Positions 1 through 64,000 of a DNA stretch of 64,000 bases are shown piece after piece. The DNA lies in contig CANLQK010000003.1 in the NCBI GenBank assembly GCA_947493255.1, positions 1-64,000 on the forward strand, written 5' to 3'. The notes under the pieces are model-generated. The model was not told the DNA's origin. It ran no database searches and saw nothing but the letters and a program-made list of their open reading frames with translations. The position numbers were made by a program, and so were the translations under genes. The stretch comes from an uncultured Paracoccaceae bacterium (GTDB lineage Bacteria > Pseudomonadota > Alphaproteobacteria > Rhodobacterales > Rhodobacteraceae). Position 1 is the stretch's first letter, and the number at the start of each line of letters is the position of its first letter.

Positions 1-20
1 AAATCCTACTCCCGCAACCA
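1..20 (+). tRNA. 3' end of a tRNA gene (or att-site copy of one)
   Basis: The first 20 bases, AAATCCTACTCCCGCAACCA, read as the end of a tRNA: last part of the T loop, T-stem 3' strand CCTAC, acceptor 3' strand TCCCGCA, discriminator A and encoded CCA. They closely resemble the 3' end I recall for alphaproteobacterial initiator tRNA-Met, but the rest lies outside the window and identity is uncertain. It may be an intact gene cut by the window edge, or the partial copy left by an element that integrated at a tRNA. Confidence 0.5.
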
Positions 21-490
21 AAATCAAACATAAAATACAACACACTACGCACCTCGAGGCGCTATTTGCGTTTGGGCGTCAAATGCGCTGTGCTACAGCG
101 GTGCTACGGTTGACGCACTGAGCGTAATGCTGCGAAGAAGTTCTGAGTAGGCAACACATCTCAACTAGAGGATCGTTCTGCACGACTGAGATGGCATCCG
201 GCCCGCAAAGCCCACAGGAGTTTCTGCGATATGGGCGGAATGCGGTCATTCGCTGCGGTGCAGTATTTAGCGACGTTTCGTCTGGGGCAGGGGTAACAAA
301 TCGCGCGACTCAATTGACCATAGCAGGTTTAAGTTGTCGGATGCCCGCATTAACGATACCTTAAGACTTATTAACTTTTTAAATTCATTTGTGTTCTGCC
401 CCAATTCTGTTTTCGAGCTCGGACTTTTTGCCAAACAGGTCCGTGGATTAATGGCATTCAAATGCCAAAATAATTTCGTTAGGATCCGAG
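21..490. other. Gene-free stretch upstream of the large repeat protein
   Basis: No convincing coding region. The short ORFs in the track here overlap each other on both strands and resemble nothing I recognise. The stretch directly before 491 is AT-rich (TTATTAACTTTTTAAATTC around 369-387) and could hold the promoter of the large repeat protein. An AGGATC sequence just before the ATG at 491 could act as a weak ribosome binding site. Confidence 0.5.
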
Positions 491-3400
491 ATGCCAATTT
501 CGACCACCCAAGACACTTCCAACTTATATCCTTGGACGCAAAAGACCTTGGAGCGGGACGAAAACGGTTTTTTGATCGGCGAAGTTGTGACCTTCGATGA
601 TGGTCGCATCCTCACGAAAACCGTGACAGATGGTGTGAAAACACTGGTCACATGGTCCGATCCGAACAATGCCACAAACTGGGCTTCGATATCGACCACG
701 TTTAATCCAACGACAGGTCAAAAAACTGCGCAAACACGTACAATGGATGATGGTCGCATCATTTCTACCACGTTTGATGTAGGTGTGATTTCTGAACGCG
801 TCATTACGGATGTTGCGAATGAATTCAATTGGTTGAGCACGACCAGCAGTTACGATGCGCAGGGTCGGATATCATCCTCTGTTGTCAGCCATGACGATGG
901 GCGAACGTCAACTACGACTTACGTGAATGGCGTCTTGGACCAGCGCACCGTGGCAGACACTGACGGCGCATTTATCTGGACGTCAACAGTATACGATTGG
1001 AACCCGGTAGACGGGCAACTTTTGACGGTCACGACGACGATGGATGATGGAACGATCATCGTCACAGGGCCCGCTTTGGGGCCGGAGGAGTCTACCGTTA
1101 TTCGCACTGATACAAAGGACAAATTCCTTTGGGAGAGCCGTGAAACAACATATGACGCGGCCGGCGCCATTGTTCAGCGTACCGTTGAATATGATGATGG
1201 ACGTATCGAAGTGGCAGAATTTACGGGTGGCGTGCGCAGCGAGACGACCATCAGTGATGTCGATGATGTGAAAGCTTGGGAAACGGTTGAGCTGACCTAT
1301 GACACCAAAGGGCAACTGACAGATCGCACCACAATCTATGATGACGACCGCGTGGTGACATCCACATACCAAGACGGTGTTTTGGCGACGAGGACGGTCG
1401 TTGATGTTCTGGATGCTTATAACTGGTTAGGTTTTTCCCTACGATTCGACGCCAAGGGCCGACTTGTAGAAAAAATTATTGGCTTTGATGACGGAGTGGT
1501 CAAAACCACGGCTTACCGCGACGGTGTTATATTTGGCTCTATCAAGTTCGACTACGAAGATGTCCATGCATGGGAATCCATAAGCACTGCTTACGGCCTG
1601 GGTGGCAGCGAGTTCGCTACCTTAACTGTGATGGATGATGGCTCTCGGATCTACACTGATCCACGTGGTCTGGAGATTATAACAGGTGGGACGCAAGCAA
1701 GTGCCGTCGAGGATCAGAGCTCTACCCTGACCACATCGGGCGCAATCACATTTGTAGACGGCTTCAGACAGGAGACTGCTTTTGACGCTCAAACGGTCGT
1801 GGGCACGAACGCTTACGGCACCTTTACCCTGCTTGCCGATGGCACATGGACCTACGCGGCGCTGAACGCGCAAACGGACATTCAAGCGCTGGGTGTTGGC
1901 GATACCCTGACCGACAGTTTTACGGCCCTGTCCGTGCAAGGCATAGAAGTTGTCGTAACAGTCACCATTGAAGGGCGCACAGATTCAGCACCGCTTTTCA
2001 TGAGTGATACGGAAATTGTCATTGGCGGCGCGGGCAATCTTGTGACGGCAGCACCGGTTCTTGATGTCCTTTCGCTCTTCACCAACGATAACAATCCGTT
2101 TTCTTACATCGGCGGAACGACTGGCTCTGCATTTTTCACGCCAGATTTCGTATTGGACACGCTCTCGCTCTCGGACTTCAACAATCTGGATACTGTCGGG
2201 GATCACAGTTGGACGTTCATCGTGCAAAACGATGACCTGTCAGAAACCACCACCGGGACCGTCACGTTAACCGTCGCGATGAACCACGATTTCGGCGTGG
2301 ATTATGACGGATCGACGAACGCGCTCGGGTCTGTGATTACCGGATCAAGTGCGCAAGACACGATCCTTTTCGGGGACAACGCAATTGGTGTGACCCTGAA
2401 TACGCTTGCAGGGGATGATGCGATTACCTTTGGGAGCAGGGCAGGAAACTCCGTGCAAGCCATTGATGTGTTCAGCGGCGAAGGCGATGACGTCATTACA
2501 TTTGGAACAGAAGCCGGCTATAACGCTGGCCAAATTCAAATTGATGCGGGAACGGGGAACGACACCATCACCTTTGGCGATAATGCCGGAAAGGACGCGA
2601 TTGCGGCCCCAGGTTTTGACGATGGGCTGATCAGCATTGTCGCGGGCGACGGGACCGACACGATTACCTTTGGCACCCTAGGGCTCGGCGCGCGTCTGTC
2701 GGTTGATGCCGGCGCAGGGGACGATCATGTGACAATCGGTTTTTCAACAAGTGGCACCAACGACGCAACGGTAATAGGTGGCCTCGGCGATGATAGCCTG
2801 ACCTTTGGCGACAACTTTGGCACGGGCGGGGACTCTGAAGTGTCTGGTGGTGACGGCAATGATACCCTTACCTTTGGCCACGGGGTCGGTCGTTTCGCAA
2901 ACTTTGATGTGACAGGTGGGGACGGCGATGACATCATCACGTTCGGCGTTGCTGCGGGGCAAAGTGCAGGCACTTTCAATGTGTTTGGCGGGGACGGCAA
3001 TGACGACATCACCTTCGGTGACCATGCCGCAGCAGGCGCATCAGCCTTCAACGTTAATGGCGGCAGTGGCAACAACACCATCACCTTTGGCGATATAACG
3101 ACGGGCTCTTTACCTGGCAACGTGAGTATCACAGCCGGTGACGGGGATGACACCATCGTCACGGGGTTATCATTGAACCAGGAAGTGAGTAACAGCCTAC
3201 GGATTGATACTGGCGACGGCACAAATTCGGTTACGATTGGCGACAACCAAGAAGAGCTGACCGTCACCGGTGGGTCTGGTGTGGACACGATAAGCGTTGG
3301 CGCAAATACTGGCAGTACAAGTCACGTAACGGTCATTGATGGCGGCGGCGGCAGCGATGTCATCTCGATTGGGGAAAACTCTTCTTTCCTGTCGGTTGTC

Positions 3401-4813
3401 GGCGGTGCGGGTGACGATGTGATTAGCGTTGCGGATCGATCAACGGCACAAACAACAAACGTCCAATTTTCAGTGGTTTATGCGGGTGTCGGCGCGGATA
3501 CGATTACAATCGGCACGACAGGGTTCACCCAAATTTTTCTTGGCCAAGACACCGACCAAGACAGTCTGACGTTTACTGGCGGATTTAGAGGTTTGACCAT
3601 CTATGACTGGACGACACACGACGCGCCCGTCACATTTGAAAACAGCGGGACGGTGGTCTGGTACGAGGCGCGTTATTTGCCGAGTGGGTGGCCTGCTCTT
3701 GTCTTGGTAAACGACGCGGGCCAATCGATAACGTTTGATGGAGCTGCTGGCGCTGACCCTGACCTGTTGGTCAGCGGCCTGAACCTGTTTGATAATTCAG
3801 CCCCCGTCGCGCTTGACCCAAATCCGGGCTTCGGAGAGGTCGGCGTTGGCAATCTGTCGTCTCCGTACTCATTGGATTTGCAAACCCTGTTTTCAGATGC
3901 GGATACGGGCACGGTGAACTTTGAAACCATGACAGTCACCGCAACGGGGTTGCCGACAGGGTGGACCCTGACCAACAGCGTCCTTCAGCGCGACGCTGAA
4001 ACGTCGATTGCCACGTTAGGCACCCATGAAATCACGCTGACGGCGACGGATGCGTCGGGTGCCTCGGGGCAGATCACCCTCGATCTCGTCATCGCGCATG
4101 AACATGATTTCGGCGACAACTTTGGCAGATTATCTAGTGCAGGCACCACCGTCGGAAGCATCGGCGACGACACGCTTGTCTTTGGAGCGAACACCGGACG
4201 GTCGGACCGTGGGTTTGTTCAGGTCGATACCTACGCTGGCGAAGACACACTGACCTTTGGCGCGTCCGCTGCAACCAACGAAGGCACGCTAATCGTGAAT
4301 TCTGGCGATGACGATGACTCTATCACGTTCGGTGATCGCGCTGCGCAAGGCGATGGCAACCTGACCGTCAACAGTGGCAGCGGCAACGATATCGTGGAGT
4401 TTGGTGATTTCGCGGGTGAGTTCAACCCGTTCGCGATGCGTATCAATACAGGAACAGGCGACGACATCGTTATCTTTGGTATTGAGGCCGGCAATGAAGC
4501 GGCTGACTTCAAGATCGACCTCGGCCTTGGGGCTGACCGCGTGATCTTTGACGAAAACGCTGGACGTATCACGGTCGACCTTGGTCTGGACAGCGATGTT
4601 GATACGCTGATCTTCGCTGGAACGTTTTCAGAAGGCATCACCGATATCACAATCGAAAACTGGGTGTCAGGCATTGATTTGATCGATGTGGACGACAGCC
4701 TGTTGTGGCTGATCCACGATGATGGCACGGACACGACGCTGAGCAATGGGACAAGCGATTTGACGTTCATCGGTATCACAGGCCTGACGGACGTGGATGA
4801 TTTCTTGATCTAA
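491..4813 (+). CDS. Large repetitive RTX-like surface/secreted protein (1440 aa)
   Basis: No gene-level name is recognised. Residues about 15-400 contain roughly eight degenerate repeats of about 48 aa, each with a DDGR-like turn, a DGV segment, a conserved W and a YDxxG motif. About 400-490 resembles a VCBS domain (GTFTLLADGTWTYA). From about 610 to 1060, and again from about 1210 to 1400, there are glycine/aspartate-rich units of about 25 aa built on GDGDDxITFG, like RTX calcium-binding nonapeptides but with a fixed ITFG ending. A cadherin-like stretch (about 1100-1205) separates the blocks. There is no N-terminal signal peptide and no cysteine, and the protein is strongly acidic. These fit export by a type I system using a C-terminal signal, as in RTX adhesins, but no T1SS genes lie in the window. 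Function is inferred only. Confidence 0.75.
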   Translation: MPISTTQDTSNLYPWTQKTLERDENGFLIGEVVTFDDGRILTKTVTDGVKTLVTWSDPNNATNWASISTTFNPTTGQKTAQTRTMDDGRIISTTFDVGVISERVITDVANEFNWLSTTSSYDAQGRISSSVVSHDDGRTSTTTYVNGVLDQRTVADTDGAFIWTSTVYDWNPVDGQLLTVTTTMDDGTIIVTGPALGPEESTVIRTDTKDKFLWESRETTYDAAGAIVQRTVEYDDGRIEVAEFTGGVRSETTISDVDDVKAWETVELTYDTKGQLTDRTTIYDDDRVVTSTYQDGVLATRTVVDVLDAYNWLGFSLRFDAKGRLVEKIIGFDDGVVKTTAYRDGVIFGSIKFDYEDVHAWESISTAYGLGGSEFATLTVMDDGSRIYTDPRGLEIITGGTQASAVEDQSSTLTTSGAITFVDGFRQETAFDAQTVVGTNAYGTFTLLADGTWTYAALNAQTDIQALGVGDTLTDSFTALSVQGIEVVVTVTIEGRTDSAPLFMSDTEIVIGGAGNLVTAAPVLDVLSLFTNDNNPFSYIGGTTGSAFFTPDFVLDTLSLSDFNNLDTVGDHSWTFIVQNDDLSETTTGTVTLTVAMNHDFGVDYDGSTNALGSVITGSSAQDTILFGDNAIGVTLNTLAGDDAITFGSRAGNSVQAIDVFSGEGDDVITFGTEAGYNAGQIQIDAGTGNDTITFGDNAGKDAIAAPGFDDGLISIVAGDGTDTITFGTLGLGARLSVDAGAGDDHVTIGFSTSGTNDATVIGGLGDDSLTFGDNFGTGGDSEVSGGDGNDTLTFGHGVGRFANFDVTGGDGDDIITFGVAAGQSAGTFNVFGGDGNDDITFGDHAAAGASAFNVNGGSGNNTITFGDITTGSLPGNVSITAGDGDDTIVTGLSLNQEVSNSLRIDTGDGTNSVTIGDNQEELTVTGGSGVDTISVGANTGSTSHVTVIDGGGGSDVISIGENSSFLSVVGGAGDDVISVADRSTAQTTNVQFSVVYAGVGADTITIGTTGFTQIFLGQDTDQDSLTFTGGFRGLTIYDWTTHDAPVTFENSGTVVWYEARYLPSGWPALVLVNDAGQSITFDGAAGADPDLLVSGLNLFDNSAPVALDPNPGFGEVGVGNLSSPYSLDLQTLFSDADTGTVNFETMTVTATGLPTGWTLTNSVLQRDAETSIATLGTHEITLTATDASGASGQITLDLVIAHEHDFGDNFGRLSSAGTTVGSIGDDTLVFGANTGRSDRGFVQVDTYAGEDTLTFGASAATNEGTLIVNSGDDDDSITFGDRAAQGDGNLTVNSGSGNDIVEFGDFAGEFNPFAMRINTGTGDDIVIFGIEAGNEAADFKIDLGLGADRVIFDENAGRITVDLGLDSDVDTLIFAGTFSEGITDITIENWVSGIDLIDVDDSLLWLIHDDGTDTTLSNGTSDLTFIGITGLTDVDDFLI

Positions 4814-4892
4814 CAGCACCACGCAGAGCATTTTATTCTATTCAAACCGCACTAGCAGCGGCAATAGAGCCGTCAACGTCCGCTTTGGGCCG

Positions 4893-5372
4893 TTAACAGA
4901 CTAATACATTCAAAATGATCGTCAGCATCGTCAGTTTGATAATCCTTTCGCCGGACCTGCCTTGACGCTCAAATGTCACCGTGACACCCATTCCCCTAAG
5001 CGGCGGTTGAACACGACGAATGATACTTGAGAGTTTGTTCTCCTGCTTCGGAAAACCAGTCGGATCATCAGTTAGGCGTGGGAAACGGTTCTGCAACGTC
5101 GCTTTCAACTCAGTCATCGTACCGGACCAGTTCGGACTTTGATTGACAAGTTTCAAGATTGCGAGCGCCACTGGATTACCTTCGACACTGGTTTAGTCTG
5201 CCGCCTCGCGATTGGCAGCGTATGAAGCCATGAAAGCGCCTGACGGCCAGCCAAGAGCGCTGATACCCACTTGGCAAAGTCAGCCATGCGCGGGCGCTCT
5301 TCCAATTGGACAGCACTCAAATTGCGAAGCGCGGTTGAAACGGCATCAAGCAGACCTGCAAGGATGAACGGA
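4893..5372 (-). pseudogene. Remnant of a mobile-element primase/helicase-like ATP-binding protein
   Basis: Two minus-strand ORF pieces and one further frame join into one protein tail: ILAGLLDAVSTALRNL and PRMADFAKW in one frame, then LGWPSGAFMASYAANR in another, then a stop, then VALAILKLV and SGERIIKLT. The order and motifs match the C-terminal part of a phage/plasmid primase-helicase-like family I know from integrated elements (ILGALLDAVS, PRMADFA, LGWPPGAF). There is at least one frameshift near 5250 and one in-frame stop near 5195. The N-terminal ATPase part is absent; it ends at about 5372 where the racemase remnant begins. It is non-functional relic DNA. Confidence 0.75.
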
Positions 5373-5374
5373 GT

Positions 5375-5890
5375 TTGCTTGTTCAGGGCGAGAAAGACGG
5401 GAACGCCGCGATCCCGCATCTTTTGGACCTGGTGAAACAGGCCGATGAAAGCGGAGCCAAAGCTATCATTATCGGCTGCTTTGATGACACTGGGCTGAAT
5501 GCTGCTCGTGAAAACGCCTCTTGTCCTGTCATCGGGATCGGGCAAGCGGCCTACCACCTCGCCTCGCTCTATGGGCGACGATTTTCGGTTGTTACGACCT
5601 TGGAGGTGTCCGTTCCCATTTTGGCCAGCAATATCAACAGCTATGGATTGGGAAACAATCTAGCCCGCGTCAGGGCAAGCGGTGTGACTTTGCTCGCCCT
5701 TGAGGACGATCGCGGAAATGCGACACGACGGGTCAAAGACGAAATCAGCGCTGCGCTAGCCGAGGATAACACTGATAGTGTTGTCCTGGGGTGCGCCGGT
5801 ATGGTGCATATCGTTGATGAAAGCGAAGACCTGCCGGTAAAGCTCATTGACGGTGTCCATTCAGCGGTGAAACTGGCGTCACTGTTTTGA
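5375..5890 (+). pseudogene. N-terminally truncated Asp/Glu/hydantoin racemase family protein
   Basis: The translation matches the C-terminal two thirds of the Asp/Glu/hydantoin racemase superfamily: GLLDxV-like start (HLLDLVKQADESGAKA), IIGCFDDTGLNAAR, PVIGIGQAA, FSVVTTL, LGCAGM and IDGVHSAVKLA. The second catalytic cysteine (VVLGCAGM) is present and the first is in the IIGCFDD segment. About 60 residues of the N-terminal Rossmann-like lobe, including the substrate-binding start, are missing. The sequence begins directly at the edge of the primase remnant on the opposite strand, so a rearrangement probably joined two broken genes. A TTG start could give a 171 aa product, but activity is unlikely. 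Confidence 0.65.
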
Positions 5891-5936
5891 AGCTTGCTTA
5901 ATTCGGATCCGTTTGCCAGATGAACTCTGAGCGACA

Positions 5937-5960
5937 AGGGCCGCCTGAGAAGGCGACCCT
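5937..5960 (-). terminator. Hairpin after the cyanase gene
   Basis: AGGGCCGCCT-GAGA-AGGCGACCCT forms a ten-base stem with one mismatch and a four-base loop, just beyond the cyanase stop codon. There is no strong T-run on the minus strand, so it may be a weak terminator or an mRNA-end stabilising hairpin. It could also serve the converging racemase remnant. Confidence 0.5.
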
Positions 5961-5969
5961 ACTGAAGTT

Positions 5970-6422
5970 TTACCAGCTGTTATATCCGAGATATTTGCCC
6001 GACATTTCAACTTTCACGCGGTCCCCTTTGGGGTTTTCGACCCGAGTGACAGACATGTCAAAATCAATCGCAGACATGATGCCATCACCGAATTTTTCTT
6101 GGATCAACGCCTTCAAGGTTGGGCCATAGACACCAACGATTTCATAAAAGCGGTAGATGCATGGGTCGGTCGGAACCGCCTGTTCCCAGATCTTGGTGGG
6201 GCTTTCGGACAGCACGCTTTCGGCCTCTTGCGGCAGGCCCATGACCTTGACCATGAGCGCGGCCTTTTCTGCTGGAAAAGCGTTCATGCCCATGGCGGCT
6301 GAATGGGTCCAGACAGGTGACATGTCGATCTTTTCGGCAATACCTTCCCATGTCATTCCAGCCTGTTTCTTGGCCGAGAGGATCATGGCTGTGACGTCTT
6401 CTTTGGTCATCATGTCTGTCAT
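5970..6422 (-). CDS. cynS: Cyanase (cyanate hydratase)
   Basis: Cytoplasmic enzyme (EC 4.2.1.104) that reacts cyanate with bicarbonate to give ammonia and CO2 by way of carbamate. The 150 aa length fits the family. The N-terminal helical domain (MTKEDVTAMILSAKKQAGMTWEGIA) is followed by the catalytic C-terminal dimerisation domain with YRFYEIVGVYGPTLKALIQEKFGDGIMSAIDF split by the conserved Arg, Glu and Ser of the active site, all present. I chose the ATG at 6422 (MTDMMTKED) over the track start because AAGGA lies at proper spacing before it. It is last in an operon with a NrtABD-type transporter, which implies cyanate import. Confidence 0.95.
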   Translation of the reverse strand: MTDMMTKEDVTAMILSAKKQAGMTWEGIAEKIDMSPVWTHSAAMGMNAFPAEKAALMVKVMGLPQEAESVLSESPTKIWEQAVPTDPCIYRFYEIVGVYGPTLKALIQEKFGDGIMSAIDFDMSVTRVENPKGDRVKVEMSGKYLGYNSW

Positions 6423-6453
6423 TTGTGTGGTGTCCTTCTTATGTATTGATTTC

Positions 6454-6933
6454 TTAAAGTCCAAGCTGGGTCAGGTCGGGGTGATCATCGGGGCGTGGCC
6501 CGGGCGCATCCCAATGAAACAAGCGTTCCGCCTCTGTGATGGGCACATCGTTGATCGAAGCGTGGCGCTTTGCCATGTAGCCAAGGGCATCGAACTCCCA
6601 GTTTTCATTACCGTGCGCGCGAAACCACTGGCCCTCGGCATCGTAGTATTCATAGCAAAAGCGCACGGCGATTTTGTCTTCACTATGGGCCCAGATTTCT
6701 TTGATCAGGCGATACCCATTCTCGGTGGCCCATTTGCGGGTCAGAAATTCTTCCACTTCTGCACGCCCGTTCAAAAACTCTGAACGGTTGCGCCACTTGG
6801 TATCAGGCGTATAGGCCAGTGCGACTTTGGCCGGGTCACGCCCGTTCCAAGCGTTTTCAGCCATCCGCACTTTTTGCACTGCGTCGTCAAAGCTGAACGG
6901 GGGCACCGGGGCGCGGCGTGGCTGGCTTATCAT
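6454..6933 (-). CDS. NTF2-like (DUF1348 / SnoaL-like) protein in the cyanate operon
   Basis: A 159 aa protein of the nuclear-transport-factor-2-like fold, DUF1348 family. Recognisable features are the helix with [10 protein letters not shown], the [13 protein letters not shown] segment, [14 protein letters not shown] and the [21 protein letters not shown] core. Members have no firmly established reaction. Its start overlaps the stop of the upstream ATPase gene by ATGA and cyanase follows 31 bases later, so it is translated with the cyanate import and hydrolysis genes. A role in cyanate, carbamate or nitrile metabolism is an inference from position only. The fold call is fairly secure; the function is unknown. 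Confidence 0.85.
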
Positions 6934-7832
6934 GTCTTGACCGCCTGTAATAATGGTTGCTCTTCCACCGCATCATCCTGCGTTTTGTCGATGCGAACTG
7001 TTTCAGGGGAATGGGTCTCGTCCGGCGCGCTTATTTGGCCCGCCAATTCTGCCGAGCGTTTCCCAAGAAACTGCACCAGATGATTGCGAATGGCGTAGTA
7101 GTTCGGGTGCTCCACAATATCGGTGCGCATGCGAGGTCTTGGAATGGTGATTTCTACACTTTCGGCGACGCGTGCCAGCGGTCCGTTTGTCATCAACAAG
7201 ATGCGATCGGCCAGCAGAATTGCCTCGTCAATGTCGTGGGTGATCATAAAGACCGTTTGGTCGGTCCCGCTCCATACCTTCAGCAATTCTTCTTGAATGG
7301 TGCCGCGGGTCAGCGCGTCCAGAGCGCCAAATGGCTCATCCAGCAACAGCAGTTTGGGTTCATTGGCGAAGGCCCGGGCGATGGACACGCGCTGTCGCAT
7401 ACCACCGGACAATTGGCTTGGCTTTCGGTGGATGGCGTCACCCGACAACCCAACTTTTTCCAAAAATGCGATTGAATGGTCCTCGACCTGTTGTTTGGTC
7501 CAATCGGGGAACCGCGCGGCCACCCCGAAGGTCACATTCTTCAAGGCCGTCAGCCAAGGCAGCAGCGAATAGTTCTGGAAGACCACGCCCCGATCAAGGC
7601 TAGGTCCCGACACTGCAAAGCCGTCCATCTTGACGACACCTTGGGTTGGCTCGGAAAGGCCAGCCAGGATGTTCATTATGGTCGACTTACCGCAACCTGA
7701 ATGCCCCAAGATACAAACGAACTCGCCCTTTTCGATGCCAAAGCTGGCGTTTTCGAAAACCGTGAACTCGCCGCCTTTGCCGTCCGGATAGCGCTGGGTC
7801 AGTTTTTCAATGCTTAGAAATGAATTTGCCAT
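6930..7832 (-). CDS. cynD: Cyanate/nitrate-type ABC transporter ATP-binding protein
   Basis: Cytoplasmic ATPase of a NrtD/CynD/TauB-type importer, 300 aa. Walker [10 protein letters not shown], signature [15 protein letters not shown], Walker [13 protein letters not shown] and the H-loop THDIDEA are all intact. A C-terminal extension of about 50 residues after the ABC domain ([18 protein letters not shown] and onward) is as seen in nitrate-type ATPases. It sits between the permease and the NTF2-like gene and overlaps the latter by ATGA. The cyanase at the operon end makes cyanate the likeliest substrate. Nitrate or nitrite cannot be excluded from sequence, as the families are close. Confidence 0.85.
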
Positions 7833-7841
7833 AAGACCACC

Positions 7842-8678
7842 TTATTCCACGTAGGCCACGCGCCGCTGGAGCAGGCCGAAGGCCGCGTCCAGCAACATGC
7901 CGACAACGCCGATCATGAGAATTGAGAAAATGACGGAGGTCAGGTCGAGGTTGTTCCACTCGTTCCAGACGTAATACCCAATCCCGGTTCCGCCCACGAG
8001 CATCTCGGCGGCGACAATCACAAGCCAAGCGATCCCGATGGAAATGCGCATACCCGTCACGATGGTGGGGGCGGCGGCAGGTAGAACGACTGTAAAGGCT
8101 GTTTTGAAAGCACCGAGTTCATGGGTGCGCGCCACGTTCACCCAGTCTTCGCGCACGCCCGCCACGCCAAACGCAGTGTTGAGCAACATCGGCCAGATCG
8201 AACAGATGAAGATGACGAAAATGGCGGAGGCTTCGGAGTCTTGAATGATAAAAAGTGCCAGCGGCATCCACGCGAGTGGAGAGATCGGGCGCAGAACCTG
8301 AATGAACGGGTTGAGAGCCTTGTAAGCCACCGACGACATGCCGATCAGAAACCCGAGCGGGATCGCAATGATCGCTGCCAGAAAATAGCCTGTCAGGACG
8401 CGGTAGATCGAATAGCCGATCTGAATGCCAATGCCCTTGTCGTTAGGCCCCGCATCATAAAACGGGTTGGACAACTCTTGCCAAGCTTTGACAGCCACTT
8501 CGCTGGGAGGCGGCACACCAGCTTTCGCCGTGCCCGCCCCTGTCAGAAGTTCATACTCGGTCAGCTCGCCCGTGTTGACCGCTTGTGCGGAAATCGACAG
8601 TTCCCACACAAGCAACCCAACAATCAGAAGTGCAATCGACCAGATCGCTGCCCGCTTGTTTTCTGACAAAAGCTCCAT
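7842..8678 (-). CDS. cynB: Cyanate/nitrate-type ABC transporter permease
   Basis: Inner-membrane permease of the NrtB/SsuC/TauC class, 278 aa. The first transmembrane segment is AAIWSIALLIVGLLVWELS. About five more follow, with the cytoplasmic EAA-type loop (ELGAFKTAFTVVLPAAAPTI) that contacts the ATPase. A periplasmic insert after TM1 carries LLTGAGTAKAGVPPPSEV, usual for NrtB-like proteins. The start codon overlaps the stop of the upstream binding-protein gene (TGATG), so the two are translationally coupled. It works with the binding protein and ATPase of the same operon. Confidence 0.88.
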   Translation of the reverse strand: MELLSENKRAAIWSIALLIVGLLVWELSISAQAVNTGELTEYELLTGAGTAKAGVPPPSEVAVKAWQELSNPFYDAGPNDKGIGIQIGYSIYRVLTGYFLAAIIAIPLGFLIGMSSVAYKALNPFIQVLRPISPLAWMPLALFIIQDSEASAIFVIFICSIWPMLLNTAFGVAGVREDWVNVARTHELGAFKTAFTVVLPAAAPTIVTGMRISIGIAWLVIVAAEMLVGGTGIGYYVWNEWNNLDLTSVIFSILMIGVVGMLLDAAFGLLQRRVAYVE

Positions 8679-10069
8679 CAGTCGCCTGCTTTGATAGCAA
8701 AGCTGTCGACGTAAGCTTCTGGCTGATCAGGGTCGAAAGTTTTGCCCATAATCGTGTGCGACTTGTAGTTTTCTGCCGGTGCGTCGTAGCCAAGATCGGT
8801 CATGACTTTGCGCGCATCGGTAGCCAGATAGACCTGCTCTGCGATGCCTTTGTAATCCACTTCGCCTTCGATATAGCCCCACCGCTTCATCTGCGTCAGG
8901 ATCCACACGCCCATGGATTGCCATGGGAAGGGGTCAAAATCGATGCGGTCAGGTACCCGCTGTACGGCGCCCAGACCATCGGCATAAGTGCCCGTAAGAA
9001 CCTGTTCGATGACGGTGACCGGTTGGTTGAGGTAGTTCGTCGGCGCGATGGCCTCCGAAATCTCTGACCGGTTGTCAGGGTTGGACGCGTATTGCGTGGC
9101 GTCGATGATCGACTTGAGCAATGCGCCATAAGTATTGGGTAGTTCAGTCGCGAAGGACTGGGGGGCCGCGAAGGCACAGCAGGGGTGACCTTCCCAGATT
9201 TCCTTGGTGAGGATGTGAATAAAGCCGATACCCTCATAAACCGCACGCTGGTTGAACGGATCGGGCGACAGGTAGCCATCAAGGTTACCAGCGCGCAGGT
9301 TGGCGACCATCTCTGGCGGGGGCACAACGCGGATCTGGATATCCACATCGGGGTCCAGCCCGAATTCAGCCACGTAGTAGCGCAGCAGGAAGTTATGCAT
9401 GGAGTATTCAAATGGAACACCAAACGTGAAACCTTTCCACTGGCTTGGGTCACGTTTGTCTAGGTGCTCGTTAGAAAGCACAATCGCCTGCCCGTTGATG
9501 TTTTCCACGGCGGGCATGATGTAGGGCTCAGCGACCGAGCCAGCACCCATCGTCATTGCCAACGGCATAGGTGTCAGCATGTGGGACGCGTCGTATTCAC
9601 CTGAAAGCGATTTGTCACGGGCAACAGCCCAGCCTGCAGTTTTGATAACTTGGGCGTTCAAACCGTAGCGTTCATAAAAGCCCAGTGGCTGCGCCATGAT
9701 GATCGGCGTGGCACAAGTGATCGGCACAAAGCCAATGTTCAGGTCGGTCTTTTCCGGCGGACCAAGATCATCCAGAATATTGGCCACGGCCTGTTTGACA
9801 GGAAAGACCGAGGCAAGAGCTGCCGCGAAAGACGTGCCCCCCAACATCCCCATGAACGATCGGCGCGCGATGTCATTCTGGCCGAACATCGACCGGACGA
9901 CCGCACTTTCGACGGCGCGTTCCATCATCTGCTCAGATGACATCGCTTCTGGCTCTGAATGGTTCTTATCGTGGCCGTGACCGGTCAAGCAGGTATCACA
10001 CCCGCAATCGGCACCGTGTCTCAGATCGGTCTTATCGGAAAATGGGTTTCCAAGGCTTTTTATGGTCAT
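8678..10069 (-). CDS. cynA: Cyanate/nitrate-type ABC transporter substrate-binding protein (Tat-exported)
   Basis: Periplasmic binding protein of the NrtA/CmpA family, 463 aa and first gene of the operon. The binding domain starts with DLNIGFVPITCATPIIMAQPLGFYERYG, split by typical NrtA motifs, and includes GYLSPDPFNQRAVYEG. A twin-arginine signal (ARRSFMGMLGGTSFAAALAS) begins only near residue 68. Before it lies an unusual extension rich in Cys and His (about residues 18-36, CGCDTC then HGHDKNH) that would stay in the cytoplasm until export or be cleaved with the signal. Its role is unknown; metal binding is a guess. Cyanate is inferred as ligand from the cyanase in the operon. Confidence 0.85.
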   Translation of the reverse strand: MTIKSLGNPFSDKTDLRHGADCGCDTCLTGHGHDKNHSEPEAMSSEQMMERAVESAVVRSMFGQNDIARRSFMGMLGGTSFAAALASVFPVKQAVANILDDLGPPEKTDLNIGFVPITCATPIIMAQPLGFYERYGLNAQVIKTAGWAVARDKSLSGEYDASHMLTPMPLAMTMGAGSVAEPYIMPAVENINGQAIVLSNEHLDKRDPSQWKGFTFGVPFEYSMHNFLLRYYVAEFGLDPDVDIQIRVVPPPEMVANLRAGNLDGYLSPDPFNQRAVYEGIGFIHILTKEIWEGHPCCAFAAPQSFATELPNTYGALLKSIIDATQYASNPDNRSEISEAIAPTNYLNQPVTVIEQVLTGTYADGLGAVQRVPDRIDFDPFPWQSMGVWILTQMKRWGYIEGEVDYKGIAEQVYLATDARKVMTDLGYDAPAENYKSHTIMGKTFDPDQPEAYVDSFAIKAGD

Positions 10070-10191
10070 GTCCGTCTCCTGTCATTGGTTGACAACAAAG
10101 TTCCACGCCAAACAGCAGCAAGGAAGACCTTCTGCCAAATGCCTTCAAAGCGGGTTGGGTCTGAATTTATTGGTTAATTTTTGAGCGAACG

Positions 10192-10224
10192 TTACGAATT
10201 TTCGTAAGTTACGGGATTTCGTAA
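10192..10224. promoter_or_regulatory. Two tandem palindromes between cynA and the NtrC-type regulator
   Basis: TTACGAATTTTCGTAA (10192-10207) is an inverted repeat with 7-base arms and a 2-base spacer. One base later TTACGGGATTTCGTAA (10209-10224) repeats the outer half-sites with a diverged centre. The period is 17 bases. The pair lies 37 bases before the regulator's ATG and about 123 bases upstream of the cynA start, well placed as an enhancer-type site for cynA and an autoregulatory site for the regulator. The Fis-type C-terminus of the regulator is the likely binder; this is inferred. Confidence 0.7.
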
Positions 10225-10260
10225 TTTGGTAGAGCCCACAGAGACCTCATCATCAGTTCT

Positions 10261-12105
10261 ATGCTTGATGAAACCGAATCCGCCCATCTGATCGCCCATC
10301 ATCCGATGCCCACGATCATGTTCGACACCAATGTCGACAAGGTCGTGGCCGCCAATGACGCGGGGCGTGCCTTGCTAGGGGAAGCAACGCTGTCGGGGCC
10401 ATTGTCCAGCCGGATGGAAAATGACTATGCCGCTGCTGCTGTATTTTTCGATGCAGTTGCGCATTACGGTACCTATGTCGACCGTAGCCTCTCGTTGATA
10501 GGGGCGAACGGCGTTGCTTTGCGGCTTGAGACCCATGGTGCCCAACTCAAATCGGGCTTGGTGATGCTCAGCTTTCTGGACCTCGACAAACATGACCGTC
10601 GCAATCAGCAAGCGGAACGGGAAGCCCACCAAAATGCGGGGTTGTCCCAATGGCAAAATATCTATGGTTTCTTTCGCGAGGTCGAAGCCCAGAACCATCT
10701 GATCCTCGAGGCGGCTGGTGAAGGCATCTACGGCATAAACGCGAAAGGACAGGCCACATTCGTGAACCGCGCAGCGCAAGAGATGTTGGGCTGGTCGTCC
10801 GACGATTTGATCGGGCGCGAATTACATTCGATCATCCACCACAAACGATTATGCGGCGATCACTTTCCCGCCCATGAATGCCCGATCTACAAATCTTTCC
10901 GCCGCGACGAGACCATGCGCGTGGATGATGATGTGTTCTGGCGGAAGGATGGCAAACCGATCCTTGTGGAATATGTCTCAACCCCGATCTACGACCACGA
11001 TGTGCTGGCTGGGGCCGTGGTGATTTTTCGAGATGTAACCGAACGAAAGGAAAACGAACGCAGGCTGCGTGATGCGTTGGCGCAGGTCGAAGACCTGAAG
11101 GTAAAGCTGCAGCAGGAAAACGAATACCTTCTTACCGAAATCCGGTCCGCGCGGTCCCACACCGGCGTGATTGGCGTGTCACCCGCGATCAAATCGCTGA
11201 ACGCCCAGATCGATCTTGCCGCGCGAAGTGATGCACACGTGCTTGTTTCTGGCCCGTCTGGGTCCGGCAAAAACATGACCGCCTCGGCGATCCACGAAGC
11301 AAGCGATCGTCAGCACCGACCGCTGGTGCGCATCAACTGTGATCAGAAGAAGGCGGCAGATCTGGAAGCGGAGCTCTTTGGGTATCGCCGCGGCGCCTTT
11401 GCGGGGGCCGCGCGGGATGTGACGGGCAAATTGCTCATGGCACACAATGGGACCCTGCATCTAGACGAAGTCGCGACCCTACCTGCAAAAGTGCAAGCCA
11501 GCCTATACGATGTTCTGCAAGCGGGCCATTTCCGGCGTCTAGGCGACGGCGCTGATATTCCCGTTGCGGCCAAAGTCGTCGCTACTACAAGCTATGATCT
11601 GCTGGCGGAAGTGCGCGCTGGGCGGTTCCGTCAAGACCTCTATTTCGCCCTGAACGTGCTTCCGATTATGACCGAACCGCTCATGAACCGGCCCGAAGAC
11701 ATCCCTTATCTCGCGCGGCATTTTCTTGATCGCACGATGCAGCGTCTGCGCTTGCCAAAGATGACGCTGACCAAAGCCAACATCGAAACGCTGCAATCCT
11801 ATGGCTGGCCAGGAAATGTCCGCGAGTTGGAAAACGTGATTGAACGTACGGCCATCCTTGCGCAGGGCGGCCGTCTACAGTTCGACATCCAAAGAGGTCA
11901 GTCAGACGCCCCAATAGAAACAAACCGAGTGCTGACCCAGAAAGAACTGCGGCAGTTGGAAATCAAAAACTTTGAAGCTGCACTGCGCCGTGCAAAGGGA
12001 AAGATTTCCGGCAAATCCGGTGCGGCGGCGATCCTCGGACTTGCCCCAACAACGGCATATTCAAAGGTCAAGTCGCTGGGCATCCAGGTGGACCAATTCT
12101 CATAG
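10261..12105 (+). CDS. NtrC-family transcriptional activator with PAS domain and altered GAFTGA loop
   Basis: A 614 aa regulator: divergent N-terminal sensory region (1-110), PAS domain (about 143-260, with a Cys/His motif CGDHFPAHECPIY), coiled linker, AAA+ domain (about 300-530) and Fis-type helix-turn-helix at the end (GAAAILGLAPTTAYSKVKSLG). Walker A is GPSGSGKN (331-338) and Walker B LHLDEV. The sigma54-contacting loop, normally GAFTGA, is GAFAGA at 378-383. In this family the Thr is critical for sigma54 engagement, and R. capsulatus NtrC, which lacks the motif, works with sigma70. It is divergent from the cyanate operon and probably controls it. There is no receiver domain, so a ligand signal through PAS is likely. 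Confidence 0.88.
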   Translation: MLDETESAHLIAHHPMPTIMFDTNVDKVVAANDAGRALLGEATLSGPLSSRMENDYAAAAVFFDAVAHYGTYVDRSLSLIGANGVALRLETHGAQLKSGLVMLSFLDLDKHDRRNQQAEREAHQNAGLSQWQNIYGFFREVEAQNHLILEAAGEGIYGINAKGQATFVNRAAQEMLGWSSDDLIGRELHSIIHHKRLCGDHFPAHECPIYKSFRRDETMRVDDDVFWRKDGKPILVEYVSTPIYDHDVLAGAVVIFRDVTERKENERRLRDALAQVEDLKVKLQQENEYLLTEIRSARSHTGVIGVSPAIKSLNAQIDLAARSDAHVLVSGPSGSGKNMTASAIHEASDRQHRPLVRINCDQKKAADLEAELFGYRRGAFAGAARDVTGKLLMAHNGTLHLDEVATLPAKVQASLYDVLQAGHFRRLGDGADIPVAAKVVATTSYDLLAEVRAGRFRQDLYFALNVLPIMTEPLMNRPEDIPYLARHFLDRTMQRLRLPKMTLTKANIETLQSYGWPGNVRELENVIERTAILAQGGRLQFDIQRGQSDAPIETNRVLTQKELRQLEIKNFEAALRRAKGKISGKSGAAAILGLAPTTAYSKVKSLGIQVDQFS

Positions 12106-12489
12106 GCGGGAATTGAAAGGCAAACAAATGTGTTGGGACCAATTAGGCCTAAGATTAACGATCACTTTTCATCTCATTCCAAAAAATACTGCGCCCTTCA
12201 CCAAGCTCTGCTTCGAGAGACAAAGCAACCCGCAGAGGTCATAAACTTAATGGTCGGATTAAGTTGGGCCTATCAGCGATATTCCCAAGACGTCACGGTT
12301 TTTGAGGAATGCAAAGTCAACGTGGATCATAAGTTAGCCCCCGCCGATGTGGCTCCGCTTACCATTCACAGCACGACTATTTGGACAATGCTAATGGATA
12401 ATCTAAAGAGGTTGCAGTGCAAACTTCAATTCGGGATCTGGTACCAGTTGAAAATTCGGTTCGAATGCGATGCCGTAAATCGCCTTGGT
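12106..12489. other. Gene-free stretch between convergent genes
   Basis: About 380 bases between the NtrC-type gene and the end of the AraC-type gene. ORFs at 11972-12244 and 12130-12573 lack recognisable domains, have odd composition, and the second runs into the convergent AraC gene. I see no terminator hairpin with a T-run. It may be decayed coding sequence. Confidence 0.5.
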
Positions 12490-13500
12490 TTAGGTCGTGG
12501 GGGCTTCTCTATGCCGTGCTGGTGTAGTTTGGTACCAGCGATAGAATGCCCTATAAAAAGCACCCTCTTCTGAGTATCCAACGGCTTGTGAAATGTCAGA
12601 AATCGAAAGCTCCGTCCGCGAGAGCAGTGCCGTTGCGCGGTTGCGCCGTTGTTCGTCCTTTAGCTGCAAGACTGAATGGCCTGCATCTTTCAGCATGCGA
12701 TGAAGGGTAGAGCGGGACATGCCAAGTTGGTCAGCAATGCCGTTTGCATCGGGCCATTTTTGAGGCGGTCCACTTAGGCATTTTTCGACAATAACGTGTT
12801 TCAAACCTTCTGTATCTCTGTACCCGCGCAGGAACGCTTCGGGCAGTGTGCGTAGGAAACTTTTCAGTTCATACTCTGTGCGTTCTGCGCGTTGAGTTAG
12901 GTATTTTCTGTCAAAAACCAGTCGTGCAATGGGAGCGTTGAAAACGACGGGGACTCCAAAGAAGTCGCGGTAATCGTTTTGGCCCTCTGGTTCGGGGCAG
13001 GGGAACGAGACCGATTTGATGGGGATGCGTTCCTTTGCTGACCAACAATTGAAACCATGTAGAATGAGGAAAAATGCACGGTAGGTGAAGGCACCGTGTG
13101 GAGCTTGTGAGTGATTCAACTCGATTACACAATTAGGCCCTATTGTACGCATCGTTCCAAAGGGTTCATCTAGCACAATGCGCAAAAAACGAAGCGTTCG
13201 GTTGATTGCAACTTCTAAGGTTTCAGCCCCTCTGATTGCGTGGCCTAGTAGGGTTGTACTTCCTGGGCGCATGGGGCGTTGGCCCAGTCCGAAAAACTCA
13301 TCGCGCATTTGGAGTGAAAGGGTTAGCCAGATCCGGCCAAATTCTTCAGTGCTCAACCTTTCTAAACGGTCAGGTGAAACACGGGCGTCTTGCAATAGTT
13401 TTGAAATATCTATTCCCGAATTCCGCGCGCAGGTAAGCGCCTCGTCAACGAAAATTGAGGCAACTGGGCGGGACGGAAGGCGGCTATCATTATGTATCAT
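12490..13500 (-). CDS. AraC-family transcriptional regulator
   Basis: About 336 aa. The N-terminal part (about 10-200) fits the arabinose-binding-like sensor domain of OruR/ArgR-like AraC proteins (GQRPMRPGSTTLLGHAI, EPEGQNDYRDFFGVPV split by variable sequence). The C-terminal AraC helix-turn-helix pair includes IADQLGMSRSTLHRMLKDAGH and ISDISQAVGYSEEGAFYRAF. I prefer the ATG at 13500 (MIHNDSRL) over the GTG at 13521; neither has a strong Shine-Dalgarno. It is divergent from the valine/isoleucine operon beginning at 13596, with under 100 bases between, so it most likely regulates that operon in response to a branched-chain intermediate. The ligand is unknown. Confidence 0.88.
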   Translation of the reverse strand: MIHNDSRLPSRPVASIFVDEALTCARNSGIDISKLLQDARVSPDRLERLSTEEFGRIWLTLSLQMRDEFFGLGQRPMRPGSTTLLGHAIRGAETLEVAINRTLRFLRIVLDEPFGTMRTIGPNCVIELNHSQAPHGAFTYRAFFLILHGFNCWSAKERIPIKSVSFPCPEPEGQNDYRDFFGVPVVFNAPIARLVFDRKYLTQRAERTEYELKSFLRTLPEAFLRGYRDTEGLKHVIVEKCLSGPPQKWPDANGIADQLGMSRSTLHRMLKDAGHSVLQLKDEQRRNRATALLSRTELSISDISQAVGYSEEGAFYRAFYRWYQTTPARHREAPTT

Positions 13501-13595
13501 CTTGGTCCAACAATCTGACACTATTGATACCTAAAGCAAGTGCTATAAATGCCAGACTGCCGATGATGGTTGGTTCTTCGTGGAGGAAGTAAGTG

Positions 13596-14345
13596 ATGGA
13601 CACAAAGGCGATTGTGATTTCCGGCGCAGCATCTGGGCTCGGGAAATCTGTGATGGAATATCTAGCGGTGCATGAATGCCGCGTCGCTGCCATGGATTTG
13701 GAACCTGTGGCGAAGGACCATCTACCAAAGGGTTGTGCATCGTATCGCTGTGACGTTTCGGATGCTGCCGCTGTGAAATCTGCGGTGGCGCAAATCGCCA
13801 AGGATTTTGATGGTATTTCTGGACTTGTATGTTGTGCAGGAATTGCACCAGGGGCAAAACTGGTTGGGAAAGACGGGCCTCATGACGCTGACCTTTTTGC
13901 AAAGGTCCTTTCGGTAAACGTTTTGGGGACGTTCCATTTGATGGCGGAGTGTGGCGCCTTGATGCAATCGAATGCTCCAGATGAGGACGGCCAACGAGGT
14001 GTTATCGTAACCACTGCATCAGTCGCTGCTTTCGAAGGTCAGATCGGGCAGGTTGCATATGCCGCGTCTAAAGGTGCGGTCGCAGCGATGACATTGCCGG
14101 CGGCCAGAGAATTGGCGCGATCTGGAATACGCGTGGCTTCGATAGCGCCTGGCGTTTTCGATACCCCAATGATGCAAGGCATGCCGGAAGAGGTTCGCGC
14201 TTCGATCGCGGCAACTGTGCCGTTCCCACCAAAGATCTGTGACCCAAAAGACTTCGCTAGTTTGGTGCACCATATTTTTACCAATAAGACCTTGAACGGC
14301 GAGGTCATCCGATTGGATGGCGCGCTGCGCATGGCCGCCAAATAG
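13596..14345 (+). CDS. SDR-family 3-hydroxyacyl-CoA dehydrogenase (2-methyl-3-hydroxybutyryl-CoA type)
   Basis: Short-chain dehydrogenase of 249 aa: NAD-binding GAASGLGK near the N-terminus, CCAGIAPG in place of NNAG, catalytic Ser in TTASVAAFEG and YAASK with catalytic Tyr and Lys. The sequence resembles the HSD17B10 type II 3-hydroxyacyl-CoA dehydrogenases that oxidise 2-methyl-3-hydroxybutyryl-CoA in isoleucine breakdown (GVFDTPMMQGMP fits that group). A GGAGG lies 9 bases before the ATG at 13596; the GTG at 13593 is an alternative. It is first in the operon, 9 bases before the thiolase that would use its product. The substrate is inferred from family and neighbours. Confidence 0.82.
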   Translation: MDTKAIVISGAASGLGKSVMEYLAVHECRVAAMDLEPVAKDHLPKGCASYRCDVSDAAAVKSAVAQIAKDFDGISGLVCCAGIAPGAKLVGKDGPHDADLFAKVLSVNVLGTFHLMAECGALMQSNAPDEDGQRGVIVTTASVAAFEGQIGQVAYAASKGAVAAMTLPAARELARSGIRVASIAPGVFDTPMMQGMPEEVRASIAATVPFPPKICDPKDFASLVHHIFTNKTLNGEVIRLDGALRMAAK

Positions 14346-14354
14346 GAAGCTGAT

Positions 14355-15545
14355 ATGAACGATCCAATTGTAATTTTGTCTGCGAAGCGGACGCCAATGG
14401 GGGGGCTTGGCGGTGAGCTGTCTTCGATGACGGCCGCTCAGCTCGGTGCAGTCGCGTCTAAGGCCGCCGTAACCGAAGCTGGTATCGTGGCAAGTGATGT
14501 TGACGAAGTGATATTCGGCAACGTGCTGGGCGCGGGACAGGGTCAAGCACCTGCGCGGCAAGTGGCGTTGGGTGCTGGATTGCTAGAAAGTGCTGTCGCA
14601 ACGACAGTGAACAAGATGTGTGGGTCGGGGATGAAGGCCGCGATGTTGGCGCATGATTTGTTGATGTCTGGATCAATTGACTTGGCCTTGGCTGGAGGCA
14701 CGGAGAGCATGTCAAATGCGCCGTATTTGCTGCCAAAGGTGCGTGATGGTTTGCGCATGGGGCATAGTGTGACACAGGATCATATGTTTCTGGACGGGTT
14801 AGAAGACGCGTATGAAAAAGGCACCTTGATGGGCGCTTTTGCTGAACGGTGTGCATCTGACTATCAGTTTACCCGAGCAGCGCAGGACGCTTACGCAATT
14901 GCATCTTTAGAACGTACGTTGGCAGCCGAAGCCAGTGGTGCCTTTGCTGCAGAGATTGCGCAGACAGACGTTGTGACACGCAAGGCGACAATGCACGTTA
15001 ACAGTGACGAGCAACCGCGCAACGCCCGCCCTGAAAAGATCCCACAGTTGAAACCAGCCTTCGCGAAGGACGGCACCGTTACGGCGGCAAATGCGTCTTC
15101 TATTTCTGACGGTGCGGCTGCGCTTGTTCTGACGCGTGCGTCAGTTGCCGAAGCGCGGGGGCTGATGCCATTAGCCAAAATAACCGGACACGCCAGCCAT
15201 GGTGTTGCGCCTGACAAGTTTCCAATTGCGCCGATTGGTGCCGTTGAAAAGCTACTGGCAAGGACGCAAACTACGCTTGATGATTACGGGTTATTTGAAG
15301 TGAACGAGGCGTTCGCGGTCGTGGCGATGGCGGCGATGCAGACGCTTGGGGTTCCGCACGAAAAAATGAACGTGAATGGTGGCGCCTGCGCCCTTGGGCA
15401 CCCGATTGGGGCGTCTGGCGCGCGCATCATGGTGACCTTGTTACATGCAATGCGCGCCCGAAATGTACAGCGTGGCATGGCCGCAATTTGCATTGGTGGT
15501 GGCGAAGCGACGGCGATAGGCATTGAATTGATGGAGCAGACATGA
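14355..15545 (+). CDS. Acetyl-CoA C-acyltransferase (thiolase)
   Basis: Thiolase II family, 396 aa, full length. Active-site Cys lies in [10 protein letters not shown], the His in [18 protein letters not shown] (here split by context), and the final Cys in [10 protein letters not shown]. In this operon it probably cleaves 2-methylacetoacetyl-CoA to acetyl-CoA and propionyl-CoA, the last isoleucine step. General acetoacetyl-CoA thiolase activity is equally possible from sequence. It follows the SDR gene closely and its stop overlaps the acyl-CoA dehydrogenase start by ATGA. Confidence 0.9.
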
Positions 15546-16687
15546 TTTTGGACGAAACCCAAACCGCAATCCGTGATATGGCTCGCCAATTTGCCAAGGT
15601 AGAGCTCTGGCCAGGAGCAGAAGACCGCGATCGTGAAGCACGCTTCCCGAAAGCGGAGCTTGCCAAGATGGGAGAACTTGGTTTTTTGGGGATGCAAGTG
15701 CCCGAAGAATACGGTGGGTTTGACGCAGATTTTGTTAGCTACGCCAGTGTCGTTGAAGAGATTGCCGCCGGCGACGGCGCTTGTTCGACGATCCTTTCTG
15801 TCCATAGTTCGGTTGGCTGCGGCCCGATCCGCGATTATGGGACAGAGGCGCAAAAGCAAGCCTATTTGCCGAAACTGGCCAGTGGTGAATGGATCGGTGG
15901 GTTTGCGTTGACCGAACCGCAGGCGGGGTCAGACGCGTCTAACTTGCGCACGACGGCCGTGCGGGATGGTGACCACTATGTGCTCAATGGTGCGAAGCAA
16001 TTCATAACGTCTGGCAAAAACGGGAACCTGATTATCGTCTTCGCAGTGACTGACAAGGCAGCGGGTAAACGCGGCATTAGCGCATTTCTTGTAGAAACAA
16101 ACACCCCTGGATACGAGGTTGTCCGAGTCGAGAAAAAGCTTGGCATTCATTCATCGGACACCTGCCAAATTGCATTTGAAAACATGCGTATCCCAGCAGA
16201 AAACTTGTTGGGTGAAGAGGGGCAAGGGTACAAGATCGCTTTGGCAAATCTAGAAAGCGGGCGCATAGGAATTGCAGCGCAGGCCGTTGGAATGGCGCGC
16301 AGTGCGTTTGAATACGCCCGTGACTATGCCGTTGACAGGCAGGCGTTTGGCAAGCCGATTTTTGACAATCAAGGTATCTCATTCCAACTGGCGGATATGG
16401 ACACCCAGCTCGAAGCTGCACGTCAAATGGTGTTTCACGCGGCCAGCCTGAAAGATGCAGGAAAGCCCTGTTTGCGTGAAGCATCGATGGCAAAGCTTTT
16501 CACATCGGAAGTGGCGGAAAAGGTTTGCAGTCAAGCAATACAAATTTTGGGTGGATACGGGTTTTTGGCCGATCATCCTGTCGAACGGATATACAGAGAT
16601 GCCCGCATTTGCCAAATTTACGAAGGCACCAGTGAAATCCAGCGGTTGGTAATTGCACGGACAATAAGATCTGATGCAGCAGGATGA
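15542..16687 (+). CDS. Acyl-CoA dehydrogenase (isobutyryl-/2-methylbutyryl-CoA type)
   Basis: Flavoprotein dehydrogenase of 381 aa with the usual three parts: N-terminal helices, the beta domain ([25 protein letters not shown]) and the C-terminal helical domain. The catalytic base is in [18 protein letters not shown], where Glu sits in the YEG position, as in short-chain and isobutyryl-CoA dehydrogenases and unlike isovaleryl-CoA dehydrogenase. FAD accepts two electrons that go to ETF. With the hydrolase and dehydrogenase downstream it most likely acts on isobutyryl-CoA from valine, perhaps also 2-methylbutyryl-CoA. The ATGA overlap couples it to the thiolase. Confidence 0.9.
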
Positions 16688-16691
16688 TACA

Positions 16692-17741
16692 ATGACTGAT
16701 AACAACGACATCATTTTGCGCAAGGAAGGGCGCGCTGGGCGGGTCACACTCAATAGGCCGGACGCGCTCAACGCGTTGACTGCGTATATGTCGGTAGCCC
16801 TTGAAGCCGCGCTTGATGATTGGCGTCATGATGCCGAAGTAGAATTGGTTGTGGTGGATGCCACAGGGCCGAAGGCATTTTGTGCCGGAGGCGATATTGC
16901 CGATCTGTATGCGCGTGGGTGTGCGGGGGATTTTGAATTTGGTCGTGCGTTCTGGGAACAGGAATACCGCCTTAACCTAAAAATTTCGACCTACCCCAAA
17001 CCCGTGGTCGTTTTCATGCATGGGTTTGTGATGGGCGGAGGCGTAGGGGTCGCTAGCCATGCGTCGCACCGCATTGTTGGCGAATGTACGAAAGTGGCAA
17101 TGCCGGAATGCGGGATTGGTTTGATGCCTGATGTTGGTGGGAGTTTCCTACTGGGACGTGCGCCTGGCGAGGCCGGTGTCTATCTTGGTTTGACGGGCAC
17201 CCGCATGGGGCCTGCAGATTCCATTTATGCGACTTTTGCGGATCATTTCGTGCCTAAAGCGGACTGGGAAACACTGAAAGCTCGTTTGATTGCGGATGCC
17301 GATATTGGAGCGATTTTAGCGGCAGAACAAACCGCACCAGACGGCACACTGGCAACGGACGCCGAACTGATAGACGAGCTTTTTGGCAGCAAAACGGTAC
17401 CCGAGATTGTCAATGCGCTCTCTGAGAGTGAGGCCGAATTTGCAGCAACCGCTCAGAAAAAAATCGCCAAGGGTGCACCCTTGGCAGTCGCTTGTGCACT
17501 TGTGAGTATTCGGAAAGCTCGGGCAGGGGACCTAAAGAAAGCGTTACAACAAGAATTTCGGTTTGCGTATCGCTGCCAAGAGCAGGGTGATTTCCTTGAA
17601 GGTATACGCGCGCAAATCATCGATCGTGATTTTTCCCCGAAATGGCAACATAAAGGGGCGGACGTGCCACCTCATGATATTGAGCATATGCTGGACGATC
17701 TTGGCCTACACGAATGGACAGAAATAGGAGATGCGCCATGA
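16692..17741 (+). CDS. 3-hydroxyisobutyryl-CoA hydrolase (enoyl-CoA hydratase/isomerase family)
   Basis: Crotonase-fold protein of about 349 aa, longer than plain enoyl-CoA hydratases (about 260), with the C-terminal extension typical of HIBYL-CoA hydrolases (EC 3.1.2.4). Motifs include AFCAGGDIADLYARG, MGGGVGVASHASHRI and MPECGIGLMPDVGGSFLL; the Glu and Asp of the last one match the hydrolase active site. I chose the ATG at 16692 because AGGA lies 8 bases before it; the track start at 16674 lies inside the previous gene. It frees 3-hydroxyisobutyrate for the next gene's enzyme, which fits valine degradation. Confidence 0.9.
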   Translation: MTDNNDIILRKEGRAGRVTLNRPDALNALTAYMSVALEAALDDWRHDAEVELVVVDATGPKAFCAGGDIADLYARGCAGDFEFGRAFWEQEYRLNLKISTYPKPVVVFMHGFVMGGGVGVASHASHRIVGECTKVAMPECGIGLMPDVGGSFLLGRAPGEAGVYLGLTGTRMGPADSIYATFADHFVPKADWETLKARLIADADIGAILAAEQTAPDGTLATDAELIDELFGSKTVPEIVNALSESEAEFAATAQKKIAKGAPLAVACALVSIRKARAGDLKKALQQEFRFAYRCQEQGDFLEGIRAQIIDRDFSPKWQHKGADVPPHDIEHMLDDLGLHEWTEIGDAP

Positions 17742-18613
17742 AGATTGCGTTTATTGGATTAGGAAATATGGGCGGCCCGATGGCGTTGAACCTGCAAAAG
17801 GCAGGCCATGATGTAGTTGGTGTCGATCCTGCTGGTGGTCCTGACGGAATTGAGATGGCGACCACCATCGGTGATGCCTGTGCTGCCGCGGATGTTGCCA
17901 TTACAATGCTCCCGAATGGTGCGATTTTGCGCAGTGTGGCTTCAGAAATTATCCCAGCGTTGCCCAACGGTGCTGTGCTGTTGGATTGTTCAACTGTTGA
18001 TGTCGATAGTGCCCGTGAGGTTGCTGCAGATGCAATGAACGCGGGCTTGGGGATATTAGACGCGCCTGTGTCAGGTGGGATTACAGGGGCGGCTAACGGT
18101 ACCCTGACTTTTATGGTTGGCGGTGACACGGCTGCATTTGAAACAGCACAACCTTTGTTTGATGTGATGGGGCAAAAGGCAGTTTTGTGTGGCGGGTCCG
18201 GTGCCGGGCAAGCCGCAAAAATTTGCAATAACATGATCCTTGGTGTCACGATGCTTGCCACCTGTGAGGCTTTTGCGCTTGCTGATAAGTTGGGGTTGGA
18301 CAGGCAAGCGATGTTTGACGTGGTATCCACGTCGTCTGGATATAGCTGGACGATGAATGCGTATTGCCCTGCGCCTGGTGTTGGGCCTGTCAGCCCTGCA
18401 GACAATGGCTATGCCCCCGGATTTGCAGCAGAATTGATGTTGAAAGACCTTGGTTTAAGCCAGGATGCGGCGGCGTCATGCGATGCAGATACACCGATGG
18501 GGGCTTTGGCCGAAAACATGTACGAGAAATTTGTTGGCCAGCACGACGGCCTCGGACAAGATTTTTCAGCGGTTTTGCCATGGCTTTCTGAGCGCGGTAG
18601 ATCGACGGGCTAA
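17738..18613 (+). CDS. mmsB: 3-hydroxyisobutyrate dehydrogenase
   Basis: NAD-dependent beta-hydroxyacid dehydrogenase of 291 aa (EC 1.1.1.31), oxidising 3-hydroxyisobutyrate to methylmalonate semialdehyde. The N-terminus has the Rossmann and family signature IGLGNMGGPMALNLQKAGH, split here from VDPAG. The substrate motif DAPVSGGITGAANGTL and catalytic Lys in GAGQAAKICNNMILG are present. The true start is the ATG at 17738, which overlaps the hydrolase stop (ATGA); the track ORF starts 8 codons too early. The next enzyme of the pathway, methylmalonate semialdehyde dehydrogenase, is not in the window. Confidence 0.93.
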   Translation: MKIAFIGLGNMGGPMALNLQKAGHDVVGVDPAGGPDGIEMATTIGDACAAADVAITMLPNGAILRSVASEIIPALPNGAVLLDCSTVDVDSAREVAADAMNAGLGILDAPVSGGITGAANGTLTFMVGGDTAAFETAQPLFDVMGQKAVLCGGSGAGQAAKICNNMILGVTMLATCEAFALADKLGLDRQAMFDVVSTSSGYSWTMNAYCPAPGVGPVSPADNGYAPGFAAELMLKDLGLSQDAAASCDADTPMGALAENMYEKFVGQHDGLGQDFSAVLPWLSERGRSTG

Positions 18614-18649
18614 AAAACGTCATACCTGTGAAATCAGAGGAGCGATAGA

Positions 18650-19216
18650 ATGACGGACAACGTAACGGCGCTAGACCTGCAGATGATTGACCCGCTGCCT
18701 GCTCAGACCCAGAAATATTTTGATGTATGTCAGGAAAAGTTGGGCATGGTCCCTAACGTTTTGCAGGCCTATGCATTCGATATCGAAAAACTAAACGCGT
18801 TCACGGCTCTCTATAATGAAGTGATGCTTGCGGACAGCGGACTGTCGCCCCTTGAACGCGAGATGATCGCGGTGGTCGTTTCGTCCATAAACAAATGCTA
18901 CTATTGCCTAACAGCCCATGGCGCGGCCGTACGAAAGTTATCTGGGCAACCCGAGTTCGGCGAACAACTGGTGATGAATTGGAAAGTTGCATCTTTGGAT
19001 CCACGTCAGACTCAAATGCTTCTCTTTGCGGAGAAAATGACCAAAGCTAGCGGTGATATTGTGGAGCAAGACCGGGCCGATTTACGAGACGTCGGGTTCT
19101 CTGAGCGCGACATTTGGGACATAGCGGCGACGGCATCTTTCTTCAGTATGTCGAACCGGATGGCGTCGGCCATCGATATGCGGCCGAACGAAGAATATCA
19201 TGCCATGGACAGATGA
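18650..19216 (+). CDS. AhpD-like peroxidase-related protein
   Basis: A 188 aa protein of the carboxymuconolactone decarboxylase/AhpD fold, peroxidase-related subgroup. The redox motif is CYYC in NKCYYCLTAHGAAVR, followed by the family His. The N-terminal part has KLGMVPNVLQAYA, typical of this subgroup. Such proteins are thought to act as thiol-dependent peroxidases, but substrates are rarely known. A GAGGAG lies 8 bases before the ATG. It is 36 bases after mmsB on the same strand and may be transcribed with the valine operon. Confidence 0.85.
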   Translation: MTDNVTALDLQMIDPLPAQTQKYFDVCQEKLGMVPNVLQAYAFDIEKLNAFTALYNEVMLADSGLSPLEREMIAVVVSSINKCYYCLTAHGAAVRKLSGQPEFGEQLVMNWKVASLDPRQTQMLLFAEKMTKASGDIVEQDRADLRDVGFSERDIWDIAATASFFSMSNRMASAIDMRPNEEYHAMDR

Positions 19217-19219
19217 TCG

Positions 19220-19924
19220 TTAGTCTGCTTCAGAGATGAAAATGTAACCTGCCCCATAAACCGTCTTGATGATCTTCGGCGTTTTGGGAGAGTCCTTTAG
19301 TTTGGATCGTAAACGCGACACACGCACGTCGATTGCACGATCGAAAGAATGTTGGTCGCTGCGGTCTTGAAGTTCTTCACGCAGCTTGTCGCGAGTGACA
19401 AGGCGGTTGGGATTATCTACAAAAACGGTAAGAATTGCGACTTCGCTGGCGGACAGCCGTTCTTCGTTACCGTTACAATCTGTCAGCGTAAATTGAGATA
19501 GATCGACAGTCACGTTGCCAACGGTATGAATGCTTTTCCTTTTGTCAGGTAGACTGCGCGAACGCCGCAAGAGTGCTTTGATCCGGGCGACCAATTCGGG
19601 CATTTCGAAAGGTTTGGCTAAGTAATCGTCAGCACCCAATTCGAACCCTGCGATCTTGTCTGTCAGGCTAGAACGACCGGAAATGACCAAAATTGCGGTG
19701 TCATGTTCGGTCGACATTTTATGCAGCAACCCAAGGCCGTCTTTGTCCGGAAGGCCAAGATCAATGATGCTAACCTTTGGTTTGAACTGGGCGAAATCCA
19801 ATTCAAAGTCTTTTGCGCGCCCGTAAGCACGCACATCATAGCCGATACCGGTCAAAACATCGACCAGTAGGCGCTGAAGTTCCAATGAATCTTCAAGGAT
19901 TGAAACCCGAATTGGTTCAGTCAT
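19220..19924 (-). CDS. OmpR-type response regulator
   Basis: A 234 aa two-domain regulator. The receiver domain has the acidic pocket (EDS near residue 11), phospho-acceptor Asp55 in IIDLGLPD and Lys104 in LAKPFEMPE. The C-terminal winged helix (about 135-232) includes LTDCNGNEERLSASEVAIL and RAIDVRVSRLRSKL, then IKTVYGAGYIF. Its start overlaps the kinase stop by ATGA, so the two form one system. The divergent neighbour is the ligase-ABC transporter operon at 21984, a likely target. The gene converges with the AhpD-like gene, with only three bases between. Confidence 0.92.
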   Translation of the reverse strand: MTEPIRVSILEDSLELQRLLVDVLTGIGYDVRAYGRAKDFELDFAQFKPKVSIIDLGLPDKDGLGLLHKMSTEHDTAILVISGRSSLTDKIAGFELGADDYLAKPFEMPELVARIKALLRRSRSLPDKRKSIHTVGNVTVDLSQFTLTDCNGNEERLSASEVAILTVFVDNPNRLVTRDKLREELQDRSDQHSFDRAIDVRVSRLRSKLKDSPKTPKIIKTVYGAGYIFISEAD

Positions 19925-21837
19925 TTTACTATCATATCCAATGCGTGCTTGAAGTCTTCGGGACCGAACGGTTTTGCAAGAATGACATGCGCAGCTTCAG
20001 CTTTCTGACGCAGTGGTGCAGTTTCTGGCAGGCCGGTAATGATCAATAAGGGTAAGTTCAGTGGCGCACAGGCTGCGACGTCAAGTCCTGTGCCTGTCCC
20101 ACCAATGTCCAGATCGGTTACAATCAAATTTAATCCATCCACGACCATGAGCTGCGTTGCCTCTTCGACTGAGGCGGCCTCGATGACGTCGTGTCCATAT
20201 TTGCGCAGGTAGGACCGAATGGTTCCGCGCACGGCGTCGTCATCGTCGACCAAAAGAACGAGACCTTTTTCGCTTAAAGCTGGCAACAAGTACGGGATAC
20301 GCAACGCGACCCTTGCACCTCCATTCTGTCGGTTTGCAAAGGTTAAATGACCGCCACTGGTTTTTGCAAAATCATAGGCAGATGTCAGCCCGAGGCCACG
20401 GCCTGCTTTGCTTCCCTTTGTGGAAAAGAAGGGATTAAGTGCCTCTTCCAGCGCGCTTGGAAGAAAACCGGGGCCGTTGTCGACCACCTCGAACTGCAAT
20501 TGGGCGTCAGGCGTTTTACTGGTGCGGACCGTTATTGTGCCAGAAGTGTCGCAGGCCTCTCCAGCGTTGATGACAAGATTGAGTAACGCATCTTGGGCAA
20601 AACCTGCATCGAAGATAAGCGTGTCGTCAGGAACCTGATTGGCAATATCAAACCGAGTATCTTCGGGCAGTGCCGCACGGGCTAGGGGTTCAAAGGTTCG
20701 CAAGAACGCGGGTAGGTTGACGGCTGTTTGGTCTAACGTCATCTGTGGCGAGACCGAGTTTAGGCGTCCAACCAAATCGGCACCGCGTTTGGCCGCAGAT
20801 TTGATTGTTTCACTGATCGCAAGAGCTTTGGGCGGTAGGTTTTCTATGCTGTCGAGCTGGGCCTGTTCCCCCATAATGATGGTCAACAAGTTGGAAAAAT
20901 CATGGGCCATTGCACTGGTCAATTGCGTCGCCAATTCGCGGCGGCGTGCGTAAGTTAGTGCGTTTCGTGCCGTTACTTCTTTGGTCACATCAGTTGACAA
21001 AATGTAGGCGCCTACGACGTCGCCCGACACGCTAAAGTCAGGTGTCATAGCCAAACGCACAAATTTACCGGATTGCTCGTCGCGAAATTCTGAAACGTCT
21101 TCTTCACCGGTCATGACACGCGAAAGACGCGGTTCAACATGTGTCCAAATCTGCTCACCGAGAATTTGGCGCATATGGTCGCCGACTATGTGGAGTTCGG
21201 TTTCTGGCAGGATACTAGGCAGCCGCCCATTGGAATGGGTGTAATGCCCCGCGGCGTCGACGTGCGCGATATGCGCTGGTGTCATTCTGTTGATCAAGTC
21301 CAACCGTTCACGGCTGGCCTGAAGGTCTTGTCTGGCGGCTTCCAGTGCGCGTACTGTAGCGGTCAATTCGCGGTTTGTTTCAGCCAAGGTGGCGGAACGT
21401 ACGAGCAGCTCTTCCGAAAGGCTTTCAGCTCGAGAACGTATGCGGTCATCGTTGCGTTTGATATCAGTGATGTCCGTATATACGGTGATCCACCCGCCTT
21501 CCTCCAGGGGGCTGCCGTCAACCGAGATTGAAGTACCATTGGCACGGGTGCGTTCAAAATAGTGGGGTTTGAATTGACGTGCCAAGGCAATCTTGTCGTC
21601 TACAAACGCGTCAATGTCATCGACGTGGCCATATTCGCCCTGTTCAGCTACGTACTTCAAAGTCTCCTTAAAGTCTGTGCCTGTTGCCATCAGTGCATCG
21701 GGTATTTGAAACATTTTTTGGAATGGACGATTCGCGTGGACCAACTTCAAATCTTGATCATGGATCGAGATTGCTTGCGAGATCAGGTTCAACCCCGACC
21801 GTATCATGCCAACCAATTGTGTCGTTTGTCTTTTCAT
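19921..21837 (-). CDS. Soluble PAS hybrid sensor histidine kinase
   Basis: A 638 aa kinase without transmembrane segments. Order: PAS_7-like domain (about 10-125), coiled coil, second PAS (about 185-295), dimerisation domain with phospho-acceptor His in AMAHDFSNLL, ATPase domain (NLVINAGEACD, VVDNGPGF, KAGRGLGLTSAYDF) and a C-terminal receiver (about 520-638; LVDDDDAVRG, VTDLDIGG, LAKPFG). It senses something in the cytoplasm, perhaps an acyl-CoA or redox state; the ligand is unknown. Both the kinase and its partner regulator have receivers, so a phosphorelay would need a histidine phosphotransfer protein, or the internal receiver modulates the kinase. Confidence 0.9.
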   Translation of the reverse strand: MKRQTTQLVGMIRSGLNLISQAISIHDQDLKLVHANRPFQKMFQIPDALMATGTDFKETLKYVAEQGEYGHVDDIDAFVDDKIALARQFKPHYFERTRANGTSISVDGSPLEEGGWITVYTDITDIKRNDDRIRSRAESLSEELLVRSATLAETNRELTATVRALEAARQDLQASRERLDLINRMTPAHIAHVDAAGHYTHSNGRLPSILPETELHIVGDHMRQILGEQIWTHVEPRLSRVMTGEEDVSEFRDEQSGKFVRLAMTPDFSVSGDVVGAYILSTDVTKEVTARNALTYARRRELATQLTSAMAHDFSNLLTIIMGEQAQLDSIENLPPKALAISETIKSAAKRGADLVGRLNSVSPQMTLDQTAVNLPAFLRTFEPLARAALPEDTRFDIANQVPDDTLIFDAGFAQDALLNLVINAGEACDTSGTITVRTSKTPDAQLQFEVVDNGPGFLPSALEEALNPFFSTKGSKAGRGLGLTSAYDFAKTSGGHLTFANRQNGGARVALRIPYLLPALSEKGLVLLVDDDDAVRGTIRSYLRKYGHDVIEAASVEEATQLMVVDGLNLIVTDLDIGGTGTGLDVAACAPLNLPLLIITGLPETAPLRQKAEAAHVILAKPFGPEDFKHALDMIVK

Positions 21838-21949
21838 ATTCCTTACTTATCAGGTTTTTACGGTTGGTAAGGGCTCTGAATGGCCCCGTAACAATTTGTT
21901 AGGTTTTAGAAAGACCATTTTGGGAATTCCGCGTTAGGCTGTCGGAAAG

Positions 21950-21968
21950 CTGCAGTGGAGGACTGCAG
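21950..21968 (+). promoter_or_regulatory. Inverted repeat in the leader of the ligase/ABC operon
   Basis: CTGCAGT-GGAGG-ACTGCAG is a perfect 7-base inverted repeat with the loop GGAGG. It ends two bases before the real Shine-Dalgarno GGGAGGAG of the ATG at 21984. As DNA it could be an operator for the divergent two-component system; as RNA it would be a small hairpin that exposes a second Shine-Dalgarno-like loop. Confidence 0.45.
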
Positions 21969-21983
21969 TTGGGAGGAGTAAGA

Positions 21984-23948
21984 ATGTCGGCAGGACCGAA
22001 CGCAGCGGGCGTGAAAACGCTACCTGATCTGTTGTCGCGAAACGCGAAGATGATGAGTGACAAAGTTGCTTATCGTGAAAAAGAGTTTGGCATTTGGCAA
22101 ACCTGGACATGGGCCGATGCACAGAAAGAGGTCGAGGCATTTGCCAAAGGCCTGCTGACCATTGGAGCAAATTCAGGTGATTTGATTGCAGTGGCAGGTC
22201 GCAATCGCCCAGCATTGTATTGGGCGATGATTGCAGTCCAAAAGATCGGCGCGATTCCAGTTCCTTTGTATCAAGACGCCGCTGCCGAAGAGATCGCATA
22301 TGCATTGAAAAACTGTGATGCACGGTTTGCTGTTGTGGGGGATCAAGAGCAGGTCGATAAGATCGCAGATGTTCGTGACCAATTGCCCAATTTGAAACAC
22401 GTCATCTACTTGGACGGGCGTGGGTTGCGGAAATATGATCACAGCGACTTATCGTCATTTGCGGATGTACAAGCCGCTGGTGAAAAGGCTGGAAACGACG
22501 CCGAATTGGTCGAGAGGCAAGCCGCATTAACCTACGATTCCACCTGTGTGATGTTATATACTTCGGGCACAACAAGCCGGCCTAAGGGCGTCGTTCTGTC
22601 TAACCGTAATGTTATTGAGACTGCGAAGAACTCCTGCGCATTTGATGACCTGAATGCGAATGAAGAAATCCTTGCTTACCTGCCGATGGCATGGGTCGGA
22701 GATTTCATTTTTTCGATGGGGCAGGCGTTATGGACAGGCTTCTGTGTGAATTGCCCTGAAAGCGCAGAAACCATGCAGGCCGACATGCGGGAAATTGGCC
22801 CAACTTATTTCTTCGCTCCGCCGCAAGTTTTCGAACGGCAGCTAACACAAGTGATGATCCGGATGGAGGACGCCGGAAAATTTAAACACCGGATGTTCCA
22901 CCGCTTTATGGATGTTGCTAAGCGCGTTGGTCCAAAATTGCTTGATGGGGAACCTGTCGGGTTTGCAGATAAGATCGCGTATACGCTTGGCAAATATATG
23001 GTCTATGCGCCGCTGAAAGATACGTTGGGCCTTGGCCGTGTGCGGGTAGGCTACACAGCGGGCGAAGCGATTGGCCCGGAATTGTTCCAGTTCTACCGTT
23101 CGCTTGGGATCAATCTGAAACAGCTTTACGGACAGACTGAGGCGACGGTATTCATTACGCAGCAACCCAATGGCGAGGTTCGAGCCGATACCGTCGGTGT
23201 TGCATCACCCGAAGTAGAATTGAAAATTTCTGACAGCGGCGAGGTGTTTTACCGCTCACCTGGCGTATTTGTCGAGTATTTCAAGAACCCTGAAAGCACA
23301 GCAGATACGAAAGATCCTGAAGGGTGGGTGGCGACAGGCGACGCCGGATTTATCGAAGAAAAATCGGGCCATTTGCGGATTATTGATCGGGTAAAGGATG
23401 TCGGCAAAATGTCTGACGGTTCGATGTTCGCGCCGAAATATGTTGAAAACAAACTCAAGTTCTTTCCAGACATTTTAGAAGCTGTTGTGTTCGGAGCAGG
23501 GCGTGACCGGTGCTGTGCATTTCTAAATATTGATCTGACGGCAGTTGGTAACTGGGCAGAGAGAAATAACATTGCCTATTCATCCTACCAAGAGCTTTCG
23601 CAAAATAAGCAAGTGTTGGATATTGTTGCGGGCCATGTGGCGCAGGTAAATGCGTCGATCGCGCAAGATGAAATGTTGTCTAATTGCCAAGTCCACCGGT
23701 TCCTCGTGTTGCACAAAGAGCTGGATGCAGATGACGGTGAAATGACCCGCACACGAAAAGTGCGTCGTGGCGTGATCGCCGAGAAATTCGAAGATCTTGT
23801 TGAGGCTCTCTATGGCGGAGCGAACGAGATCTACACCGAAACCGAAGTCACCTATGAGGACGGCCGCAAAGGTAAGATCGCGGCGACACTGGACATTCGT
23901 GACGCAGAACTTTCTCCCCCTGTTTCAGCAAAGGTTGCCGCAGAATGA
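21984..23948 (+). CDS. Long-chain-type acyl-CoA synthetase (AMP-binding)
   Basis: Adenylate-forming ligase of 654 aa, FadD15-like, converting a carboxylic acid to its CoA thioester with ATP to AMP. The P-loop is LYTSGTTSRPKGVVLSN, the A5 motif QLYGQTEA, and the A7-A8 region has ATGDAGFIEEKSGHLRIIDRVKD, split around the hinge. I use the ATG at 21984 (MSAGPNAAG) since GGGAGGAG precedes it by about 7 bases; the track start is a TTG 15 bases earlier. It leads an operon with a Liv-type transporter and overlaps livG by ATGA, so it probably activates the imported acid. Confidence 0.88.
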   Translation: MSAGPNAAGVKTLPDLLSRNAKMMSDKVAYREKEFGIWQTWTWADAQKEVEAFAKGLLTIGANSGDLIAVAGRNRPALYWAMIAVQKIGAIPVPLYQDAAAEEIAYALKNCDARFAVVGDQEQVDKIADVRDQLPNLKHVIYLDGRGLRKYDHSDLSSFADVQAAGEKAGNDAELVERQAALTYDSTCVMLYTSGTTSRPKGVVLSNRNVIETAKNSCAFDDLNANEEILAYLPMAWVGDFIFSMGQALWTGFCVNCPESAETMQADMREIGPTYFFAPPQVFERQLTQVMIRMEDAGKFKHRMFHRFMDVAKRVGPKLLDGEPVGFADKIAYTLGKYMVYAPLKDTLGLGRVRVGYTAGEAIGPELFQFYRSLGINLKQLYGQTEATVFITQQPNGEVRADTVGVASPEVELKISDSGEVFYRSPGVFVEYFKNPESTADTKDPEGWVATGDAGFIEEKSGHLRIIDRVKDVGKMSDGSMFAPKYVENKLKFFPDILEAVVFGAGRDRCCAFLNIDLTAVGNWAERNNIAYSSYQELSQNKQVLDIVAGHVAQVNASIAQDEMLSNCQVHRFLVLHKELDADDGEMTRTRKVRRGVIAEKFEDLVEALYGGANEIYTETEVTYEDGRKGKIAATLDIRDAELSPPVSAKVAAE

Positions 23949-24766
23949 ACGACAGGCAGACAGGATATGTCACTGAAGACGGTCGCCAGATTGGTGATGT
24001 CATGCTGGATTTGCGCGACATTACGTTGCGGTTTGGCGGGGTCGAAGCGATTAAGAACATCAGTTTCGACATCCGTGAAGGCGAAATCCGCGCCATTATC
24101 GGGCCCAACGGAGCGGGCAAGTCGTCCATGTTGAACGTTATATCAGGGTTTTATGTTCCCCAAGACGGCAGTGTTTGGTTCCATGGAAAAAAACGCGCGC
24201 CTTTGAAACCGTACCAGGTGGCCCGCCAGGGGATCGCGCGGACGTTTCAAAACATCGCCTTGTTCGAAGGTATGACCGTGCTGGACAACATCATGACAGG
24301 GCGGTTGAACTACACCAAATCTGGAATGATTGCGCAGGCAATTTGGAAAGGCAAAGCTGAACGCGAGGAAACCGAAAACCGCGAAAAAGTAGAACGCGTG
24401 ATCGATTTTCTAGAAATTCAAGCCATTCGGAAAACACCGGTTGGTCGTTTGCCGTACGGGTTGAAGAAGCGTGTCGAACTTGCACGTGCATTGGCGGCTG
24501 AACCAAAACTTCTTTTGTTAGACGAGCCCATGGCGGGCATGAACGTCGAAGAAAAGGAAGACATGTCGCGGTTCATACTGGATGTGAACGATGAATTTGG
24601 AACAACTATCGCGTTGATCGAGCATGACATGGGGGTCGTGATGGACCTCTCAGATCGTGTGGTCGTGATGGACTACGGCAAGAAAATTGGTGACGGCACA
24701 CCAGACGAAGTGCGCAACAATCAGGCTGTAATCGACGCCTATTTGGGGGTCGCACACGATGAATAA
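23945..24766 (+). CDS. Liv-type ABC transporter ATP-binding protein (LivG-like)
   Basis: A 273 aa ATPase of the branched-chain amino acid transporter class. Walker A GPNGAGKSS, Walker B LLLLDEPMAGMN, and the signature is LPYGLKKRVELARAL, the usual LivG form lacking LSGGQ. The LivG-specific insert with the long helix (KGKAEREETENREKVERVI) is present. It overlaps the acyl-CoA synthetase by ATGA. It pairs with the LivF-like ATPase at 28322. Substrate is probably a carboxylic acid rather than an amino acid, given the two flanking CoA ligases; this is inference. Confidence 0.88.
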   Translation: MNDRQTGYVTEDGRQIGDVMLDLRDITLRFGGVEAIKNISFDIREGEIRAIIGPNGAGKSSMLNVISGFYVPQDGSVWFHGKKRAPLKPYQVARQGIARTFQNIALFEGMTVLDNIMTGRLNYTKSGMIAQAIWKGKAEREETENREKVERVIDFLEIQAIRKTPVGRLPYGLKKRVELARALAAEPKLLLLDEPMAGMNVEEKEDMSRFILDVNDEFGTTIALIEHDMGVVMDLSDRVVVMDYGKKIGDGTPDEVRNNQAVIDAYLGVAHDE

Positions 24767-24795
24767 ATTCCGTTCTTTTTGCACAAGAGGCACCC

Positions 24796-25791
24796 ATGTC
24801 AGCTGATTTTCTATATGGTATTGAAGTTGTCATTAACGGGCTCATGGCCGGCGTTATGTACGCACTTGTTGCGCTTGGGTTTGTGCTGATCTTCAAGGCT
24901 TCAGGTATCTTTAACTTCGCGCAAGGCGTGATGGCATTGTTTGCGGCGCTGACCTTGGTTGGCATCATGGAAGGACAGGTTCCTTTCGCGCATTTGATCA
25001 ACGCGACCTTCGGTACGGAAATTCATCATTTTGGATGGCATGTTCCGGCGTTGCTGGCGATCTTCCTGACTGTTGGGGTGATGGTGGTATTTGCTTGGGC
25101 AGTTCAACGGTTTTTGTTCCGCCATTTGGTTGGGCAAGAACCTATCATCTTGTTTATGGCGACTATCGGTCTTGCCTATTTCTTAGAAGGTGTCGGCGAC
25201 TTGATGTGGGGGTCTGACATCAAGACTTTGGCGTTGGGCCTGCCACAAGGCGGTGCGCGCTGGCTAGAAGACGCGACGGCTGGTTTAGGGGGCGAAGACT
25301 TTTACGGCTTCTTCATCGACAAGTTGGACATCGTTGCAACCGGTGTAGCGATTGTCTTGGTCGCGGGTCTAATCGCGTTCAGCCAGTACACCAAACACGG
25401 GCGTGCGATGCGTGCTGTGGCGGATGACCACCAAGCAGCACTTAGCGTCGGGATCTCATTGAACTTCATTTGGATTTTGGTTTGGTCGCTCGCCGGATTT
25501 GTTGCTTTGGTGGCGGGTATCATGTGGGGAGCGAAGTCAGGAGTGCAATTTTCGCTGTCGCTTATCGCACTCAAGGCCTTGCCGGTCCTTATGCTTGGCG
25601 GATTTACGTCTATCCCGGGGGCGATTGTGGGCGGTTTGATTATTGGGGTCGGTGAAAAGCTTTTCGAGTTCCTGATAGGCCCAATGGTCGGCGGTGCTAC
25701 CGAAAATTGGTTTGCCTATGTGTTGGCGCTGCTGTTTCTGGTTTTCCGTCCTCAGGGCCTATTTGGGGAGAAAATCATTGAACGTGTTTGA
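24796..25791 (+). CDS. Liv-type ABC transporter permease (LivH-like)
   Basis: Inner-membrane permease, 331 aa, with about eight transmembrane helices. The N-terminus has the LivH hallmark GLMAGVMYALVALGFVLIFK and FNFAQGVMALFAA. The C-terminal half carries the cytoplasmic loop TKHGRAMRAVADDHQAA and GGFTSIPGAIVGGLIIGVGE, where the coupling helix meets the ATPases. A 40-residue insert after helix two (EGQVPFAHLINATFGTE) is longer than in E. coli LivH. An AGAGG precedes the ATG. It forms the channel with LivM-like 25836-26912. Confidence 0.88.
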   Translation: MSADFLYGIEVVINGLMAGVMYALVALGFVLIFKASGIFNFAQGVMALFAALTLVGIMEGQVPFAHLINATFGTEIHHFGWHVPALLAIFLTVGVMVVFAWAVQRFLFRHLVGQEPIILFMATIGLAYFLEGVGDLMWGSDIKTLALGLPQGGARWLEDATAGLGGEDFYGFFIDKLDIVATGVAIVLVAGLIAFSQYTKHGRAMRAVADDHQAALSVGISLNFIWILVWSLAGFVALVAGIMWGAKSGVQFSLSLIALKALPVLMLGGFTSIPGAIVGGLIIGVGEKLFEFLIGPMVGGATENWFAYVLALLFLVFRPQGLFGEKIIERV

Positions 25792-25835
25792 CCTAACCGA
25801 CCGAAAACTAACCCCTCCGAACGGGAGCCTTTAAG

Positions 25836-26912
25836 ATGCTGTATCGTGAAGCTGGTGACTATAAGACGTCCTACCCTGCGGATAGCCAAACATTCCCAAT
25901 CGCCTTTGATCGGTATCGGTATTGGGTTGTTCTCGCTGTAGCCTTTCTGGTTATCCCGTTTTTCGTGAACGACTACATTGTGAACGCATTGTTGTTGCCG
26001 TTTCTGATTTACTCGATCGCCGCAATCGGGCTGAATATCTTGACTGGATATGCAGGTCAGGTCAGCCTTGGCACGGGCGGGTTCATGGCCGTGGGTGCCT
26101 ATGCTTGCTACAAGTTGATGACCGCATTTCCCGACGTAAATATCTTGATCCATGTGGTGCTAGCTGGCGGTGTAACCGCAGCAGTTGGCACGGCATTTGG
26201 ACTTCCGAGTCTACGCATCAAAGGGTTCTATTTGGCTGTTGCGACTTTGGCTGCCCAATTCTTTCTTGTCTGGCTTTTTAACAAGGTCGCGTGGTTCTAT
26301 AACTATTCGGCCTCTGGCCAAATTAGCGCGCCAGAACGCACCGTGCTGGGCATTGCCGTGACGGGGCCGAATACGCCGGCTTGGGCAAGCTATTTGGTCT
26401 GTTTGGTGTTCGTAACCATCTGCGCACTGATTGCACGCAACCTAACGCGTGGTGCGATGGGTCGGCAATGGATGGCCATTCGCGACATGGATATCGCTGC
26501 AGAAATCATTGGGGTGAACCCGTTGAAGGCGAAGCTGACGGCATTTGCCGTATCATCCTTCTTTGTTGGAGTTTCGGGGGCATTGTTTTTTGCAGTGTAT
26601 TTGGGCGCTGTCGAAGTGGGCGAGGCATTTGGGATCAACAAGTCATTCTTGGTCCTATTCATGATCATCATCGGCGGCCTGGGATCAATTTTTGGCGCAT
26701 TTGCAGGAGCAGCCTTTCTGGTGACTCTTCCAGTTTTCCTGAAATTGATCGGAGTAGATCTATTGGGATGGCCCACCGATTTGGTCGCACACCTTCAGCT
26801 GGTCGTTGTTGGGCTTTTGATCATGTTCTTTCTGGTCAAAGAGCCACACGGATTGGCTCATCTTTGGAGGCTGGCGAAAGAAAAACTTCGCCTGTGGCCG
26901 TTTCCACATTGA
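25836..26912 (+). CDS. Liv-type ABC transporter permease (LivM-like)
   Basis: Inner-membrane permease, 358 aa, second half of the channel. It shows the LivM motifs NILTGYAGQVSLGTGGFMAVGAY (split in two by the loop) and LPSLRIKGFYLAVATLAAQF, and the coupling loop MDIAAEIIGVNPLKAKLTAF. About nine to ten hydrophobic helices are visible. An unusual extra loop after GFYLAVATLA contains WFYNYSASGQISAPERTVLG, in the position where substrate-specific variation is common. A GGGAG precedes the ATG by about ten bases. Confidence 0.88.
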   Translation: MLYREAGDYKTSYPADSQTFPIAFDRYRYWVVLAVAFLVIPFFVNDYIVNALLLPFLIYSIAAIGLNILTGYAGQVSLGTGGFMAVGAYACYKLMTAFPDVNILIHVVLAGGVTAAVGTAFGLPSLRIKGFYLAVATLAAQFFLVWLFNKVAWFYNYSASGQISAPERTVLGIAVTGPNTPAWASYLVCLVFVTICALIARNLTRGAMGRQWMAIRDMDIAAEIIGVNPLKAKLTAFAVSSFFVGVSGALFFAVYLGAVEVGEAFGINKSFLVLFMIIIGGLGSIFGAFAGAAFLVTLPVFLKLIGVDLLGWPTDLVAHLQLVVVGLLIMFFLVKEPHGLAHLWRLAKEKLRLWPFPH

Positions 26913-26974
26913 CGAAAACGACCCTGGGGCAACCAGGCTAACGACAACATCGGCAACCATGGGAGGATAAACCG

Positions 26975-28258
26975 ATGAAGATGAAGACCTTAACAACTCT
27001 CGCACTGACAAGTGCGCTGACAGCGGGGATGGCCGCGGCCGACCTAGTTATTCCTGATCTGAGCTATCGCACTGGCCCATATGCTGCCGGTGGCACCCCA
27101 TTCTCTGATGGGTATCAGGACTATTTTAATCTGTTGAACGCACGCGATGGCGGTATCGGTGGCGAAGAAGTCCGCATCGTCGAATGTGAAACCGGCTACA
27201 ACACTGAAAAAGGTGTTGAGTGTTATGAAGCGACTAAGAACGAGGGCGCGCTGATTTATCAACCGCTGTCCACTGGCATCACATACCAGTTGATCCCAAA
27301 GGCCACGGCGGATGAAATTCCAATCCACACAATGGGATATGGCCGGACCTCAGCTGCGAACGGTGAAGTGTTTAACTGGGTGTTCAACTACCCTGCAAAC
27401 TACTGGGATGCTGCGTCTGTGATGGTGAACTACCTGTTGGATGAAAACGACGGTGACCTCGAAGGCAAGACCATCGCTTTGCTGTTCCACAACTCTGCAT
27501 ACGGTAAGGAACCTATCCGTACGCTTGAAGCGTTGTCAGAAGATCATGGGTTCGAGTTCACACAGATCGCCGTTGACCACCCTGGGCAGGAACAAAAATC
27601 ACAGTGGCTACAAATTCGCCGTGAACGCCCTGATTACGTATTGATGTGGGGTTGGGGCGTTATGAACCAAGTAGCCATTCAAGAGGCTGCCAACATTGGT
27701 TTCCCGATGGAAAACTTCATTGGTAACTGGTGGGCAGGTGCAGAGCACGACGTGACACCTGCAGGTCCAGCCGCTGATGGTTATCTATCGCTGAACATGA
27801 ACCGCGTGGGAGATTTGCCGGTATTTGGCGAAATTGAAAGCATGGTTCACGAAGCTGGTAACGCGGCTGGTGACGGTTCGAACATGGGTTCCGTTTTGTA
27901 CACTCGGGGCATGTATGCCGCGATGTTGGCTGCTGAAGCGATTGCAAAAGCGCAAGAAATCCACAGCGTGTCCGACATCACACCGGCAATGATGCGTGAC
28001 GGTATGGAAGCGTTGGAAATCACCGATGCTCGTATGAACGAACTTGGCATGGCTCAAATCGGGCCAGAGTTCTCGGTGTCTTGTGAAAACCACGGCGGTT
28101 CTGGTTTGGGTATCGTCCAGCAGTGGAACGCAAGCGAAGGCAGCTGGACCGCGCTGACGGATTACATCGCGCCTGAAGATGCTTTGATCGATAGCTTGAT
28201 CATCGAGGACTCTACGGCGTTCGCCGCAGAGAACAACATCACACCAGGTTGTTTGTAA
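26975..28258 (+). CDS. Liv-type ABC transporter substrate-binding protein
   Basis: Periplasmic binding protein, 427 aa, of the Peripla_BP_6 (LivK-like) family. A Sec signal peptide MKMKTLTTLALTSALTAGMAAA ends just before DLVIPDLSYRTGPYAAGG, quoted in parts. Two Rossmann-like lobes follow, with YNTEKGVECYEATK, and GKTIALLFHNSAYGKEPI in lobe two. It is longer than E. coli LivK (about 370), a size common for binding proteins of aromatic or aliphatic acid transporters. GGAGGA precedes the ATG. A GC-rich hairpin follows the gene, before the LivF-like ATPase. Confidence 0.88.
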   Translation: MKMKTLTTLALTSALTAGMAAADLVIPDLSYRTGPYAAGGTPFSDGYQDYFNLLNARDGGIGGEEVRIVECETGYNTEKGVECYEATKNEGALIYQPLSTGITYQLIPKATADEIPIHTMGYGRTSAANGEVFNWVFNYPANYWDAASVMVNYLLDENDGDLEGKTIALLFHNSAYGKEPIRTLEALSEDHGFEFTQIAVDHPGQEQKSQWLQIRRERPDYVLMWGWGVMNQVAIQEAANIGFPMENFIGNWWAGAEHDVTPAGPAADGYLSLNMNRVGDLPVFGEIESMVHEAGNAAGDGSNMGSVLYTRGMYAAMLAAEAIAKAQEIHSVSDITPAMMRDGMEALEITDARMNELGMAQIGPEFSVSCENHGGSGLGIVQQWNASEGSWTALTDYIAPEDALIDSLIIEDSTAFAAENNITPGCL

Positions 28259-28270
28259 GTAAAAAGAAAA

Positions 28271-28292
28271 CGGGCGGCGGTTCTGCCGCCCG
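28271..28292 (+). terminator. GC-rich intercistronic hairpin after the binding-protein gene
   Basis: CGGGCGGC-GGTTCT-GCCGCCCG gives a perfect 8-base stem with a 6-base loop, 12 bases after the stop. No T-run follows. Such hairpins after binding-protein genes usually protect the upstream mRNA or cause partial termination, giving more binding protein than ATPase. Confidence 0.65.
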
Positions 28293-28321
28293 TATCCCCC
28301 GTACGAAAATGGAACGCCTGC

Positions 28322-29149
28322 ATGCTGGACACTACTGAACCCAAAGTTGAGACGCTTCTTGAGGTCAACAACATCGAGGTCATCTACAATCACGTGATCC
28401 TTGTTTTGAAGGGCGTGAGCTTGAACGTCGCCAAGGGCGGCATCACTGCGCTGCTGGGGGGAAACGGGGCCGGTAAGACGACGACGTTGAAGGCGGTGTC
28501 AAACTTGCTGCATTCCGAACGCGGCGAAGTGACCAAGGGGTCGGTCGAGTACCGGGGCAAGCCTGTTCAAGACATGAGCCCAGAAGCCCTTGTGAAGATG
28601 GGCGTCGTACAGGTTATGGAAGGCCGGCATTGTTTCGAACACCTGACCGTTGAAGAAAACTTGCTGACGGGAGCCTACACACGGAATGACGGTGCCGGCG
28701 CGATCAGCGCGGATCTTGAAAAGGTCTATCACTATTTCCCACGGCTAAAGGAACGTCGCAAAAGTCAGGCGGGGTATACCTCAGGAGGGGAGCAACAAAT
28801 GTGTGCGATTGGGCGCGCGTTGATGTCGAATCCAGAAACGATCTTGCTTGATGAACCATCCATGGGGCTGGCGCCACAATTGGTCGAACAGATTTTCCAG
28901 ATCGTTAAATCGGTCAACGAACAAGAAGGGGTGTCATTCCTTCTAGCCGAACAAAATACCAATGTTGCACTACGGTTTGCTCATAGCGGTTTCATTTTGG
29001 AATCCGGCCGCGTGGTAATGGAAGGCACAGCCAAAGAGCTGCGTGAAAATCCGGATGTGCGCGAATTTTATCTCGGCCTGTCTGATGAGGGGCGCAAATC
29101 ATACCGCGATGTTAGATCGTATCGTCGTCGTAAAAGGTGGTTGTCCTAA
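28322..29149 (+). CDS. Liv-type ABC transporter ATP-binding protein (LivF-like)
   Basis: Second ATPase of the transporter, 275 aa. Walker A LLGGNGAGKTT, signature YTSGGEQQMCAIGRAL, Walker B TILLDEPSMGLAP and LAEQN at the H-loop position (LivF proteins often lack His here). The C-terminus is longer than usual, ending in RDVRSYRRRKRWLS, a basic tail that could contact membrane or RNA or simply be extension. It lies after the hairpin and its stop overlaps the start of the phenylacetate-CoA ligase-like gene (TAATG). Confidence 0.88.
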   Translation: MLDTTEPKVETLLEVNNIEVIYNHVILVLKGVSLNVAKGGITALLGGNGAGKTTTLKAVSNLLHSERGEVTKGSVEYRGKPVQDMSPEALVKMGVVQVMEGRHCFEHLTVEENLLTGAYTRNDGAGAISADLEKVYHYFPRLKERRKSQAGYTSGGEQQMCAIGRALMSNPETILLDEPSMGLAPQLVEQIFQIVKSVNEQEGVSFLLAEQNTNVALRFAHSGFILESGRVVMEGTAKELRENPDVREFYLGLSDEGRKSYRDVRSYRRRKRWLS

Positions 29150-30303
29150 TGTCAGTATCTGCATCAAATGACGCTTTTGCGGCCCGTCAGTTAACGCGAC
29201 TAAATGCTATTCTTGGGGCTGACCAACAGCTTCAGAGCTTGGCTAAATTAGCCGATTTACCTGTGACTCGCAAAGACGAGCTATTGAAGACGCAGTTGGA
29301 TGTGCCGCCATTTGGTGGGCACCGACCCGTAAAGCTAAGTCATATTTTTCAATCTCCCGGTCCTATCTATGAACCGGGCCTTGATACGGATGATTTTTGG
29401 CGAATGGGCCGGTTTCTGAAGGAAATTGGGGTAACGGCGCAAGACATTGCGTTGAACACCTTTTCTTATCACTTCACACCCGCAGGCGCGATGTTTGAGA
29501 GCGCGGCCAAGGCCGTAGGTGCAGTCGTTGTGCCGACTGGGCCCGGAAATACGCGTCAACAGGCAGAAGTTGTTCAAGCCACTCGAGCGACCGCTTATGT
29601 TGGCACGCCCGATTTTTTGCAGATCATTCTGGATCGCGGGGCAGAGGATGGTTTTGACCTAAGTTCAATCAAGTTTGCAGCCGTTTCTGCTGGCCCGCTG
29701 TTTCCGAACCAACGGAAGGCTTATGAAGATCGCGGAATTTTATGCCGCCAGTGTTATGGTACGGCTGACGTAGGAATGATTGCCTATGAAACTGCGAACT
29801 GTACGAACGGAATGGTCATCGATGATGATGTTGTCGTTGAGATTGTTTCGCCTGGTACGGGGGTACATGTGCCTTACGGTGAAATTGGTGAAGTCGTTGT
29901 CACTGTTCTGAACCCTGATTATCCAATTGTGCGTTTTGCGGTCGGGGATCTGAGCGCATTTGCCACTGACGAAGATCCATCCGGCGAGGTGCGCCCCAGA
30001 ATTGTCGGTTGGCGCGGGCGTGCTGATCAGGCGGCAAAAGTTAAGGGGATGTTCATACGGCCAGAGCAGGTTTCGAAACTCGTCGAAGAATGTGTCGGAG
30101 TTGAGCGTGCGCGCGTAGAGATTTCGAAAGATGGCGGGGCTGAACAGATTGAGGTCAAACTAGAATGCACCGGTGACACGGAGCAGGATTTCGCTGCGAC
30201 GGTGCAAGAGATATTAAAGCTGCGCAGTAAGGTGACCACTGTAAAGATCGGGGCGCTGCCGCGTGATGGTATATTGGTAGAAGACCGCAGGGAGGCTCCT
30301 TAG
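29149..30303 (+). CDS. Phenylacetate-CoA ligase-like AMP-binding protein
   Basis: A 384 aa adenylate-forming protein of the PaaK-like group. Recognisable are HIFQSPGPIYEPGLDTDDFW near the substrate pocket (split), VVPTGPGNTRQQAEVVQATRAT, the A5-like CRQCYGTADVGMIAYE, and WRGRADQAAKVKGMFIRP with the PaaK C-terminal domain start. It is shorter than PaaK (about 430 aa), and the usual PaaK P-loop SSGTTG is not seen; at that position the text reads FQSPGPIYEPG. It may therefore be a divergent ligase. I use the ATG at 29149 overlapping the LivF stop. It ends the operon, so with the first gene two ligases flank the transporter. Confidence 0.75.
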   Translation: MSVSASNDAFAARQLTRLNAILGADQQLQSLAKLADLPVTRKDELLKTQLDVPPFGGHRPVKLSHIFQSPGPIYEPGLDTDDFWRMGRFLKEIGVTAQDIALNTFSYHFTPAGAMFESAAKAVGAVVVPTGPGNTRQQAEVVQATRATAYVGTPDFLQIILDRGAEDGFDLSSIKFAAVSAGPLFPNQRKAYEDRGILCRQCYGTADVGMIAYETANCTNGMVIDDDVVVEIVSPGTGVHVPYGEIGEVVVTVLNPDYPIVRFAVGDLSAFATDEDPSGEVRPRIVGWRGRADQAAKVKGMFIRPEQVSKLVEECVGVERARVEISKDGGAEQIEVKLECTGDTEQDFAATVQEILKLRSKVTTVKIGALPRDGILVEDRREAP

Positions 30304-30311
30304 CGGTTCGT

Positions 30312-31100
30312 CTAAGTTGACCAGCGTGGTTTTGTTTTACTTAGGAAGGCTTCTAGACCATGACTTGCTTCTTCACCTTCCCACGTGTCGGCAAGTTGCG
30401 CGATTGAGTGCTCGATCTCTTTCGGGTCGATTGTTGGACCAAGGCTGCGCGCGAGTGCTTTTGCTGTACCAACTGCACCTGGGGCGACGTTCAGATATGG
30501 TTCGATTTCTGCTTCAATTGCATCGTCCATTTTCGATCGATCCACATGTTTTGCGACAATGCCAAGCGCCTGTGCTTCCTCGGTTTCAAAGATGCGCGAG
30601 GACATGAAAACGCGACGGGCAGGGCCTTCGCCCATTCGGGCAACCACATAGGGGCCGATTGTTGCAGGAACTAGGCCTAGTCGTGTTTCTGTAAGGCCAA
30701 ATTTCGTGCCCGTCTCTGCGATTGCCACGTCACAAACGCATGCCATTCCAACCCCTCCGCCCAGCGCTGCGCCATGTAGCCGGCCGATCAAAGGCGTCGG
30801 CATTGTGTTGAGGGCGTTCAGCATACCGGACAGGCGCGATGCCTCCGCAATGCGGGTGTCGCGATCTGCGGCGATCTGTTCCTTCATCCAATTTAGGTCG
30901 CCACCAGCACAGAAGATATCTCCTTTTCCGGACAAGACGATTGCGCGGGTTTGCGGGCTTGTTCCGATCGAATTCGCGACATGTGTCAGGTCGTTCATCA
31001 TTTGTGCGGACAAGGCGTTTCGTTTGTCAGGGCGGTTCATCGCGATTGAGGCCACGCCGCGGGCGTCGATGTTCACATCTAGCGTTTCGTATTGCGTCAT
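30312..31100 (-). CDS. liuC: Enoyl-CoA hydratase (methylglutaconyl-CoA hydratase type)
   Basis: Crotonase-fold enzyme of 262 aa. Oxyanion-hole motifs are FCAGGDLNWMKEQIA and AALGGGVGMACVCDVAIA, and the catalytic Glu lies in FGLTETRLGLVPATIGPYV. The FGLTETRLGL pattern, with hydratase gene order next to HMG-CoA lyase and MCC, fits 3-methylglutaconyl-CoA hydratase (EC 4.2.1.18) of leucine degradation. It overlaps the HMG-CoA lyase gene by ATGA and is the last gene of the liu operon. It converges with the ligase/ABC operon nine bases away. Confidence 0.88.
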   Translation of the reverse strand: MTQYETLDVNIDARGVASIAMNRPDKRNALSAQMMNDLTHVANSIGTSPQTRAIVLSGKGDIFCAGGDLNWMKEQIAADRDTRIAEASRLSGMLNALNTMPTPLIGRLHGAALGGGVGMACVCDVAIAETGTKFGLTETRLGLVPATIGPYVVARMGEGPARRVFMSSRIFETEEAQALGIVAKHVDRSKMDDAIEAEIEPYLNVAPGAVGTAKALARSLGPTIDPKEIEHSIAQLADTWEGEEASHGLEAFLSKTKPRWST

Positions 31101-31954
31101 GTCGTCGTCCTAAGTGTGATTGCAAACTGTGCTGCTTTGGCAATTTTTTGTAGATCGAGGCCAGTTTTAAACCCCTGATCGGCCAAAAATGCAGCGACGG
31201 ATTCTGTCGATACATTACCCGCAGCGCCTGGCGCATAGGGGCACCCCCCTAGACCGGCGATTGAGGTGTCAAAACACCGTATTCCCCGTTCTAGGCTAAC
31301 CGCTATGTTTGAAATCGCCCCGCCGTGCGTGTCATGGAAATGCCCTGCTAGTTGATTAACTGGGGTGCGGAGCAAAACCGTTTCAAGCATGGATGCAATT
31401 TGGTCAGCCGTTGCGCGACCAATCGTATCGCCAAGGCTGACTTGGTAGCAGCCCAAGTCAATTAGGGCCTTGGTTACATCAGCGACCTGTTGAGGTGGCG
31501 TAAGCCCGTCATAAGGGCATTCAGCAACACATGAAACGTAGCCGCGCACTTGCAACCCAGCATCGATTGCGGCTTTTGCCACCGGGGCAAACCGTTCCAA
31601 ACTTTCAGCGACCGAACAGTTGATATTGTGTTGCGAAAACCCTTCAGACGCCGACGCGAAAATGGCGACCTCGTCGGCACCAGCGGCTTGAGCAGCTTGA
31701 AAGCCTCGAAGGTTGGGCGTGAGCGCTGCGTAGGTCACACCCGGTTTTCGTTTGATACCGGCCATTACGTCTGCGGCGTCAGCCATCTGCGGTACCCATT
31801 TCGGGGAGACAAAACTGGTCACCTCGATCTTGGATAAGCCGCAATCGGACAGCATGTCCACGAGGGCAATCTTGTTTTCAGTGGCGATCAGTGCGTCTTC
31901 ATTTTGCAAACCATCGCGGGGCCCGACTTCAAAGATGGTGACTGTTTCACTCAT
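31097..31954 (-). CDS. liuE: Hydroxymethylglutaryl-CoA lyase
   Basis: TIM-barrel lyase (EC 4.1.3.4), 285 aa, splitting HMG-CoA into acetyl-CoA and acetoacetate, the last leucine step. Hallmarks are FEVGPRDGLQNED at the start, SLGDTIGRAT, HFHDTHGGA with metal-binding His residues, and the Cys loop GLGGCPYAPGAAGNVSTE. I use the ATG at 31954 (MSETVTIFEV), which overlaps the MCC alpha stop; the track ORF runs 22 codons into that gene. Neighbours on both sides belong to the same pathway, so confidence is high. Confidence 0.94.
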   Translation of the reverse strand: MSETVTIFEVGPRDGLQNEDALIATENKIALVDMLSDCGLSKIEVTSFVSPKWVPQMADAADVMAGIKRKPGVTYAALTPNLRGFQAAQAAGADEVAIFASASEGFSQHNINCSVAESLERFAPVAKAAIDAGLQVRGYVSCVAECPYDGLTPPQQVADVTKALIDLGCYQVSLGDTIGRATADQIASMLETVLLRTPVNQLAGHFHDTHGGAISNIAVSLERGIRCFDTSIAGLGGCPYAPGAAGNVSTESVAAFLADQGFKTGLDLQKIAKAAQFAITLRTTT

Positions 31955-33941
31955 CAACTGTGTCCTGCTCTTCAAGTTGCAATAGAATGGTACCGTCGCT
32001 GACCTGATTGCCTTCTTCACATAGGATTTCCGCTACAATCCCGTCGCGTGGGGCGGTCAGGCGGTGTTCCATTTTCATTGCTTCCAGGATCATTAGATCG
32101 CTGCCTTGGGTGACGACATCGCCTTTTGAAACAAAAACCTGTGCTACTAGACCAGGCATTGGTGCGGTGACATTATCACCGCCATTGCCTTGTTCGTCGT
32201 CCTGTTCCAGCGGGTCGACACAGTTGAATACATTACACCGCCCGTTCACAAAAACTGTAACGGTGGTTCCTGTTGCGAAAACCTGAACGTCAGTTTTGTA
32301 ATCCTGCGTCAGAGCGCGCCAACCGTCTTTGGTTGGGGTAAGCGAGAACGATAGGTCATCGACTGTAAAATGACCTTCACCATGGACGGTCACACGAACT
32401 TGGGTCTCTCCTGTATCGTCCCGAAATGCGATGAGATGTTCTGCGGTGCCCCAAAGTCGCATACCAGTTAAGTTTGACCAAGCGTTTGGTGTGCGGTCTG
32501 GGAGCAAACCGGCACCACCAACTGCACCAAGAGCGGTTACAAGTGCAGAAGGTCCGCCAGTTGGGATTAATGTTCCAAGGTTGCGCGCGATCAGGTCCGT
32601 GTCGACGTTGCCTGCTGCAAAGTCTGAATCTCCCGCTAGTTCAGAAAGGAAATCTAAATTGGTTACACAGCCCGCGACGCGACAGTCTTCTAGCGTTTTT
32701 ACAAGTAGGCTGCGGGCGGTCTCGCGGTTCTTGGCATGAACGATGACCTTTGCGATCATTGGGTCGTACCATGGGCTGATTTCATCGCCTTGGGCGATAC
32801 CACTGTCGATACGCACGCTCCCCAGTTCAAATTCTGCCCCTTTGGGAAAGGACACATGATTCAAGGTACCTGTCGCGGGTAAGAACCCTTGCACGGCGTC
32901 TTCGGCGTAAACGCGGGCTTCCATTGCCCAACCAGTGATTGTCAGATCGTCTTGCGCGAACGGTAAAGCATGGCCTGCCGCGATCTCGAACTGTAGCTCG
33001 ACGAAATCCAGTCCTGTGATAGCCTCGGATACAGGGTGTTCGACCTGTAAGCGGGTGTTCATTTCCATAAACCAAAATCCGTCTGTGCGCAGAGGGCCTG
33101 ACCCGTCGACGATGAATTCCACAGTGCCAGCGTTTTGATATCCCACGGCTTTGGCCGCCTCGACAGCGGCCTTGCCCATTGCAGCGCGCACTGCTTCTGG
33201 CATGTCCGGGGCTGGGGCCTCTTCGATGACCTTTTGGTGGCGGCGTTGAAGCGAGCAGTCCCGCTCAAACAGATGGACGACATTGCCATGACTATCGCCA
33301 AAGACCTGGACTTCAATGTGACGAGGGCTTGTGATGTATTTCTCGATTAGGCAAACGGGGTCGCCAAAGCTGGCCTGACCTTCGCGCTGGGCAGCGGCCA
33401 ACGCGTCAGCAAATTCGGTGGGGTCTTCGACCAATCGCATGCCCTTACCGCCGCCGCCCGCGCGTGCCTTAATCAGCACTGGGTATCCGATCTTGTCTGC
33501 CTCGGCAGAGAGCGTTTCAACGCATTGATCAGTTCCATGATAGCCAGGAACCACAGGCACGCCCGCATTCAACATCAAAGCTTTGGCCGCGTCCTTTAAT
33601 CCCATCGCACGGATCGCATCCGCAGACGGGCCGATGAACGTTATTCCAGCGGCCTCGACGGCGGTGACAAAGTCTGGGTTTTCGGACAGAAAACCATAAC
33701 CGGGATGGATCGCGTCACATCCGGTTTCTTTAGCTATTGCGATGATCTTGTCTGCCAACAAGTAGCTTTGAGCGACGTCGGGCTTGCCGATACGTACGGC
33801 CTCGTCAGCCATTCTGACATGCTTCGCCGATGCATCGGCGTCTGAATAAACAGCGACGGTATTAACCCCAAGCCGCTTAGCCGTAGAGATGATGCGGCAG
33901 GCGATTTCGCCGCGATTTGCAATAAGGACTTTGCGAAACAT
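31947..33941 (-). CDS. liuD: Methylcrotonyl-CoA carboxylase, biotin-containing alpha subunit
   Basis: A 664 aa protein: biotin carboxylase domain (about 1-450) with the glycine-rich ATP loop ARAGGGGKGMRLV, EMNTRLQVEHPVSEAITG and the N-terminal FRKVLIANRGEIACRI; a linker BT-like domain; and a C-terminal biotin carrier domain with biotinyl Lys in LEAMKMEHRL. It transfers carboxyl from bicarbonate to biotin for the beta subunit next door. Propionyl-CoA and acetyl-CoA carboxylase alpha subunits look similar, but the gene order with isovaleryl-CoA dehydrogenase and HMG-CoA lyase identifies MCC. Confidence 0.94.
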   Translation of the reverse strand: MFRKVLIANRGEIACRIISTAKRLGVNTVAVYSDADASAKHVRMADEAVRIGKPDVAQSYLLADKIIAIAKETGCDAIHPGYGFLSENPDFVTAVEAAGITFIGPSADAIRAMGLKDAAKALMLNAGVPVVPGYHGTDQCVETLSAEADKIGYPVLIKARAGGGGKGMRLVEDPTEFADALAAAQREGQASFGDPVCLIEKYITSPRHIEVQVFGDSHGNVVHLFERDCSLQRRHQKVIEEAPAPDMPEAVRAAMGKAAVEAAKAVGYQNAGTVEFIVDGSGPLRTDGFWFMEMNTRLQVEHPVSEAITGLDFVELQFEIAAGHALPFAQDDLTITGWAMEARVYAEDAVQGFLPATGTLNHVSFPKGAEFELGSVRIDSGIAQGDEISPWYDPMIAKVIVHAKNRETARSLLVKTLEDCRVAGCVTNLDFLSELAGDSDFAAGNVDTDLIARNLGTLIPTGGPSALVTALGAVGGAGLLPDRTPNAWSNLTGMRLWGTAEHLIAFRDDTGETQVRVTVHGEGHFTVDDLSFSLTPTKDGWRALTQDYKTDVQVFATGTTVTVFVNGRCNVFNCVDPLEQDDEQGNGGDNVTAPMPGLVAQVFVSKGDVVTQGSDLMILEAMKMEHRLTAPRDGIVAEILCEEGNQVSDGTILLQLEEQDTVDE

Positions 33942-33949
33942 GGCTTTTC

Positions 33950-35557
33950 CTACATCCGGAACACGCCGGTTTGCGTGTCCTCAATTGGAGCGTTCAGAGA
34001 GGCACGTAAAGACAATGCCAACACGTCACGGGATTTGCGGGGGTCTATGATGCCATCGTCCCAGAGGCGGGCCGACGCATAAAGGGGGTGCGATTGTTGT
34101 TCGAACATATCGATGGTGGGCTGTTTGAAAGTGGCCTCTTCTTCGGACGACCACGTTCCACCCTTACGTTCAATCGAGCCGCGTTTCACGGTCGCCAAAA
34201 CACCAGCGGCTTGTTCGCCGCCCATAACGCTGATCCGGCTGTTGGGCCACGTCCACAAAAAACGTGGGGAATATGCGCGGCCACACATGCCGTAGTTTCC
34301 GGCACCAAATGACCCGCCAACCAACATTGTGACTTTAGGAACTGCCGCCGTGGCAACCGCCGTTACCAGTTTCGCGCCATCTTTTGCAATACCACCGTTC
34401 TCATAGGTTTGACCGACCATGAAGCCAGAAATGTTTTGTAAAAACACCAATGGAATTTTGCGTTTGGTACAAAGCTGAACAAAGTGTGCACCCTTAAGGG
34501 AGCTTTCGGAAAACAGCACACCATTGTTCGCGATGATGCCAACGGGAATTCCCATGACATGGGCGAAGCCACAAACAAGGCTGGTGCCATATCGTGCTTT
34601 GAATTCATCGAACCGAGATCCGTCCACCAGTCGCGCGATGACCTCTCTGATATCATAAGGTGTTTTCAAATCTGCGGGCACAACGCCGAGCAGTTCGGAT
34701 GGATCATACAGCGGATCCTCTGGTGCCTGCAGTGCAATTGCAGCCTGGGGCACATGGTTCAGGTTGCGAACTGCGTCCCGCGCAAGGGCCAGCGCATGTG
34801 TGTCATCATTGGCAAGATAATCTGCGACACCAGAAAGGCGGGTATGAACATCGCCGCCGCCCAAGTCTTCGGTTGAAACGACTTCTCCTGTCGCGGCTTT
34901 TACCAATGGTGGGCCTGCCAGAAAGATTGTGCCTTGGTCTTTCACAATGATCGTCACATCCGACATGGCGGGCACATAGGCGCCACCGGCGGTACACGAC
35001 CCCATGACGACAGCGATCTGTGCAATCCCCTTGGCCGACATTTTGGCCTGATTGAAGAAGATCCGACCGAAATGATCGCGGTCCGGAAAGACCTCGTCTT
35101 GATTGGGAAGGTTCGCGCCACCGCTATCAACCAGATAAACACACGGCAGGTTGTTTTCTTCAGCGATCTCTTGGGCGCGAAGGTGCTTTTTGACGGTCAT
35201 AGGAAAATACGTGCCGCCCTTAACCGTCGCATCGTTGCACAAGACCATCACGTCACGACCTGCGACTTGGCCAATGCCGGCAATCGCTCCGGCAGCGGGG
35301 CAGGCGTCGTCGTAGAGCCCGTGTGCGCCAAATAGGCCCACTTCCAAAAAAGGGGATCCTGGATCAAGAAGCCCTGCAATCCGATCACGGGGTAGAAGTT
35401 TGCCACGGGCAACATGGCGTTCTTTTGAATGTTCCGGCCCACCGCTAAGCGCGCGCTGGGCGGCGTTTTCGATTTCTGACAAGCTTTTTGTGTGGGCGGC
35501 TTCGTTTGCAATAAACGCTTCGGAGGCGGGGGATATTTTTGAACGAATGACCGACAT
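33950..35557 (-). CDS. liuB: Methylcrotonyl-CoA carboxylase, carboxyltransferase beta subunit
   Basis: A 535 aa carboxyltransferase that moves CO2 from biotin to 3-methylcrotonyl-CoA (EC 6.4.1.4 with the alpha subunit). Two crotonase-like halves are seen: [20 protein letters not shown] with [15 protein letters not shown], and [18 protein letters not shown] with [20 protein letters not shown], quoted in short parts. The N-terminal [21 protein letters not shown] is typical. Its ATG overlaps the isovaleryl-CoA dehydrogenase stop (TAATG) and the alpha subunit follows after eight bases. Confidence 0.95.
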
Positions 35558-36720
35558 TATTGCATCGCCGCCATCAATTCACGCCCGATCAACATGCGCC
35601 GAATTTCACTGGTACCTGCACCGATCTCCATCAATTTTGCATCGCGGAAAATTCGGGCGACTGGGGCATCGTTCATGAAACCCGCACCGCCCATGGCCTG
35701 CACGGCCTGATGGGCAACGACCATTGCTTCTTCGGATGCATAGAGCACGCAGGCCGCAGCGTCTTGTCGGGTGGCTTCGCCGCGGTCACAAGCCTTTGCG
35801 ACTTCGTACACATAGGCGCGGGCTGAATTCAGTTTGGTATAGATGTCGGCGATCTTGCCCTGCATCAACTGAAACGATCCGATTGGTTTTCCGAACTGCT
35901 TTCGCTCAATCATGTAGGGCATGATTTCATCTAGACAGGCGGCCATTATCCCAGTGCCAATGCCTGACAAAACGACGCGTTCATAATCAAGGCCGGACAT
36001 CAAGACTTCGACACCGCGCCCCTCTTCACCAAGGATGTTGTCGTAGGGAACCTCGACGTCTTCGAAAACCAGTTCAACGGTATTCGACCCCCGCATTCCA
36101 AGCTTGTCGAAATGTGTAGACTGACTGAAACCCGGCATCGATTTTTCGATCAAAAAGGCCGTAATCCCTTTTGATCCTGCTTCTGTGTCCGTCTTGGCAT
36201 AAACAACCAATGTGTTGGCTTCACCGCCATTCGTGATCCAGTATTTGTTGCCGTTTAGAACGAATTTATCGTTCTTCTTGTCTGCACGCAGCGACATACC
36301 AACAACGTCGGACCCTGCACCGCTTTCAGACATCGCAAGAGCGCCAACGCTGGCGCCGGAGATGAGGTCTGGCAGGAATTGTGCTTTTTGTTCGGCGGTG
36401 CCGTTGCGGTTGATTTGGTTCACGCAAAGGTTTGAATGTGCCCCATAACTAAGAGAGACCGATGCAGAAGCGCGCGCTATTTCTTCAACAGCAACAACGT
36501 GAGCAAGATACCCCATGTCCGAACCACCTTGGTCCTCTGGAACAGTGATCCCCAGTAGTCCAAGCTCGCCCATTTCTTGCCAAAGGTCGGCAGGGAATAG
36601 GTTGTCTTGGTCGATTTGCGCTGCGAGGGGTTTCACCCTTTCTTGTGCCCAACGATGCACCATGTCGCGAAGCGCATTAACGTCGTCGCCAAGGTCAAAT
36701 GTCATAGATCCGTGAAACAT
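35557..36720 (-). CDS. liuA: Isovaleryl-CoA dehydrogenase
   Basis: Flavoprotein acyl-CoA dehydrogenase, 387 aa (EC 1.3.8.4). The position usually holding Glu in YEGTS reads [17 protein letters not shown], and the alternative catalytic Glu is in [14 protein letters not shown]; this swap is diagnostic for isovaleryl-CoA dehydrogenases. FAD-domain motifs [13 protein letters not shown] and [10 protein letters not shown] are present. AAGG lies 7 bases before the ATG at 36720. It comes directly after the TetR gene, three bases apart, and starts the catabolic part of the liu operon. Electrons go to ETF. Confidence 0.95.
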
Positions 36721-36723
36721 GTC

Positions 36724-37323
36724 TTACCTTTCGATTGGCGGGTAGTACGGCGCGCCAACGCTTTGAAGCGCGGCTTGCACGTAGCACTCGACCACATCAG
36801 CTGAAGATTGAGGGCCAGATTGGCGGAACCAGACGGTCACACCGCCCAGCATTGAGAGAATGGAACGGGCATGAATGGCTGGGTCTGAAAGCTTGAACAC
36901 AGAGCTTTTCGCACCATCATCAAGGATCGCGCGCAGAGCGGCTTCATACCCGTTGCGTTCTTTGGAAACATGCGTCGCGCCTTCGGGTTCGAGGCTTCGC
37001 AGTTCCATATATGCGATGAAAATGTCGTCTGGGTTTTCAATGTTGTGCAAGACGTGACTGCGCACAAAACATTCCAGTCGCTCGGCCGGCGAAAGTCTGT
37101 CGTCGATCGTTGCTATAACTGCCTCATGTGCGCGGCGTAGGTTTTCCTGCATTAGATCGACAAGGATCGCCTGTTTGTTCGGGAAGTGATTGTAAATCCC
37201 GCCAGGTTGCTTCCCAACATGTTGGGCAATTTCACGCATCGAAACGCCGTTGTAGCCGTGTTCTGCAAACAAACGGCGCGCGGCTCCTCGGATGAGGTTT
37301 TTTGTGTTGTGTTCACCAGTCAT
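36724..37323 (-). CDS. TetR-family regulator of the leucine/isovalerate operon
   Basis: A 199 aa repressor-type protein. The helix-turn-helix (about 8-52) reads RRLFAEHGYNGVSMREIAQHVGKQPGGIYNHF, split here as a TetR hallmark. The ligand-binding C-terminal domain has WFRQSGPQ near the end as in other TetR_C members. It is first gene of the liu transcription unit and overlaps nothing. No Shine-Dalgarno sequence is visible before the ATG and the promoter lies directly upstream, so the mRNA may be leaderless. It probably represses its own operon until an isovaleryl- or methylcrotonyl-CoA ligand binds; this is by analogy. Confidence 0.9.
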   Translation of the reverse strand: MTGEHNTKNLIRGAARRLFAEHGYNGVSMREIAQHVGKQPGGIYNHFPNKQAILVDLMQENLRRAHEAVIATIDDRLSPAERLECFVRSHVLHNIENPDDIFIAYMELRSLEPEGATHVSKERNGYEAALRAILDDGAKSSVFKLSDPAIHARSILSMLGGVTVWFRQSGPQSSADVVECYVQAALQSVGAPYYPPIER

Positions 37324-37329
37324 AGGTAT

Positions 37330-37359
37330 GTTTTACAAATGAACGTTCATTCATGTCAA
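37330..37359 (-). promoter_or_regulatory. Promoter with TetR operator upstream of the liu operon
   Basis: On the minus strand, TTGACA (37354-37359) and TAAAAC (37330-37335) are 18 bases apart and fit -35 and -10 elements. Between them AATGAACGTTCATT (37338-37351) is a perfect 14-base palindrome, the style of TetR-family operators. Bound repressor would block RNA polymerase. The -10 is only about seven bases before the TetR start codon, which suggests leaderless translation. Confidence 0.7.
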
Positions 37360-37414
37360 TTGAGAATGGTAAAAAGATACTCTCCGCAAGACGAAGTACG
37401 TTAAATTTCGCGCC

Positions 37415-38197
37415 TTAGACGCCTCGCCACTTTGGTTGCCGTTTCTCGATGAAGGCCTGCGCACCTTCGATCGCATCGCGTGTTTGCATCATTCTCCGCA
37501 AGGCTGCATCACTTTGGGCCCATAGGACATCTTCACTGTCTTGCAGGCTGTTTTGTGACAATGCGAGGCTGGCAGAAGTTGACAGTGGAGCATTGCGCGA
37601 AATGCGTTTTGCTCGTTCAATCGCGCTGTTCCAAAGGGCATCAGGCGCAACAACATCGTTTATTAATCCGTGTTTCAACGCTGTTTCAGCGGTGATCGGA
37701 TCACCCGTAAGCAACATTTCATTGGCGATGACTTTGGGAAGTTGCCGTGCCAATCTAATGGCGCCGCCGCCACCCGCGACAAGGCCGATCTTTGACTCTG
37801 GCAGGCCGAATACGGTGTCTTGCGCCGCTATGACCAGATCGCATGACAGCATCAATTCAAACCCACCAGCTAAGGCTGCCCCATGAACGGCAGCAATGAT
37901 GGGTTTCGTGCGTTTCGCGCTGACCAATCCGCCAAACCGACCTTCGCCAAAGACAATGCTCTCGGCGTGTCCGTCAGCAACTGCTTGCAGGTCCATGCCC
38001 GCTGAAAACACAGGCCCGTTGCCGCCAAGAATAGCGACCTGCAAGTTTGGCGCTGCCTCGAACTTTATAATTGCATCCCGCAATGCTTCGCCCAAGGCGA
38101 CATTAATCGCATTGCGTTGTTTAGGGCGGTTCAACGTGATTTTCGCTATTGGCCCGTCAACTTCAAACAACAATGGTTGGTCGGTTTCATGCGTCAT
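37415..38197 (-). CDS. Enoyl-CoA hydratase/isomerase family protein
   Basis: Crotonase-fold protein of 260 aa. Motifs VFSAGMDLQAV and ALAGGFELMLSCDLVIA form the oxyanion hole, and FGLPESKIGLVAGGGGAIRL carries the Glu region. LVAGGGGAIRLARQLPK is typical of general enoyl-CoA hydratases. I use the ATG at 38197, which follows the upstream ligase's stop by overlap; the GTG at 38206 is possible. It lies between an acyl-CoA ligase and the TetR/liu operon, so it probably belongs to branched-chain or fatty acyl-CoA degradation. Exact substrate unknown. Confidence 0.82.
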   Translation of the reverse strand: MTHETDQPLLFEVDGPIAKITLNRPKQRNAINVALGEALRDAIIKFEAAPNLQVAILGGNGPVFSAGMDLQAVADGHAESIVFGEGRFGGLVSAKRTKPIIAAVHGAALAGGFELMLSCDLVIAAQDTVFGLPESKIGLVAGGGGAIRLARQLPKVIANEMLLTGDPITAETALKHGLINDVVAPDALWNSAIERAKRISRNAPLSTSASLALSQNSLQDSEDVLWAQSDAALRRMMQTRDAIEGAQAFIEKRQPKWRGV

Positions 38198-39881
38198 GAC
38201 GTGCACTTTCTGTGGCTTCGGCTACGTATTCTTGGTGGGCTCTTTCACGAAGTTCTCCGCGAATAATTTTCCCAGTTGTTGTTAGAGGAAGTTCAGGGAT
38301 GAAGCGGACGGCCCTTGGATACTCGTGGGCGGCTAGCTTGCTTTTCACAAATTCAGCGATTTCCGTCTCTAGTTTTTGGGAGGGTTCGAAGCCGGTCTTT
38401 AGTTTAATGAATGCCATAACAATTTGCCCGCGCAGGTCATCTGGTTTTCCTACGACGCCAGCCAGCTGAACCGCTGGGTGTTGAATAAGGCAGTCCTCGA
38501 TTTCGGCAGGGCCAATGCGGTAGCCAGCCGATCCGATAACGTCATCATCCCGGCCGACAAACTTCAGTTTCCCGTTTGGGAGACGCGCTCCGCGATCACC
38601 CGTCAAAAGCCATTTGCCGGAAGGCCCTTCAATGAACTTTTCTTTGGTCGAAGCTGGATTGTTCCAATACTGGAGAAACATCACCGGATCAGGCGCTAAC
38701 ACAGCTATCGCACCTTCAATGTCGTCGGGCTCAATTTCCCCTGTGGTTTCGTTGATGATGTCCACAACATGCCCAGGCACCGGCCGCCCCATGACACCGG
38801 GGCTCGTTGGTTCCTGTGCAGAGCAGCTTGAAACGATCATGTTGCATTCTGTCTGTCCGTAGAATTCGTTTACTTGAGCGCCCAATGTGCCCGCACACCA
38901 GTCGATCAATTCCGCTCCTAGTGTCTCACCGCCGCTTCCGACACTCCTCAGGTCTGCTTCAGTCTTGTTAACAGGCGTGGCAGCACGCATCATTTTCATT
39001 GCAGTAGGAGGCAGAAATACGTTTCGAATGCGATGCGTTTTTATCAGTTGTAACGCAGCTTCTGGCGTGAATTTGGCGAAACGGTGAGCAACCACAGGTA
39101 TTCCGTGATGTAGGCTTGGCATCAATACGTCTAGTAGGCCGCCAATCCATGCCCAATCGGCGGGCGTCCAAAAACGATCGCCGTGTTCCGGAAGGAAATT
39201 ATGGCTCATTTCGACACCTGGGAGATGCCCCAGAAGGACACGGTGTGCATGTAATGCGCCCTTGGGGTTTCCTGTTGTCCCACTTGTATAGATGATCAGG
39301 GCAGGGTCATCCGCCCGTGTTCTTTCGGGGGCGAAAATAGATGTTTCATCTGCGCAAATGGCCCTGAAACATAGTGCTTGGTCTTCAGGTCCGTCAACTG
39401 AGATGATGTATCTTAGATCGGGTAGCTGATATCTGATCTTGATCAGTTTCAGGTAACCATCATGATCTGTCAGGACGGTGCGTGCACCGGAATCACGAAG
39501 GCGATGCAACAAAGCGTCTTCGGCAAACAGGGTGAACAACGGGATCGCGATACAGCCCATTTTGGAAATGGCTATATGGCCGATTGCGGTTTCCAAACGT
39601 TGGGGAAGCAAGATAGCGACGCGATCGCCAAACTTAGCGTCGGTTTGGCCGGTGTGGCCAAGCGACTTAAGAGCATTCGCAAATTGGTTGGACAATTCCC
39701 GTAGTTTATCGAACGAAGTTTGAGTAACACGTTCCGTTTCGTCGACTTCGATAATCGCAATACGATTGGGATCGTTGTTTGCCCATTTGTCGCAAATATC
39801 AACGCCGATGTTGTAAAATTCGGGGATGTCCCAAGTGAAGTTACGATACAGATCGCTATAACATCTCGTTTTTGCCAGCAT
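38187..39881 (-). CDS. Acyl-CoA synthetase (AMP-binding, acetyl-CoA-synthetase-like)
   Basis: Adenylate-forming ligase, 564 aa, of the medium-chain/acetyl-CoA synthetase-like group. P-loop IIYTSGTTGNPKGALHAHR, A5 FYGQTECNM, A7-A8 LTGDRGARLPNGKLKFVGRDDD and the final Lys in TTGKIIRGELRER are all present, so it should be active. N-terminal YRNFTWDIPEFYNIG is typical of this group. It is coupled to the enoyl-CoA hydratase and sits just upstream of the liu operon. It may activate isovalerate, isobutyrate or a related free acid; this is inferred from place. Confidence 0.87.
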   Translation of the reverse strand: MLAKTRCYSDLYRNFTWDIPEFYNIGVDICDKWANNDPNRIAIIEVDETERVTQTSFDKLRELSNQFANALKSLGHTGQTDAKFGDRVAILLPQRLETAIGHIAISKMGCIAIPLFTLFAEDALLHRLRDSGARTVLTDHDGYLKLIKIRYQLPDLRYIISVDGPEDQALCFRAICADETSIFAPERTRADDPALIIYTSGTTGNPKGALHAHRVLLGHLPGVEMSHNFLPEHGDRFWTPADWAWIGGLLDVLMPSLHHGIPVVAHRFAKFTPEAALQLIKTHRIRNVFLPPTAMKMMRAATPVNKTEADLRSVGSGGETLGAELIDWCAGTLGAQVNEFYGQTECNMIVSSCSAQEPTSPGVMGRPVPGHVVDIINETTGEIEPDDIEGAIAVLAPDPVMFLQYWNNPASTKEKFIEGPSGKWLLTGDRGARLPNGKLKFVGRDDDVIGSAGYRIGPAEIEDCLIQHPAVQLAGVVGKPDDLRGQIVMAFIKLKTGFEPSQKLETEIAEFVKSKLAAHEYPRAVRFIPELPLTTTGKIIRGELRERAHQEYVAEATESARHDA

Positions 39882-40004
39882 TCGTTAACTCCTACCGCAC
39901 GAAGTAATAGGTAAACGAAAAAGGATATCAATGGGCAGTGTCTACCTCAGGCGTTTACCCGTTGCGTTGGGGCTATCTTGTTAGATGTATTCCCAATCGA
40001 GGTT

Positions 40005-40694
40005 TTATGCGGTGTTAGGCGAGTATGCTAGTTCGCCAATCTTGCTAGAGAGATCAATTAATTCAGCTACGGAATGGATGCCCATTTTTTCTTGAATGCG
40101 TGCGCGATGGTGGTCGACTGTTCTCGGGCTGATATTCAATTCGCGTCCAATCTCCTTGCTTGCAGTGTTGGATGGATTCGCAACCATGAATTTGGCAATT
40201 TCCCGTTCACGTGATGTAAGGCGTTCAAACTTTTCTAACGCATCCCGCCTAGCATTTCCTTCTGTGCGAGTTCGTTTGTCTTCCTCCATTGCGTTGGTGA
40301 TGCATTTTATCAACGTGTTCTGGCGAAAAGGCTTTTCGAGGAAGTCTATAGCCCCTGCTTTCATCGCCTGAACTGACTCCCTGATGCCACCGTGCCCCGT
40401 TATGAAAATGATCGGAATTGAGATTTGAAGATCCGCCAGACGTTCTTGAAGTTCGAGCCCGTTCAATTCCGGAAGTCCGTAGTCCAACACTAAGCATCCT
40501 GGTTGGTCCGGATCATATTCGTCTAAAAAATGTTGCGCGTCTTCGAAAGCCCGAACCACAAACCCCCTTTTACTTAGGGCGCGCGACAGAGTTGAGCGGA
40601 TCTTTTCATCATCGTCGACAAGGAACACCACGGAATGATTGTCGTTGTTCTGTTCGGTTGGTGCGCCTAGCTGGGATTGAAGCCTATCGGTCAT
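40005..40694 (-). CDS. FixJ-type (LuxR-like) response regulator
   Basis: A 229 aa regulator. Receiver domain: DDDEK pocket near residue 27, phospho-acceptor Asp71 in LVLDYGLPE and Lys121 in FLEKPFRQN. The C-terminal LuxR-type helix-turn-helix spans about 158-222, with LTSREREIAKFM and ASKEIGRELNISPRTVDHHRA. It overlaps the kinase gene by ATGA. The divergent TAXI TRAP transporter and the aminotransferase in its own operon are the likely targets, in the manner of DctSR-type control of dicarboxylate TRAP transporters. The target is inferred. Confidence 0.92.
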   Translation of the reverse strand: MTDRLQSQLGAPTEQNNDNHSVVFLVDDDEKIRSTLSRALSKRGFVVRAFEDAQHFLDEYDPDQPGCLVLDYGLPELNGLELQERLADLQISIPIIFITGHGGIRESVQAMKAGAIDFLEKPFRQNTLIKCITNAMEEDKRTRTEGNARRDALEKFERLTSREREIAKFMVANPSNTASKEIGRELNISPRTVDHHRARIQEKMGIHSVAELIDLSSKIGELAYSPNTA

Positions 40695-42655
40695 GTTTTA
40701 CTTTCGGGAATTGCATGAACGGGAACAGTAAAAAGGAAACGGGTTACCCCATTTATATCGGGATCATACCACAACCTACCGCCGTTCGCTTCAACAATGG
40801 CACGCGAAATCGTCAAGCCTAGCCCGAGGCCATCCTCTTTACTGGTTTGGAACTGTTTGAACAGTGTCACGTTTGGGTCAACCCCGGGGCCCGTATCGGC
40901 GACTTCGACTTCAACCTTGTCGCCAACCTGGCGAGCAGAGATGGAAATTTTCTTGGCATTCGTTTGAGCTGCGATCATTGCATCCAGCGCGTTGCGCATC
41001 AAATTTGTTAGTACCTGCGCAAATTCAATACGATTGCCTGCAACATGCAGTAGTGCAGGAATTTTTCGTTCTACTTCTACATCGTAGGTTTCGAAATCTC
41101 GACGCATGAGTCGATAGGTCTGTGAAAGAAGGTCATCTAGGTCGATCGGGTCTTTGCCGTGTACGTCCTTTTTTGCAAACCCGCGCAGTGACCGAATGAT
41201 ATCGCCGCCTTGGTGGGCCTGCTCATCAAGTTCGGACAAGATAGTTAGAAGCTCTGCTTGCGGCGCGTCATCTTGCTTCGCGATGCTGATAGCGGTGTCT
41301 ACGTTTTGCGAAATTGCAGTAAGAGGTTGGCTCAGTTCATGGGCAAGGCCGGTCGCCATTTGACCCATCATATTGATTCTTGATGCATGGGATAGTTCGC
41401 GGTTTAAATCTTGAACTTTGGCGTCCAAAACGCGGCGTTGCGCGATCTCGTTAATCAAGGTTTGGTTGGCGTCACGAAGTTCTTTGTAGGTCTTGGGAGG
41501 GAGCGCACTTGCTGGCACTTCGCCCTGAGACACCAAGGAGGTGCGCACTGCAAAAGCGCGAACTGGTTTCAGAATAAGCTCGGCCAATGTGACCCCAACC
41601 GCTGCCGTTAATAGAGATACGAATGCGGCGATCCAGACGTTTCGTTTTCGATTATCCTTGATGTCTTGAATGAAGTCATTTTCAGGTGCAAAAACCGAAA
41701 TCACCCATGGCAAGTTTTGATCTGAAATGGGTTCCAATAGAGCCATATAGGCATCGCCATCAAATTCGAACTCGGATTGCACGGCACCAACAGACAAGTC
41801 GATTATCCCATCAAAGTCCGCAAACGCGGCACGAGTTGTTGGGTCGTCAATTTCTGAAACACTTACAAGCGAAACGGGCCCACCACTATTTTGGGCAGTG
41901 ACGCTGTCAAATTGCGGGTGCGCAATGACATCGCCATTTTCGTTGAGAATAAGCGCGACGCCTTCGGTTCCAACTGCGAGTTCTGAAAGAAACATGGAGA
42001 TGTCAGAGATTTCGATGTCGACACCAACAACGCCGACGATATTTCCATCCGCCTTGGTGACCGGCGATGCTACAGAAATTCCAGGCTGCTGGGAGGAAAA
42101 GAAAATATAGGGCGAGGTCCAAATACTCTCACCTTTAGCAACGGCATCGATATACCACTGTCGCGTACGGTGGTCGTAGGTGTCAGCGGGGTCAAACTCG
42201 CGGGCAACGATCTGGGCATCTTCAGTGCGCCAAACAAGTTCTATTGTTCGAGCGTCATCAGCAACACTAATGAACTTAGTGCGAAACGGGCCGGGCCCGT
42301 CGCTGCGCATCACATAGGTAAAATTGCCTTCAAGGTCTCCAAAGTAGGTACCTGATATGTGTGGAGCGCCTTGGACAAGCTGGAACAAGAATTGTTCCAG
42401 CGTCTGAGGATTGTTTGGGTCGACGATTTCGTTTTCAATGATCCGGCTTGATAATTCGGCAGCGTCACGTGCTGGCTCCAAGAAGCGTTTTGTGTGATCG
42501 ATTGCAGCTGAGCTTGCTTCGCTAAGGAGACCTCGGGCATGGGTCAGCATGGCCCTTTCTGATGTGACATAGGATGTCGAAACCACCACCAGAATGGCCA
42601 GAAATTGAAGCCCAGAGAGGCTAAGTGCGAGGACAAACCCGAGCGAATATCTCAT
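40691..42655 (-). CDS. Cache-domain membrane sensor histidine kinase
   Basis: A 654 aa kinase. First transmembrane helix near 5-30 (GFVLALSLSGLQFLAILVVV), a large periplasmic Cache domain (about 35-335; YDHRTRQWYIDAVAKGESIW, GVVGVDIEISDIS), second helix (WIAAFVSLLTAAVGVTLAEL), coiled linker, phospho-acceptor His in MATGLAHELSQPLTAI, and the ATPase domain (LMRNALDAMI, VADTGPGVD, EDGLGLGLTISRAIVE). Cache domains bind small ligands such as amino acids, amines or organic acids. Its place beside an aminotransferase and a TRAP transporter suggests that it senses the transported substrate. Confidence 0.92.
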   Translation of the reverse strand: MRYSLGFVLALSLSGLQFLAILVVVSTSYVTSERAMLTHARGLLSEASSAAIDHTKRFLEPARDAAELSSRIIENEIVDPNNPQTLEQFLFQLVQGAPHISGTYFGDLEGNFTYVMRSDGPGPFRTKFISVADDARTIELVWRTEDAQIVAREFDPADTYDHRTRQWYIDAVAKGESIWTSPYIFFSSQQPGISVASPVTKADGNIVGVVGVDIEISDISMFLSELAVGTEGVALILNENGDVIAHPQFDSVTAQNSGGPVSLVSVSEIDDPTTRAAFADFDGIIDLSVGAVQSEFEFDGDAYMALLEPISDQNLPWVISVFAPENDFIQDIKDNRKRNVWIAAFVSLLTAAVGVTLAELILKPVRAFAVRTSLVSQGEVPASALPPKTYKELRDANQTLINEIAQRRVLDAKVQDLNRELSHASRINMMGQMATGLAHELSQPLTAISQNVDTAISIAKQDDAPQAELLTILSELDEQAHQGGDIIRSLRGFAKKDVHGKDPIDLDDLLSQTYRLMRRDFETYDVEVERKIPALLHVAGNRIEFAQVLTNLMRNALDAMIAAQTNAKKISISARQVGDKVEVEVADTGPGVDPNVTLFKQFQTSKEDGLGLGLTISRAIVEANGGRLWYDPDINGVTRFLFTVPVHAIPESKT

Positions 42656-42691
42656 TTTGCTAACGCTTTGTGCTTTTTCACGACGACTGTA

Positions 42692-44023
42692 TCACAAATC
42701 TAGCTCGGAACAGACTGTGCTGATGGAATTCGACAACTTGTCTGCTAACTCTTCCAGTTGATCTGGCGTACAAATGAACGGTGGTGCCAAAAGAACATGG
42801 TCGCCCGATTGGCCATCAATTGTTCCGCCCATTGGATAACAGATCAACCCATTTTCGAATGCCACAGCTTTTAGCCTGGCGTTGAATTTAAATGCGGGGT
42901 CCAGTGGAGATTTAGTGTCGCAGTTCGACACAAACTCTAAACCAACAAACAAACCTCGCCCGCGGATGTCGCCTACAACAGGGTGCTGGCCAAGCCTGTC
43001 GTTTAGCAACGATGTCAGCATGGCGCCTTTTGTGGCCACCGAACTAACAAGTCCGGAGGTGAGCTTTTGTACGACCGCAACTGCCGCTGCGCATGCCGTG
43101 GGGTGCCCAACATAGGTATGCCCATGTTGAAAGAACCCGCTGCCGTTCTCGATTGCAGCATAAATTCCCCTGCTACACAGAGTGGCCCCAATGGGCTGGT
43201 ATCCAGCACCAAGTCCTTTGGCGATGGTGCAAATATCTGGGCTTATTCCGTCGTAATCACAGGCGAACAACGTGCCTGTTCGTCCCATACCGCACATGAC
43301 CTCATCAAGGATCAGCAGCACACCATATTGGTCACAGATCTCTCGGATACGTTTGAAGTAGCCGTCGACCGCCGGTACTGCTCCCATGGTTGCGCCAACA
43401 ACTGGTTCTGCGACAAATGCCATTACGTTCTCGGGACCTAAACGGAGGATCTCGGTTTCAAGTTCATTTGCGGATCGAAGGGCGTAGTCTTGCGTCGTTT
43501 CTCCATTGGATTGTTCCCGGTAAGCATAACAGGGAGGGATGTGGCTAACATCCATCAACATTGGCGCAAATTGCGCGCGTCGCCATTCGTTTCCACCGAC
43601 GGCCAGGGCACCTAAAGTGTTACCGTGGTAGCTTTGTTTGCGAGCAATGATCTTGGTGCGTTCAGGGGCACCTTTTTCTAGGTAGTATTGTCGCGCAAGT
43701 TTCAATGCAGCTTCGACAGCTTCCGAACCGCCAGAAACAAAGTAGACCTTTTCCAAACCCGCTGGTGCGTTTTCGATCAAGAGGTCCGCAAGACGTTCTG
43801 CTGGGTCTGAGGTTAGAAACCCTGTATGAGCAAACGCCATCGAATCTAGCTGTGTTTTGATCGCATTGATCACGTCCTGATCAGAATGGCCAAGGCACGA
43901 AACGGCCGCTCCGCCAGAACCATCCAAATATTTCTTGCCGGTAGAATCAGTCAAATAGATTCCATCACCCTTCACCCCCTTAGGGGGTACAGCCTTGGAA
44001 TTACGTGGAAAAACATGCGACAT
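42692..44023 (-). CDS. Class III aminotransferase (PLP-dependent)
   Basis: A 443 aa fold-type I enzyme. The PLP Lys lies in ICTIAKGLGAGYQP, the Asp in LLILDEVMCGMGRTG, and the phosphate-binding part VSGGSEAVEAALKLARQY is present, as is YHGNTLGALAVGG. Members transfer amino groups from omega-amino acids, amines or taurine-like compounds to pyruvate or 2-oxoglutarate. I prefer the ATG at 44023 (MSHVFPRN), common for the family; the GTG at 44041 is possible. It heads the minus-strand unit with the Cache kinase and FixJ-type regulator, divergent from the TRAP transporter, so it may use the imported compound. Confidence 0.88.
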   Translation of the reverse strand: MSHVFPRNSKAVPPKGVKGDGIYLTDSTGKKYLDGSGGAAVSCLGHSDQDVINAIKTQLDSMAFAHTGFLTSDPAERLADLLIENAPAGLEKVYFVSGGSEAVEAALKLARQYYLEKGAPERTKIIARKQSYHGNTLGALAVGGNEWRRAQFAPMLMDVSHIPPCYAYREQSNGETTQDYALRSANELETEILRLGPENVMAFVAEPVVGATMGAVPAVDGYFKRIREICDQYGVLLILDEVMCGMGRTGTLFACDYDGISPDICTIAKGLGAGYQPIGATLCSRGIYAAIENGSGFFQHGHTYVGHPTACAAAVAVVQKLTSGLVSSVATKGAMLTSLLNDRLGQHPVVGDIRGRGLFVGLEFVSNCDTKSPLDPAFKFNARLKAVAFENGLICYPMGGTIDGQSGDHVLLAPPFICTPDQLEELADKLSNSISTVCSELDL

Positions 44024-44134
44024 TCGAGGGCCCCAACTCACTCATTTGCAAAGTCTCTCACTGTAACCTCTGCATATCTATAGGTAGTTACGCGCATAGA
44101 CAGGTTGCGGATACATTGAGAGGCTCTCTCCCCA

Positions 44135-44154
44135 AGCGGGGTCGAAAACCCGCT
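44135..44154. other. Short hairpin in the aminotransferase-TRAP intergenic region
   Basis: AGCGGG-GTCGAAAA-CCCGCT is a 6-base inverted repeat in the 227-base gap between divergent genes. It could be part of the TRAP leader or an operator for the FixJ-type regulator. Nothing else clear is seen in the gap. Confidence 0.3.
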
Positions 44155-44250
44155 CTGTAGCAGGGGGACGCTATTGCAACTGCCGGCACCGTCATCGGAC
44201 GCGCGGCCGTTTGTTCGTCCTCAGGCATAACCGACCTTGGGAGCTAACCA

Positions 44251-45222
44251 ATGACACAACGAAAAATCACGATGATTGCGGCCGCAACTGTTGCCGTAGG
44301 CCTGTCTGCACCAGCTGCGATGGCTGAAGAATTTATCACAATTGGTACCGGCGGTGTAACCGGTGTTTATTACCCAACAGGTGGCGCGATTTGCCGCTTG
44401 GTGAACCAAGGCCGCCGTGAACATGGTATCCGCTGTTCTGTAGAATCCACCGGTGGTTCCGTTTACAACATCAACACAATCCGCGAAGGCGAGCTTGAAT
44501 TTGGTGTGGCTCAATCTGACTGGCAGTACCACGCCTACAACGGAACGTCCCGTTTCGAAGAGGCCGGTGCATTCGAAGATCTGCGCGCGGTGTTCTCTGT
44601 ACACCCTGAACCATTCACAGTTGTAGCACGTGCCGATTCTGGCATCGAAACCATCGCTGACCTAGAAGGCAAACGCGTGAACATCGGTAACCCAGGTTCC
44701 GGCCAACGCGGCACGATGGAAGTGGTAATGGGCGCAATGGGCTGGGATATGAGCAGTTTCGCGCTGGCATCCGAGCTTAAGGCAGCCGAACAATCCGCGG
44801 CACTCTGCGACAACCAAATCGATGCCATGATCTACACCGTTGGCCACCCATCCGGTTCTATCCAAGAAGCGACTACAGCATGTGACAGCGTCTTGGTTGA
44901 AGTGTCCGGCGATGTGATTGACGCATTGATCGAAGAAAATTCTTATTACCGCGCGGCAACCATCCCTGGTGGCATGTACCGTGGAAACGACGAAGACATC
45001 ATGACTTTCGGTGTCGGCGCGACGTTCGTTTCTTCTGCTGCGGTGTCCGATGATGTGGTTTACGAGCTGGTTTCAGCTGTATTCGACAACATCGACGATT
45101 TCAGAGGCCTACATCCTGCTTTTGCCAACCTTGTCCCCGAGGAAATGGCTGCTGATGGCTTGTCTGCACCGATCCATCCCGGTGCTGCCAAGTATTACGG
45201 CGAGCAGGGCTGGGCGGAATAG
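44251..45222 (+). CDS. TRAP transporter solute-binding protein, TAXI family
   Basis: Periplasmic binding protein, 323 aa. The signal peptide ends after MIAAATVAVGLSAPAAMA; the mature part begins EEFITIGTGGVTGVYYPTGG, quoted short, which is the TAXI hallmark. ICRLVNQGRREHGIRCSVESTGGS and NIGNPGSGQRGTMEVV are further family motifs. TAXI proteins feed a fused membrane permease, here the next gene, using a Na+ or H+ gradient. Substrates known for the family include glutamate-like acids and others; this one is unknown. GGGAG precedes the ATG. Confidence 0.93.
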   Translation: MTQRKITMIAAATVAVGLSAPAAMAEEFITIGTGGVTGVYYPTGGAICRLVNQGRREHGIRCSVESTGGSVYNINTIREGELEFGVAQSDWQYHAYNGTSRFEEAGAFEDLRAVFSVHPEPFTVVARADSGIETIADLEGKRVNIGNPGSGQRGTMEVVMGAMGWDMSSFALASELKAAEQSAALCDNQIDAMIYTVGHPSGSIQEATTACDSVLVEVSGDVIDALIEENSYYRAATIPGGMYRGNDEDIMTFGVGATFVSSAAVSDDVVYELVSAVFDNIDDFRGLHPAFANLVPEEMAADGLSAPIHPGAAKYYGEQGWAE

Positions 45223-45252
45223 TCCCTTCCCCGACCTTGTCTCTGAAACTAT

Positions 45253-45280
45253 GCGGGAAAGCAGGCACTTGCTTTCCCGC
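45253..45280 (+). terminator. GC-rich intercistronic hairpin after the TAXI gene
   Basis: GCGGGAAAGCA-GGCACT-TGCTTTCCCGC is a perfect 11-base stem with a 6-base loop, 30 bases after the stop. It is followed by GCCCCC, not a T-run. It probably protects the binding-protein mRNA or terminates part of the transcripts before the permease gene. Confidence 0.65.
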
Positions 45281-45337
45281 GCCCCCACCAAACGCGCGGA
45301 TTGATCGTCTGATCTGATCCCCAAGGAGTGATGTTAG

Positions 45338-47965
45338 ATGACCAATGCACCAGATCAACACAGTGGCCTAAGCGAGGAAGAGCTTCAGGAGCTTGTTTCG
45401 TCTTCGGACGCCGGCGCCCGCAACCCGATCGGAAATGTCGGGATGTTTCTTTCGATTGTTGCGATCATCTGGTCGCTGTTCCAAGTGATCCTCGCCTCAC
45501 CTCTCTCAAACCAACTTTTGCCGGGATCGGTGGTGAATAACTCACGCCAGATCCACTTGGCATTCGCGATTTTCCTCGCCTTCATGGCGTATCCAGCACT
45601 CAAATCTAGTCCGCGTGACCGCATTCCGTTGCTCGACTGGGCGATGGGGATAATGGGCGCGTTCATCGCGCTTTATGGCTATTTCTTTTACGACAAGATC
45701 GTAAACTCTGGTGGCCTTGCTGATGACATGGATAAATGGTTCGCTTTGGCGGGCCTAATATTGCTGTTTGAGGGTGCACGTCGTGCGCTCGGACCCGCGA
45801 TGGCGATTATCGCAGTTATCTTTTTGCTATATGTATTTTACGGGTCGTCTACGCTTGTACCAGATGTCATCCGCTGGGGCGGCGCTTCCCTGAAGAAGGC
45901 TATGAGCCACATGTGGATCACATCCGAGGGGGTCTTTGGTATCGCCCTTGGGGTTTCGACACGTTTTGTGTTCTTATTCGTTCTGTTTGGTGCCCTTTTG
46001 GATAAAGCAGGCGCCGGTAACTACTTCATCAAAATGGCATTCGGCGCGCTGGGCCACCTTAAGGGCGGGCCTGCAAAGGCTGCTGTTGTTGGCTCTGCTG
46101 CAACTGGCCTGATTTCGGGGTCTTCCATTGCCAACGTTGTGACGACAGGTACGTTTACTATTCCGTTGATGAAACGCGTTGGGTTTAGTTCTGAAAAGGC
46201 GGGCGCTGTAGAGGTTGCCTCATCAGTGAATGGCCAGATCATGCCGCCTGTTATGGGGGCTGCGGCCTTCTTGATGGTCGAATATGTCGGTATTTCGTAC
46301 GTTGAGGTTATCACCCATGCTTTCCTGCCTGCGACGATTTCTTACATCGCTTTGGTGTACATCGTTCACTTGGAAGCCGTGAAAAACAACATGCCGACTT
46401 TGGGTAACCGCGTTGTGTCCATGGGGCGCACAGTTGGTGGCATGGCCGCCTTCTTCGTAGGGTTCGCACTGTTATGTTATGGCGTTCAGTATCCGGTGAA
46501 AGCGATTACAAGCGTGGTGCCAAGCTCGGGTCTTGTGCTGTCGGCTTTGGTTTTCGCTGCCTATGTTGGCTTGCTTTGGGTCGCGTCTAGTGTCCCTGAT
46601 CTAGAAGCAGACGATCCAAACGCGAATGAGGTCGAGCTTCCTGTGGTTGGTGAAATCTACAAAGCAGGTTTGTACTACCTGCTTCCGATCATCGTCTTGG
46701 TCTACTTCCTGATGATCGAGCAGAAATCACCTGGCCTGTCCGCGTTCTGGGCAACGATGTTGCTGTTCGCAATTTTGCTAACACAGCGTCCACTCAAGGC
46801 GATTTTCCGTGGTGAGAGTGCGGTTGTCGAACGGTTCAAGGATGGTGTTGTTGATTTGCTGCAAGGCTTAATCGACGGCGCACGCAACATGATCGGTATT
46901 GGTTTGGCAACGGCAACTGCTGGTGTGATCGTAGGCACAGTAACGTTGACTGGCGTTGGCCAAGTTATGGCGGATTTGGTTGAATTCTTGTCAGGCGGTA
47001 ACTTGATCTTGATGTTGGTCATGGTCGGCTTGTTGTCCCTTATCCTTGGGATGGGCCTACCAACGACTGCAAACTACATCGTCGTGTCATCCTTGATGGC
47101 CGGCGTTGTGGTGGAATTAGGCGCACAAAGCGGATTGATCGTTCCACTCATCGCTGTGCACTTGTTTGTGTTCTACTTTGGGATCATGGCCGATGTGACG
47201 CCGCCCGTAGGTTTGGCCAGTTTTGCGGCCGCTGCGGTGTCTGGCGGTGACGCGATCAAAACCGGCTTTGTGGCGTTCTTCTACAGTCTGCGGACCGTGG
47301 CGCTTCCATTCGTGTTCATCTTCAACACGGACCTGTTGCTGATCGACGTTGCTTGGGCACAGGGGATCCTTGTGTTTATCACCGCAAGCATCGCGATACT
47401 TGTGTTTACGGCTGGTACAATGGGCTACTTCGTAACCCGCAGCCGGATCTATGAAAGCGTCGCGTTGATCTTCATCGCATTCATGCTGTTCCGTCCTGAT
47501 TTCTTCATGGATCGTTTGCAGCCGCCATTTGCCGCCGTGGAACCTGCGGCGTTGACCCAAGCTGTGGAAAACGCAGAAGTGGGCGATGAAATCCGTGTTG
47601 TCGTGAATGGACCAGACTTTGATACTTTCGAAATGCGGGACACGACAATCGTTCTGTCTATTGAAGATGAAGACGCCGCAGCGCGTATGGCAGCCACCGG
47701 CCTTAGCCTGATGGAAGACGGAGACGCCATTGTCTTGGACGAACCATTGTTCGGGTCACCACATGCAAGCGCGCTGGCAGATTATGACTTTTATGGCGAC
47801 GAGTTTGTAACCGTCAAAGAAGTGCAGGCTCCGCAAACGCAAATGCCGAAAGAACTGATGTTCATACCGGCATTGTTGTTGTTGGCTGGCGTCTTCTTGA
47901 TGCAGCGTCGCCGAGCAGGCCGCACATCGAACACCACGCCTGACCACGTAGGAGAAGCATCATGA
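45338..47965 (+). CDS. TRAP transporter fused permease (TAXI type) with C-terminal DUF3394-like domain
   Basis: An 875 aa inner-membrane protein fusing the 4-helix and 12-helix TRAP subunits. The large-subunit core has GSAATGLISGSSIANVVTTG, quoted short, VNGQIMPPVMGAAAFLM and GLPTTANYIVVSSLMAGV. After about residue 715 a soluble domain of about 115 aa follows (EVGDEIRVVVNGPDFDTFEMRD split), ending in one more helix (LMFIPALLLLAGVFLM) and a basic tail; it resembles DUF3394, known at the end of such permeases. AAGGAG precedes the ATG. It overlaps the universal stress gene by ATGA. Confidence 0.92.
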   Translation: MTNAPDQHSGLSEEELQELVSSSDAGARNPIGNVGMFLSIVAIIWSLFQVILASPLSNQLLPGSVVNNSRQIHLAFAIFLAFMAYPALKSSPRDRIPLLDWAMGIMGAFIALYGYFFYDKIVNSGGLADDMDKWFALAGLILLFEGARRALGPAMAIIAVIFLLYVFYGSSTLVPDVIRWGGASLKKAMSHMWITSEGVFGIALGVSTRFVFLFVLFGALLDKAGAGNYFIKMAFGALGHLKGGPAKAAVVGSAATGLISGSSIANVVTTGTFTIPLMKRVGFSSEKAGAVEVASSVNGQIMPPVMGAAAFLMVEYVGISYVEVITHAFLPATISYIALVYIVHLEAVKNNMPTLGNRVVSMGRTVGGMAAFFVGFALLCYGVQYPVKAITSVVPSSGLVLSALVFAAYVGLLWVASSVPDLEADDPNANEVELPVVGEIYKAGLYYLLPIIVLVYFLMIEQKSPGLSAFWATMLLFAILLTQRPLKAIFRGESAVVERFKDGVVDLLQGLIDGARNMIGIGLATATAGVIVGTVTLTGVGQVMADLVEFLSGGNLILMLVMVGLLSLILGMGLPTTANYIVVSSLMAGVVVELGAQSGLIVPLIAVHLFVFYFGIMADVTPPVGLASFAAAAVSGGDAIKTGFVAFFYSLRTVALPFVFIFNTDLLLIDVAWAQGILVFITASIAILVFTAGTMGYFVTRSRIYESVALIFIAFMLFRPDFFMDRLQPPFAAVEPAALTQAVENAEVGDEIRVVVNGPDFDTFEMRDTTIVLSIEDEDAAARMAATGLSLMEDGDAIVLDEPLFGSPHASALADYDFYGDEFVTVKEVQAPQTQMPKELMFIPALLLLAGVFLMQRRRAGRTSNTTPDHVGEAS

Positions 47966-48393
47966 CCGGACCTGTTCTTTGCGCTGTTGATATTTCGGAT
48001 ACCAAAGCCGACATTTCTGTTTTGCAAGCGGCCTATCAGCTTGCAGAACGGGACGGGCTGGGTCTGGATGTTGTGACAGTTGTTCCTGACTTCGGGACCA
48101 GTATTGTCGGGAGCTTTTTTCAACGTGACCACCACGACAAAATGGTGGACGCCGCGAAGGTAGAGCTTGGGAAAATTGTAACCGACGCGATCGGCGCTGA
48201 AGCAAATGAAAAGGTTAGGCACATCGTCGCCACTGGAACGGTGTATGAAGAGGTGCTGAAATTGGCCGGAAAAGCCCAAACCAGCATAATCGTCATTGGC
48301 GCCCATAAGCCGGACTTCAAAGACTATTTGTTAGGGCCAAATGCCGCGCGTGTCGTTCGGCACTCATCCTGCTCTGTCTTTGTTGTCAGATAA
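47962..48393 (+). CDS. Universal stress protein (UspA family)
   Basis: A 143 aa UspA-fold protein. The C-terminal nucleotide-binding signature is VIGAHKPDFKDYLLGPNAARVVRHSSCSVFVVR, seen here in parts (GAHKP, LLGPNAARVVRHS, CSVFVV), and fits the ATP-binding type G-2x-G-9x-G(S/T) only loosely. UspA proteins are frequently linked to TRAP transporters (as TeaD with TeaABC, which regulates transport), and the ATGA overlap with the permease supports this. A regulatory role on the transporter is therefore likely. Confidence 0.9.
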   Translation: MTGPVLCAVDISDTKADISVLQAAYQLAERDGLGLDVVTVVPDFGTSIVGSFFQRDHHDKMVDAAKVELGKIVTDAIGAEANEKVRHIVATGTVYEEVLKLAGKAQTSIIVIGAHKPDFKDYLLGPNAARVVRHSSCSVFVVR

Positions 48394-48403
48394 GAAAAGT
48401 AAT

Positions 48404-48438
48404 CCCTGACCGCTCGTTTCATGTTTGAACGGTCAGGG
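48404..48438. terminator. Bidirectional terminator-like hairpin
   Basis: CCCTGACCG (48404-48412) and CGGTCAGGG (48430-48438) form a perfect 9-base stem around a 17-base loop. It sits between the converging stress-protein and TIM-barrel genes and could end both transcripts. T-runs are absent on the plus strand. Confidence 0.6.
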
Positions 48439-48485
48439 GGGGGCGACGCGACGTACTCGACAATCGTTTATTTAGAGCGTTCCGT

Positions 48486-49322
48486 TTAGCAAAGTTCTTT
48501 CCAGATATCTTCGACCCAGTCCTTTATTTGCAGAGCTTCTTCCCAGCGGTTGGACATTTCGCGCCCGTTCGGGCCGGTCATTGCATAATCTGGGGGGCCA
48601 AGTTCGCACAAGAATACGCAATTGCCATCCGGGTTCCGGGTCTTCCACCCGTCAAAGCCTTCGCGCCACCATGCCTTGAACATCTCCACCCATTTCTGGT
48701 TTTGCGGGAAATCCAGTTGCAGCTGCACTTGGCTACGGCTGGCCACACGGCCTTGAAAACTATCAGATCGGGCAAGAATACGGCTCATATGTTCGGCGTC
48801 ACGTGGGCGAAGCGGGCAAGCCATTTCACGTCCAACGACATAGTGTGAAAGGTCTGCACAAAGCCGCATTTCGGGGATCGCGTCGATCAGGCATAATGTT
48901 GAATACAAATCGTTGGTGATGCAATCGCGATGCGTTTCAAACAAGATCGGCATGCCTTCTTGTTCCGACATTTCAAGCCATGCGCGGATAACAGGGATCA
49001 TGCCTCCCACACTGATGGGCATGACTTGGCCAATCACGACGACAAAAGGTGCACCAAAATCTTTGGCCATTTGCAGGGTCGGGCGCAACGCCTCGACCGT
49101 CTTTGGAAAGTCCACCAAAAACGGGGTGAGGCCGGCATTCGCCATCATCGGCTGGATGCGTTTTACGTCCGCAACGGATGTTGCCCCGAAATCCAACGCC
49201 ATACCTTTGTAGCCAGCACGGGCTACCATTTCGACCACCTGTTCATAGGGCAGTTTTACACCGGTTTGGTCGTGCGGCTGCATCGCCCAAAGTGACGTGT
49301 ATACATCTAAGGTTTGGCTCAT
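48486..49322 (-). CDS. Sugar phosphate isomerase/epimerase-like TIM-barrel protein
   Basis: A 278 aa AP-endonuclease-2-like TIM barrel, the superfamily of xylose isomerase-like proteins. Metal-binding residues are seen in ILFETHRDCITND, LCADLSHYVVG and the late FLCELGPPDYAM. The substrate is unknown. I use the ATG at 49322 (MSQTLDVYTSLWAM), which overlaps the desaturase stop by ATGA; the track ORF starts 44 codons earlier inside that gene. The tight coupling to a desaturase-family gene suggests a shared pathway, perhaps modification of a small hydroxylated metabolite rather than bulk sugar use. Confidence 0.82.
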   Translation of the reverse strand: MSQTLDVYTSLWAMQPHDQTGVKLPYEQVVEMVARAGYKGMALDFGATSVADVKRIQPMMANAGLTPFLVDFPKTVEALRPTLQMAKDFGAPFVVVIGQVMPISVGGMIPVIRAWLEMSEQEGMPILFETHRDCITNDLYSTLCLIDAIPEMRLCADLSHYVVGREMACPLRPRDAEHMSRILARSDSFQGRVASRSQVQLQLDFPQNQKWVEMFKAWWREGFDGWKTRNPDGNCVFLCELGPPDYAMTGPNGREMSNRWEEALQIKDWVEDIWKELC

Positions 49323-50302
49323 TCGGCTTCCAATCGCATTTTGCGGCCATTCACGGGTACGATCCAAACTTCGTTCATCGGGTATTTGCTTTCGTCCTTC
49401 TGGGCGAGCTTTTTGATGACCTCGATTTGAAACTCGATCCATCCCATGCGCCACACTTCACTTTTTATCTGTGTTTCGATCTTTTCGTTCAGTTGTTTCA
49501 GTTTCCAAAACGGGACCGAAGGGAACGTGTGATGCGCCGTGTGATATGGCATCTGCCAACATAACCAACGCACAAACCCGTTTGCACGTGTGCTGCGCGT
49601 GTTTTCTAAGATGTTGTCTTCGTGGCTTAGCCCCAGATGTTCGATTGTGTTTTGCAGCTGATGAACCGGTTTTGTCAGCACCATGGGAATGATCCAGAAT
49701 GTCAGCCATGCCCAACTTCCAAATGCGAATGACGCCAAAATGATCGTCAGATAGGCCGCCAAGTGAATTCGGCTTTCGTGGATGACCTTGGCTTCTTCGT
49801 CCGCGCGAATGAATGGCTCGACTATGATGCCGCGCGCGCGGCGAACGAGGCCAAACACGCGGTTGCGCCAATAGGTGATGCCACTAAGCCACATGAGATA
49901 GCTCTGTAACGTATAAGGTTCGCGGACCAGTTCTCCATCGCGTTCCCAGTCCTGTGTCCATCTGTGGTGCGCAAAATGCATGACCTGATCAAAGTCGCGC
50001 GGAAAGATCATGACAAACCCAATCACACGGCCCCAAATTTCATTGGTGCGCTTGGTGGCAAAAACGGTGCCGTGAGAAAGCTCGTGCTGTGCCGCGTACA
50101 AGAAGTTAATAAACACCCCGAGGCCAAAGCCCGTCAAAACGACCCAGTAGGTCCCCATCGCCTGAAAATGCAACACCGCAAAGATAGCAATCGCGCCCCA
50201 ATGGCTTAGCATTTGCAACCAACCAAACAGGTCAGAACGTGTGTTGAGGTCACGTAGTTCGGCCGGTTCCAATAGTTTGCGGCGAGAAAAGCTTTCTTCC
50301 AT
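49319..50302 (-). CDS. Fatty-acid desaturase/hydroxylase family membrane protein
   Basis: A 327 aa integral membrane di-iron protein. The three histidine boxes are HELSHG, HFAHHRW and HTAHH, with a further HLGLSH between, which is enough for a di-iron centre. About four to six transmembrane helices are visible (HWGAIAIFAVLHFQAM, YWVVLTGFGLGVFINFLY). It could desaturate or hydroxylate a lipid or a small molecule. AAGGACC lies before the ATG. It is divergent from the LysR-type regulator and coupled to the TIM-barrel gene. Family assignment is firm, substrate unknown. Confidence 0.87.
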   Translation of the reverse strand: MEESFSRRKLLEPAELRDLNTRSDLFGWLQMLSHWGAIAIFAVLHFQAMGTYWVVLTGFGLGVFINFLYAAQHELSHGTVFATKRTNEIWGRVIGFVMIFPRDFDQVMHFAHHRWTQDWERDGELVREPYTLQSYLMWLSGITYWRNRVFGLVRRARGIIVEPFIRADEEAKVIHESRIHLAAYLTIILASFAFGSWAWLTFWIIPMVLTKPVHQLQNTIEHLGLSHEDNILENTRSTRANGFVRWLCWQMPYHTAHHTFPSVPFWKLKQLNEKIETQIKSEVWRMGWIEFQIEVIKKLAQKDESKYPMNEVWIVPVNGRKMRLEAE

Positions 50303-50397
50303 GGTTCGGTCCTTTTCGATGGCAGTTGGTTCATACTTATTGCCTCGTTTTTCTCAGGTCTATTGATCGTTTCGGGGCTTTATGATGAAAATGCTGC

Positions 50398-51294
50398 ATG
50401 AATATGCCGCCGTTACCTAGTTTGAACGTTCTTGATGTGTTGGCGCGGACTGGGTCCGTACGCGCCACCGCTGACGAGGTTCGTTTGAGCCAAAGTGCGG
50501 TAAGTCATAAATTAAAGGCACTTGAAGCAACGTTGGGGTTTCGCGTCACGGAGGCGAAGGGGCGAGGCGTTGTATTGACCGGAGAGGCACGGCGCTATGT
50601 CGCCGCGATCCGGCCCGCACTTGTATTGTTGCGCGAGGCACATAGCGGGATAGATCAGGCCAAGGGGCACCTAGAGGTTGCCGTGACGTCTGGGTTTGCG
50701 GTGACGTGGCTTGCTCCGCGTTTGGCTGATTTTCTAAATCGATACCCCGAGGTGTCATTTAAACTACGAAGTTTTGCAGCGGGTGAAGACGTAGCAGATT
50801 GCGACCTTGGCATCGTGTTTACGAACACGCCGCCCAATGGGGCTATCCCGTTATTCGATGTCACGTTCTTTCCTGTTTGCAGCCCTGCCTTCATGCACAA
50901 ATTCCAACCCCTAAACGCGGCTGACATTACGCCTGACATGCTGTTGCATCTCGAGGGCCCTGACGATTGGGCGCAATGGTTGGGCGAACAAGGGGTGTCT
51001 GTTGTGCCAGATCAATCAGGCCTGACGTTTACAGGTTTGTTGGCTATGTATGCGTCGGCAGAAGCGGGTATGGGGCTGTGCCTGGGTGATGCTGTGACAT
51101 CGGAACATGCTGTGCGTGCTGGCCGTTTGATCCGTCCGTTTCCCCAAGAAATTTCGGCACGTTCGTCATATTGGATCGCACCTGGGCCGGGTGGCTTCAC
51201 GGCACCAGCCCTTGCGTTTGCAAATTGGTTGCAAGCTGGTTTCACCGCTTCAAAGGCACCGGCCACCGTGACAGGTGCCAGAAACCCCGCCTGA
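50398..51294 (+). CDS. LysR-family transcriptional regulator (GcvA-like)
   Basis: A 298 aa regulator. The N-terminal winged helix reads VLARTGSVRATADEVRLSQSAVSHKLKALE, in parts, followed by LGFRVTEAKGRGVVLT. The substrate-binding domain (about 90-290) has GFAVTWLAPRLADFLNRYPEV and DLGIVFTNTPP, resembling GcvA-like LysR proteins. It is divergent from the desaturase/TIM-barrel pair with 95 bases between, the classic arrangement for a LysR protein and its target. The inducer is unknown. It starts directly at the ATG 50398; no strong Shine-Dalgarno was seen. Confidence 0.9.
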   Translation: MNMPPLPSLNVLDVLARTGSVRATADEVRLSQSAVSHKLKALEATLGFRVTEAKGRGVVLTGEARRYVAAIRPALVLLREAHSGIDQAKGHLEVAVTSGFAVTWLAPRLADFLNRYPEVSFKLRSFAAGEDVADCDLGIVFTNTPPNGAIPLFDVTFFPVCSPAFMHKFQPLNAADITPDMLLHLEGPDDWAQWLGEQGVSVVPDQSGLTFTGLLAMYASAEAGMGLCLGDAVTSEHAVRAGRLIRPFPQEISARSSYWIAPGPGGFTAPALAFANWLQAGFTASKAPATVTGARNPA

Positions 51295-51381
51295 CTTTAA
51301 ATTCGAACTGCATGTTAGGTATATTTTGCGTTTGATGTGGCTTGATGTTGTGTGGCGCACACAGCTAGAAGGGCGGTGTGC

Positions 51382-51459
51382 GGGCCGTTAGCTCAGCTGG
51401 ATTAGAGCAGGGAACTTCTAATTCTCAGGTCGGGGGTTCGAGTCCTCCACGGCTCGCCA
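51382..51459 (+). tRNA. tRNA-Arg (anticodon UCU)
   Basis: A full cloverleaf of 78 nt with encoded CCA: acceptor GGGCCGT with ACGGCTC (one G-T pair), D arm GCTC/GAGC, anticodon stem GGGAA/TTCTC with loop CTTCTAA (anticodon TCT), variable AGGTC, T arm GGGGG/CCTCC with loop TTCGAGT, discriminator G. It reads AGA and AGG codons. Confidence 0.95.
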
Positions 51460-51744
51460 ATTAGTCCTTTCGTGCAAGCGCAGCGAATGGAGGCTCTGTT
51501 GGGCCGCCCTCGGCATCTTCAGACCCTGCGTTGTCGCTTCGACCGATAAATGGTCGGTAGTGGTGATGCATATTCTCCCTTGATCGTACCCAATTTAACC
51601 TGTGCAGATTAGTTTCAGATTCTAGCGTGGTAAATTTTTGAGCGATGTTGCTCCTGAGCGCACAAAACCTAAGCGACTGCGTTCATCCACAAACAGTTTT
51701 TCCCTTCAAGCCTTGTTTGGCGCCGACGGCTGCATCCAACTGGA
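51460..51744. other. Leader region between tRNA-Arg and the guanidine riboswitch
   Basis: No gene is supported. The track ORF from 51645 is only an upstream extension of the binding protein through the riboswitch. The promoter of the guanidine operon should lie here; TTGATC or TTCAGA-type boxes are too weak to name. Confidence 0.4.
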
Positions 51745-51853
51745 CCTGCAGGATAACTAGGGTTCCGCCCAGAATTCGGGGTCAGGTCCAAGAGTTGTCG
51801 CCGTCCGCCTGCAGGTGGATCGGTACACGGCGGGGCAAAATCCCGGGAGGCTA
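51745..51853 (+). promoter_or_regulatory. Guanidine-I (ykkC-type) riboswitch
   Basis: The conserved ykkC blocks appear in order: CTAGGGTTCCG (51757-51767), GGTCAGGTCCAAGAG (51780-51794) and ACACGGCGGGGCAAAATCCC (51825-51844) followed by GGGAGG. These match the guanidine-I riboswitch consensus, whose aptamer binds guanidinium and turns genes on. The expression platform probably lies at 51854-51932, where TTGACC/GGTCAA (51864-51899) can pair. The downstream operon encodes a guanidine hydrolase and transporter, so motif and genes agree. The outer boundaries are approximate. Confidence 0.93.
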
Positions 51854-51932
51854 CTGCGCTGGTTTGACCTGCGCTCCGCTATGCCCTCCATGCGGTCAAT
51901 CCATTCTGAAACATGAAACGGGGACCGAAAAA

Positions 51933-52988
51933 ATGAAGAAATTCACCACCACTGCACTGGCCGTTTGTATGGCTGCCGGCCTTTCCACAGGCGCCGCCGC
52001 ACAAGAGAAAACAGAATTCAAAGTGGCATGGTCTATCTATGTCGGATGGATGCCATGGGGCTATCTTGAGGATAGCGGCATCATGGATAAATGGGCTGAC
52101 CAATATGGTATCGACGTCGAGATCGTTCAGATCAACGACTACATTGAATCCATCAACCAATATACTGCCGGTCAATTTGATGGCGTTACCGCGACCAGCA
52201 TGGATACCTTGTCGATCCCATCAGGCGGTGGCGTGGACACCACGGCGCTGATTGTTGGGGATTATTCCAATGGGAATGACGCGGTTATTGTAAAGGGCGG
52301 TGGCGATTTGGCGTCCTTGGCTGGCAAACCTGTTAATCTTGTTGAACTGAGTGTGTCGCACTACCTATTGGCGCGCGGACTAGACAGTGTGGGGCTGTCC
52401 GAAGCCGATTTGGACGGTGTGATCAACACCTCTGATGCGGACATGATTGCGGCCTACGCCACCGATGACGTCGAGGCGGTTGTCACATGGAACCCGCTGG
52501 TGTCCGAGATACTAAACGGACCTGATGCGACATCGGTGTTCGATAGTTCCGATATTCCTGGCGAGATCATCGACCTGATGGTTGTGAACACCGAAGTTTT
52601 GGACGCCAACCCAGATTTCGGTAAGGCGCTTGTGGGGGCTTGGTATGAAGTTATGGCCCTTATGGCGGCAGGTGACGAAGAGGTTCTGACAGCCATGGCC
52701 GAAGCATCTGGTACCGATCTGGCCGGATATCAGGCCCAGCTTGCATCGACCGAGATGTTTTATACGCCAGCGGATGCAGTCACGTTTACATCAAGCGAAG
52801 ACTTGCCCGACACGATGGTGAATGTGGCCGAGTTCTTGTTCGACAAGGGCATTCTGGGCGAGGGCGCCCCGTCAGCGGATTTTGTTGGGGTAGAGTACCC
52901 TGATGGGTCTGTGACGGGCGATGAAAACAACGTCCAGTTCCGTTTTGACACCACCTATATTCAAATGGCCGCCGACGGCGCGCTTTAA
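51933..52988 (+). CDS. ABC transporter substrate-binding protein of the guanidine operon (putative urea/SsuA-like)
   Basis: A 351 aa periplasmic protein. The Sec signal MKKFTTTALAVCMAAGLSTGAAA precedes QEKTEFKVAWSIYVGWMPWGY, in short parts. The family is NMT1/SsuA-like, the group often annotated as putative urea-binding. Motifs VTATSMDTLSIPSGGGVDTT and VDTTALIVGDYSNGNDA fit it. The long track ORF upstream is not real; ATG 51933 has GGGGA before it and a typical signal peptide after it. The riboswitch and guanidine hydrolase make guanidine (or a guanidine derivative) a likelier ligand than urea. This is inferred, not shown. Confidence 0.87.
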   Translation: MKKFTTTALAVCMAAGLSTGAAAQEKTEFKVAWSIYVGWMPWGYLEDSGIMDKWADQYGIDVEIVQINDYIESINQYTAGQFDGVTATSMDTLSIPSGGGVDTTALIVGDYSNGNDAVIVKGGGDLASLAGKPVNLVELSVSHYLLARGLDSVGLSEADLDGVINTSDADMIAAYATDDVEAVVTWNPLVSEILNGPDATSVFDSSDIPGEIIDLMVVNTEVLDANPDFGKALVGAWYEVMALMAAGDEEVLTAMAEASGTDLAGYQAQLASTEMFYTPADAVTFTSSEDLPDTMVNVAEFLFDKGILGEGAPSADFVGVEYPDGSVTGDENNVQFRFDTTYIQMAADGAL

Positions 52989-52995
52989 CATAAGG

Positions 52996-53018
52996 GGCCC
53001 CGACGCGATGTCGGGGCC
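52996..53018 (+). terminator. GC-rich intercistronic hairpin after the binding-protein gene
   Basis: GGCCCCGAC-GCGAT-GTCGGGGCC is a perfect 9-base stem with a 5-base loop, seven bases after the stop and nine before the permease ATG. No T-run follows. The right arm includes the only Shine-Dalgarno-like GGGG before the permease, so the hairpin may also reduce permease translation. Confidence 0.65.
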
Positions 53019-53027
53019 ATTTCGCCC

Positions 53028-53840
53028 ATGCGTTTGATCAATATCATACCGGGTCGCCCTTTGGCCGTGTTTTTGTTGTTTTTGCCGTTTGTTCTGGTGC
53101 TGATCGCCTATGCGGTTGGGTCCGACATCCGGCTTGCTGAAAACCCGTCTGACAAGCTTTTGCCCGCGCCTGCAACCATTGGCGACACGATGCTACGGCT
53201 CACCACCGAGGGCGACAGGCGCACGGGGCGTATTTTGTTTTGGCATGACACATGGGCCAGCCTCAAACGTTTGGGCGTGGGGATTGGGATATCGGCCACG
53301 TTTGGTTTGTTGTTTGGGCTGTTAATTGGGTTGGTTCCGTTGGTGCGCAGTCTGCTTTCACAATTCGTGGCCGTGTTGTCGATGATCCCGCCTTTGGCGT
53401 TATTGCCGATCCTGTTTATCGTTTTCGGATTGGGCGAGCTGTCGAAGGTTGTGTTGATCGTGGTCGGCACGCTGCCGTTTGTCATCCGTGACATGAGCCA
53501 GCGCACGTTAGAGATTCCGCAGGAACTACTGGTCAAAGCCCAGACCCTTGGTGCATCGAGCTGGGTCATCGCTGTCCGTGTGGCATTGCCGCAGGTGATG
53601 CCGCGGCTGATCCAGGCGATACGGCTGTCGTTGGGGCCTGCGTGGCTATTCCTGATTGCGGCTGAAGCCATTGCCGCGGATCTAGGGCTTGGCTATCGCA
53701 TCTTTCTTGTGCGCCGCTACCTCGCGATGGATGTGATTTTGACCTACGTCATCTGGATCACGATCCTTGCCTTCTTGATGGATTATACCCTGCGCCAAGT
53801 TTCCAAGCGTTTGTTCCCATGGGCGGAGGACGGGCTATGA
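53028..53840 (+). CDS. ABC transporter permease of the guanidine operon
   Basis: Inner-membrane permease, 270 aa, SsuC/TauC-like. First helix PLAVFLLFLPFVLVLIAYAV; then about five more helices with FLIAAEAIAADLGLGYRIF near the end. The cytoplasmic EAA loop is KAQTLGASSWVIAVRVALP. It pairs as a homodimer with the ATPase 53837-54604, whose start overlaps its stop by ATGA. The gene is preceded by a hairpin that covers the Shine-Dalgarno region. Substrate inferred to be guanidine or related compound. Confidence 0.87.
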   Translation: MRLINIIPGRPLAVFLLFLPFVLVLIAYAVGSDIRLAENPSDKLLPAPATIGDTMLRLTTEGDRRTGRILFWHDTWASLKRLGVGIGISATFGLLFGLLIGLVPLVRSLLSQFVAVLSMIPPLALLPILFIVFGLGELSKVVLIVVGTLPFVIRDMSQRTLEIPQELLVKAQTLGASSWVIAVRVALPQVMPRLIQAIRLSLGPAWLFLIAAEAIAADLGLGYRIFLVRRYLAMDVILTYVIWITILAFLMDYTLRQVSKRLFPWAEDGL

Positions 53841-54604
53841 GTTTCGTAACCGTCCGTGATATTTTTCAAAGCTATGGCAATCGGCCCATTATTGAACGCG
53901 TCAACCTTGACGCGGATGAAGGTGAGTTCGTTTCAATCGTTGGTGCGTCTGGTTGCGGTAAATCCACGTTCCTGCGGCTTTTGCTGGCGCAAGAACGGCC
54001 AACGAAAGGGACCATTCAGATTGATGGTGCCGATCCGGCCAAAGAACCTGGGTTGGATCGCGGTATCGTCTTTCAAAAGTATTCGGTCTTTCCGCATATG
54101 ACCGTGCGGGAAAACATCGTTGCAGGTGAAAGCATGCGCACAGGCTGGGGCCGTTTCTTTGGCGCGCCCCGGCGCGCGGCCCACGCACGTGCCCAAGAAA
54201 CCCTTGCACGGATCGGGTTGGATCATGTGGCGGATCAATACCCCGCAACCCTTTCGGGCGGCATGCAACAGCGGTTGGCCATTGGCCAAGCGTTAACAGC
54301 AAAGCCGCGTGTGCTGTTGCTGGATGAGCCTTTCGGCGCACTTGACCCGGGCACGCGGCTGTCGATGCACGATTTCCTCGACGACCTGCGCGACGAGACC
54401 GGAATGACGGTTTTCATGGTGACTCATGATCTGGACGAAGCATTCAAATTGGGCGACCGCGTTTTGGTTTTCGACAAACCCCGCTGGGACCCCCACGACC
54501 CGTCCGCCTACGGCGCGACGATCACCTATGATTTTGACGCCCGCGACGGCGGCATTCCATTCCAAAGACTGAAGGAAAGTATCAATGTTCGAACAACCCC
54601 GTGA
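53837..54604 (+). CDS. ABC transporter ATP-binding protein of the guanidine operon
   Basis: A 255 aa ATPase, TauB/SsuB-like. Walker A VGASGCGKST, signature LSGGMQQRLAIGQAL, Walker [14 protein letters not shown] and H-loop VTHDLDEAF are intact. I use the ATG at 53837 (MSFVTVRDIFQ), overlapping the permease stop; the track start lies 6 codons before. The 3' end overlaps the guanidine hydrolase start by 20 bases, so both are translated together. A 40-residue tail after the ABC core has FDKPRWDPHDPSAYG, which suits the putative-urea subgroup. Confidence 0.9.
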   Translation: MSFVTVRDIFQSYGNRPIIERVNLDADEGEFVSIVGASGCGKSTFLRLLLAQERPTKGTIQIDGADPAKEPGLDRGIVFQKYSVFPHMTVRENIVAGESMRTGWGRFFGAPRRAAHARAQETLARIGLDHVADQYPATLSGGMQQRLAIGQALTAKPRVLLLDEPFGALDPGTRLSMHDFLDDLRDETGMTVFMVTHDLDEAFKLGDRVLVFDKPRWDPHDPSAYGATITYDFDARDGGIPFQRLKESINVRTTP

Positions 54605-55829
54605 CCGCAGCCGGTCCCATCACAATCAGGATCAACGTCACAGCGAGCTGCGCTATCACCACCCTGATCTAAGCAAACTGCGCGGCTGGAAAGCCATGCA
54701 AGCCGAAGAGGGGTTGCCCGAAACCGGCTGGGATGAGGAGAAGCGCTGGGCGCTGCGCATGGGGCTAACTGGCTCTGACAGTATCGAGGACAAATCCATT
54801 CCAACGTTCGCACGAGGTGAACTGCCCCATTACGCGGGGATCAACACCTTCCTCAAAGCGCCATACGCCGAAGACGTCACCGAAGTGGGCGATTATGATG
54901 CGACGGTTCTGGGCATCCCGTTCGACGGCGGGACGACCTACCGTGCTGGAACACGGTTTGGTCCGCAGGGGCTGCGCAAGATCTCGGCGCTTTATACGCC
55001 ATACAACTACGAAATGGCGGTCGATCTTCGTGAACAGATGACCCTGTGTGATGCAGGCGATGTGTTTACGATCCCTGCAAACATCGAAAAGACGTTTGAT
55101 CAGATTACCCGAGGCGTCAGCCATGTGGCATCTTCTGGCAGCTTGCCGATCATGATCGGTGGCGACCATTCTATCGGCTTCCCGTGCGTGCGTGGCATCG
55201 CAGAATGCACGTCGAAAAAGATTGGTATTATCCATTTTGATCGCCACGCTGACATTCAGGAAAAAGACCTGGATGAACGCATGCACACAACGCCGTGGTT
55301 CCACGCGACCAACATGCCCAACGTACCCGCCAAGAACCTTGTCCAGATCGGTATCGGTGGTTGGCAGGTTCCACGCGAGGCCGTGAAAGTTGCACGCGAA
55401 CGCGAAACCAACATCATCACCATGGGCGACATGGAAAAGATGGGCATCGACAAGACAGTCGAAATGGCGCTGGAGATGGCATGGGATGGTGTTGATATGG
55501 TTTACCTGTCATTCGACATCGACAGCATTGATTGCGGTTTCGTTCCCGGTACGGGCTGGCCAGAACCCGGTGGTTTCTTGCCCCGCGAAGCATTGGCATT
55601 GGTGTCCAAGGTTGCTGCCGAAGGGATCTGCGGCATGGAACTGGTCGAGGTTGCGCCACCGTATGATCAATCCGAGATCACAGCGTTGATGGGAACACGG
55701 GTCATTGTGGACGTTCTGGGGTCCTTGGTTGCATCGGGCAAAATGGGTGCACACAAGCGGCACATGGACAAGCCGGTCACCATTCCGCACGGCGAATTTG
55801 AAGGAAAGCGGTGGTCCAATGCCACATGA
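54585..55829 (+). CDS. gdmH: Guanidine hydrolase (ureohydrolase/agmatinase family)
   Basis: A 414 aa enzyme predicted to split guanidine to urea and ammonia, as shown for the nickel-dependent GdmH of Synechocystis. The binuclear metal ligands are all present: His195 in GGDHSIGF, Asp219, His221 and Asp223 in FDRHADIQ, Asp311 and Asp313 in SFDIDSID. The longer N-terminal part (residues 1-100, including His-rich SHHNQDQRHSELRYHH) and the DSIDCGFVPGTGWPEPGGF loop differ from true agmatinases (LDPAFAPGTGTP) and match the guanidine hydrolase type. It overlaps the upstream ATPase gene by 20 bases with AAGGAAAG before the ATG. The riboswitch context strongly supports guanidine as substrate. Confidence 0.9.
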   Translation: MFEQPRDRSRSHHNQDQRHSELRYHHPDLSKLRGWKAMQAEEGLPETGWDEEKRWALRMGLTGSDSIEDKSIPTFARGELPHYAGINTFLKAPYAEDVTEVGDYDATVLGIPFDGGTTYRAGTRFGPQGLRKISALYTPYNYEMAVDLREQMTLCDAGDVFTIPANIEKTFDQITRGVSHVASSGSLPIMIGGDHSIGFPCVRGIAECTSKKIGIIHFDRHADIQEKDLDERMHTTPWFHATNMPNVPAKNLVQIGIGGWQVPREAVKVARERETNIITMGDMEKMGIDKTVEMALEMAWDGVDMVYLSFDIDSIDCGFVPGTGWPEPGGFLPREALALVSKVAAEGICGMELVEVAPPYDQSEITALMGTRVIVDVLGSLVASGKMGAHKRHMDKPVTIPHGEFEGKRWSNAT

Positions 55830-56262
55830 TATTGTGAACGGTCATATCGGCCACATTGGGCACAACCACGCCCATGACGGCGATCATTTGCACAGCCATA
55901 TGCCTGACGCAGACCGCGCCGAAGAACTGCGCGTTTTAACGACGCAGTTCATCGACGGGTTCATCGACGCAAAAGATAAAATGTCATATCTGCGCATCTC
56001 CGGGGTTCCATTGGAGATGCCTGACCCAAACGGCGGGCCGACATTGAAACTCGTAGACGTCACCTTGACAACAGAATGGCAAGTTGGAACGGCCTCCCCC
56101 TCATTTGGGTCACAAGAGCTAAGCTATCTTCCGTACCCTGGGCCTATGGTGACGGAACGTACAAATATGGGGCTTGTTTACGTATCGCTGCACGTCAAAC
56201 ATGTGGAAGATCTGCGCAACTTCATGAAAGGTCATGATGCAGCTGGCGGGTTAGCCGAATGA
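55819..56262 (+). CDS. His-rich protein downstream of guanidine hydrolase (possible nickel-handling accessory)
   Basis: A 147 aa protein I cannot assign to a named family. Residues 1-27 contain nine histidines (NGHIGHIGHNHAHDGDHLHSH), a style common in nickel and zinc chaperones such as HypB or UreE. The rest, about 30-147, is a compact globular domain with DKMSYLRISGVPLEMPDP and LGVTLTTEWQVG-like strands, ending HVEDLRNFMKGHDAAGG. There is no cysteine. I use the ATG at 55819, overlapping the hydrolase end by 11 bases; the track start lies 38 codons earlier inside that gene. Synechocystis GdmH needs dedicated HypA/HypB-like partners; this may fill that role, by inference. Confidence 0.85.
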   Translation: MPHDIVNGHIGHIGHNHAHDGDHLHSHMPDADRAEELRVLTTQFIDGFIDAKDKMSYLRISGVPLEMPDPNGGPTLKLVDVTLTTEWQVGTASPSFGSQELSYLPYPGPMVTERTNMGLVYVSLHVKHVEDLRNFMKGHDAAGGLAE

Positions 56263-56480
56263 AATTTGTCGTAGTCGCCATTTGTGTGTTTGCAGCCACA
56301 CCTGCCCTCGCTCATCACGAATTCATAGTTGCAAGCTCGATAATGCCGCTTGCAGCGGCCTCTGCAATCATACCGCTTGCTGCATTTACCGCGTGGCGCA
56401 AAGCGCACAAAAGAAAGAATGGTGGGCAAGCAGTTACACGAATTTCTTTTTTTGGGAAACGCGTAAAACTGCGGCGCTGA
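56259..56480 (+). CDS. Small exported or membrane protein in the guanidine operon
   Basis: A 73 aa protein, unrecognised. The N-terminus MKFVVVAICVFAATPALA looks like a cleavable signal with AxA site; the mature part would start HHEF, then a hydrophobic stretch FIVASSIMPLAAASAIIPLAAF, then a very basic tail (WRKAHKRKNGG and RISFFGKRVKLRR). Two-helix topology is equally possible if the signal is not cut. The ATGA overlap with the His-rich gene argues that it is real and part of the operon. The HH start might bind metal. Function unknown. Confidence 0.65.
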   Translation: MKFVVVAICVFAATPALAHHEFIVASSIMPLAAASAIIPLAAFTAWRKAHKRKNGGQAVTRISFFGKRVKLRR

Positions 56481-56541
56481 AAGTGAACGTCGGCTTTTAG
56501 TTTACTAGTCGGCGACCGCCGGAACGCTGCTAGTCTCAGCA

Positions 56542-56585
56542 TTGGGCCGTTCGTGAAGACGGCCCAAGTGTTTAGGTTTTTATAG
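56542..56585 (+). terminator. Terminator of the guanidine operon
   Basis: TTGGGCCGT-TCGTGAAG-ACGGCCCAA is a perfect 9-base stem with an 8-base loop, followed by GTGTTTAGGTTTTTATAG. The T-rich tail makes it a good intrinsic terminator for the transcript that began at the riboswitch. Confidence 0.8.
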
Positions 56586-56650
56586 CTTCGGCGATAACCA
56601 GCGTGTCTTCAGGCTCAACTCCAGGCCGTCTGGCGGTGATGCCCATCTTG

Positions 56651-57166
56651 TTATGGCTCGACAATAATCGGTCTGCCCGAAGGTTGCCCGTCTACTTTTA
56701 GAATTCGGCAACCTTCGTTCGTCTCATCGAATGCGCGCCATAGGTGCTGGTCTCTAGACCAATGGATGATATCAACCACCTTTGCTTTCACCAGACCGCA
56801 ACCGCCCAACTCGTTGTCGACGGTAAAACTAAAGAAGGCCAGACCAAGATGGCTTTCAGCCGGCTCCTGCTGAACACTGATCTCACAGACGTGTTGGGGC
56901 TTGATTGCCTTCATCTGATCAACGATCCAGCCATGGTTTCAGGCTGGGCGCAGTGCACGAATGGCGGGCAAGTCTGACGTTGGCATAATGGCCCCCCAAT
57001 TCACCACGCCATCATTCTTCGACAAGTCGACGTTGAGAAGACGTACGATCACATGATCCTGCGCCGCATCCAGGGGCGGTACGAGCCCATTCTGACTAAT
57101 GCAGCGCGGTGTGTCTGCGGTTGTGATCTCCATCAAGTTAGTTGACGAAGAATGGATCTCCAGCAT
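56651..57166 (-). pseudogene. Degenerate ORF with in-frame stop
   Basis: Two track ORFs, 56939-57166 and 56651-56914, lie in the same minus-strand frame and are separated only by one TGA (56939-56941) with readable sequence NHGWIVDQ between. Joined they give about 170 aa with segments such as DHVIVRLLNVDLS, VVNWGAIMPTSDLP, FFSFTVDNELGGCGLVKAK and GCRILKVDGQPSG, which look like real protein. I do not recognise the family. A single TGG to TGA change would explain the stop, so it is probably a recent pseudogene, or two fragments of one. Confidence 0.4.
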
Positions 57167-57536
57167 CTTTCAGTTCGCAGGCGTTTCCGTCTGGATCTGT
57201 AAACGTTCCAACGATACCCCAATTATAAGTCTTGATTCTAACGGACACTCCGTGCTTTTCCAACAAGCCTGCACTGGCCTTCACATCACAGACATTGAAG
57301 CGCAGCATCGTGGGGTTTTCATAATTTGCTTTGCGATGATCCCGAGCCACGCCACCGGTCTCAATCATCAGATAACCATCCCCGAAACGAAGGCAGCAAA
57401 GTCCATCCTTTTCAAACCAGACCGGAAGACCGAGGAGGTCTCGATAAAATTTCAAACATTCGTCGTAGCGCTCGGTTCCCAGAATGATACCGAAGTGTTT
57501 GGTCAAATTAGCTATGTTATTCGCGTTTTTTGTCAC
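57138..57536 (-). CDS. VOC-family (glyoxalase/dioxygenase-like) protein
   Basis: A 132 aa VOC-fold protein with the two beta-alpha-beta-beta-beta modules: FGIILGTERYDECLKFYRDLLGLPV, CLRFGDGYLMIETGG, then MLRFNVCDVKASAGLLEKHGV and GTFTDPDGNACELKDAGDPFF. Metal ligands of glyoxalases appear as the early His (KHFG), the Glu in MIE and the Glu near GNACELK. Substrates range from glyoxals to antibiotics and cannot be told. It stands alone, 28 bases overlapping the end of the degenerate ORF on the same strand. Family call is firm. Confidence 0.85.
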   Translation of the reverse strand: MTKNANNIANLTKHFGIILGTERYDECLKFYRDLLGLPVWFEKDGLCCLRFGDGYLMIETGGVARDHRKANYENPTMLRFNVCDVKASAGLLEKHGVSVRIKTYNWGIVGTFTDPDGNACELKDAGDPFFVN

Positions 57537-57795
57537 CGTGAAATTCCCAATTCATGTGAAACCACAGGGTAATTTCTCAAGTTAACTTGAGATCAAGGTA
57601 TAATTTTTCGGAATGGACGGATTATTGCTCCGAGAGCAGTTGTTGCGCTCGGCAACAGACAACTTGATCTCAACGCCGCTCGCTTCTTTTGTGGGCCAGT
57701 CTTATGCCTGTCGAAAATAAAGTAAAAAATTTCAACGTACACTGTAAGTTTAAGTCGTACGCCCCTGGTTTTACTGACAACTCAAATGAAAGCGA
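57537..57795. other. Gene-free stretch upstream of the VOC gene
   Basis: About 260 bases with low coding quality. AT-rich sequence near 57570-57620 (TTCTCAAGTTAACTTGAGATC) contains the perfect inverted repeat TCTCAAGTTAACTTGAGA at 57576-57593, an 18-base palindrome that may be an operator for the VOC gene. Confidence 0.5.
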
Positions 57796-58404
57796 TCATT
57801 TGCTAAGGCCGGTTTTAAGGTTTTCCGCTGCGATTGCGAACGTGGTCTCGTCAGCAAGTCCTTCGACCCGTGCCGCGACAGTTTCGTCCAATTGAAGCCC
57901 CCACGTTTTAATGAAGTAGCCCAATACCACGTACATGCCGTGAATGGCCGTAAGGTCCATGATTTGCGCAGTGGTGAAATGTGAATCAAGTGCGGCCAGC
58001 GTCTCGGCGCGAACTTTTTGGTGCACCATCAAGTCGTCAACAGCACGCAAAATCAACGCCTGATCTTCAGGAAAAGCATCTGTAGGGTCTGGCTCCAAAA
58101 CGGCGTTTATTGTGTCAATGGGCATACCCAATTGGCTTGCGCGATCAACATGCGATGCCCATTCATACCATGTTCCTAAGTGTACACCGACCCGCAAGAT
58201 GACCAATTCACCTAAGGTTTTTCCAAGCGATCCACCGGTCACGGAATAGTTGCGAAAGTCCCACCATGCTTTCAGCAGGTCGGGGCTGTGCGCCATCAAC
58301 TTGTGCACGTTGATGGGGGCACCATTCATGTCTGCGACGACACGATCAAGCGAAGTGGGCCAGTCATCAGTCGGGCGTGGTGAAATCTTTGGGGCTGATG
58401 TCAT
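57796..58404 (-). CDS. Carboxymuconolactone decarboxylase family protein
   Basis: A 202 aa all-helical protein of the CMD/AhpD superfamily. The core reads LGKTLGELVILRVGVHLGTWYEWASHVDRA, in parts, and the CxxC of AhpD peroxidases is absent, so a peroxidase role is unlikely. The Glu and His in YEWASHVDRAS match the acid-base pair of gamma-carboxymuconolactone decarboxylases and similar enzymes. It could be a lyase, isomerase or lactone-related enzyme. It stands alone between a VOC gene and the transglycosylase, with a small gap on each side. Confidence 0.85.
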   Translation of the reverse strand: MTSAPKISPRPTDDWPTSLDRVVADMNGAPINVHKLMAHSPDLLKAWWDFRNYSVTGGSLGKTLGELVILRVGVHLGTWYEWASHVDRASQLGMPIDTINAVLEPDPTDAFPEDQALILRAVDDLMVHQKVRAETLAALDSHFTTAQIMDLTAIHGMYVVLGYFIKTWGLQLDETVAARVEGLADETTFAIAAENLKTGLSK

Positions 58405-58590
58405 GGTGTCTCTCCTGTGTTTTGGGATGCTAACCTAAAGCCGACGTTTCACGATAGACCGAACCGCTTATCGGAATGTTCATAGTTGATGCTGGCGGGC
58501 TCCTTTTGGCAATGGGCGGAGACCAGCCACCTTTGCCATGGGTATCATCATTTTGCTTTTCATCTTTCATGAGACGGTTAGCTTTGGCGC

Positions 58591-59730
58591 ATGGTATTGA
58601 ATAGACGTTTTTTAGTTTGTGGTTTGGGATCCTTGGCATTTGCAGCCTGCACGCAAACGGCCACAACCCGCCAACCTTCTGCGCAAACATTGGCTGCTGA
58701 CTTGCGCCCGCTACAAACGCCGGCGTTTTCAGCGTGGGTTGCACAGTTTCGAGGGCGTGCTCGCGCGGCAGGAATTAGTGAAAACACACTGAATGCCGCC
58801 TTCGCCGACGCTGGATACATTCCCGGTGTTGTTGATCGTGATCGTAACCAAATTCAAACCCGCCGCACCTTCGAGGACTATTTGGCCATCGTTGCGTCTG
58901 ACGAACGCATTGCGAAAGGTCGGGCTGCGTTACTACAAAATGCGAGCGTCTTGCGGGCAATCGAAAGCCGATACGGTGTCGACCAGCTCATCGTTGCTGC
59001 GATTTGGGGCGCGGAAAGTTTCTATGGCGAACGGCGCGGCGAGATTCCGGTTATATCTTCAACCGCAACTTTGGCGTTTGATGGCCGGAGGGGGGCGTTT
59101 TATGAAAGCCAGCTCATTGCTGCGCTCAAGATTTTGCAAAATGGTGATACGACCGCCAGCAATATGCGCGGAAGCTGGGCTGGGGCAATGGGACACACGC
59201 AGTTTATCCCGACTTCTTACGAAGGTTTCGCTGTAGATTTTACCGGCGATGGTCGGCGAGATATTTGGTCGGATGACCCAAGCGATGCATTGGCGTCGAC
59301 GGCAGCCTATTTGGCCCGAAACGGTTGGCGGTCAGGTTTGAAATGGGGCGCAGAAGTAGGCACGGGCGGCCCTGATGGTCGCGTGATTCAGCCGCAAGCT
59401 GGCGGCGTTCGGTTTAATGTTACTCAAAATTTCAACGTCCTGAAAACTTATAATAACTCGGATTTTTATGCCTTAGGGATAGGGCATCTTGCTGACCGTA
59501 TTGGCGGTGCGGGCCCATTGCGAGGCAGTTTCCCACCTGACGCAAATGGCCTGACACAAGCGGATAGAATGACGGTGCAACGTGGATTGATCCAACGTGG
59601 ATATGACGTTGGTACTGTGGATGGCGTGATTGGACCCAAGTCCATCGAAGCCATTCGGGATTTTCAACGCCGGCAAGGGCTGGCCGTAACGGGGCTTGCT
59701 ACTCGTGATGTTCTGGCGCGATTGCGATAG
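58591..59730 (+). CDS. Lytic murein transglycosylase (MltB-like) lipoprotein
   Basis: A 379 aa periplasmic enzyme that cleaves peptidoglycan glycan strands. The lipobox LAFAAC near residue 20 predicts a lipoprotein. The SLT_2 domain (about 45-310) has catalytic Glu in WGAESFYGERRGEIPV and the AMGHTQFIPTSYEGF motif; RDIWSDDPSDALASTAAYL also fits. The C-terminal PG_binding_1 domain (about 318-378) reads QRGLIQRGYDVGTVDGVIG. It starts at ATG 58591; an alternative TTG two codons later is possible. It stands alone. Confidence 0.93.
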   Translation: MVLNRRFLVCGLGSLAFAACTQTATTRQPSAQTLAADLRPLQTPAFSAWVAQFRGRARAAGISENTLNAAFADAGYIPGVVDRDRNQIQTRRTFEDYLAIVASDERIAKGRAALLQNASVLRAIESRYGVDQLIVAAIWGAESFYGERRGEIPVISSTATLAFDGRRGAFYESQLIAALKILQNGDTTASNMRGSWAGAMGHTQFIPTSYEGFAVDFTGDGRRDIWSDDPSDALASTAAYLARNGWRSGLKWGAEVGTGGPDGRVIQPQAGGVRFNVTQNFNVLKTYNNSDFYALGIGHLADRIGGAGPLRGSFPPDANGLTQADRMTVQRGLIQRGYDVGTVDGVIGPKSIEAIRDFQRRQGLAVTGLATRDVLARLR

Positions 59731-59796
59731 GTTTCGCCGTAGACTTCTTCGTGTTTGTGGGACAGTTTGTGATGACCCCATAGTCCGAGAAATTCT

Positions 59797-61062
59797 ATGA
59801 CCCTTCCAAATCTGAACGACCCGAATGCGTTTTTGCGCGAGCTGTTTGATGTTGCAGTTAAACAGGCCGACCCAATGCGCTGCTTGGCGCCTTATTTGGG
59901 CGATAAGCCCAAAGGACGTGTGGTGGTTTTGGGTGCAGGCAAGGCGTCAGCGCGTATGGCCGAGGCAGTAGAAGCTGCTTGGGGCCCGTGCGAGGGTTTT
60001 GTCATCACGCGATACGGATACGCACGCCCCTGCAAAGGGATCGAGATTGTAGAGGCGGCGCATCCTGTGCCCGACCAAGCCGGCGTCGAAGCCACGCAAC
60101 GTCTGTTAAGTATCGCCAACGGGCTTGGACCTGATGATACCTGCGTGATGTTAATATCGGGCGGCGGATCGGCGTTGTTGTGCGCGCCTGCAAATGGCCT
60201 GACGTTGGCAAACAAACAGGATTTGAGCGCAGCGATGTTGGCCAGCGGTATGCCCATCGGCGATATCAACGGCATCCGCAAAGAACTGTCCGCGGTGAAA
60301 GGTGGACGTTTGGCAGCGGCAGTGCACCCAGCAAAACTAAAGGTATTGATGATTTCGGATGTTCCGGGAGATGCACCAGGTGATATCGCAAGCGGCCCGA
60401 CAGTTGGCCATGATGGCGATGCAGAACGTGCGGTCCGGACTTTGGCCGATTGGGAAGTCACGCCGCCTAAGCCGATTGCTTCGTTTTTGGCAGCCGGTGG
60501 CGACCCTTTGGGGGCGGATGACGTGCGGTTGGATAGTGTGGAAAACGTGATTGTTGCCGCGCCGTCGCAATCTTTGGCCGCTGCAGAAAAGCTGGCCCGT
60601 CAGACGGGTGTCAAAGTGCGCAATTTGGGGGACAACCTTGAAGGCGAAGCGCGGCAATTAGCTGTTGCCCAAGTGGGGGCCGCAGTTCAGATCGCTGATA
60701 GTCACCCCAAACAACCTGTCCTTTTGTTGTCAGGTGGCGAATGCACTGTGACGCGACGGGGCAACGGTGTTGGTGGCCCGAATGCTGAGTTCACGCTTGC
60801 TGCTGCCGTTGCGCTGAAGGGGCATCCAAAGATACATGTTCTGGCCTGTGATACAGATGGTGTGGATGGCGCGGCCGAAGTAGCAGGAGCAATTGCGGAC
60901 CCAACCACATTGGCGTTGGCCGAAGCAAAGGGCATTTCTGCTGATGCACAACTGGCTGAAAACAATGCGCATGGGTTCTTCGAAGCAATTGATGGGCAGG
61001 TTGTGACGGGGCCAACCCTGACGAATGTGAATGACTTCCGTGCAATACTGATCATGCCATGA
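59797..61062 (+). CDS. Glycerate 2-kinase (MOFRL family, GckA/TtuD-like)
   Basis: A 421 aa two-domain kinase (EC 2.7.1.165). The N-terminal Rossmann-like domain has VVLGAGKASARMAEAVE and the nucleotide-binding CVMLISGGGSALLCAP; the MOFRL domain near the C-terminus has GGECTVTRRGNGVGGPNAEFTLAAA. It phosphorylates glycerate at the 2-position for the serine/glyoxylate routes. Older labels for the family are hydroxypyruvate reductase TtuD; the kinase role is better supported. Its stop overlaps the next gene by ATGA. Full length. Confidence 0.9.
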   Translation: MTLPNLNDPNAFLRELFDVAVKQADPMRCLAPYLGDKPKGRVVVLGAGKASARMAEAVEAAWGPCEGFVITRYGYARPCKGIEIVEAAHPVPDQAGVEATQRLLSIANGLGPDDTCVMLISGGGSALLCAPANGLTLANKQDLSAAMLASGMPIGDINGIRKELSAVKGGRLAAAVHPAKLKVLMISDVPGDAPGDIASGPTVGHDGDAERAVRTLADWEVTPPKPIASFLAAGGDPLGADDVRLDSVENVIVAAPSQSLAAAEKLARQTGVKVRNLGDNLEGEARQLAVAQVGAAVQIADSHPKQPVLLLSGGECTVTRRGNGVGGPNAEFTLAAAVALKGHPKIHVLACDTDGVDGAAEVAGAIADPTTLALAEAKGISADAQLAENNAHGFFEAIDGQVVTGPTLTNVNDFRAILIMP

Positions 61063-61958
61063 AAAAATGGGTGAAACGCGTTGGCCAAATCAGTGGCGCG
61101 ATATTGGCCGTTTTGGTTGGCATGGTTGCCTGCAATTCATTGCCCCAACCTGTCGCGCCCGCTGCGCCAAACAATCTGCGTGTCGCGACCTATAACGTAC
61201 ATTACATTTGGCTTGGCAGACAGACTGGCGATTGGTCGGTGGGCGATTGGGATCGCCGCAAATTACCGTTGCAATCTGCGTTCCGGTCATTGGACGCGGA
61301 TGTTGTCGGTTTTCAGGAGATGGAAAGTTTCGGTCGTGGGCTGGCGCCCCAAAATCTGACGCTAGATTTTCTACGCGATCAAAACCCAGATTATGCTGTT
61401 GCCGCCGTGGGTGACCCCGCCGACTTTCCATCCACGCAGCCAATTTTCTATCGCACCGATCGATTGACGCTGCTGGATCAGGGATGGTTCTTCTTTTCCC
61501 ACACGCCAGACGTAATCTATTCGCGCACCTTTAATGGATCATGGCCCGCTTTCGCCAGTTGGGCGGAATTCAAAGACAAAGACGGAACCACCTTTCGTGT
61601 TTACAATCTGCACACGGAATACCGCAGCATGTCGAACAAACAGCTCGCGGTGGCGCTGGTGGCCGAACGCATTGCTGAACCGGCCGGCCGTATGCCGGTA
61701 TTCGTGATCGGTGATTTCAATGCGATCCGTGGGTCGAAAACATTGGGAATTCTTGAGGATTCGGGCGTTACGTTCTGGCCTGCACAAGGGTCATCGTTTC
61801 ACTTCAATCGCGGGTTGAACCTGTTTCCGGCGATTGATCATATCGGTGGAACCGACGGAATTGAATCCGTTGGGGAGGCCTTTTCTGTACGAGGCAAATT
61901 TGATGGGGAATGGCCGACGGATCATTATCCCGTCGTTGGTGATTTCCGCCTGGAATAA
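61059..61958 (+). CDS. Endonuclease/exonuclease/phosphatase family lipoprotein
   Basis: A 299 aa protein of the EEP fold. The N-terminal LAVLVGMVAC is a lipobox, so it is probably anchored outside the cytoplasm. Catalytic motifs are RVATYNVHYI, GFQEMES with the metal Glu, FVIGDFNAIRGS and the final DHYPVVGDFRLE with the general base His. Substrates of this family include nucleic acids, phosphoinositides and phospholipids; an extracytoplasmic location suggests scavenging of phosphate or membrane lipids. It overlaps the glycerate kinase by ATGA and converges with the CdsA gene. Confidence 0.88.
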   Translation: MKKWVKRVGQISGAILAVLVGMVACNSLPQPVAPAAPNNLRVATYNVHYIWLGRQTGDWSVGDWDRRKLPLQSAFRSLDADVVGFQEMESFGRGLAPQNLTLDFLRDQNPDYAVAAVGDPADFPSTQPIFYRTDRLTLLDQGWFFFSHTPDVIYSRTFNGSWPAFASWAEFKDKDGTTFRVYNLHTEYRSMSNKQLAVALVAERIAEPAGRMPVFVIGDFNAIRGSKTLGILEDSGVTFWPAQGSSFHFNRGLNLFPAIDHIGGTDGIESVGEAFSVRGKFDGEWPTDHYPVVGDFRLE

Positions 61959-61968
61959 TGCGCCATAG

Positions 61969-62907
61969 CTACATCCAGATCAGGTTCATCACGTGGTAAA
62001 ACACTGGAGCCGCGAAAACCACACTGTCAAACTGGTCTACAAACCCACCTTGGCCAGGGATCAGGTGGGACCAATCTTTGACGTCGCGATCGCGCTTAAT
62101 TGCCGCGAACACTAGGTTCCCGAAGCCACCGACGGTCGCGGCGAGCGCGGCCATACCCATGGCGCCAACCACAGAAAACGGTGTCATCCATGCAAGCAAC
62201 CCGCCAATGACGGCAGCACATATAACGCCACAAGCCATGCCTTCCCACGTTTTGGCTGAAATTCCGGGGATAATGCGGGTTTTGCCGATACGCCTTCCAA
62301 AGAAGAAATCCAAAAGATCGCCAAATTGCACAACCATTATGAGGAACGCGATCAGCAAGACGCCCCGATCAGCGGGATACCCCTCAACGGACATCATCAT
62401 CAGGGCAGGTACATGGGACAGGCAGAAGACGGTTATCATCAAAGCCCACTGCGTTTCAGCGACTCTAATGAGAAAACGATCAGGGTTCCCTCGTAACGCG
62501 GAAACGATTGGCAACATTAGGAACGCATAGACGGGAATGAAGACGGAATAGAGGCCTGTCCAGCCAAGGCCGATGAACACGTATTGCAAAGGCAAAACGA
62601 CGAAGAACGCCAAGGCCAACGAGAGGTGGTCGGCCTTACGTTTGCTGGTTAGTGTTAAGAATTCTCGCAGGGCCGCAAATGACGCGAACGCGAAAAGAAC
62701 AAGTAAGCCCACTTTGCCAGCAACCAAGGCAAGGGTGAACAAAATGATCATCGCCCACCAGCTACGAACGCGTGTCATGAAGGTTTCGACAACAGGGTTA
62801 TCGTCGCCTGTACGAATGCGTAAAAGCTCCCCAACGATCGTCAGCGCGGTCATCAACCCACAGGTTGCAGCGAATAACCAAAGAAGATCAGATGTGGTGG
62901 AGGTCAT
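61969..62907 (-). CDS. cdsA: Phosphatidate cytidylyltransferase (CdsA)
   Basis: A 312 aa integral membrane enzyme (EC 2.7.7.41) making CDP-diacylglycerol from phosphatidate and CTP. About eight helices are visible. The family signature near the C-terminus is IKRDRDVKDWSHLIPGQGGFVDQFDS, quoted in parts, complete with Lys, Asp and Gly-Gly. KTWEGMACGV is also typical. It overlaps the acyltransferase gene by ATGA, which would make phosphatidate, so the pair supplies successive steps. A second, main cdsA may exist elsewhere. Confidence 0.93.
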   Translation of the reverse strand: MTSTTSDLLWLFAATCGLMTALTIVGELLRIRTGDDNPVVETFMTRVRSWWAMIILFTLALVAGKVGLLVLFAFASFAALREFLTLTSKRKADHLSLALAFFVVLPLQYVFIGLGWTGLYSVFIPVYAFLMLPIVSALRGNPDRFLIRVAETQWALMITVFCLSHVPALMMMSVEGYPADRGVLLIAFLIMVVQFGDLLDFFFGRRIGKTRIIPGISAKTWEGMACGVICAAVIGGLLAWMTPFSVVGAMGMAALAATVGGFGNLVFAAIKRDRDVKDWSHLIPGQGGFVDQFDSVVFAAPVFYHVMNLIWM

Positions 62908-63569
62908 AGTTTTTCCTCCTTCGGGGCAAGGGCCACAAGTGCGTTAGATGCCCGTTTCAAGAATGCGGTTTTGTCTTCACCATCGTTGACATGGATCGCT
63001 TCGCCAAAAGTGACCGTACAGATGAGGGGCAGGGGGATGACCTCGCCTTTCGGCATGATCTCGGTGACATTTGCGATCCAAGTTGGGACCAGATCAATGT
63101 CGGGGCGTGCTATCCCTATGTTAAACAAACCAGCCTTAAACGGCAGCAGCGGGTCGTCTGTCATGTTCCGGTTGCCTTCTGGAAAGATGATGAGCGAAGA
63201 CCCATCATCCAAAGCATCCAATATGTTTTGCATAGGGTCATGACCGTCTTCGCGCGCCTCGGGGCGGCGGTCGACGAGGACACAGTTGAACACTTCTGGA
63301 CCCACAAAGGCGCGTAGCTTGTTTTTTAACCAATAATCCGCAGCCGCCACAGGCCGTACGTTACGCCGAAGGTTAGGGGGAAGGCATGACCAGATCATCG
63401 GCATATCCGCGTTGCTGACATGGTTGGCAAAATAGACGCGTTGACGGTTAACCGGCTCAATCCCTTGCCAATTCGCGCGCACAGCGGTCAAAAAATGCAC
63501 CAACATCGAGATCGCAACGCCAACTAATTTGGCCGCGGCACGTCTGGGAAGGGAAAGAATTGATTTCAT
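62904..63569 (-). CDS. 1-acyl-sn-glycerol-3-phosphate acyltransferase (PlsC-like)
   Basis: A 221 aa acyltransferase. Motif I is NHVSNADMPM (NHxxxxD form), motif III is FPEGNRNMTDD, and the substrate loop ADYWLKNKLRAFVGPEVF matches the family. An N-terminal helix near KLVGVAISMLVHFLTAV would anchor it. It acylates lysophosphatidate or a similar lysolipid. It is coupled to cdsA by ATGA. Short distance to the small membrane-protein gene upstream. Confidence 0.9.
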   Translation of the reverse strand: MKSILSLPRRAAAKLVGVAISMLVHFLTAVRANWQGIEPVNRQRVYFANHVSNADMPMIWSCLPPNLRRNVRPVAAADYWLKNKLRAFVGPEVFNCVLVDRRPEAREDGHDPMQNILDALDDGSSLIIFPEGNRNMTDDPLLPFKAGLFNIGIARPDIDLVPTWIANVTEIMPKGEVIPLPLICTVTFGEAIHVNDGEDKTAFLKRASNALVALAPKEEKL

Positions 63570-63612
63570 AACCGTGATCTTGGCCGAGGTTGTATCATTT
63601 GGAAAGGGTGCG

Positions 63613-63640
63613 CCCCGTTTCCCTTACAGGCGAAACGGGG
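63613..63640. terminator. Hairpin between the small membrane protein and plsC genes
   Basis: CCCCGTTTC-CCTTACAGGC-GAAACGGGG is a perfect 9-base stem with a 10-base loop, 30 bases downstream of the small membrane protein's stop on the minus strand. It separates that gene from plsC-cdsA as a terminator or partial terminator. Confidence 0.65.
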
Positions 63641-63670
63641 AACAGGGCGCGTTTTCGGGTTAGCAAAGGG

Positions 63671-63964
63671 TTATGCGGCTTTGTCGTCTTCGCCACCCAC
63701 GTATTCGGCCAACAGGCGTTCGTTGCGTGCTTCTTCGACACGTGTGATACGATCTTCGGAAAGACGTTCATCAAAACGAAGTTTGACAAAGTTCACCAAG
63801 GCCAGGGTCAAAAGAAGAATGCCGATGCCCCAATAGCCTTTGGTCGCGAGTGGCACGTCTGGCGACATGTAAAGAGACAGCGCAAGCATACCGTAGGCGA
63901 TGACGACGCCGATACCGTTAAAGAAAATGATGAGGCTGTTGTCGGATTTGTTGAAGTTTGACAT
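63671..63964 (-). CDS. Small two-helix membrane protein, hypothetical
   Basis: A 97 aa protein. Helix one is SLIIFFNGIGVVIAYGMLALSLYM and helix two GYWGIGILLLTLALVNFVKL, in parts. The C-terminal 35 residues are charged (DERLSEDRITRVEEARNERLL) and predicted cytoplasmic. It resembles small conserved membrane proteins of Rhodobacteraceae but I cannot name the family. AAAGGAA lies before the ATG. It sits upstream of plsC on the same strand, with a terminator-like hairpin between, so it is probably its own transcript. Confidence 0.8.
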   Translation of the reverse strand: MSNFNKSDNSLIIFFNGIGVVIAYGMLALSLYMSPDVPLATKGYWGIGILLLTLALVNFVKLRFDERLSEDRITRVEEARNERLLAEYVGGEDDKAA

Positions 63965-64000
63965 GATTTATTCCTTTCAAAAACAGTTCGTTATTTGGAT

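What the first reader, a model, noticed from the sequence alone, without database searches (positions are those of the whole stretch)
10192..10224. Tandem 16-bp palindromes as probable binding sites of the cyanate regulator
TTACGAATTTTCGTAA and TTACGGGATTTCGTAA are repeated with a 17-base period in the divergent promoter region. The first is an exact inverted repeat, the second keeps only outer half-sites, suggesting one strong and one weak site. Near-two-turn spacing (17 bases) is not fully helical, so binding may be on different faces.
Basis: seen in the sequence. Interest (0 to 1): 0.6.

Follow-up and report, generated by a model that had tools for sequence, protein, structure and literature searches.

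The report
Cyanate-regulator operator that outlived sigma-54
The two repeated palindromes are almost certainly the DNA docking sites of the switch protein for cyanate use, and comparison with relatives suggests that in this group of marine bacteria the switch kept its docking sites while losing the special sigma-54 transcription machinery it was built to drive.

Summary
TTACGAATTTTCGTAA (10192-10207) and TTACGGGATTTCGTAA (10209-10224) lie 17 bp apart between divergent cynA and a CynF-type regulator, and TTACGN6CGTAA occurs nowhere else in the 3.36-Mb genome. In 82 CynF-type loci the site follows the regulator: all 44 Rhodobacterales loci carry two dyads exactly 17 bp apart. Among 298 family genomes the tandem was found in 15 of 18 CynF carriers and 1 of 280 others. 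So these are very probably CynF operators.

Outside Rhodobacterales, CynF keeps GAFTGA (or a one-residue variant), every genome checked has rpoN, usually three operators (spacings 17 and 21-23) are present, and 37 of 38 loci have a near-consensus sigma-54 promoter, at distances quantised by about 11 bp. In Rhodobacterales the third operator and the sigma-54 promoter are gone (0/44), the GAFTGA loop is mostly degenerate, and rpoN is missing from many genomes, this one included. I infer that CynF here activates the housekeeping polymerase, as R. capsulatus NtrC does. No CynF operator was described in the papers I could search. Binding itself and the sigma-70 step remain untested.

The parts
10192..10207 (.). 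CynF operator dyad 1 (cynA-proximal), TTACGAATTTTCGTAA
   Evidence: conserved in register upstream of the regulator in 44/44 Rhodobacterales loci
10209..10224 (.). CynF operator dyad 2 (cynF-proximal), TTACGGGATTTCGTAA, exactly 17 bp from dyad 1
   Evidence: spacing 17 bp in 44/44 Rhodobacterales loci and 34/38 others (18 bp in 4)
10163..10188 (-). Conserved AT-rich block TCGCTCAAAAATTAACCAATAAATTC, 3 nt from dyad 1 towards cynA; candidate cynA promoter region or co-factor site (role inferred)
   Evidence: same block at the same offset in 23/23 close relatives; in L011, L054 and L059 it lies 22 nt further out
10261..12105 (+). cynF-type regulator gene: PAS domain - Sigma54_activat AAA+ domain - Fis-type HTH, 614 aa
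   Evidence: HTH region conserved in alignment
11392..11409 (+). Codons for GAFAGA, replacing the sigma-54 contact motif GAFTGA
8678..10069 (-). cynA, substrate-binding protein of the putative cyanate/nitrate-type ABC transporter (NMT1_2)
7842..8678 (-). cynB, ABC permease (TIGR01183 over cut-off)
6930..7832 (-). cynD, ABC ATPase (TIGR01184 over cut-off)
6454..6933 (-). DUF1348 / NTF2-like gene inserted in the operon
5970..6464 (-). cynS, cyanase
   Evidence: NF002773 and TIGR00673 over cut-off

Best explanation
The tandem dyads are the operator of the adjacent CynF-type regulator, which binds each TTACGA-N4-TCGTAA dyad as a Fis-type HTH dimer and switches on the divergent cynABD-DUF1348-cynS operon; because dyad 2 ends 36 bp before the cynF start codon, the same sites probably also repress cynF. 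In most Proteobacteria this is a classical sigma-54 enhancer: three dyads (a scaffold that would suit a hexamer of three dimers) placed in helical phase with a -24/-12 promoter. In Rhodobacterales one dyad and the sigma-54 promoter were lost and the GAFTGA loop decayed, so the pair of dyads now most likely recruits or activates sigma-70 RNA polymerase at a promoter close to dyad 1. Shown here: sequence, uniqueness, conservation, association with the regulator, absence of rpoN, degenerate loop, lineage pattern. Inferred: binding by CynF, activation of sigma-70 polymerase, autorepression, cyanate as signal.
For: Site unique in the genome. Dyads upstream of the regulator in 44/44 Rhodobacterales loci at 17 bp and, as two or three dyads, at most loci outside, down to about 40% protein identity and including plasmid-borne homologues in front of a nitrilase (nit1C-type) cluster instead of cyn genes. 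Tandem pattern in 15 of 18 CynF genomes and 1 of 280 other family genomes, reversed-pattern control 0. HTH region conserved between the groups. No rpoN in this genome by two domain models, and none of the AAA+ activator-type proteins read from it has GAFTGA. Outside Rhodobacterales rpoN in 37/37 genomes, sigma-54 promoter score >=13.5 in 36/38 plus L082 just outside the scanned stretch; inside 0/44. CynF is required for cynABDS expression in P. pseudoalcaligenes (PMC6627978). bEBPs without GAFTGA that act on sigma-70 promoters are known (PMC10274813).
Against: No footprint, EMSA or transcript start is available. No good sigma-70 -10 hexamer could be assigned for cynA. Two Rhodobacterales proteins keep GAFTGA (L012, L046) and two have GAFSGA. 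Some Rhodobacterales CynF carriers do have rpoN, and paralogous sigma-54 factors there might use diverged promoters. The lineage pattern is one main event, so the correlation of the traits is essentially one observation plus one independent case (L083, from a genome with 10% contamination).
Confidence: 0.82

Rival explanations
1. The dyads bind CynF but only as an autorepressor or roadblock; cynA is driven by another activator (for example NtrC) and CynF merely lifts repression.
For: Dyad 2 lies close to the cynF start; a possible cynF promoter (TTGGTT-N17-TACGAA, 10170-10198) would overlap dyad 1 (inference). The GAFTGA loop and other activator residues are degraded. Some relatives have an NtrC-like palindrome between the dyads and cynA.
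Against: CynF homologue is a positive regulator, essential for cyn expression, in P. pseudoalcaligenes. The conserved block on the cynA side sits at fixed offset from dyad 1 in 23/23 relatives and two helical turns further out in others, as expected for an activator acting on a promoter.
Confidence: 0.15
2. The dyads belong to another transcription factor (MarR-, TetR- or AraC-type), and the association with cynF is hitch-hiking on operon synteny.
For: Palindromic 16-mers of this size are typical of many HTH dimers; an AraC-type gene lies nearby at 12490-13521.
Against: The site also accompanies CynF homologues that stand before a nitrilase cluster in Acinetobacter, not before cyn genes. The sites occur once per genome, next to this regulator. 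Three dyads at helically phased distance from sigma-54 promoters is the enhancer layout of this regulator class.
Confidence: 0.04
3. CynF here still works with a sigma-54 factor that was missed in the assembly or is highly divergent.
For: GAFSGA and GAFTGA persist in a few Rhodobacterales proteins; 24 contigs, so the assembly is not closed.
Against: Completeness 99.78%; neither sigma-54 domain model finds a match; several same-genus genomes also lack it; no -24/-12 element in 44/44 loci; other activator-type proteins of the genome lack GAFTGA.
Confidence: 0.04

Closest known systems
CynF of Pseudomonas pseudoalcaligenes CECT5344 (cynFABDS; PMC6627978)
   Same: Divergent regulator next to cynABD-cynS; Fis-type, sigma-54-activator-class protein; required for cyn expression there
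   Different: CECT5344 has a putative sigma-54 promoter before cynA; no operator was described in that text. Here no sigma-54 promoter, no rpoN, GAFAGA loop, two dyads
NorR / norVW enhancer of E. coli
   Same: bEBP whose three enhancer sites scaffold the AAA+ oligomer (PMC2941729), like the three CynF dyads outside Rhodobacterales
   Different: Different site sequence; the Rhodobacterales CynF operator has only two dyads
Rhodobacter capsulatus NtrC and Caulobacter NtrC (unconventional bEBPs)
   Same: Alphaproteobacterial bEBPs that lost GAFTGA and act on sigma-70 promoters (PMC10274813)
   Different: Two-component response regulators with a deletion of the loop; CynF has a PAS sensor and mostly substitutions in the loop, and a different operator
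CynR of E. coli
   Same: Regulates cyanase genes
   Different: LysR family, unrelated protein and site

Membership tests
CynF-type cyanate regulators | Divergently transcribed next to cynABD and cynS | tested here: met
CynF-type cyanate regulators | Sensor - AAA+ (Sigma54_activat) - Fis-type HTH architecture | tested here: met
   for PAS and AAA+ domains; the HTH is seen only in the family alignment, no Pfam HTH hit at E 0.001
CynF-type cyanate regulators | Sigma-54 promoter upstream of cynA (as proposed for CECT5344) | tested here: not met
   best score 11.2 of 15.7, within the shuffled range for near relatives
CynF-type cyanate regulators | Direct sequence orthology with the CECT5344 protein | not tested
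   that sequence was not held in the collections searched
Sigma-54-dependent bEBPs | GAFTGA motif | tested here: not met
   GAFAGA
Sigma-54-dependent bEBPs | sigma-54 in the same genome | tested here: not met
Sigma-70-acting unconventional bEBPs (R. capsulatus NtrC type) | Altered or missing GAFTGA loop with Walker A kept | tested here: met
   GPSGSGKN and LDEV kept
Sigma-70-acting unconventional bEBPs (R. capsulatus NtrC type) | Activates housekeeping RNA polymerase | not testable with these tools
   needs in vitro transcription

The most novel reading that the evidence does not exclude
A whole order of bacteria (Rhodobacterales) rewired a classical three-site sigma-54 enhancer into a two-site sigma-70 activator site: one operator, the -24/-12 promoter and the sigma-54 contact loop were lost together while the binding sequence and the 17-bp spacing were kept, followed by loss of rpoN in many genomes.
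Probability: 0.6. Interest if true: 0.65.

Novelty: new variant of a known kind. Interest (0 to 1): 0.55.

Why it matters
It supplies a specific, testable operator for the CynF family, for which none was found in the papers searched, and a natural series showing how an AAA+ enhancer-binding protein can be uncoupled from sigma-54. The drop from three dyads to two would fit a regulator that no longer needs a hexameric ATPase ring, which makes a long-standing question about unconventional bEBPs directly testable with one promoter family. It also warns that 'sigma-54-interacting regulator' annotations in Rhodobacterales need not mean sigma-54 control.

Tried and rejected
One search is void: my tandem pattern was one base short in each half, so its zero result means nothing; one search is the corrected search. 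Looked for a -24/-12 promoter before cynA in the window and relatives: only sub-threshold matches, mostly within shuffled range. Looked for a consensus sigma-70 promoter in the cynA direction: no convincing -10 hexamer at fixed position, so the conserved block at 10163-10188 is left as a candidate only. The strong/weak-site idea was rejected as a general rule (dyad 2 is perfect in L016 and L032, dyad 1 in others). The single non-CynF tandem hit (G180, L116) has no cynF or cynA nearby and looks like one long hairpin. Motif search on the clade-2 intergenic regions gave a different, NtrC-like element rather than the clade-1 block. The primary R. capsulatus NtrC paper was not held.

Full report
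What is there. The operon on the minus strand is cynA, cynB, cynD, a DUF1348 gene and cynS. The regulator has a PAS domain and a Sigma54_activat AAA+ domain; a Fis-type HTH is seen in the family alignment. TTACGN6CGTAA is found at these two places only in the 3.36-Mb genome, and 0 of 5000 shuffles of the intergenic region produced a comparable tandem.

The sites follow the regulator. Homologues of the regulator were collected from GTDB-type contigs, from genus, family, class and phylum sets of whole genomes, and from plasmids. In every one of 44 Rhodobacterales loci tabulated, two dyads lie upstream of the regulator gene with a centre spacing of exactly 17 bp. The same dyads occur in Rhodospirillaceae, Hyphomicrobiales, and Gammaproteobacteria with only about 40-48% protein identity. 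Acinetobacter plasmid homologues stand before a nitrilase (nit1C-type, MSMEG_0567-0572) cluster rather than cyn genes and still have the dyads, as TTATGAAATTTCGTAT and similar; so the site tracks the regulator, not the cyn operon. As a specificity test, the 33-bp tandem with up to 3 mismatches was sought in 298 genomes of the family: 16 hits, 15 of them in the 18 genomes that carry the regulator, each next to it, and one unrelated hairpin-like sequence; the reversed-pattern control gave none.

A sigma-54 system without sigma-54. The regulator class normally works with sigma-54. This genome has no match to either of two sigma-54 domain models despite 99.78% completeness, and its CynF has GAFAGA in place of GAFTGA. 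None of the other activator-type AAA+ proteins read from the genome showed GAFTGA (two fragments could not be read fully). Among 30 relatives checked, only those with a full match carry rpoN; most same-genus CynF carriers do not. By contrast all 37 genomes outside the family that carry the regulator have rpoN.

The coupled change. Outside Rhodobacterales (38 loci) the regulator keeps GAFTGA (34), GAFSGA (2) or GSFTGA (1), with one exception (L083, GAYPGA). The operators are usually three, spaced 17-18 and 21-23 bp; 28 of 38 have all three at or above my threshold, others have a weak member. A near-consensus TGGCAC-N5-TTGC element lies between the operators and cynA (or nit1C) in 36 of 38, and in L082 just beyond the stretch scanned in the final table. 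The distances from operator to the -24 element cluster at about 55, 67, 79, 88 and 98 bp, a period of about 11 bp (vector length 0.74 for 17 distinct values, 0 of 5000 random draws as high; related sequences are only partly removed). Inside Rhodobacterales 0 of 44 have the third dyad or the promoter, and the loop reads GAFAGA, GAFPGA, GAFRGA or is scrambled in 40 of 44. The REDLYFRLN segment, Walker A flank and Walker B flank also drift. On a tree with the loop columns left out, Rhodobacterales form one side of a branch with full support; the third operator changes once, the sigma-54 promoter twice (the second being L083) and GAFTGA at least six times. L083 comes from a genome with 10% contamination, so I do not lean on it.

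How it most likely works. CynF dimers bind the two dyads. In sigma-54 users three dyads would scaffold the hexamer, as the three NorR sites do (PMC2941729). In Rhodobacterales two dyads remain and the protein presumably contacts sigma-70 polymerase, as reported for R. capsulatus NtrC, which lacks GAFTGA and needs ATP binding but not hydrolysis (PMC10274813). In the clade of the window a 26-bp block, TGCCCANAAATTAATCAATAAATTC in cynA direction, begins 3 nt from dyad 1 in 23 of 23 loci; in three loci of the sister clade it lies 22 nt further out, two helical turns. That is what a promoter contacted by the activator would look like, but no good -10 hexamer stands out. Dyad 2 lies 36 bp before the cynF start codon, so autorepression is likely. 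Cyanate as the signal is taken from the P. pseudoalcaligenes work, where CynF is essential for cyanate induction of cynABDS (PMC6627978).

Known versus new. CynF is a known regulator, and unconventional bEBPs are a known kind. The CynF operator, its three-dyad and two-dyad forms, and the lineage-wide uncoupling from sigma-54 were not described in the papers I could search; that library holds open-licence papers only, so absence is weak evidence. I rate it a new variant of a known kind.

Limits. All evidence is comparative. The statistical weight of the coupled losses is close to one evolutionary event. Operator and promoter scores use hand-set weights. Locus start codons of several distant homologues are uncertain, which affects distances to cynF but not the spacings between dyads.

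Noticed in passing
L047, L048, L051, L055, L057, L060, L061, about 54-57 nt from dyad 1 towards cynA: Conserved palindrome close to TGCACAAATTTTGTGCGC, resembling an NtrC site; may add nitrogen control to the cyn promoter in the sister clade.
   Followed up: partly
L065, L066 (Acinetobacter plasmids), regulator upstream regions: CynF-like regulator with three dyads placed before a nitrilase nit1C-type cluster, suggesting one operator family shared by cyanate and cyanide-related regulons.
   Followed up: partly
L062 (Loktanella salsilacus plasmid) 1620-13474: cyn operon, CynF and a nit1C-type cluster lie side by side on one plasmid.
   Followed up: no
Operator to -24 distances in non-Rhodobacterales loci (L033-L099): Distances cluster with a period near 11 bp, a clear face-of-the-helix constraint.
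   Followed up: yes
L083 (G539): Possible second, independent loss of GAFTGA (GAYPGA) and of the sigma-54 promoter in a genome that has rpoN; assembly 10% contaminated.
   Followed up: no
L012 and L046: Rhodobacterales CynF proteins that read GAFTGA although they lack a sigma-54 promoter; retention or reversion.
   Followed up: no
L100-L105: Related shorter activators (about 480 aa) with at most a single similar dyad such as TCACGATATTTCGCGA upstream; function unknown.
   Followed up: no
window 12490-13521: AraC-type regulator (Arabinose_bd N-terminal domain) next to cynF, upstream of an acyl-CoA dehydrogenase/thiolase cluster.
   Followed up: no

Follow-up and report, generated by a model that had tools for sequence, protein, structure and literature searches.

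The 64,000-nt stretch of DNA analysed here (the window), from an uncultured Paracoccaceae bacterium, encodes a regulator of the sigma-54 activator type whose loop 1 reads GAFAGA, and this raises the question of which form of RNA polymerase, if any, such a protein would serve at the cyanate (cyn) genes beside it.

A CynF-type regulator divergent from the cyn genes

Profile searches match the regulator to Sigma54_activat (8.7e-51) and PAS (2.5e-15), and a Fis-like HTH can be read from the sequence at its C-terminal end. The gene diverges from cynA, cynB, cynD, a DUF1348 gene and cynS (Table 1), an arrangement that recurs in the orthologues for which neighbouring DNA was available, and because of this divergent position from the cyn genes the regulator is the counterpart of the cyanate regulator CynF, whose domain order and putative binding sites it also shares. 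In Pseudomonas pseudoalcaligenes CECT5344, CynF is likewise divergent from cynABDS and, going by its description, is a Fis-family protein of the sigma-54 type; it is essential for cynABDS expression, and a sigma-54 promoter has been predicted there (PMC6627978).

The DUF1348 (SnoaL-like) gene between cynD and cynS is retained by most relatives. In several Roseobacter relatives cynS is 47-57% identical to the window copy, against 82-90% for cynABD, which may reflect either faster evolution or replacement of cynS. Elsewhere in the window (491-4813) lies a 1440-aa ORF with many GDD-rich repeats, by its sequence similar to a secreted calcium-binding repeat protein.

Table 1. Positions of the features discussed (numbered from the first letter of the window).
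Feature	Position	Strand	Remarks
cynS, cyanase	5970..6464	-	Cyanate_lyase 6.2e-35; likely start near 6422
DUF1348 (SnoaL-like) protein	6454..6933	-	conserved in operon
cynD, ATP-binding protein	6930..7832	-	
cynB, permease	7842..8678	-	
cynA, substrate-binding protein (NMT1_2)	8678..10069	-	domain match
TTTGAAGGCA element	10140..10149	-	weakly conserved; candidate part of present cynA promoter
AATTAACCAATAAATTCA block	10162..10179	-	conserved; IHF-like (WATCAANNNNTTR with mismatches); fixed distance from palindromes
Palindrome TTACGAATTTTCGTAA	10192..10207	.	cynA-proximal putative CynF site; conserved in orthologues of both groups
Palindrome TTACGGGATTTCGTAA	10209..10224	.	second putative CynF site; 17 bp register
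CynF-type regulator gene	10261..12105	+	614 aa; ORF and domain matches
Regulator domain order			N-terminal part, PAS (146-262), AAA+ (304-541), Fis-type HTH at C-terminus
Walker A GPSGSGK	11251..11271	+	residues 331-337; invariant Lys kept
Loop 1 motif GAFAGA	11392..11409	+	residues 378-383; GAFTGA in sigma-54-type orthologues
Walker B LHLDE	11455..11469	+	residues 399-403; kept, Asp included
Arginine-finger segment RFRQDLYFALN	11623..11655	+	residues 455-465
PLMNRPEDI	11677..11703	+	LMNR here; LRER in sigma-54-type orthologues

Loop 1 and the arginine fingers

The original prediction read GAFAGA in place of GAFTGA at residues 378-383, and translation of the underlying nucleotides (ggcgcctttgcgggggcc), in frame with the regulator ORF, bears this out. 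Orthologues of 88-92% identity also carry GAFAGA, encoded by several different Ala codons, which excludes a sequencing error as its source; in the family at large the position drifts. The residue that follows Walker A is Asn in the window protein and Ser in the near orthologues. The first arginine finger, R457, is retained, whereas the position of the second (R168 in PspF, R299 in NtrC1) is occupied by A463. We take R457 and position 463 to correspond to PspF R162 and R168, and the six residues from R457 to the lost arginine equal the PspF spacing. This second finger contacts the gamma-phosphate and keeps loop 1 raised (PMC7175178), and changes to GAFTGA, to its Phe and Thr above all, mostly abolish sigma-54 activation (PMC3162934). 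Measured against a bEBP, then, the protein has the AAA+ Sigma54_activat domain with Walker A and Walker B, and lacks both an intact GAFTGA loop and the full pair of arginine fingers. As the Walker motifs are kept while the loop motif and second finger are changed, the regulator should bind ATP yet should not act as a sigma-54 remodeller, and this combination of residues agrees with a protein for which ATP binding would be needed and hydrolysis would not.

Could such a protein simply be a relic of sigma-54 loss on its way to becoming a pseudogene? Drift at loop 1 position 4, at the arginine finger and at LRER is what decay might produce, but the ORF is full length, Walker A and B are kept, and so are the putative DNA sites, family-wide. 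Moreover, dN/dS between the window gene and orthologues of about 88-92% identity is about 0.04 in the AAA+ domain (0.04-0.05) and lower still in PAS (0 to 0.034), one orthologue (L028) having been left out because an indel invalidates its value. These ratios indicate strong purifying selection on the regulator gene, which has lost its loop 1 motif and been kept nonetheless, as befits a sigma-54-independent bEBP; they contradict decay, which we regard as highly improbable.

Absence of sigma-54 from the host genome

The host genome (G000; 3.36 Mb, 99.8% complete) gave no match to PF04552 (Sigma54_DBD), TIGR02395 (rpoN_sigma) or PF04963 (Sigma54_CBD), models that do find rpoN in positive controls such as E. 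coli and Caulobacter. A bEBP would be expected to have rpoN in its host, and this one does not. Beyond the failed search, gene order offers positive evidence that rpoN was lost from its ancestral place: lptA, lptB, hpf and ptsN are consecutive in the host, with 201 bp from lptB to hpf, whereas in other Alphaproteobacteria all ten of the rpoN loci compared have lptB next to rpoN, and eight have hpf on the opposite side. Since the strain has no rpoN, the rpoN-mutant test put forward with the original prediction is impossible here.

The genome encodes six other proteins of the sigma-54 activator type. None of the five that were read in sequence (NtrC, NtrX, two more response regulators and an RtcR-like protein) has an intact GAFTGA, in keeping with the absence of rpoN; in the sixth the alignment is gapped at the motif. 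The RtcR-like protein (L060, G000:C2:60028) keeps SFTG in loop 1 despite the sigma-54-less genome. Two relatives in the genus (G006 and G014) do have rpoN, located elsewhere than between lptB and hpf. In G014 it (L069) adjoins an IstB-type transposon ATPase, recognised by eye, and may possibly have been reacquired. Our coverage of the literature, which was incomplete, turned up no paper that describes either the loss of rpoN from Roseobacter or the present form of CynF.

One orthologous locus in two states

Orthologous loci came from named genomes and from searches across the family and the class. Three duplicates were removed, as was a locus whose upstream sequence was too short, which left 78; 55 are from Rhodobacteraceae and 23 from outside the family. 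Of the latter, 22 combine GAFTGA and the second arginine finger with a -24/-12 element that scores at least 19.7 of 21.4, with shuffle p no greater than 0.01 (for example TGGCACGGCCCTTGCC in L034). Among the former, the second finger and the -24/-12 element are absent throughout (55 of 55), and 53 lack GAFTGA as well, their loops showing A, P, S, R, E, V, N and others; the remaining two have GAFTGA only. The two groups part at a single branch of the protein tree (support 99), so that the Fisher p of 2e-17 measures association rather than independent events, and the cross-table of 78 loci amounts to about two such events.

One Rhodobacteraceae orthologue (L013), 91% identical to the window protein, has GAFTGA in a genome with no rpoN match, which suggests that Thr has been restored at a position free to drift. 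A second (L076) keeps GAFTGA in a genome with rpoN, and is without the second finger and the -24/-12 element. Given these two, a single Thr-to-Ala change is not the point: the loop position drifts, many residues occur there, and the Ala of the window protein is one of them. Outside the family, L118 has GAYPGA and no -24/-12 element, retains the second finger, and comes from a genome with rpoN (G617, which carries 10% contamination); it seems to have set out on the same transition independently.

Of the Rhodobacteraceae examined that carry the locus, about a quarter have rpoN and most do not. A regulator that still activates sigma-54 polymerase through a tolerated loop variant might be imagined on the strength of that quarter. 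Against this stand the loss of the second finger in every family member, the absence of a -24/-12 element from all 55 whether or not rpoN is present, and, in the host itself, the lack of rpoN and the adjacency of lptB and hpf. For this host such a reading is refuted unless rpoN lies elsewhere and is missing from the assembly, and we give it hardly any credence. Among the Rhodobacteraceae genomes checked, motif and promoter loss are independent of the presence of rpoN, and since rpoN-bearing members also have the altered form, loss of rpoN cannot have been the direct cause in every lineage.

The DNA upstream of cynA

No -24/-12 promoter had been seen upstream of cynA in the original prediction, and two analyses of positions 10070-10260 uphold this: TGGCAC-N5-TTGCW has no match there at up to two mismatches, and the best weighted score is 15.0 of 21.4, by a measure for which the 22 of 23 outgroup loci serve as positive control. 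The -24/-12 element that a bEBP would have at its target is therefore missing here. Some Rhodobacteraceae loci score 16-17.7 (shuffle p down to 0.015). Near relatives of three loci with a GG-N10-GC match (L016, L017 and L025) do not share it, and it was judged to be due to chance.

What the two groups share is a set of putative binding sites. The two upstream palindromes of the window are perfect, tandem copies of TTACG-N6-CGTAA, an arrangement read from sequence that would be expected of a sigma-54-independent bEBP of the R. capsulatus NtrC type, and in the outgroup such sites, often three, lie upstream of the -24/-12 element. There the proximal site is 53-98 bp from the -24, and the distances cluster near 54, 65, 76-78 and 90, the helical stepping that DNA looping would lead one to expect. 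By comparison, all 27 loci in the window's own group have the palindrome 130-132 bp from the start of cynA, a constancy that partly reflects relatedness, and in the other Rhodobacteraceae measured the distance is 141-156 bp.

This geometry bears on whether the regulator might instead be mainly a repressor or a non-activating, TyrR-like DNA-binding switch that acts on cynA or on its own gene and is released on signal. Autorepression is likely in any case, the second palindrome ending about 36 bp before the regulator start codon, and TyrR and Caulobacter NtrC, with loops defective or missing, also repress (PMC3162934; PMC10274813). However, the spacing between the palindromes and cynA is constant, the conserved promoter-side blocks lie downstream of the palindromes and are not covered by them, and the studied orthologue is an essential activator (PMC6627978), a role that we carry over to the window protein by analogy. 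We therefore consider repression as the main function unlikely, and favour activation of cynA.

An anchored alignment made in search of the present promoter yields a weak TTT..AGGCA / AAATTTTAGGC element and the IHF-like block, and does not discriminate between readings as a -24 relic, an NtrC site or a -10 region. The AATTAACCAATAAATTCA block may be an IHF site, and the TTTGAAGGCA element is possibly part of the present cynA promoter. The IHF-like block is apparently in opposite orientations in the two groups of Rhodobacteraceae, and the AAATTTTAGGC element lies some 20 bp nearer the palindromes in the window group.

A consensus scan of the same interval (10070-10260) found no sigma-70 promoter upstream of cynA, which would suit a regulator that works with an alternative sigma factor (ECF, RpoH or another). 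On the other hand, the known relatives that do without sigma-54 use sigma-70, and we know of no alternative sigma factor that the conserved promoter-side blocks fit. An alternative sigma factor thus seems quite improbable to us, and sigma-70 is the sigma factor that we favour.

A former sigma-54 activator

Taken together, the lack of rpoN, the family-wide loss of the second finger and the accompanying loss of the -24/-12 element, set against orthologues that keep loop motif, finger and -24/-12 element, strongly support sigma-54 independence of the regulator. That part of the original prediction holds, and on a wider footing; its emphasis on the single Thr-to-Ala change does not. We infer, by elimination and by analogy with R. 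capsulatus NtrC, that CynF of the Rhodobacteraceae is a former sigma-54 activator that now most likely activates the housekeeping (sigma-70) polymerase at cynA. Its ancestor would have been an ordinary sigma-54 activator bound at TTACG-N6-CGTAA, remodelling sigma-54 polymerase at the -24/-12 element of cynA; that element, the Thr of GAFTGA and the second arginine finger would have been lost early in the Rhodobacteraceae. The present protein has kept the same putative sites and probably still binds ATP, but should no longer remodel sigma-54 by means of hydrolysis. Its assembly on the two tandem palindromes is most likely governed by a PAS signal together with nucleotide binding, and once in place there it would recruit or activate sigma-70 polymerase at cynA, after the fashion of R. 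capsulatus NtrC. The broader proposal, that activator function, promoter and, in most lineages, the sigma factor disappeared together while the sites were kept, CynF becoming a position-rigid activator of the housekeeping polymerase with ATP binding and without hydrolysis, we hold to be about evenly balanced.

Restoring Thr alone in the regulator should do nothing. The shift of a ring ATPase from sigma-54 to ordinary polymerase has so far been seen in a few isolated proteins, several with loop deletions; here one regulator, operon and set of sites can be compared in its two states across dozens of genomes. The border between the states is sharp and intermediates exist, so that the transition can be put to the test. 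With L076 and L118, the order of steps from sigma-54 to sigma-70 activator could, if our reading is true, be reconstructed from natural orthologues of one operon. The label 'sigma-54-dependent' is often wrong for such proteins in Rhodobacteraceae.

Comparison with known systems

Relative to CynF of CECT5344, where a sigma-54 promoter is predicted at cynA, the window locus is missing the motif, the second finger, the -24/-12 element and rpoN. A mechanistic parallel is R. capsulatus NtrC, which belongs to the same order and the same AAA+ class and has no sigma-54 contact motif; as cited in PMC10274813, it works with sigma-70 and needs ATP binding but not hydrolysis (Cullen 1996; Bowman and Kranz 1998). 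On the same secondary account it is a response regulator with loop 1 deleted, whereas the window regulator is PAS-controlled and has a full-length loop 1 with point substitutions and a lost second finger. Caulobacter NtrC is also alphaproteobacterial, without GAFTGA and active at sigma-70 promoters, but it has a loop deletion and its host retains rpoN (PMC10274813); because mutants of this protein are reported to promote some sigma-54-dependent genes (PMC12421884), a missing motif alone is not absolute proof of sigma-54 independence in rpoN hosts.

HupR, TyrR, DhaR and VpsR similarly have the sigma-54 activator fold, are loop-defective and make no use of sigma-54, but differ in N-terminal domains, targets and loop changes (PMC3162934). 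Within the Rhodobacteraceae, Francke et al. (2011) drew attention to Jannaschia sp. CCS1, which has no sigma-54 and in which Glu replaces position 4 of GAFTGA in one putative activator, and proposed sigma-70 dependence (PMC3162934); the orthologue L091, with GAFEGA, is comparable, the likeness to CynF being one of loop residue and drawn from one remark about one protein.

Sigma-54-independent AAA+ members are thus a known kind (NtrC and HupR of R. capsulatus, TyrR, DhaR and Caulobacter NtrC). The variant described here is of the PAS type, with a full-length, drifting loop, a lost finger and an ancestral promoter class still visible in orthologues, and what is new is that one orthologous locus lets the loss be traced through regulator, promoter and sigma factor alike.
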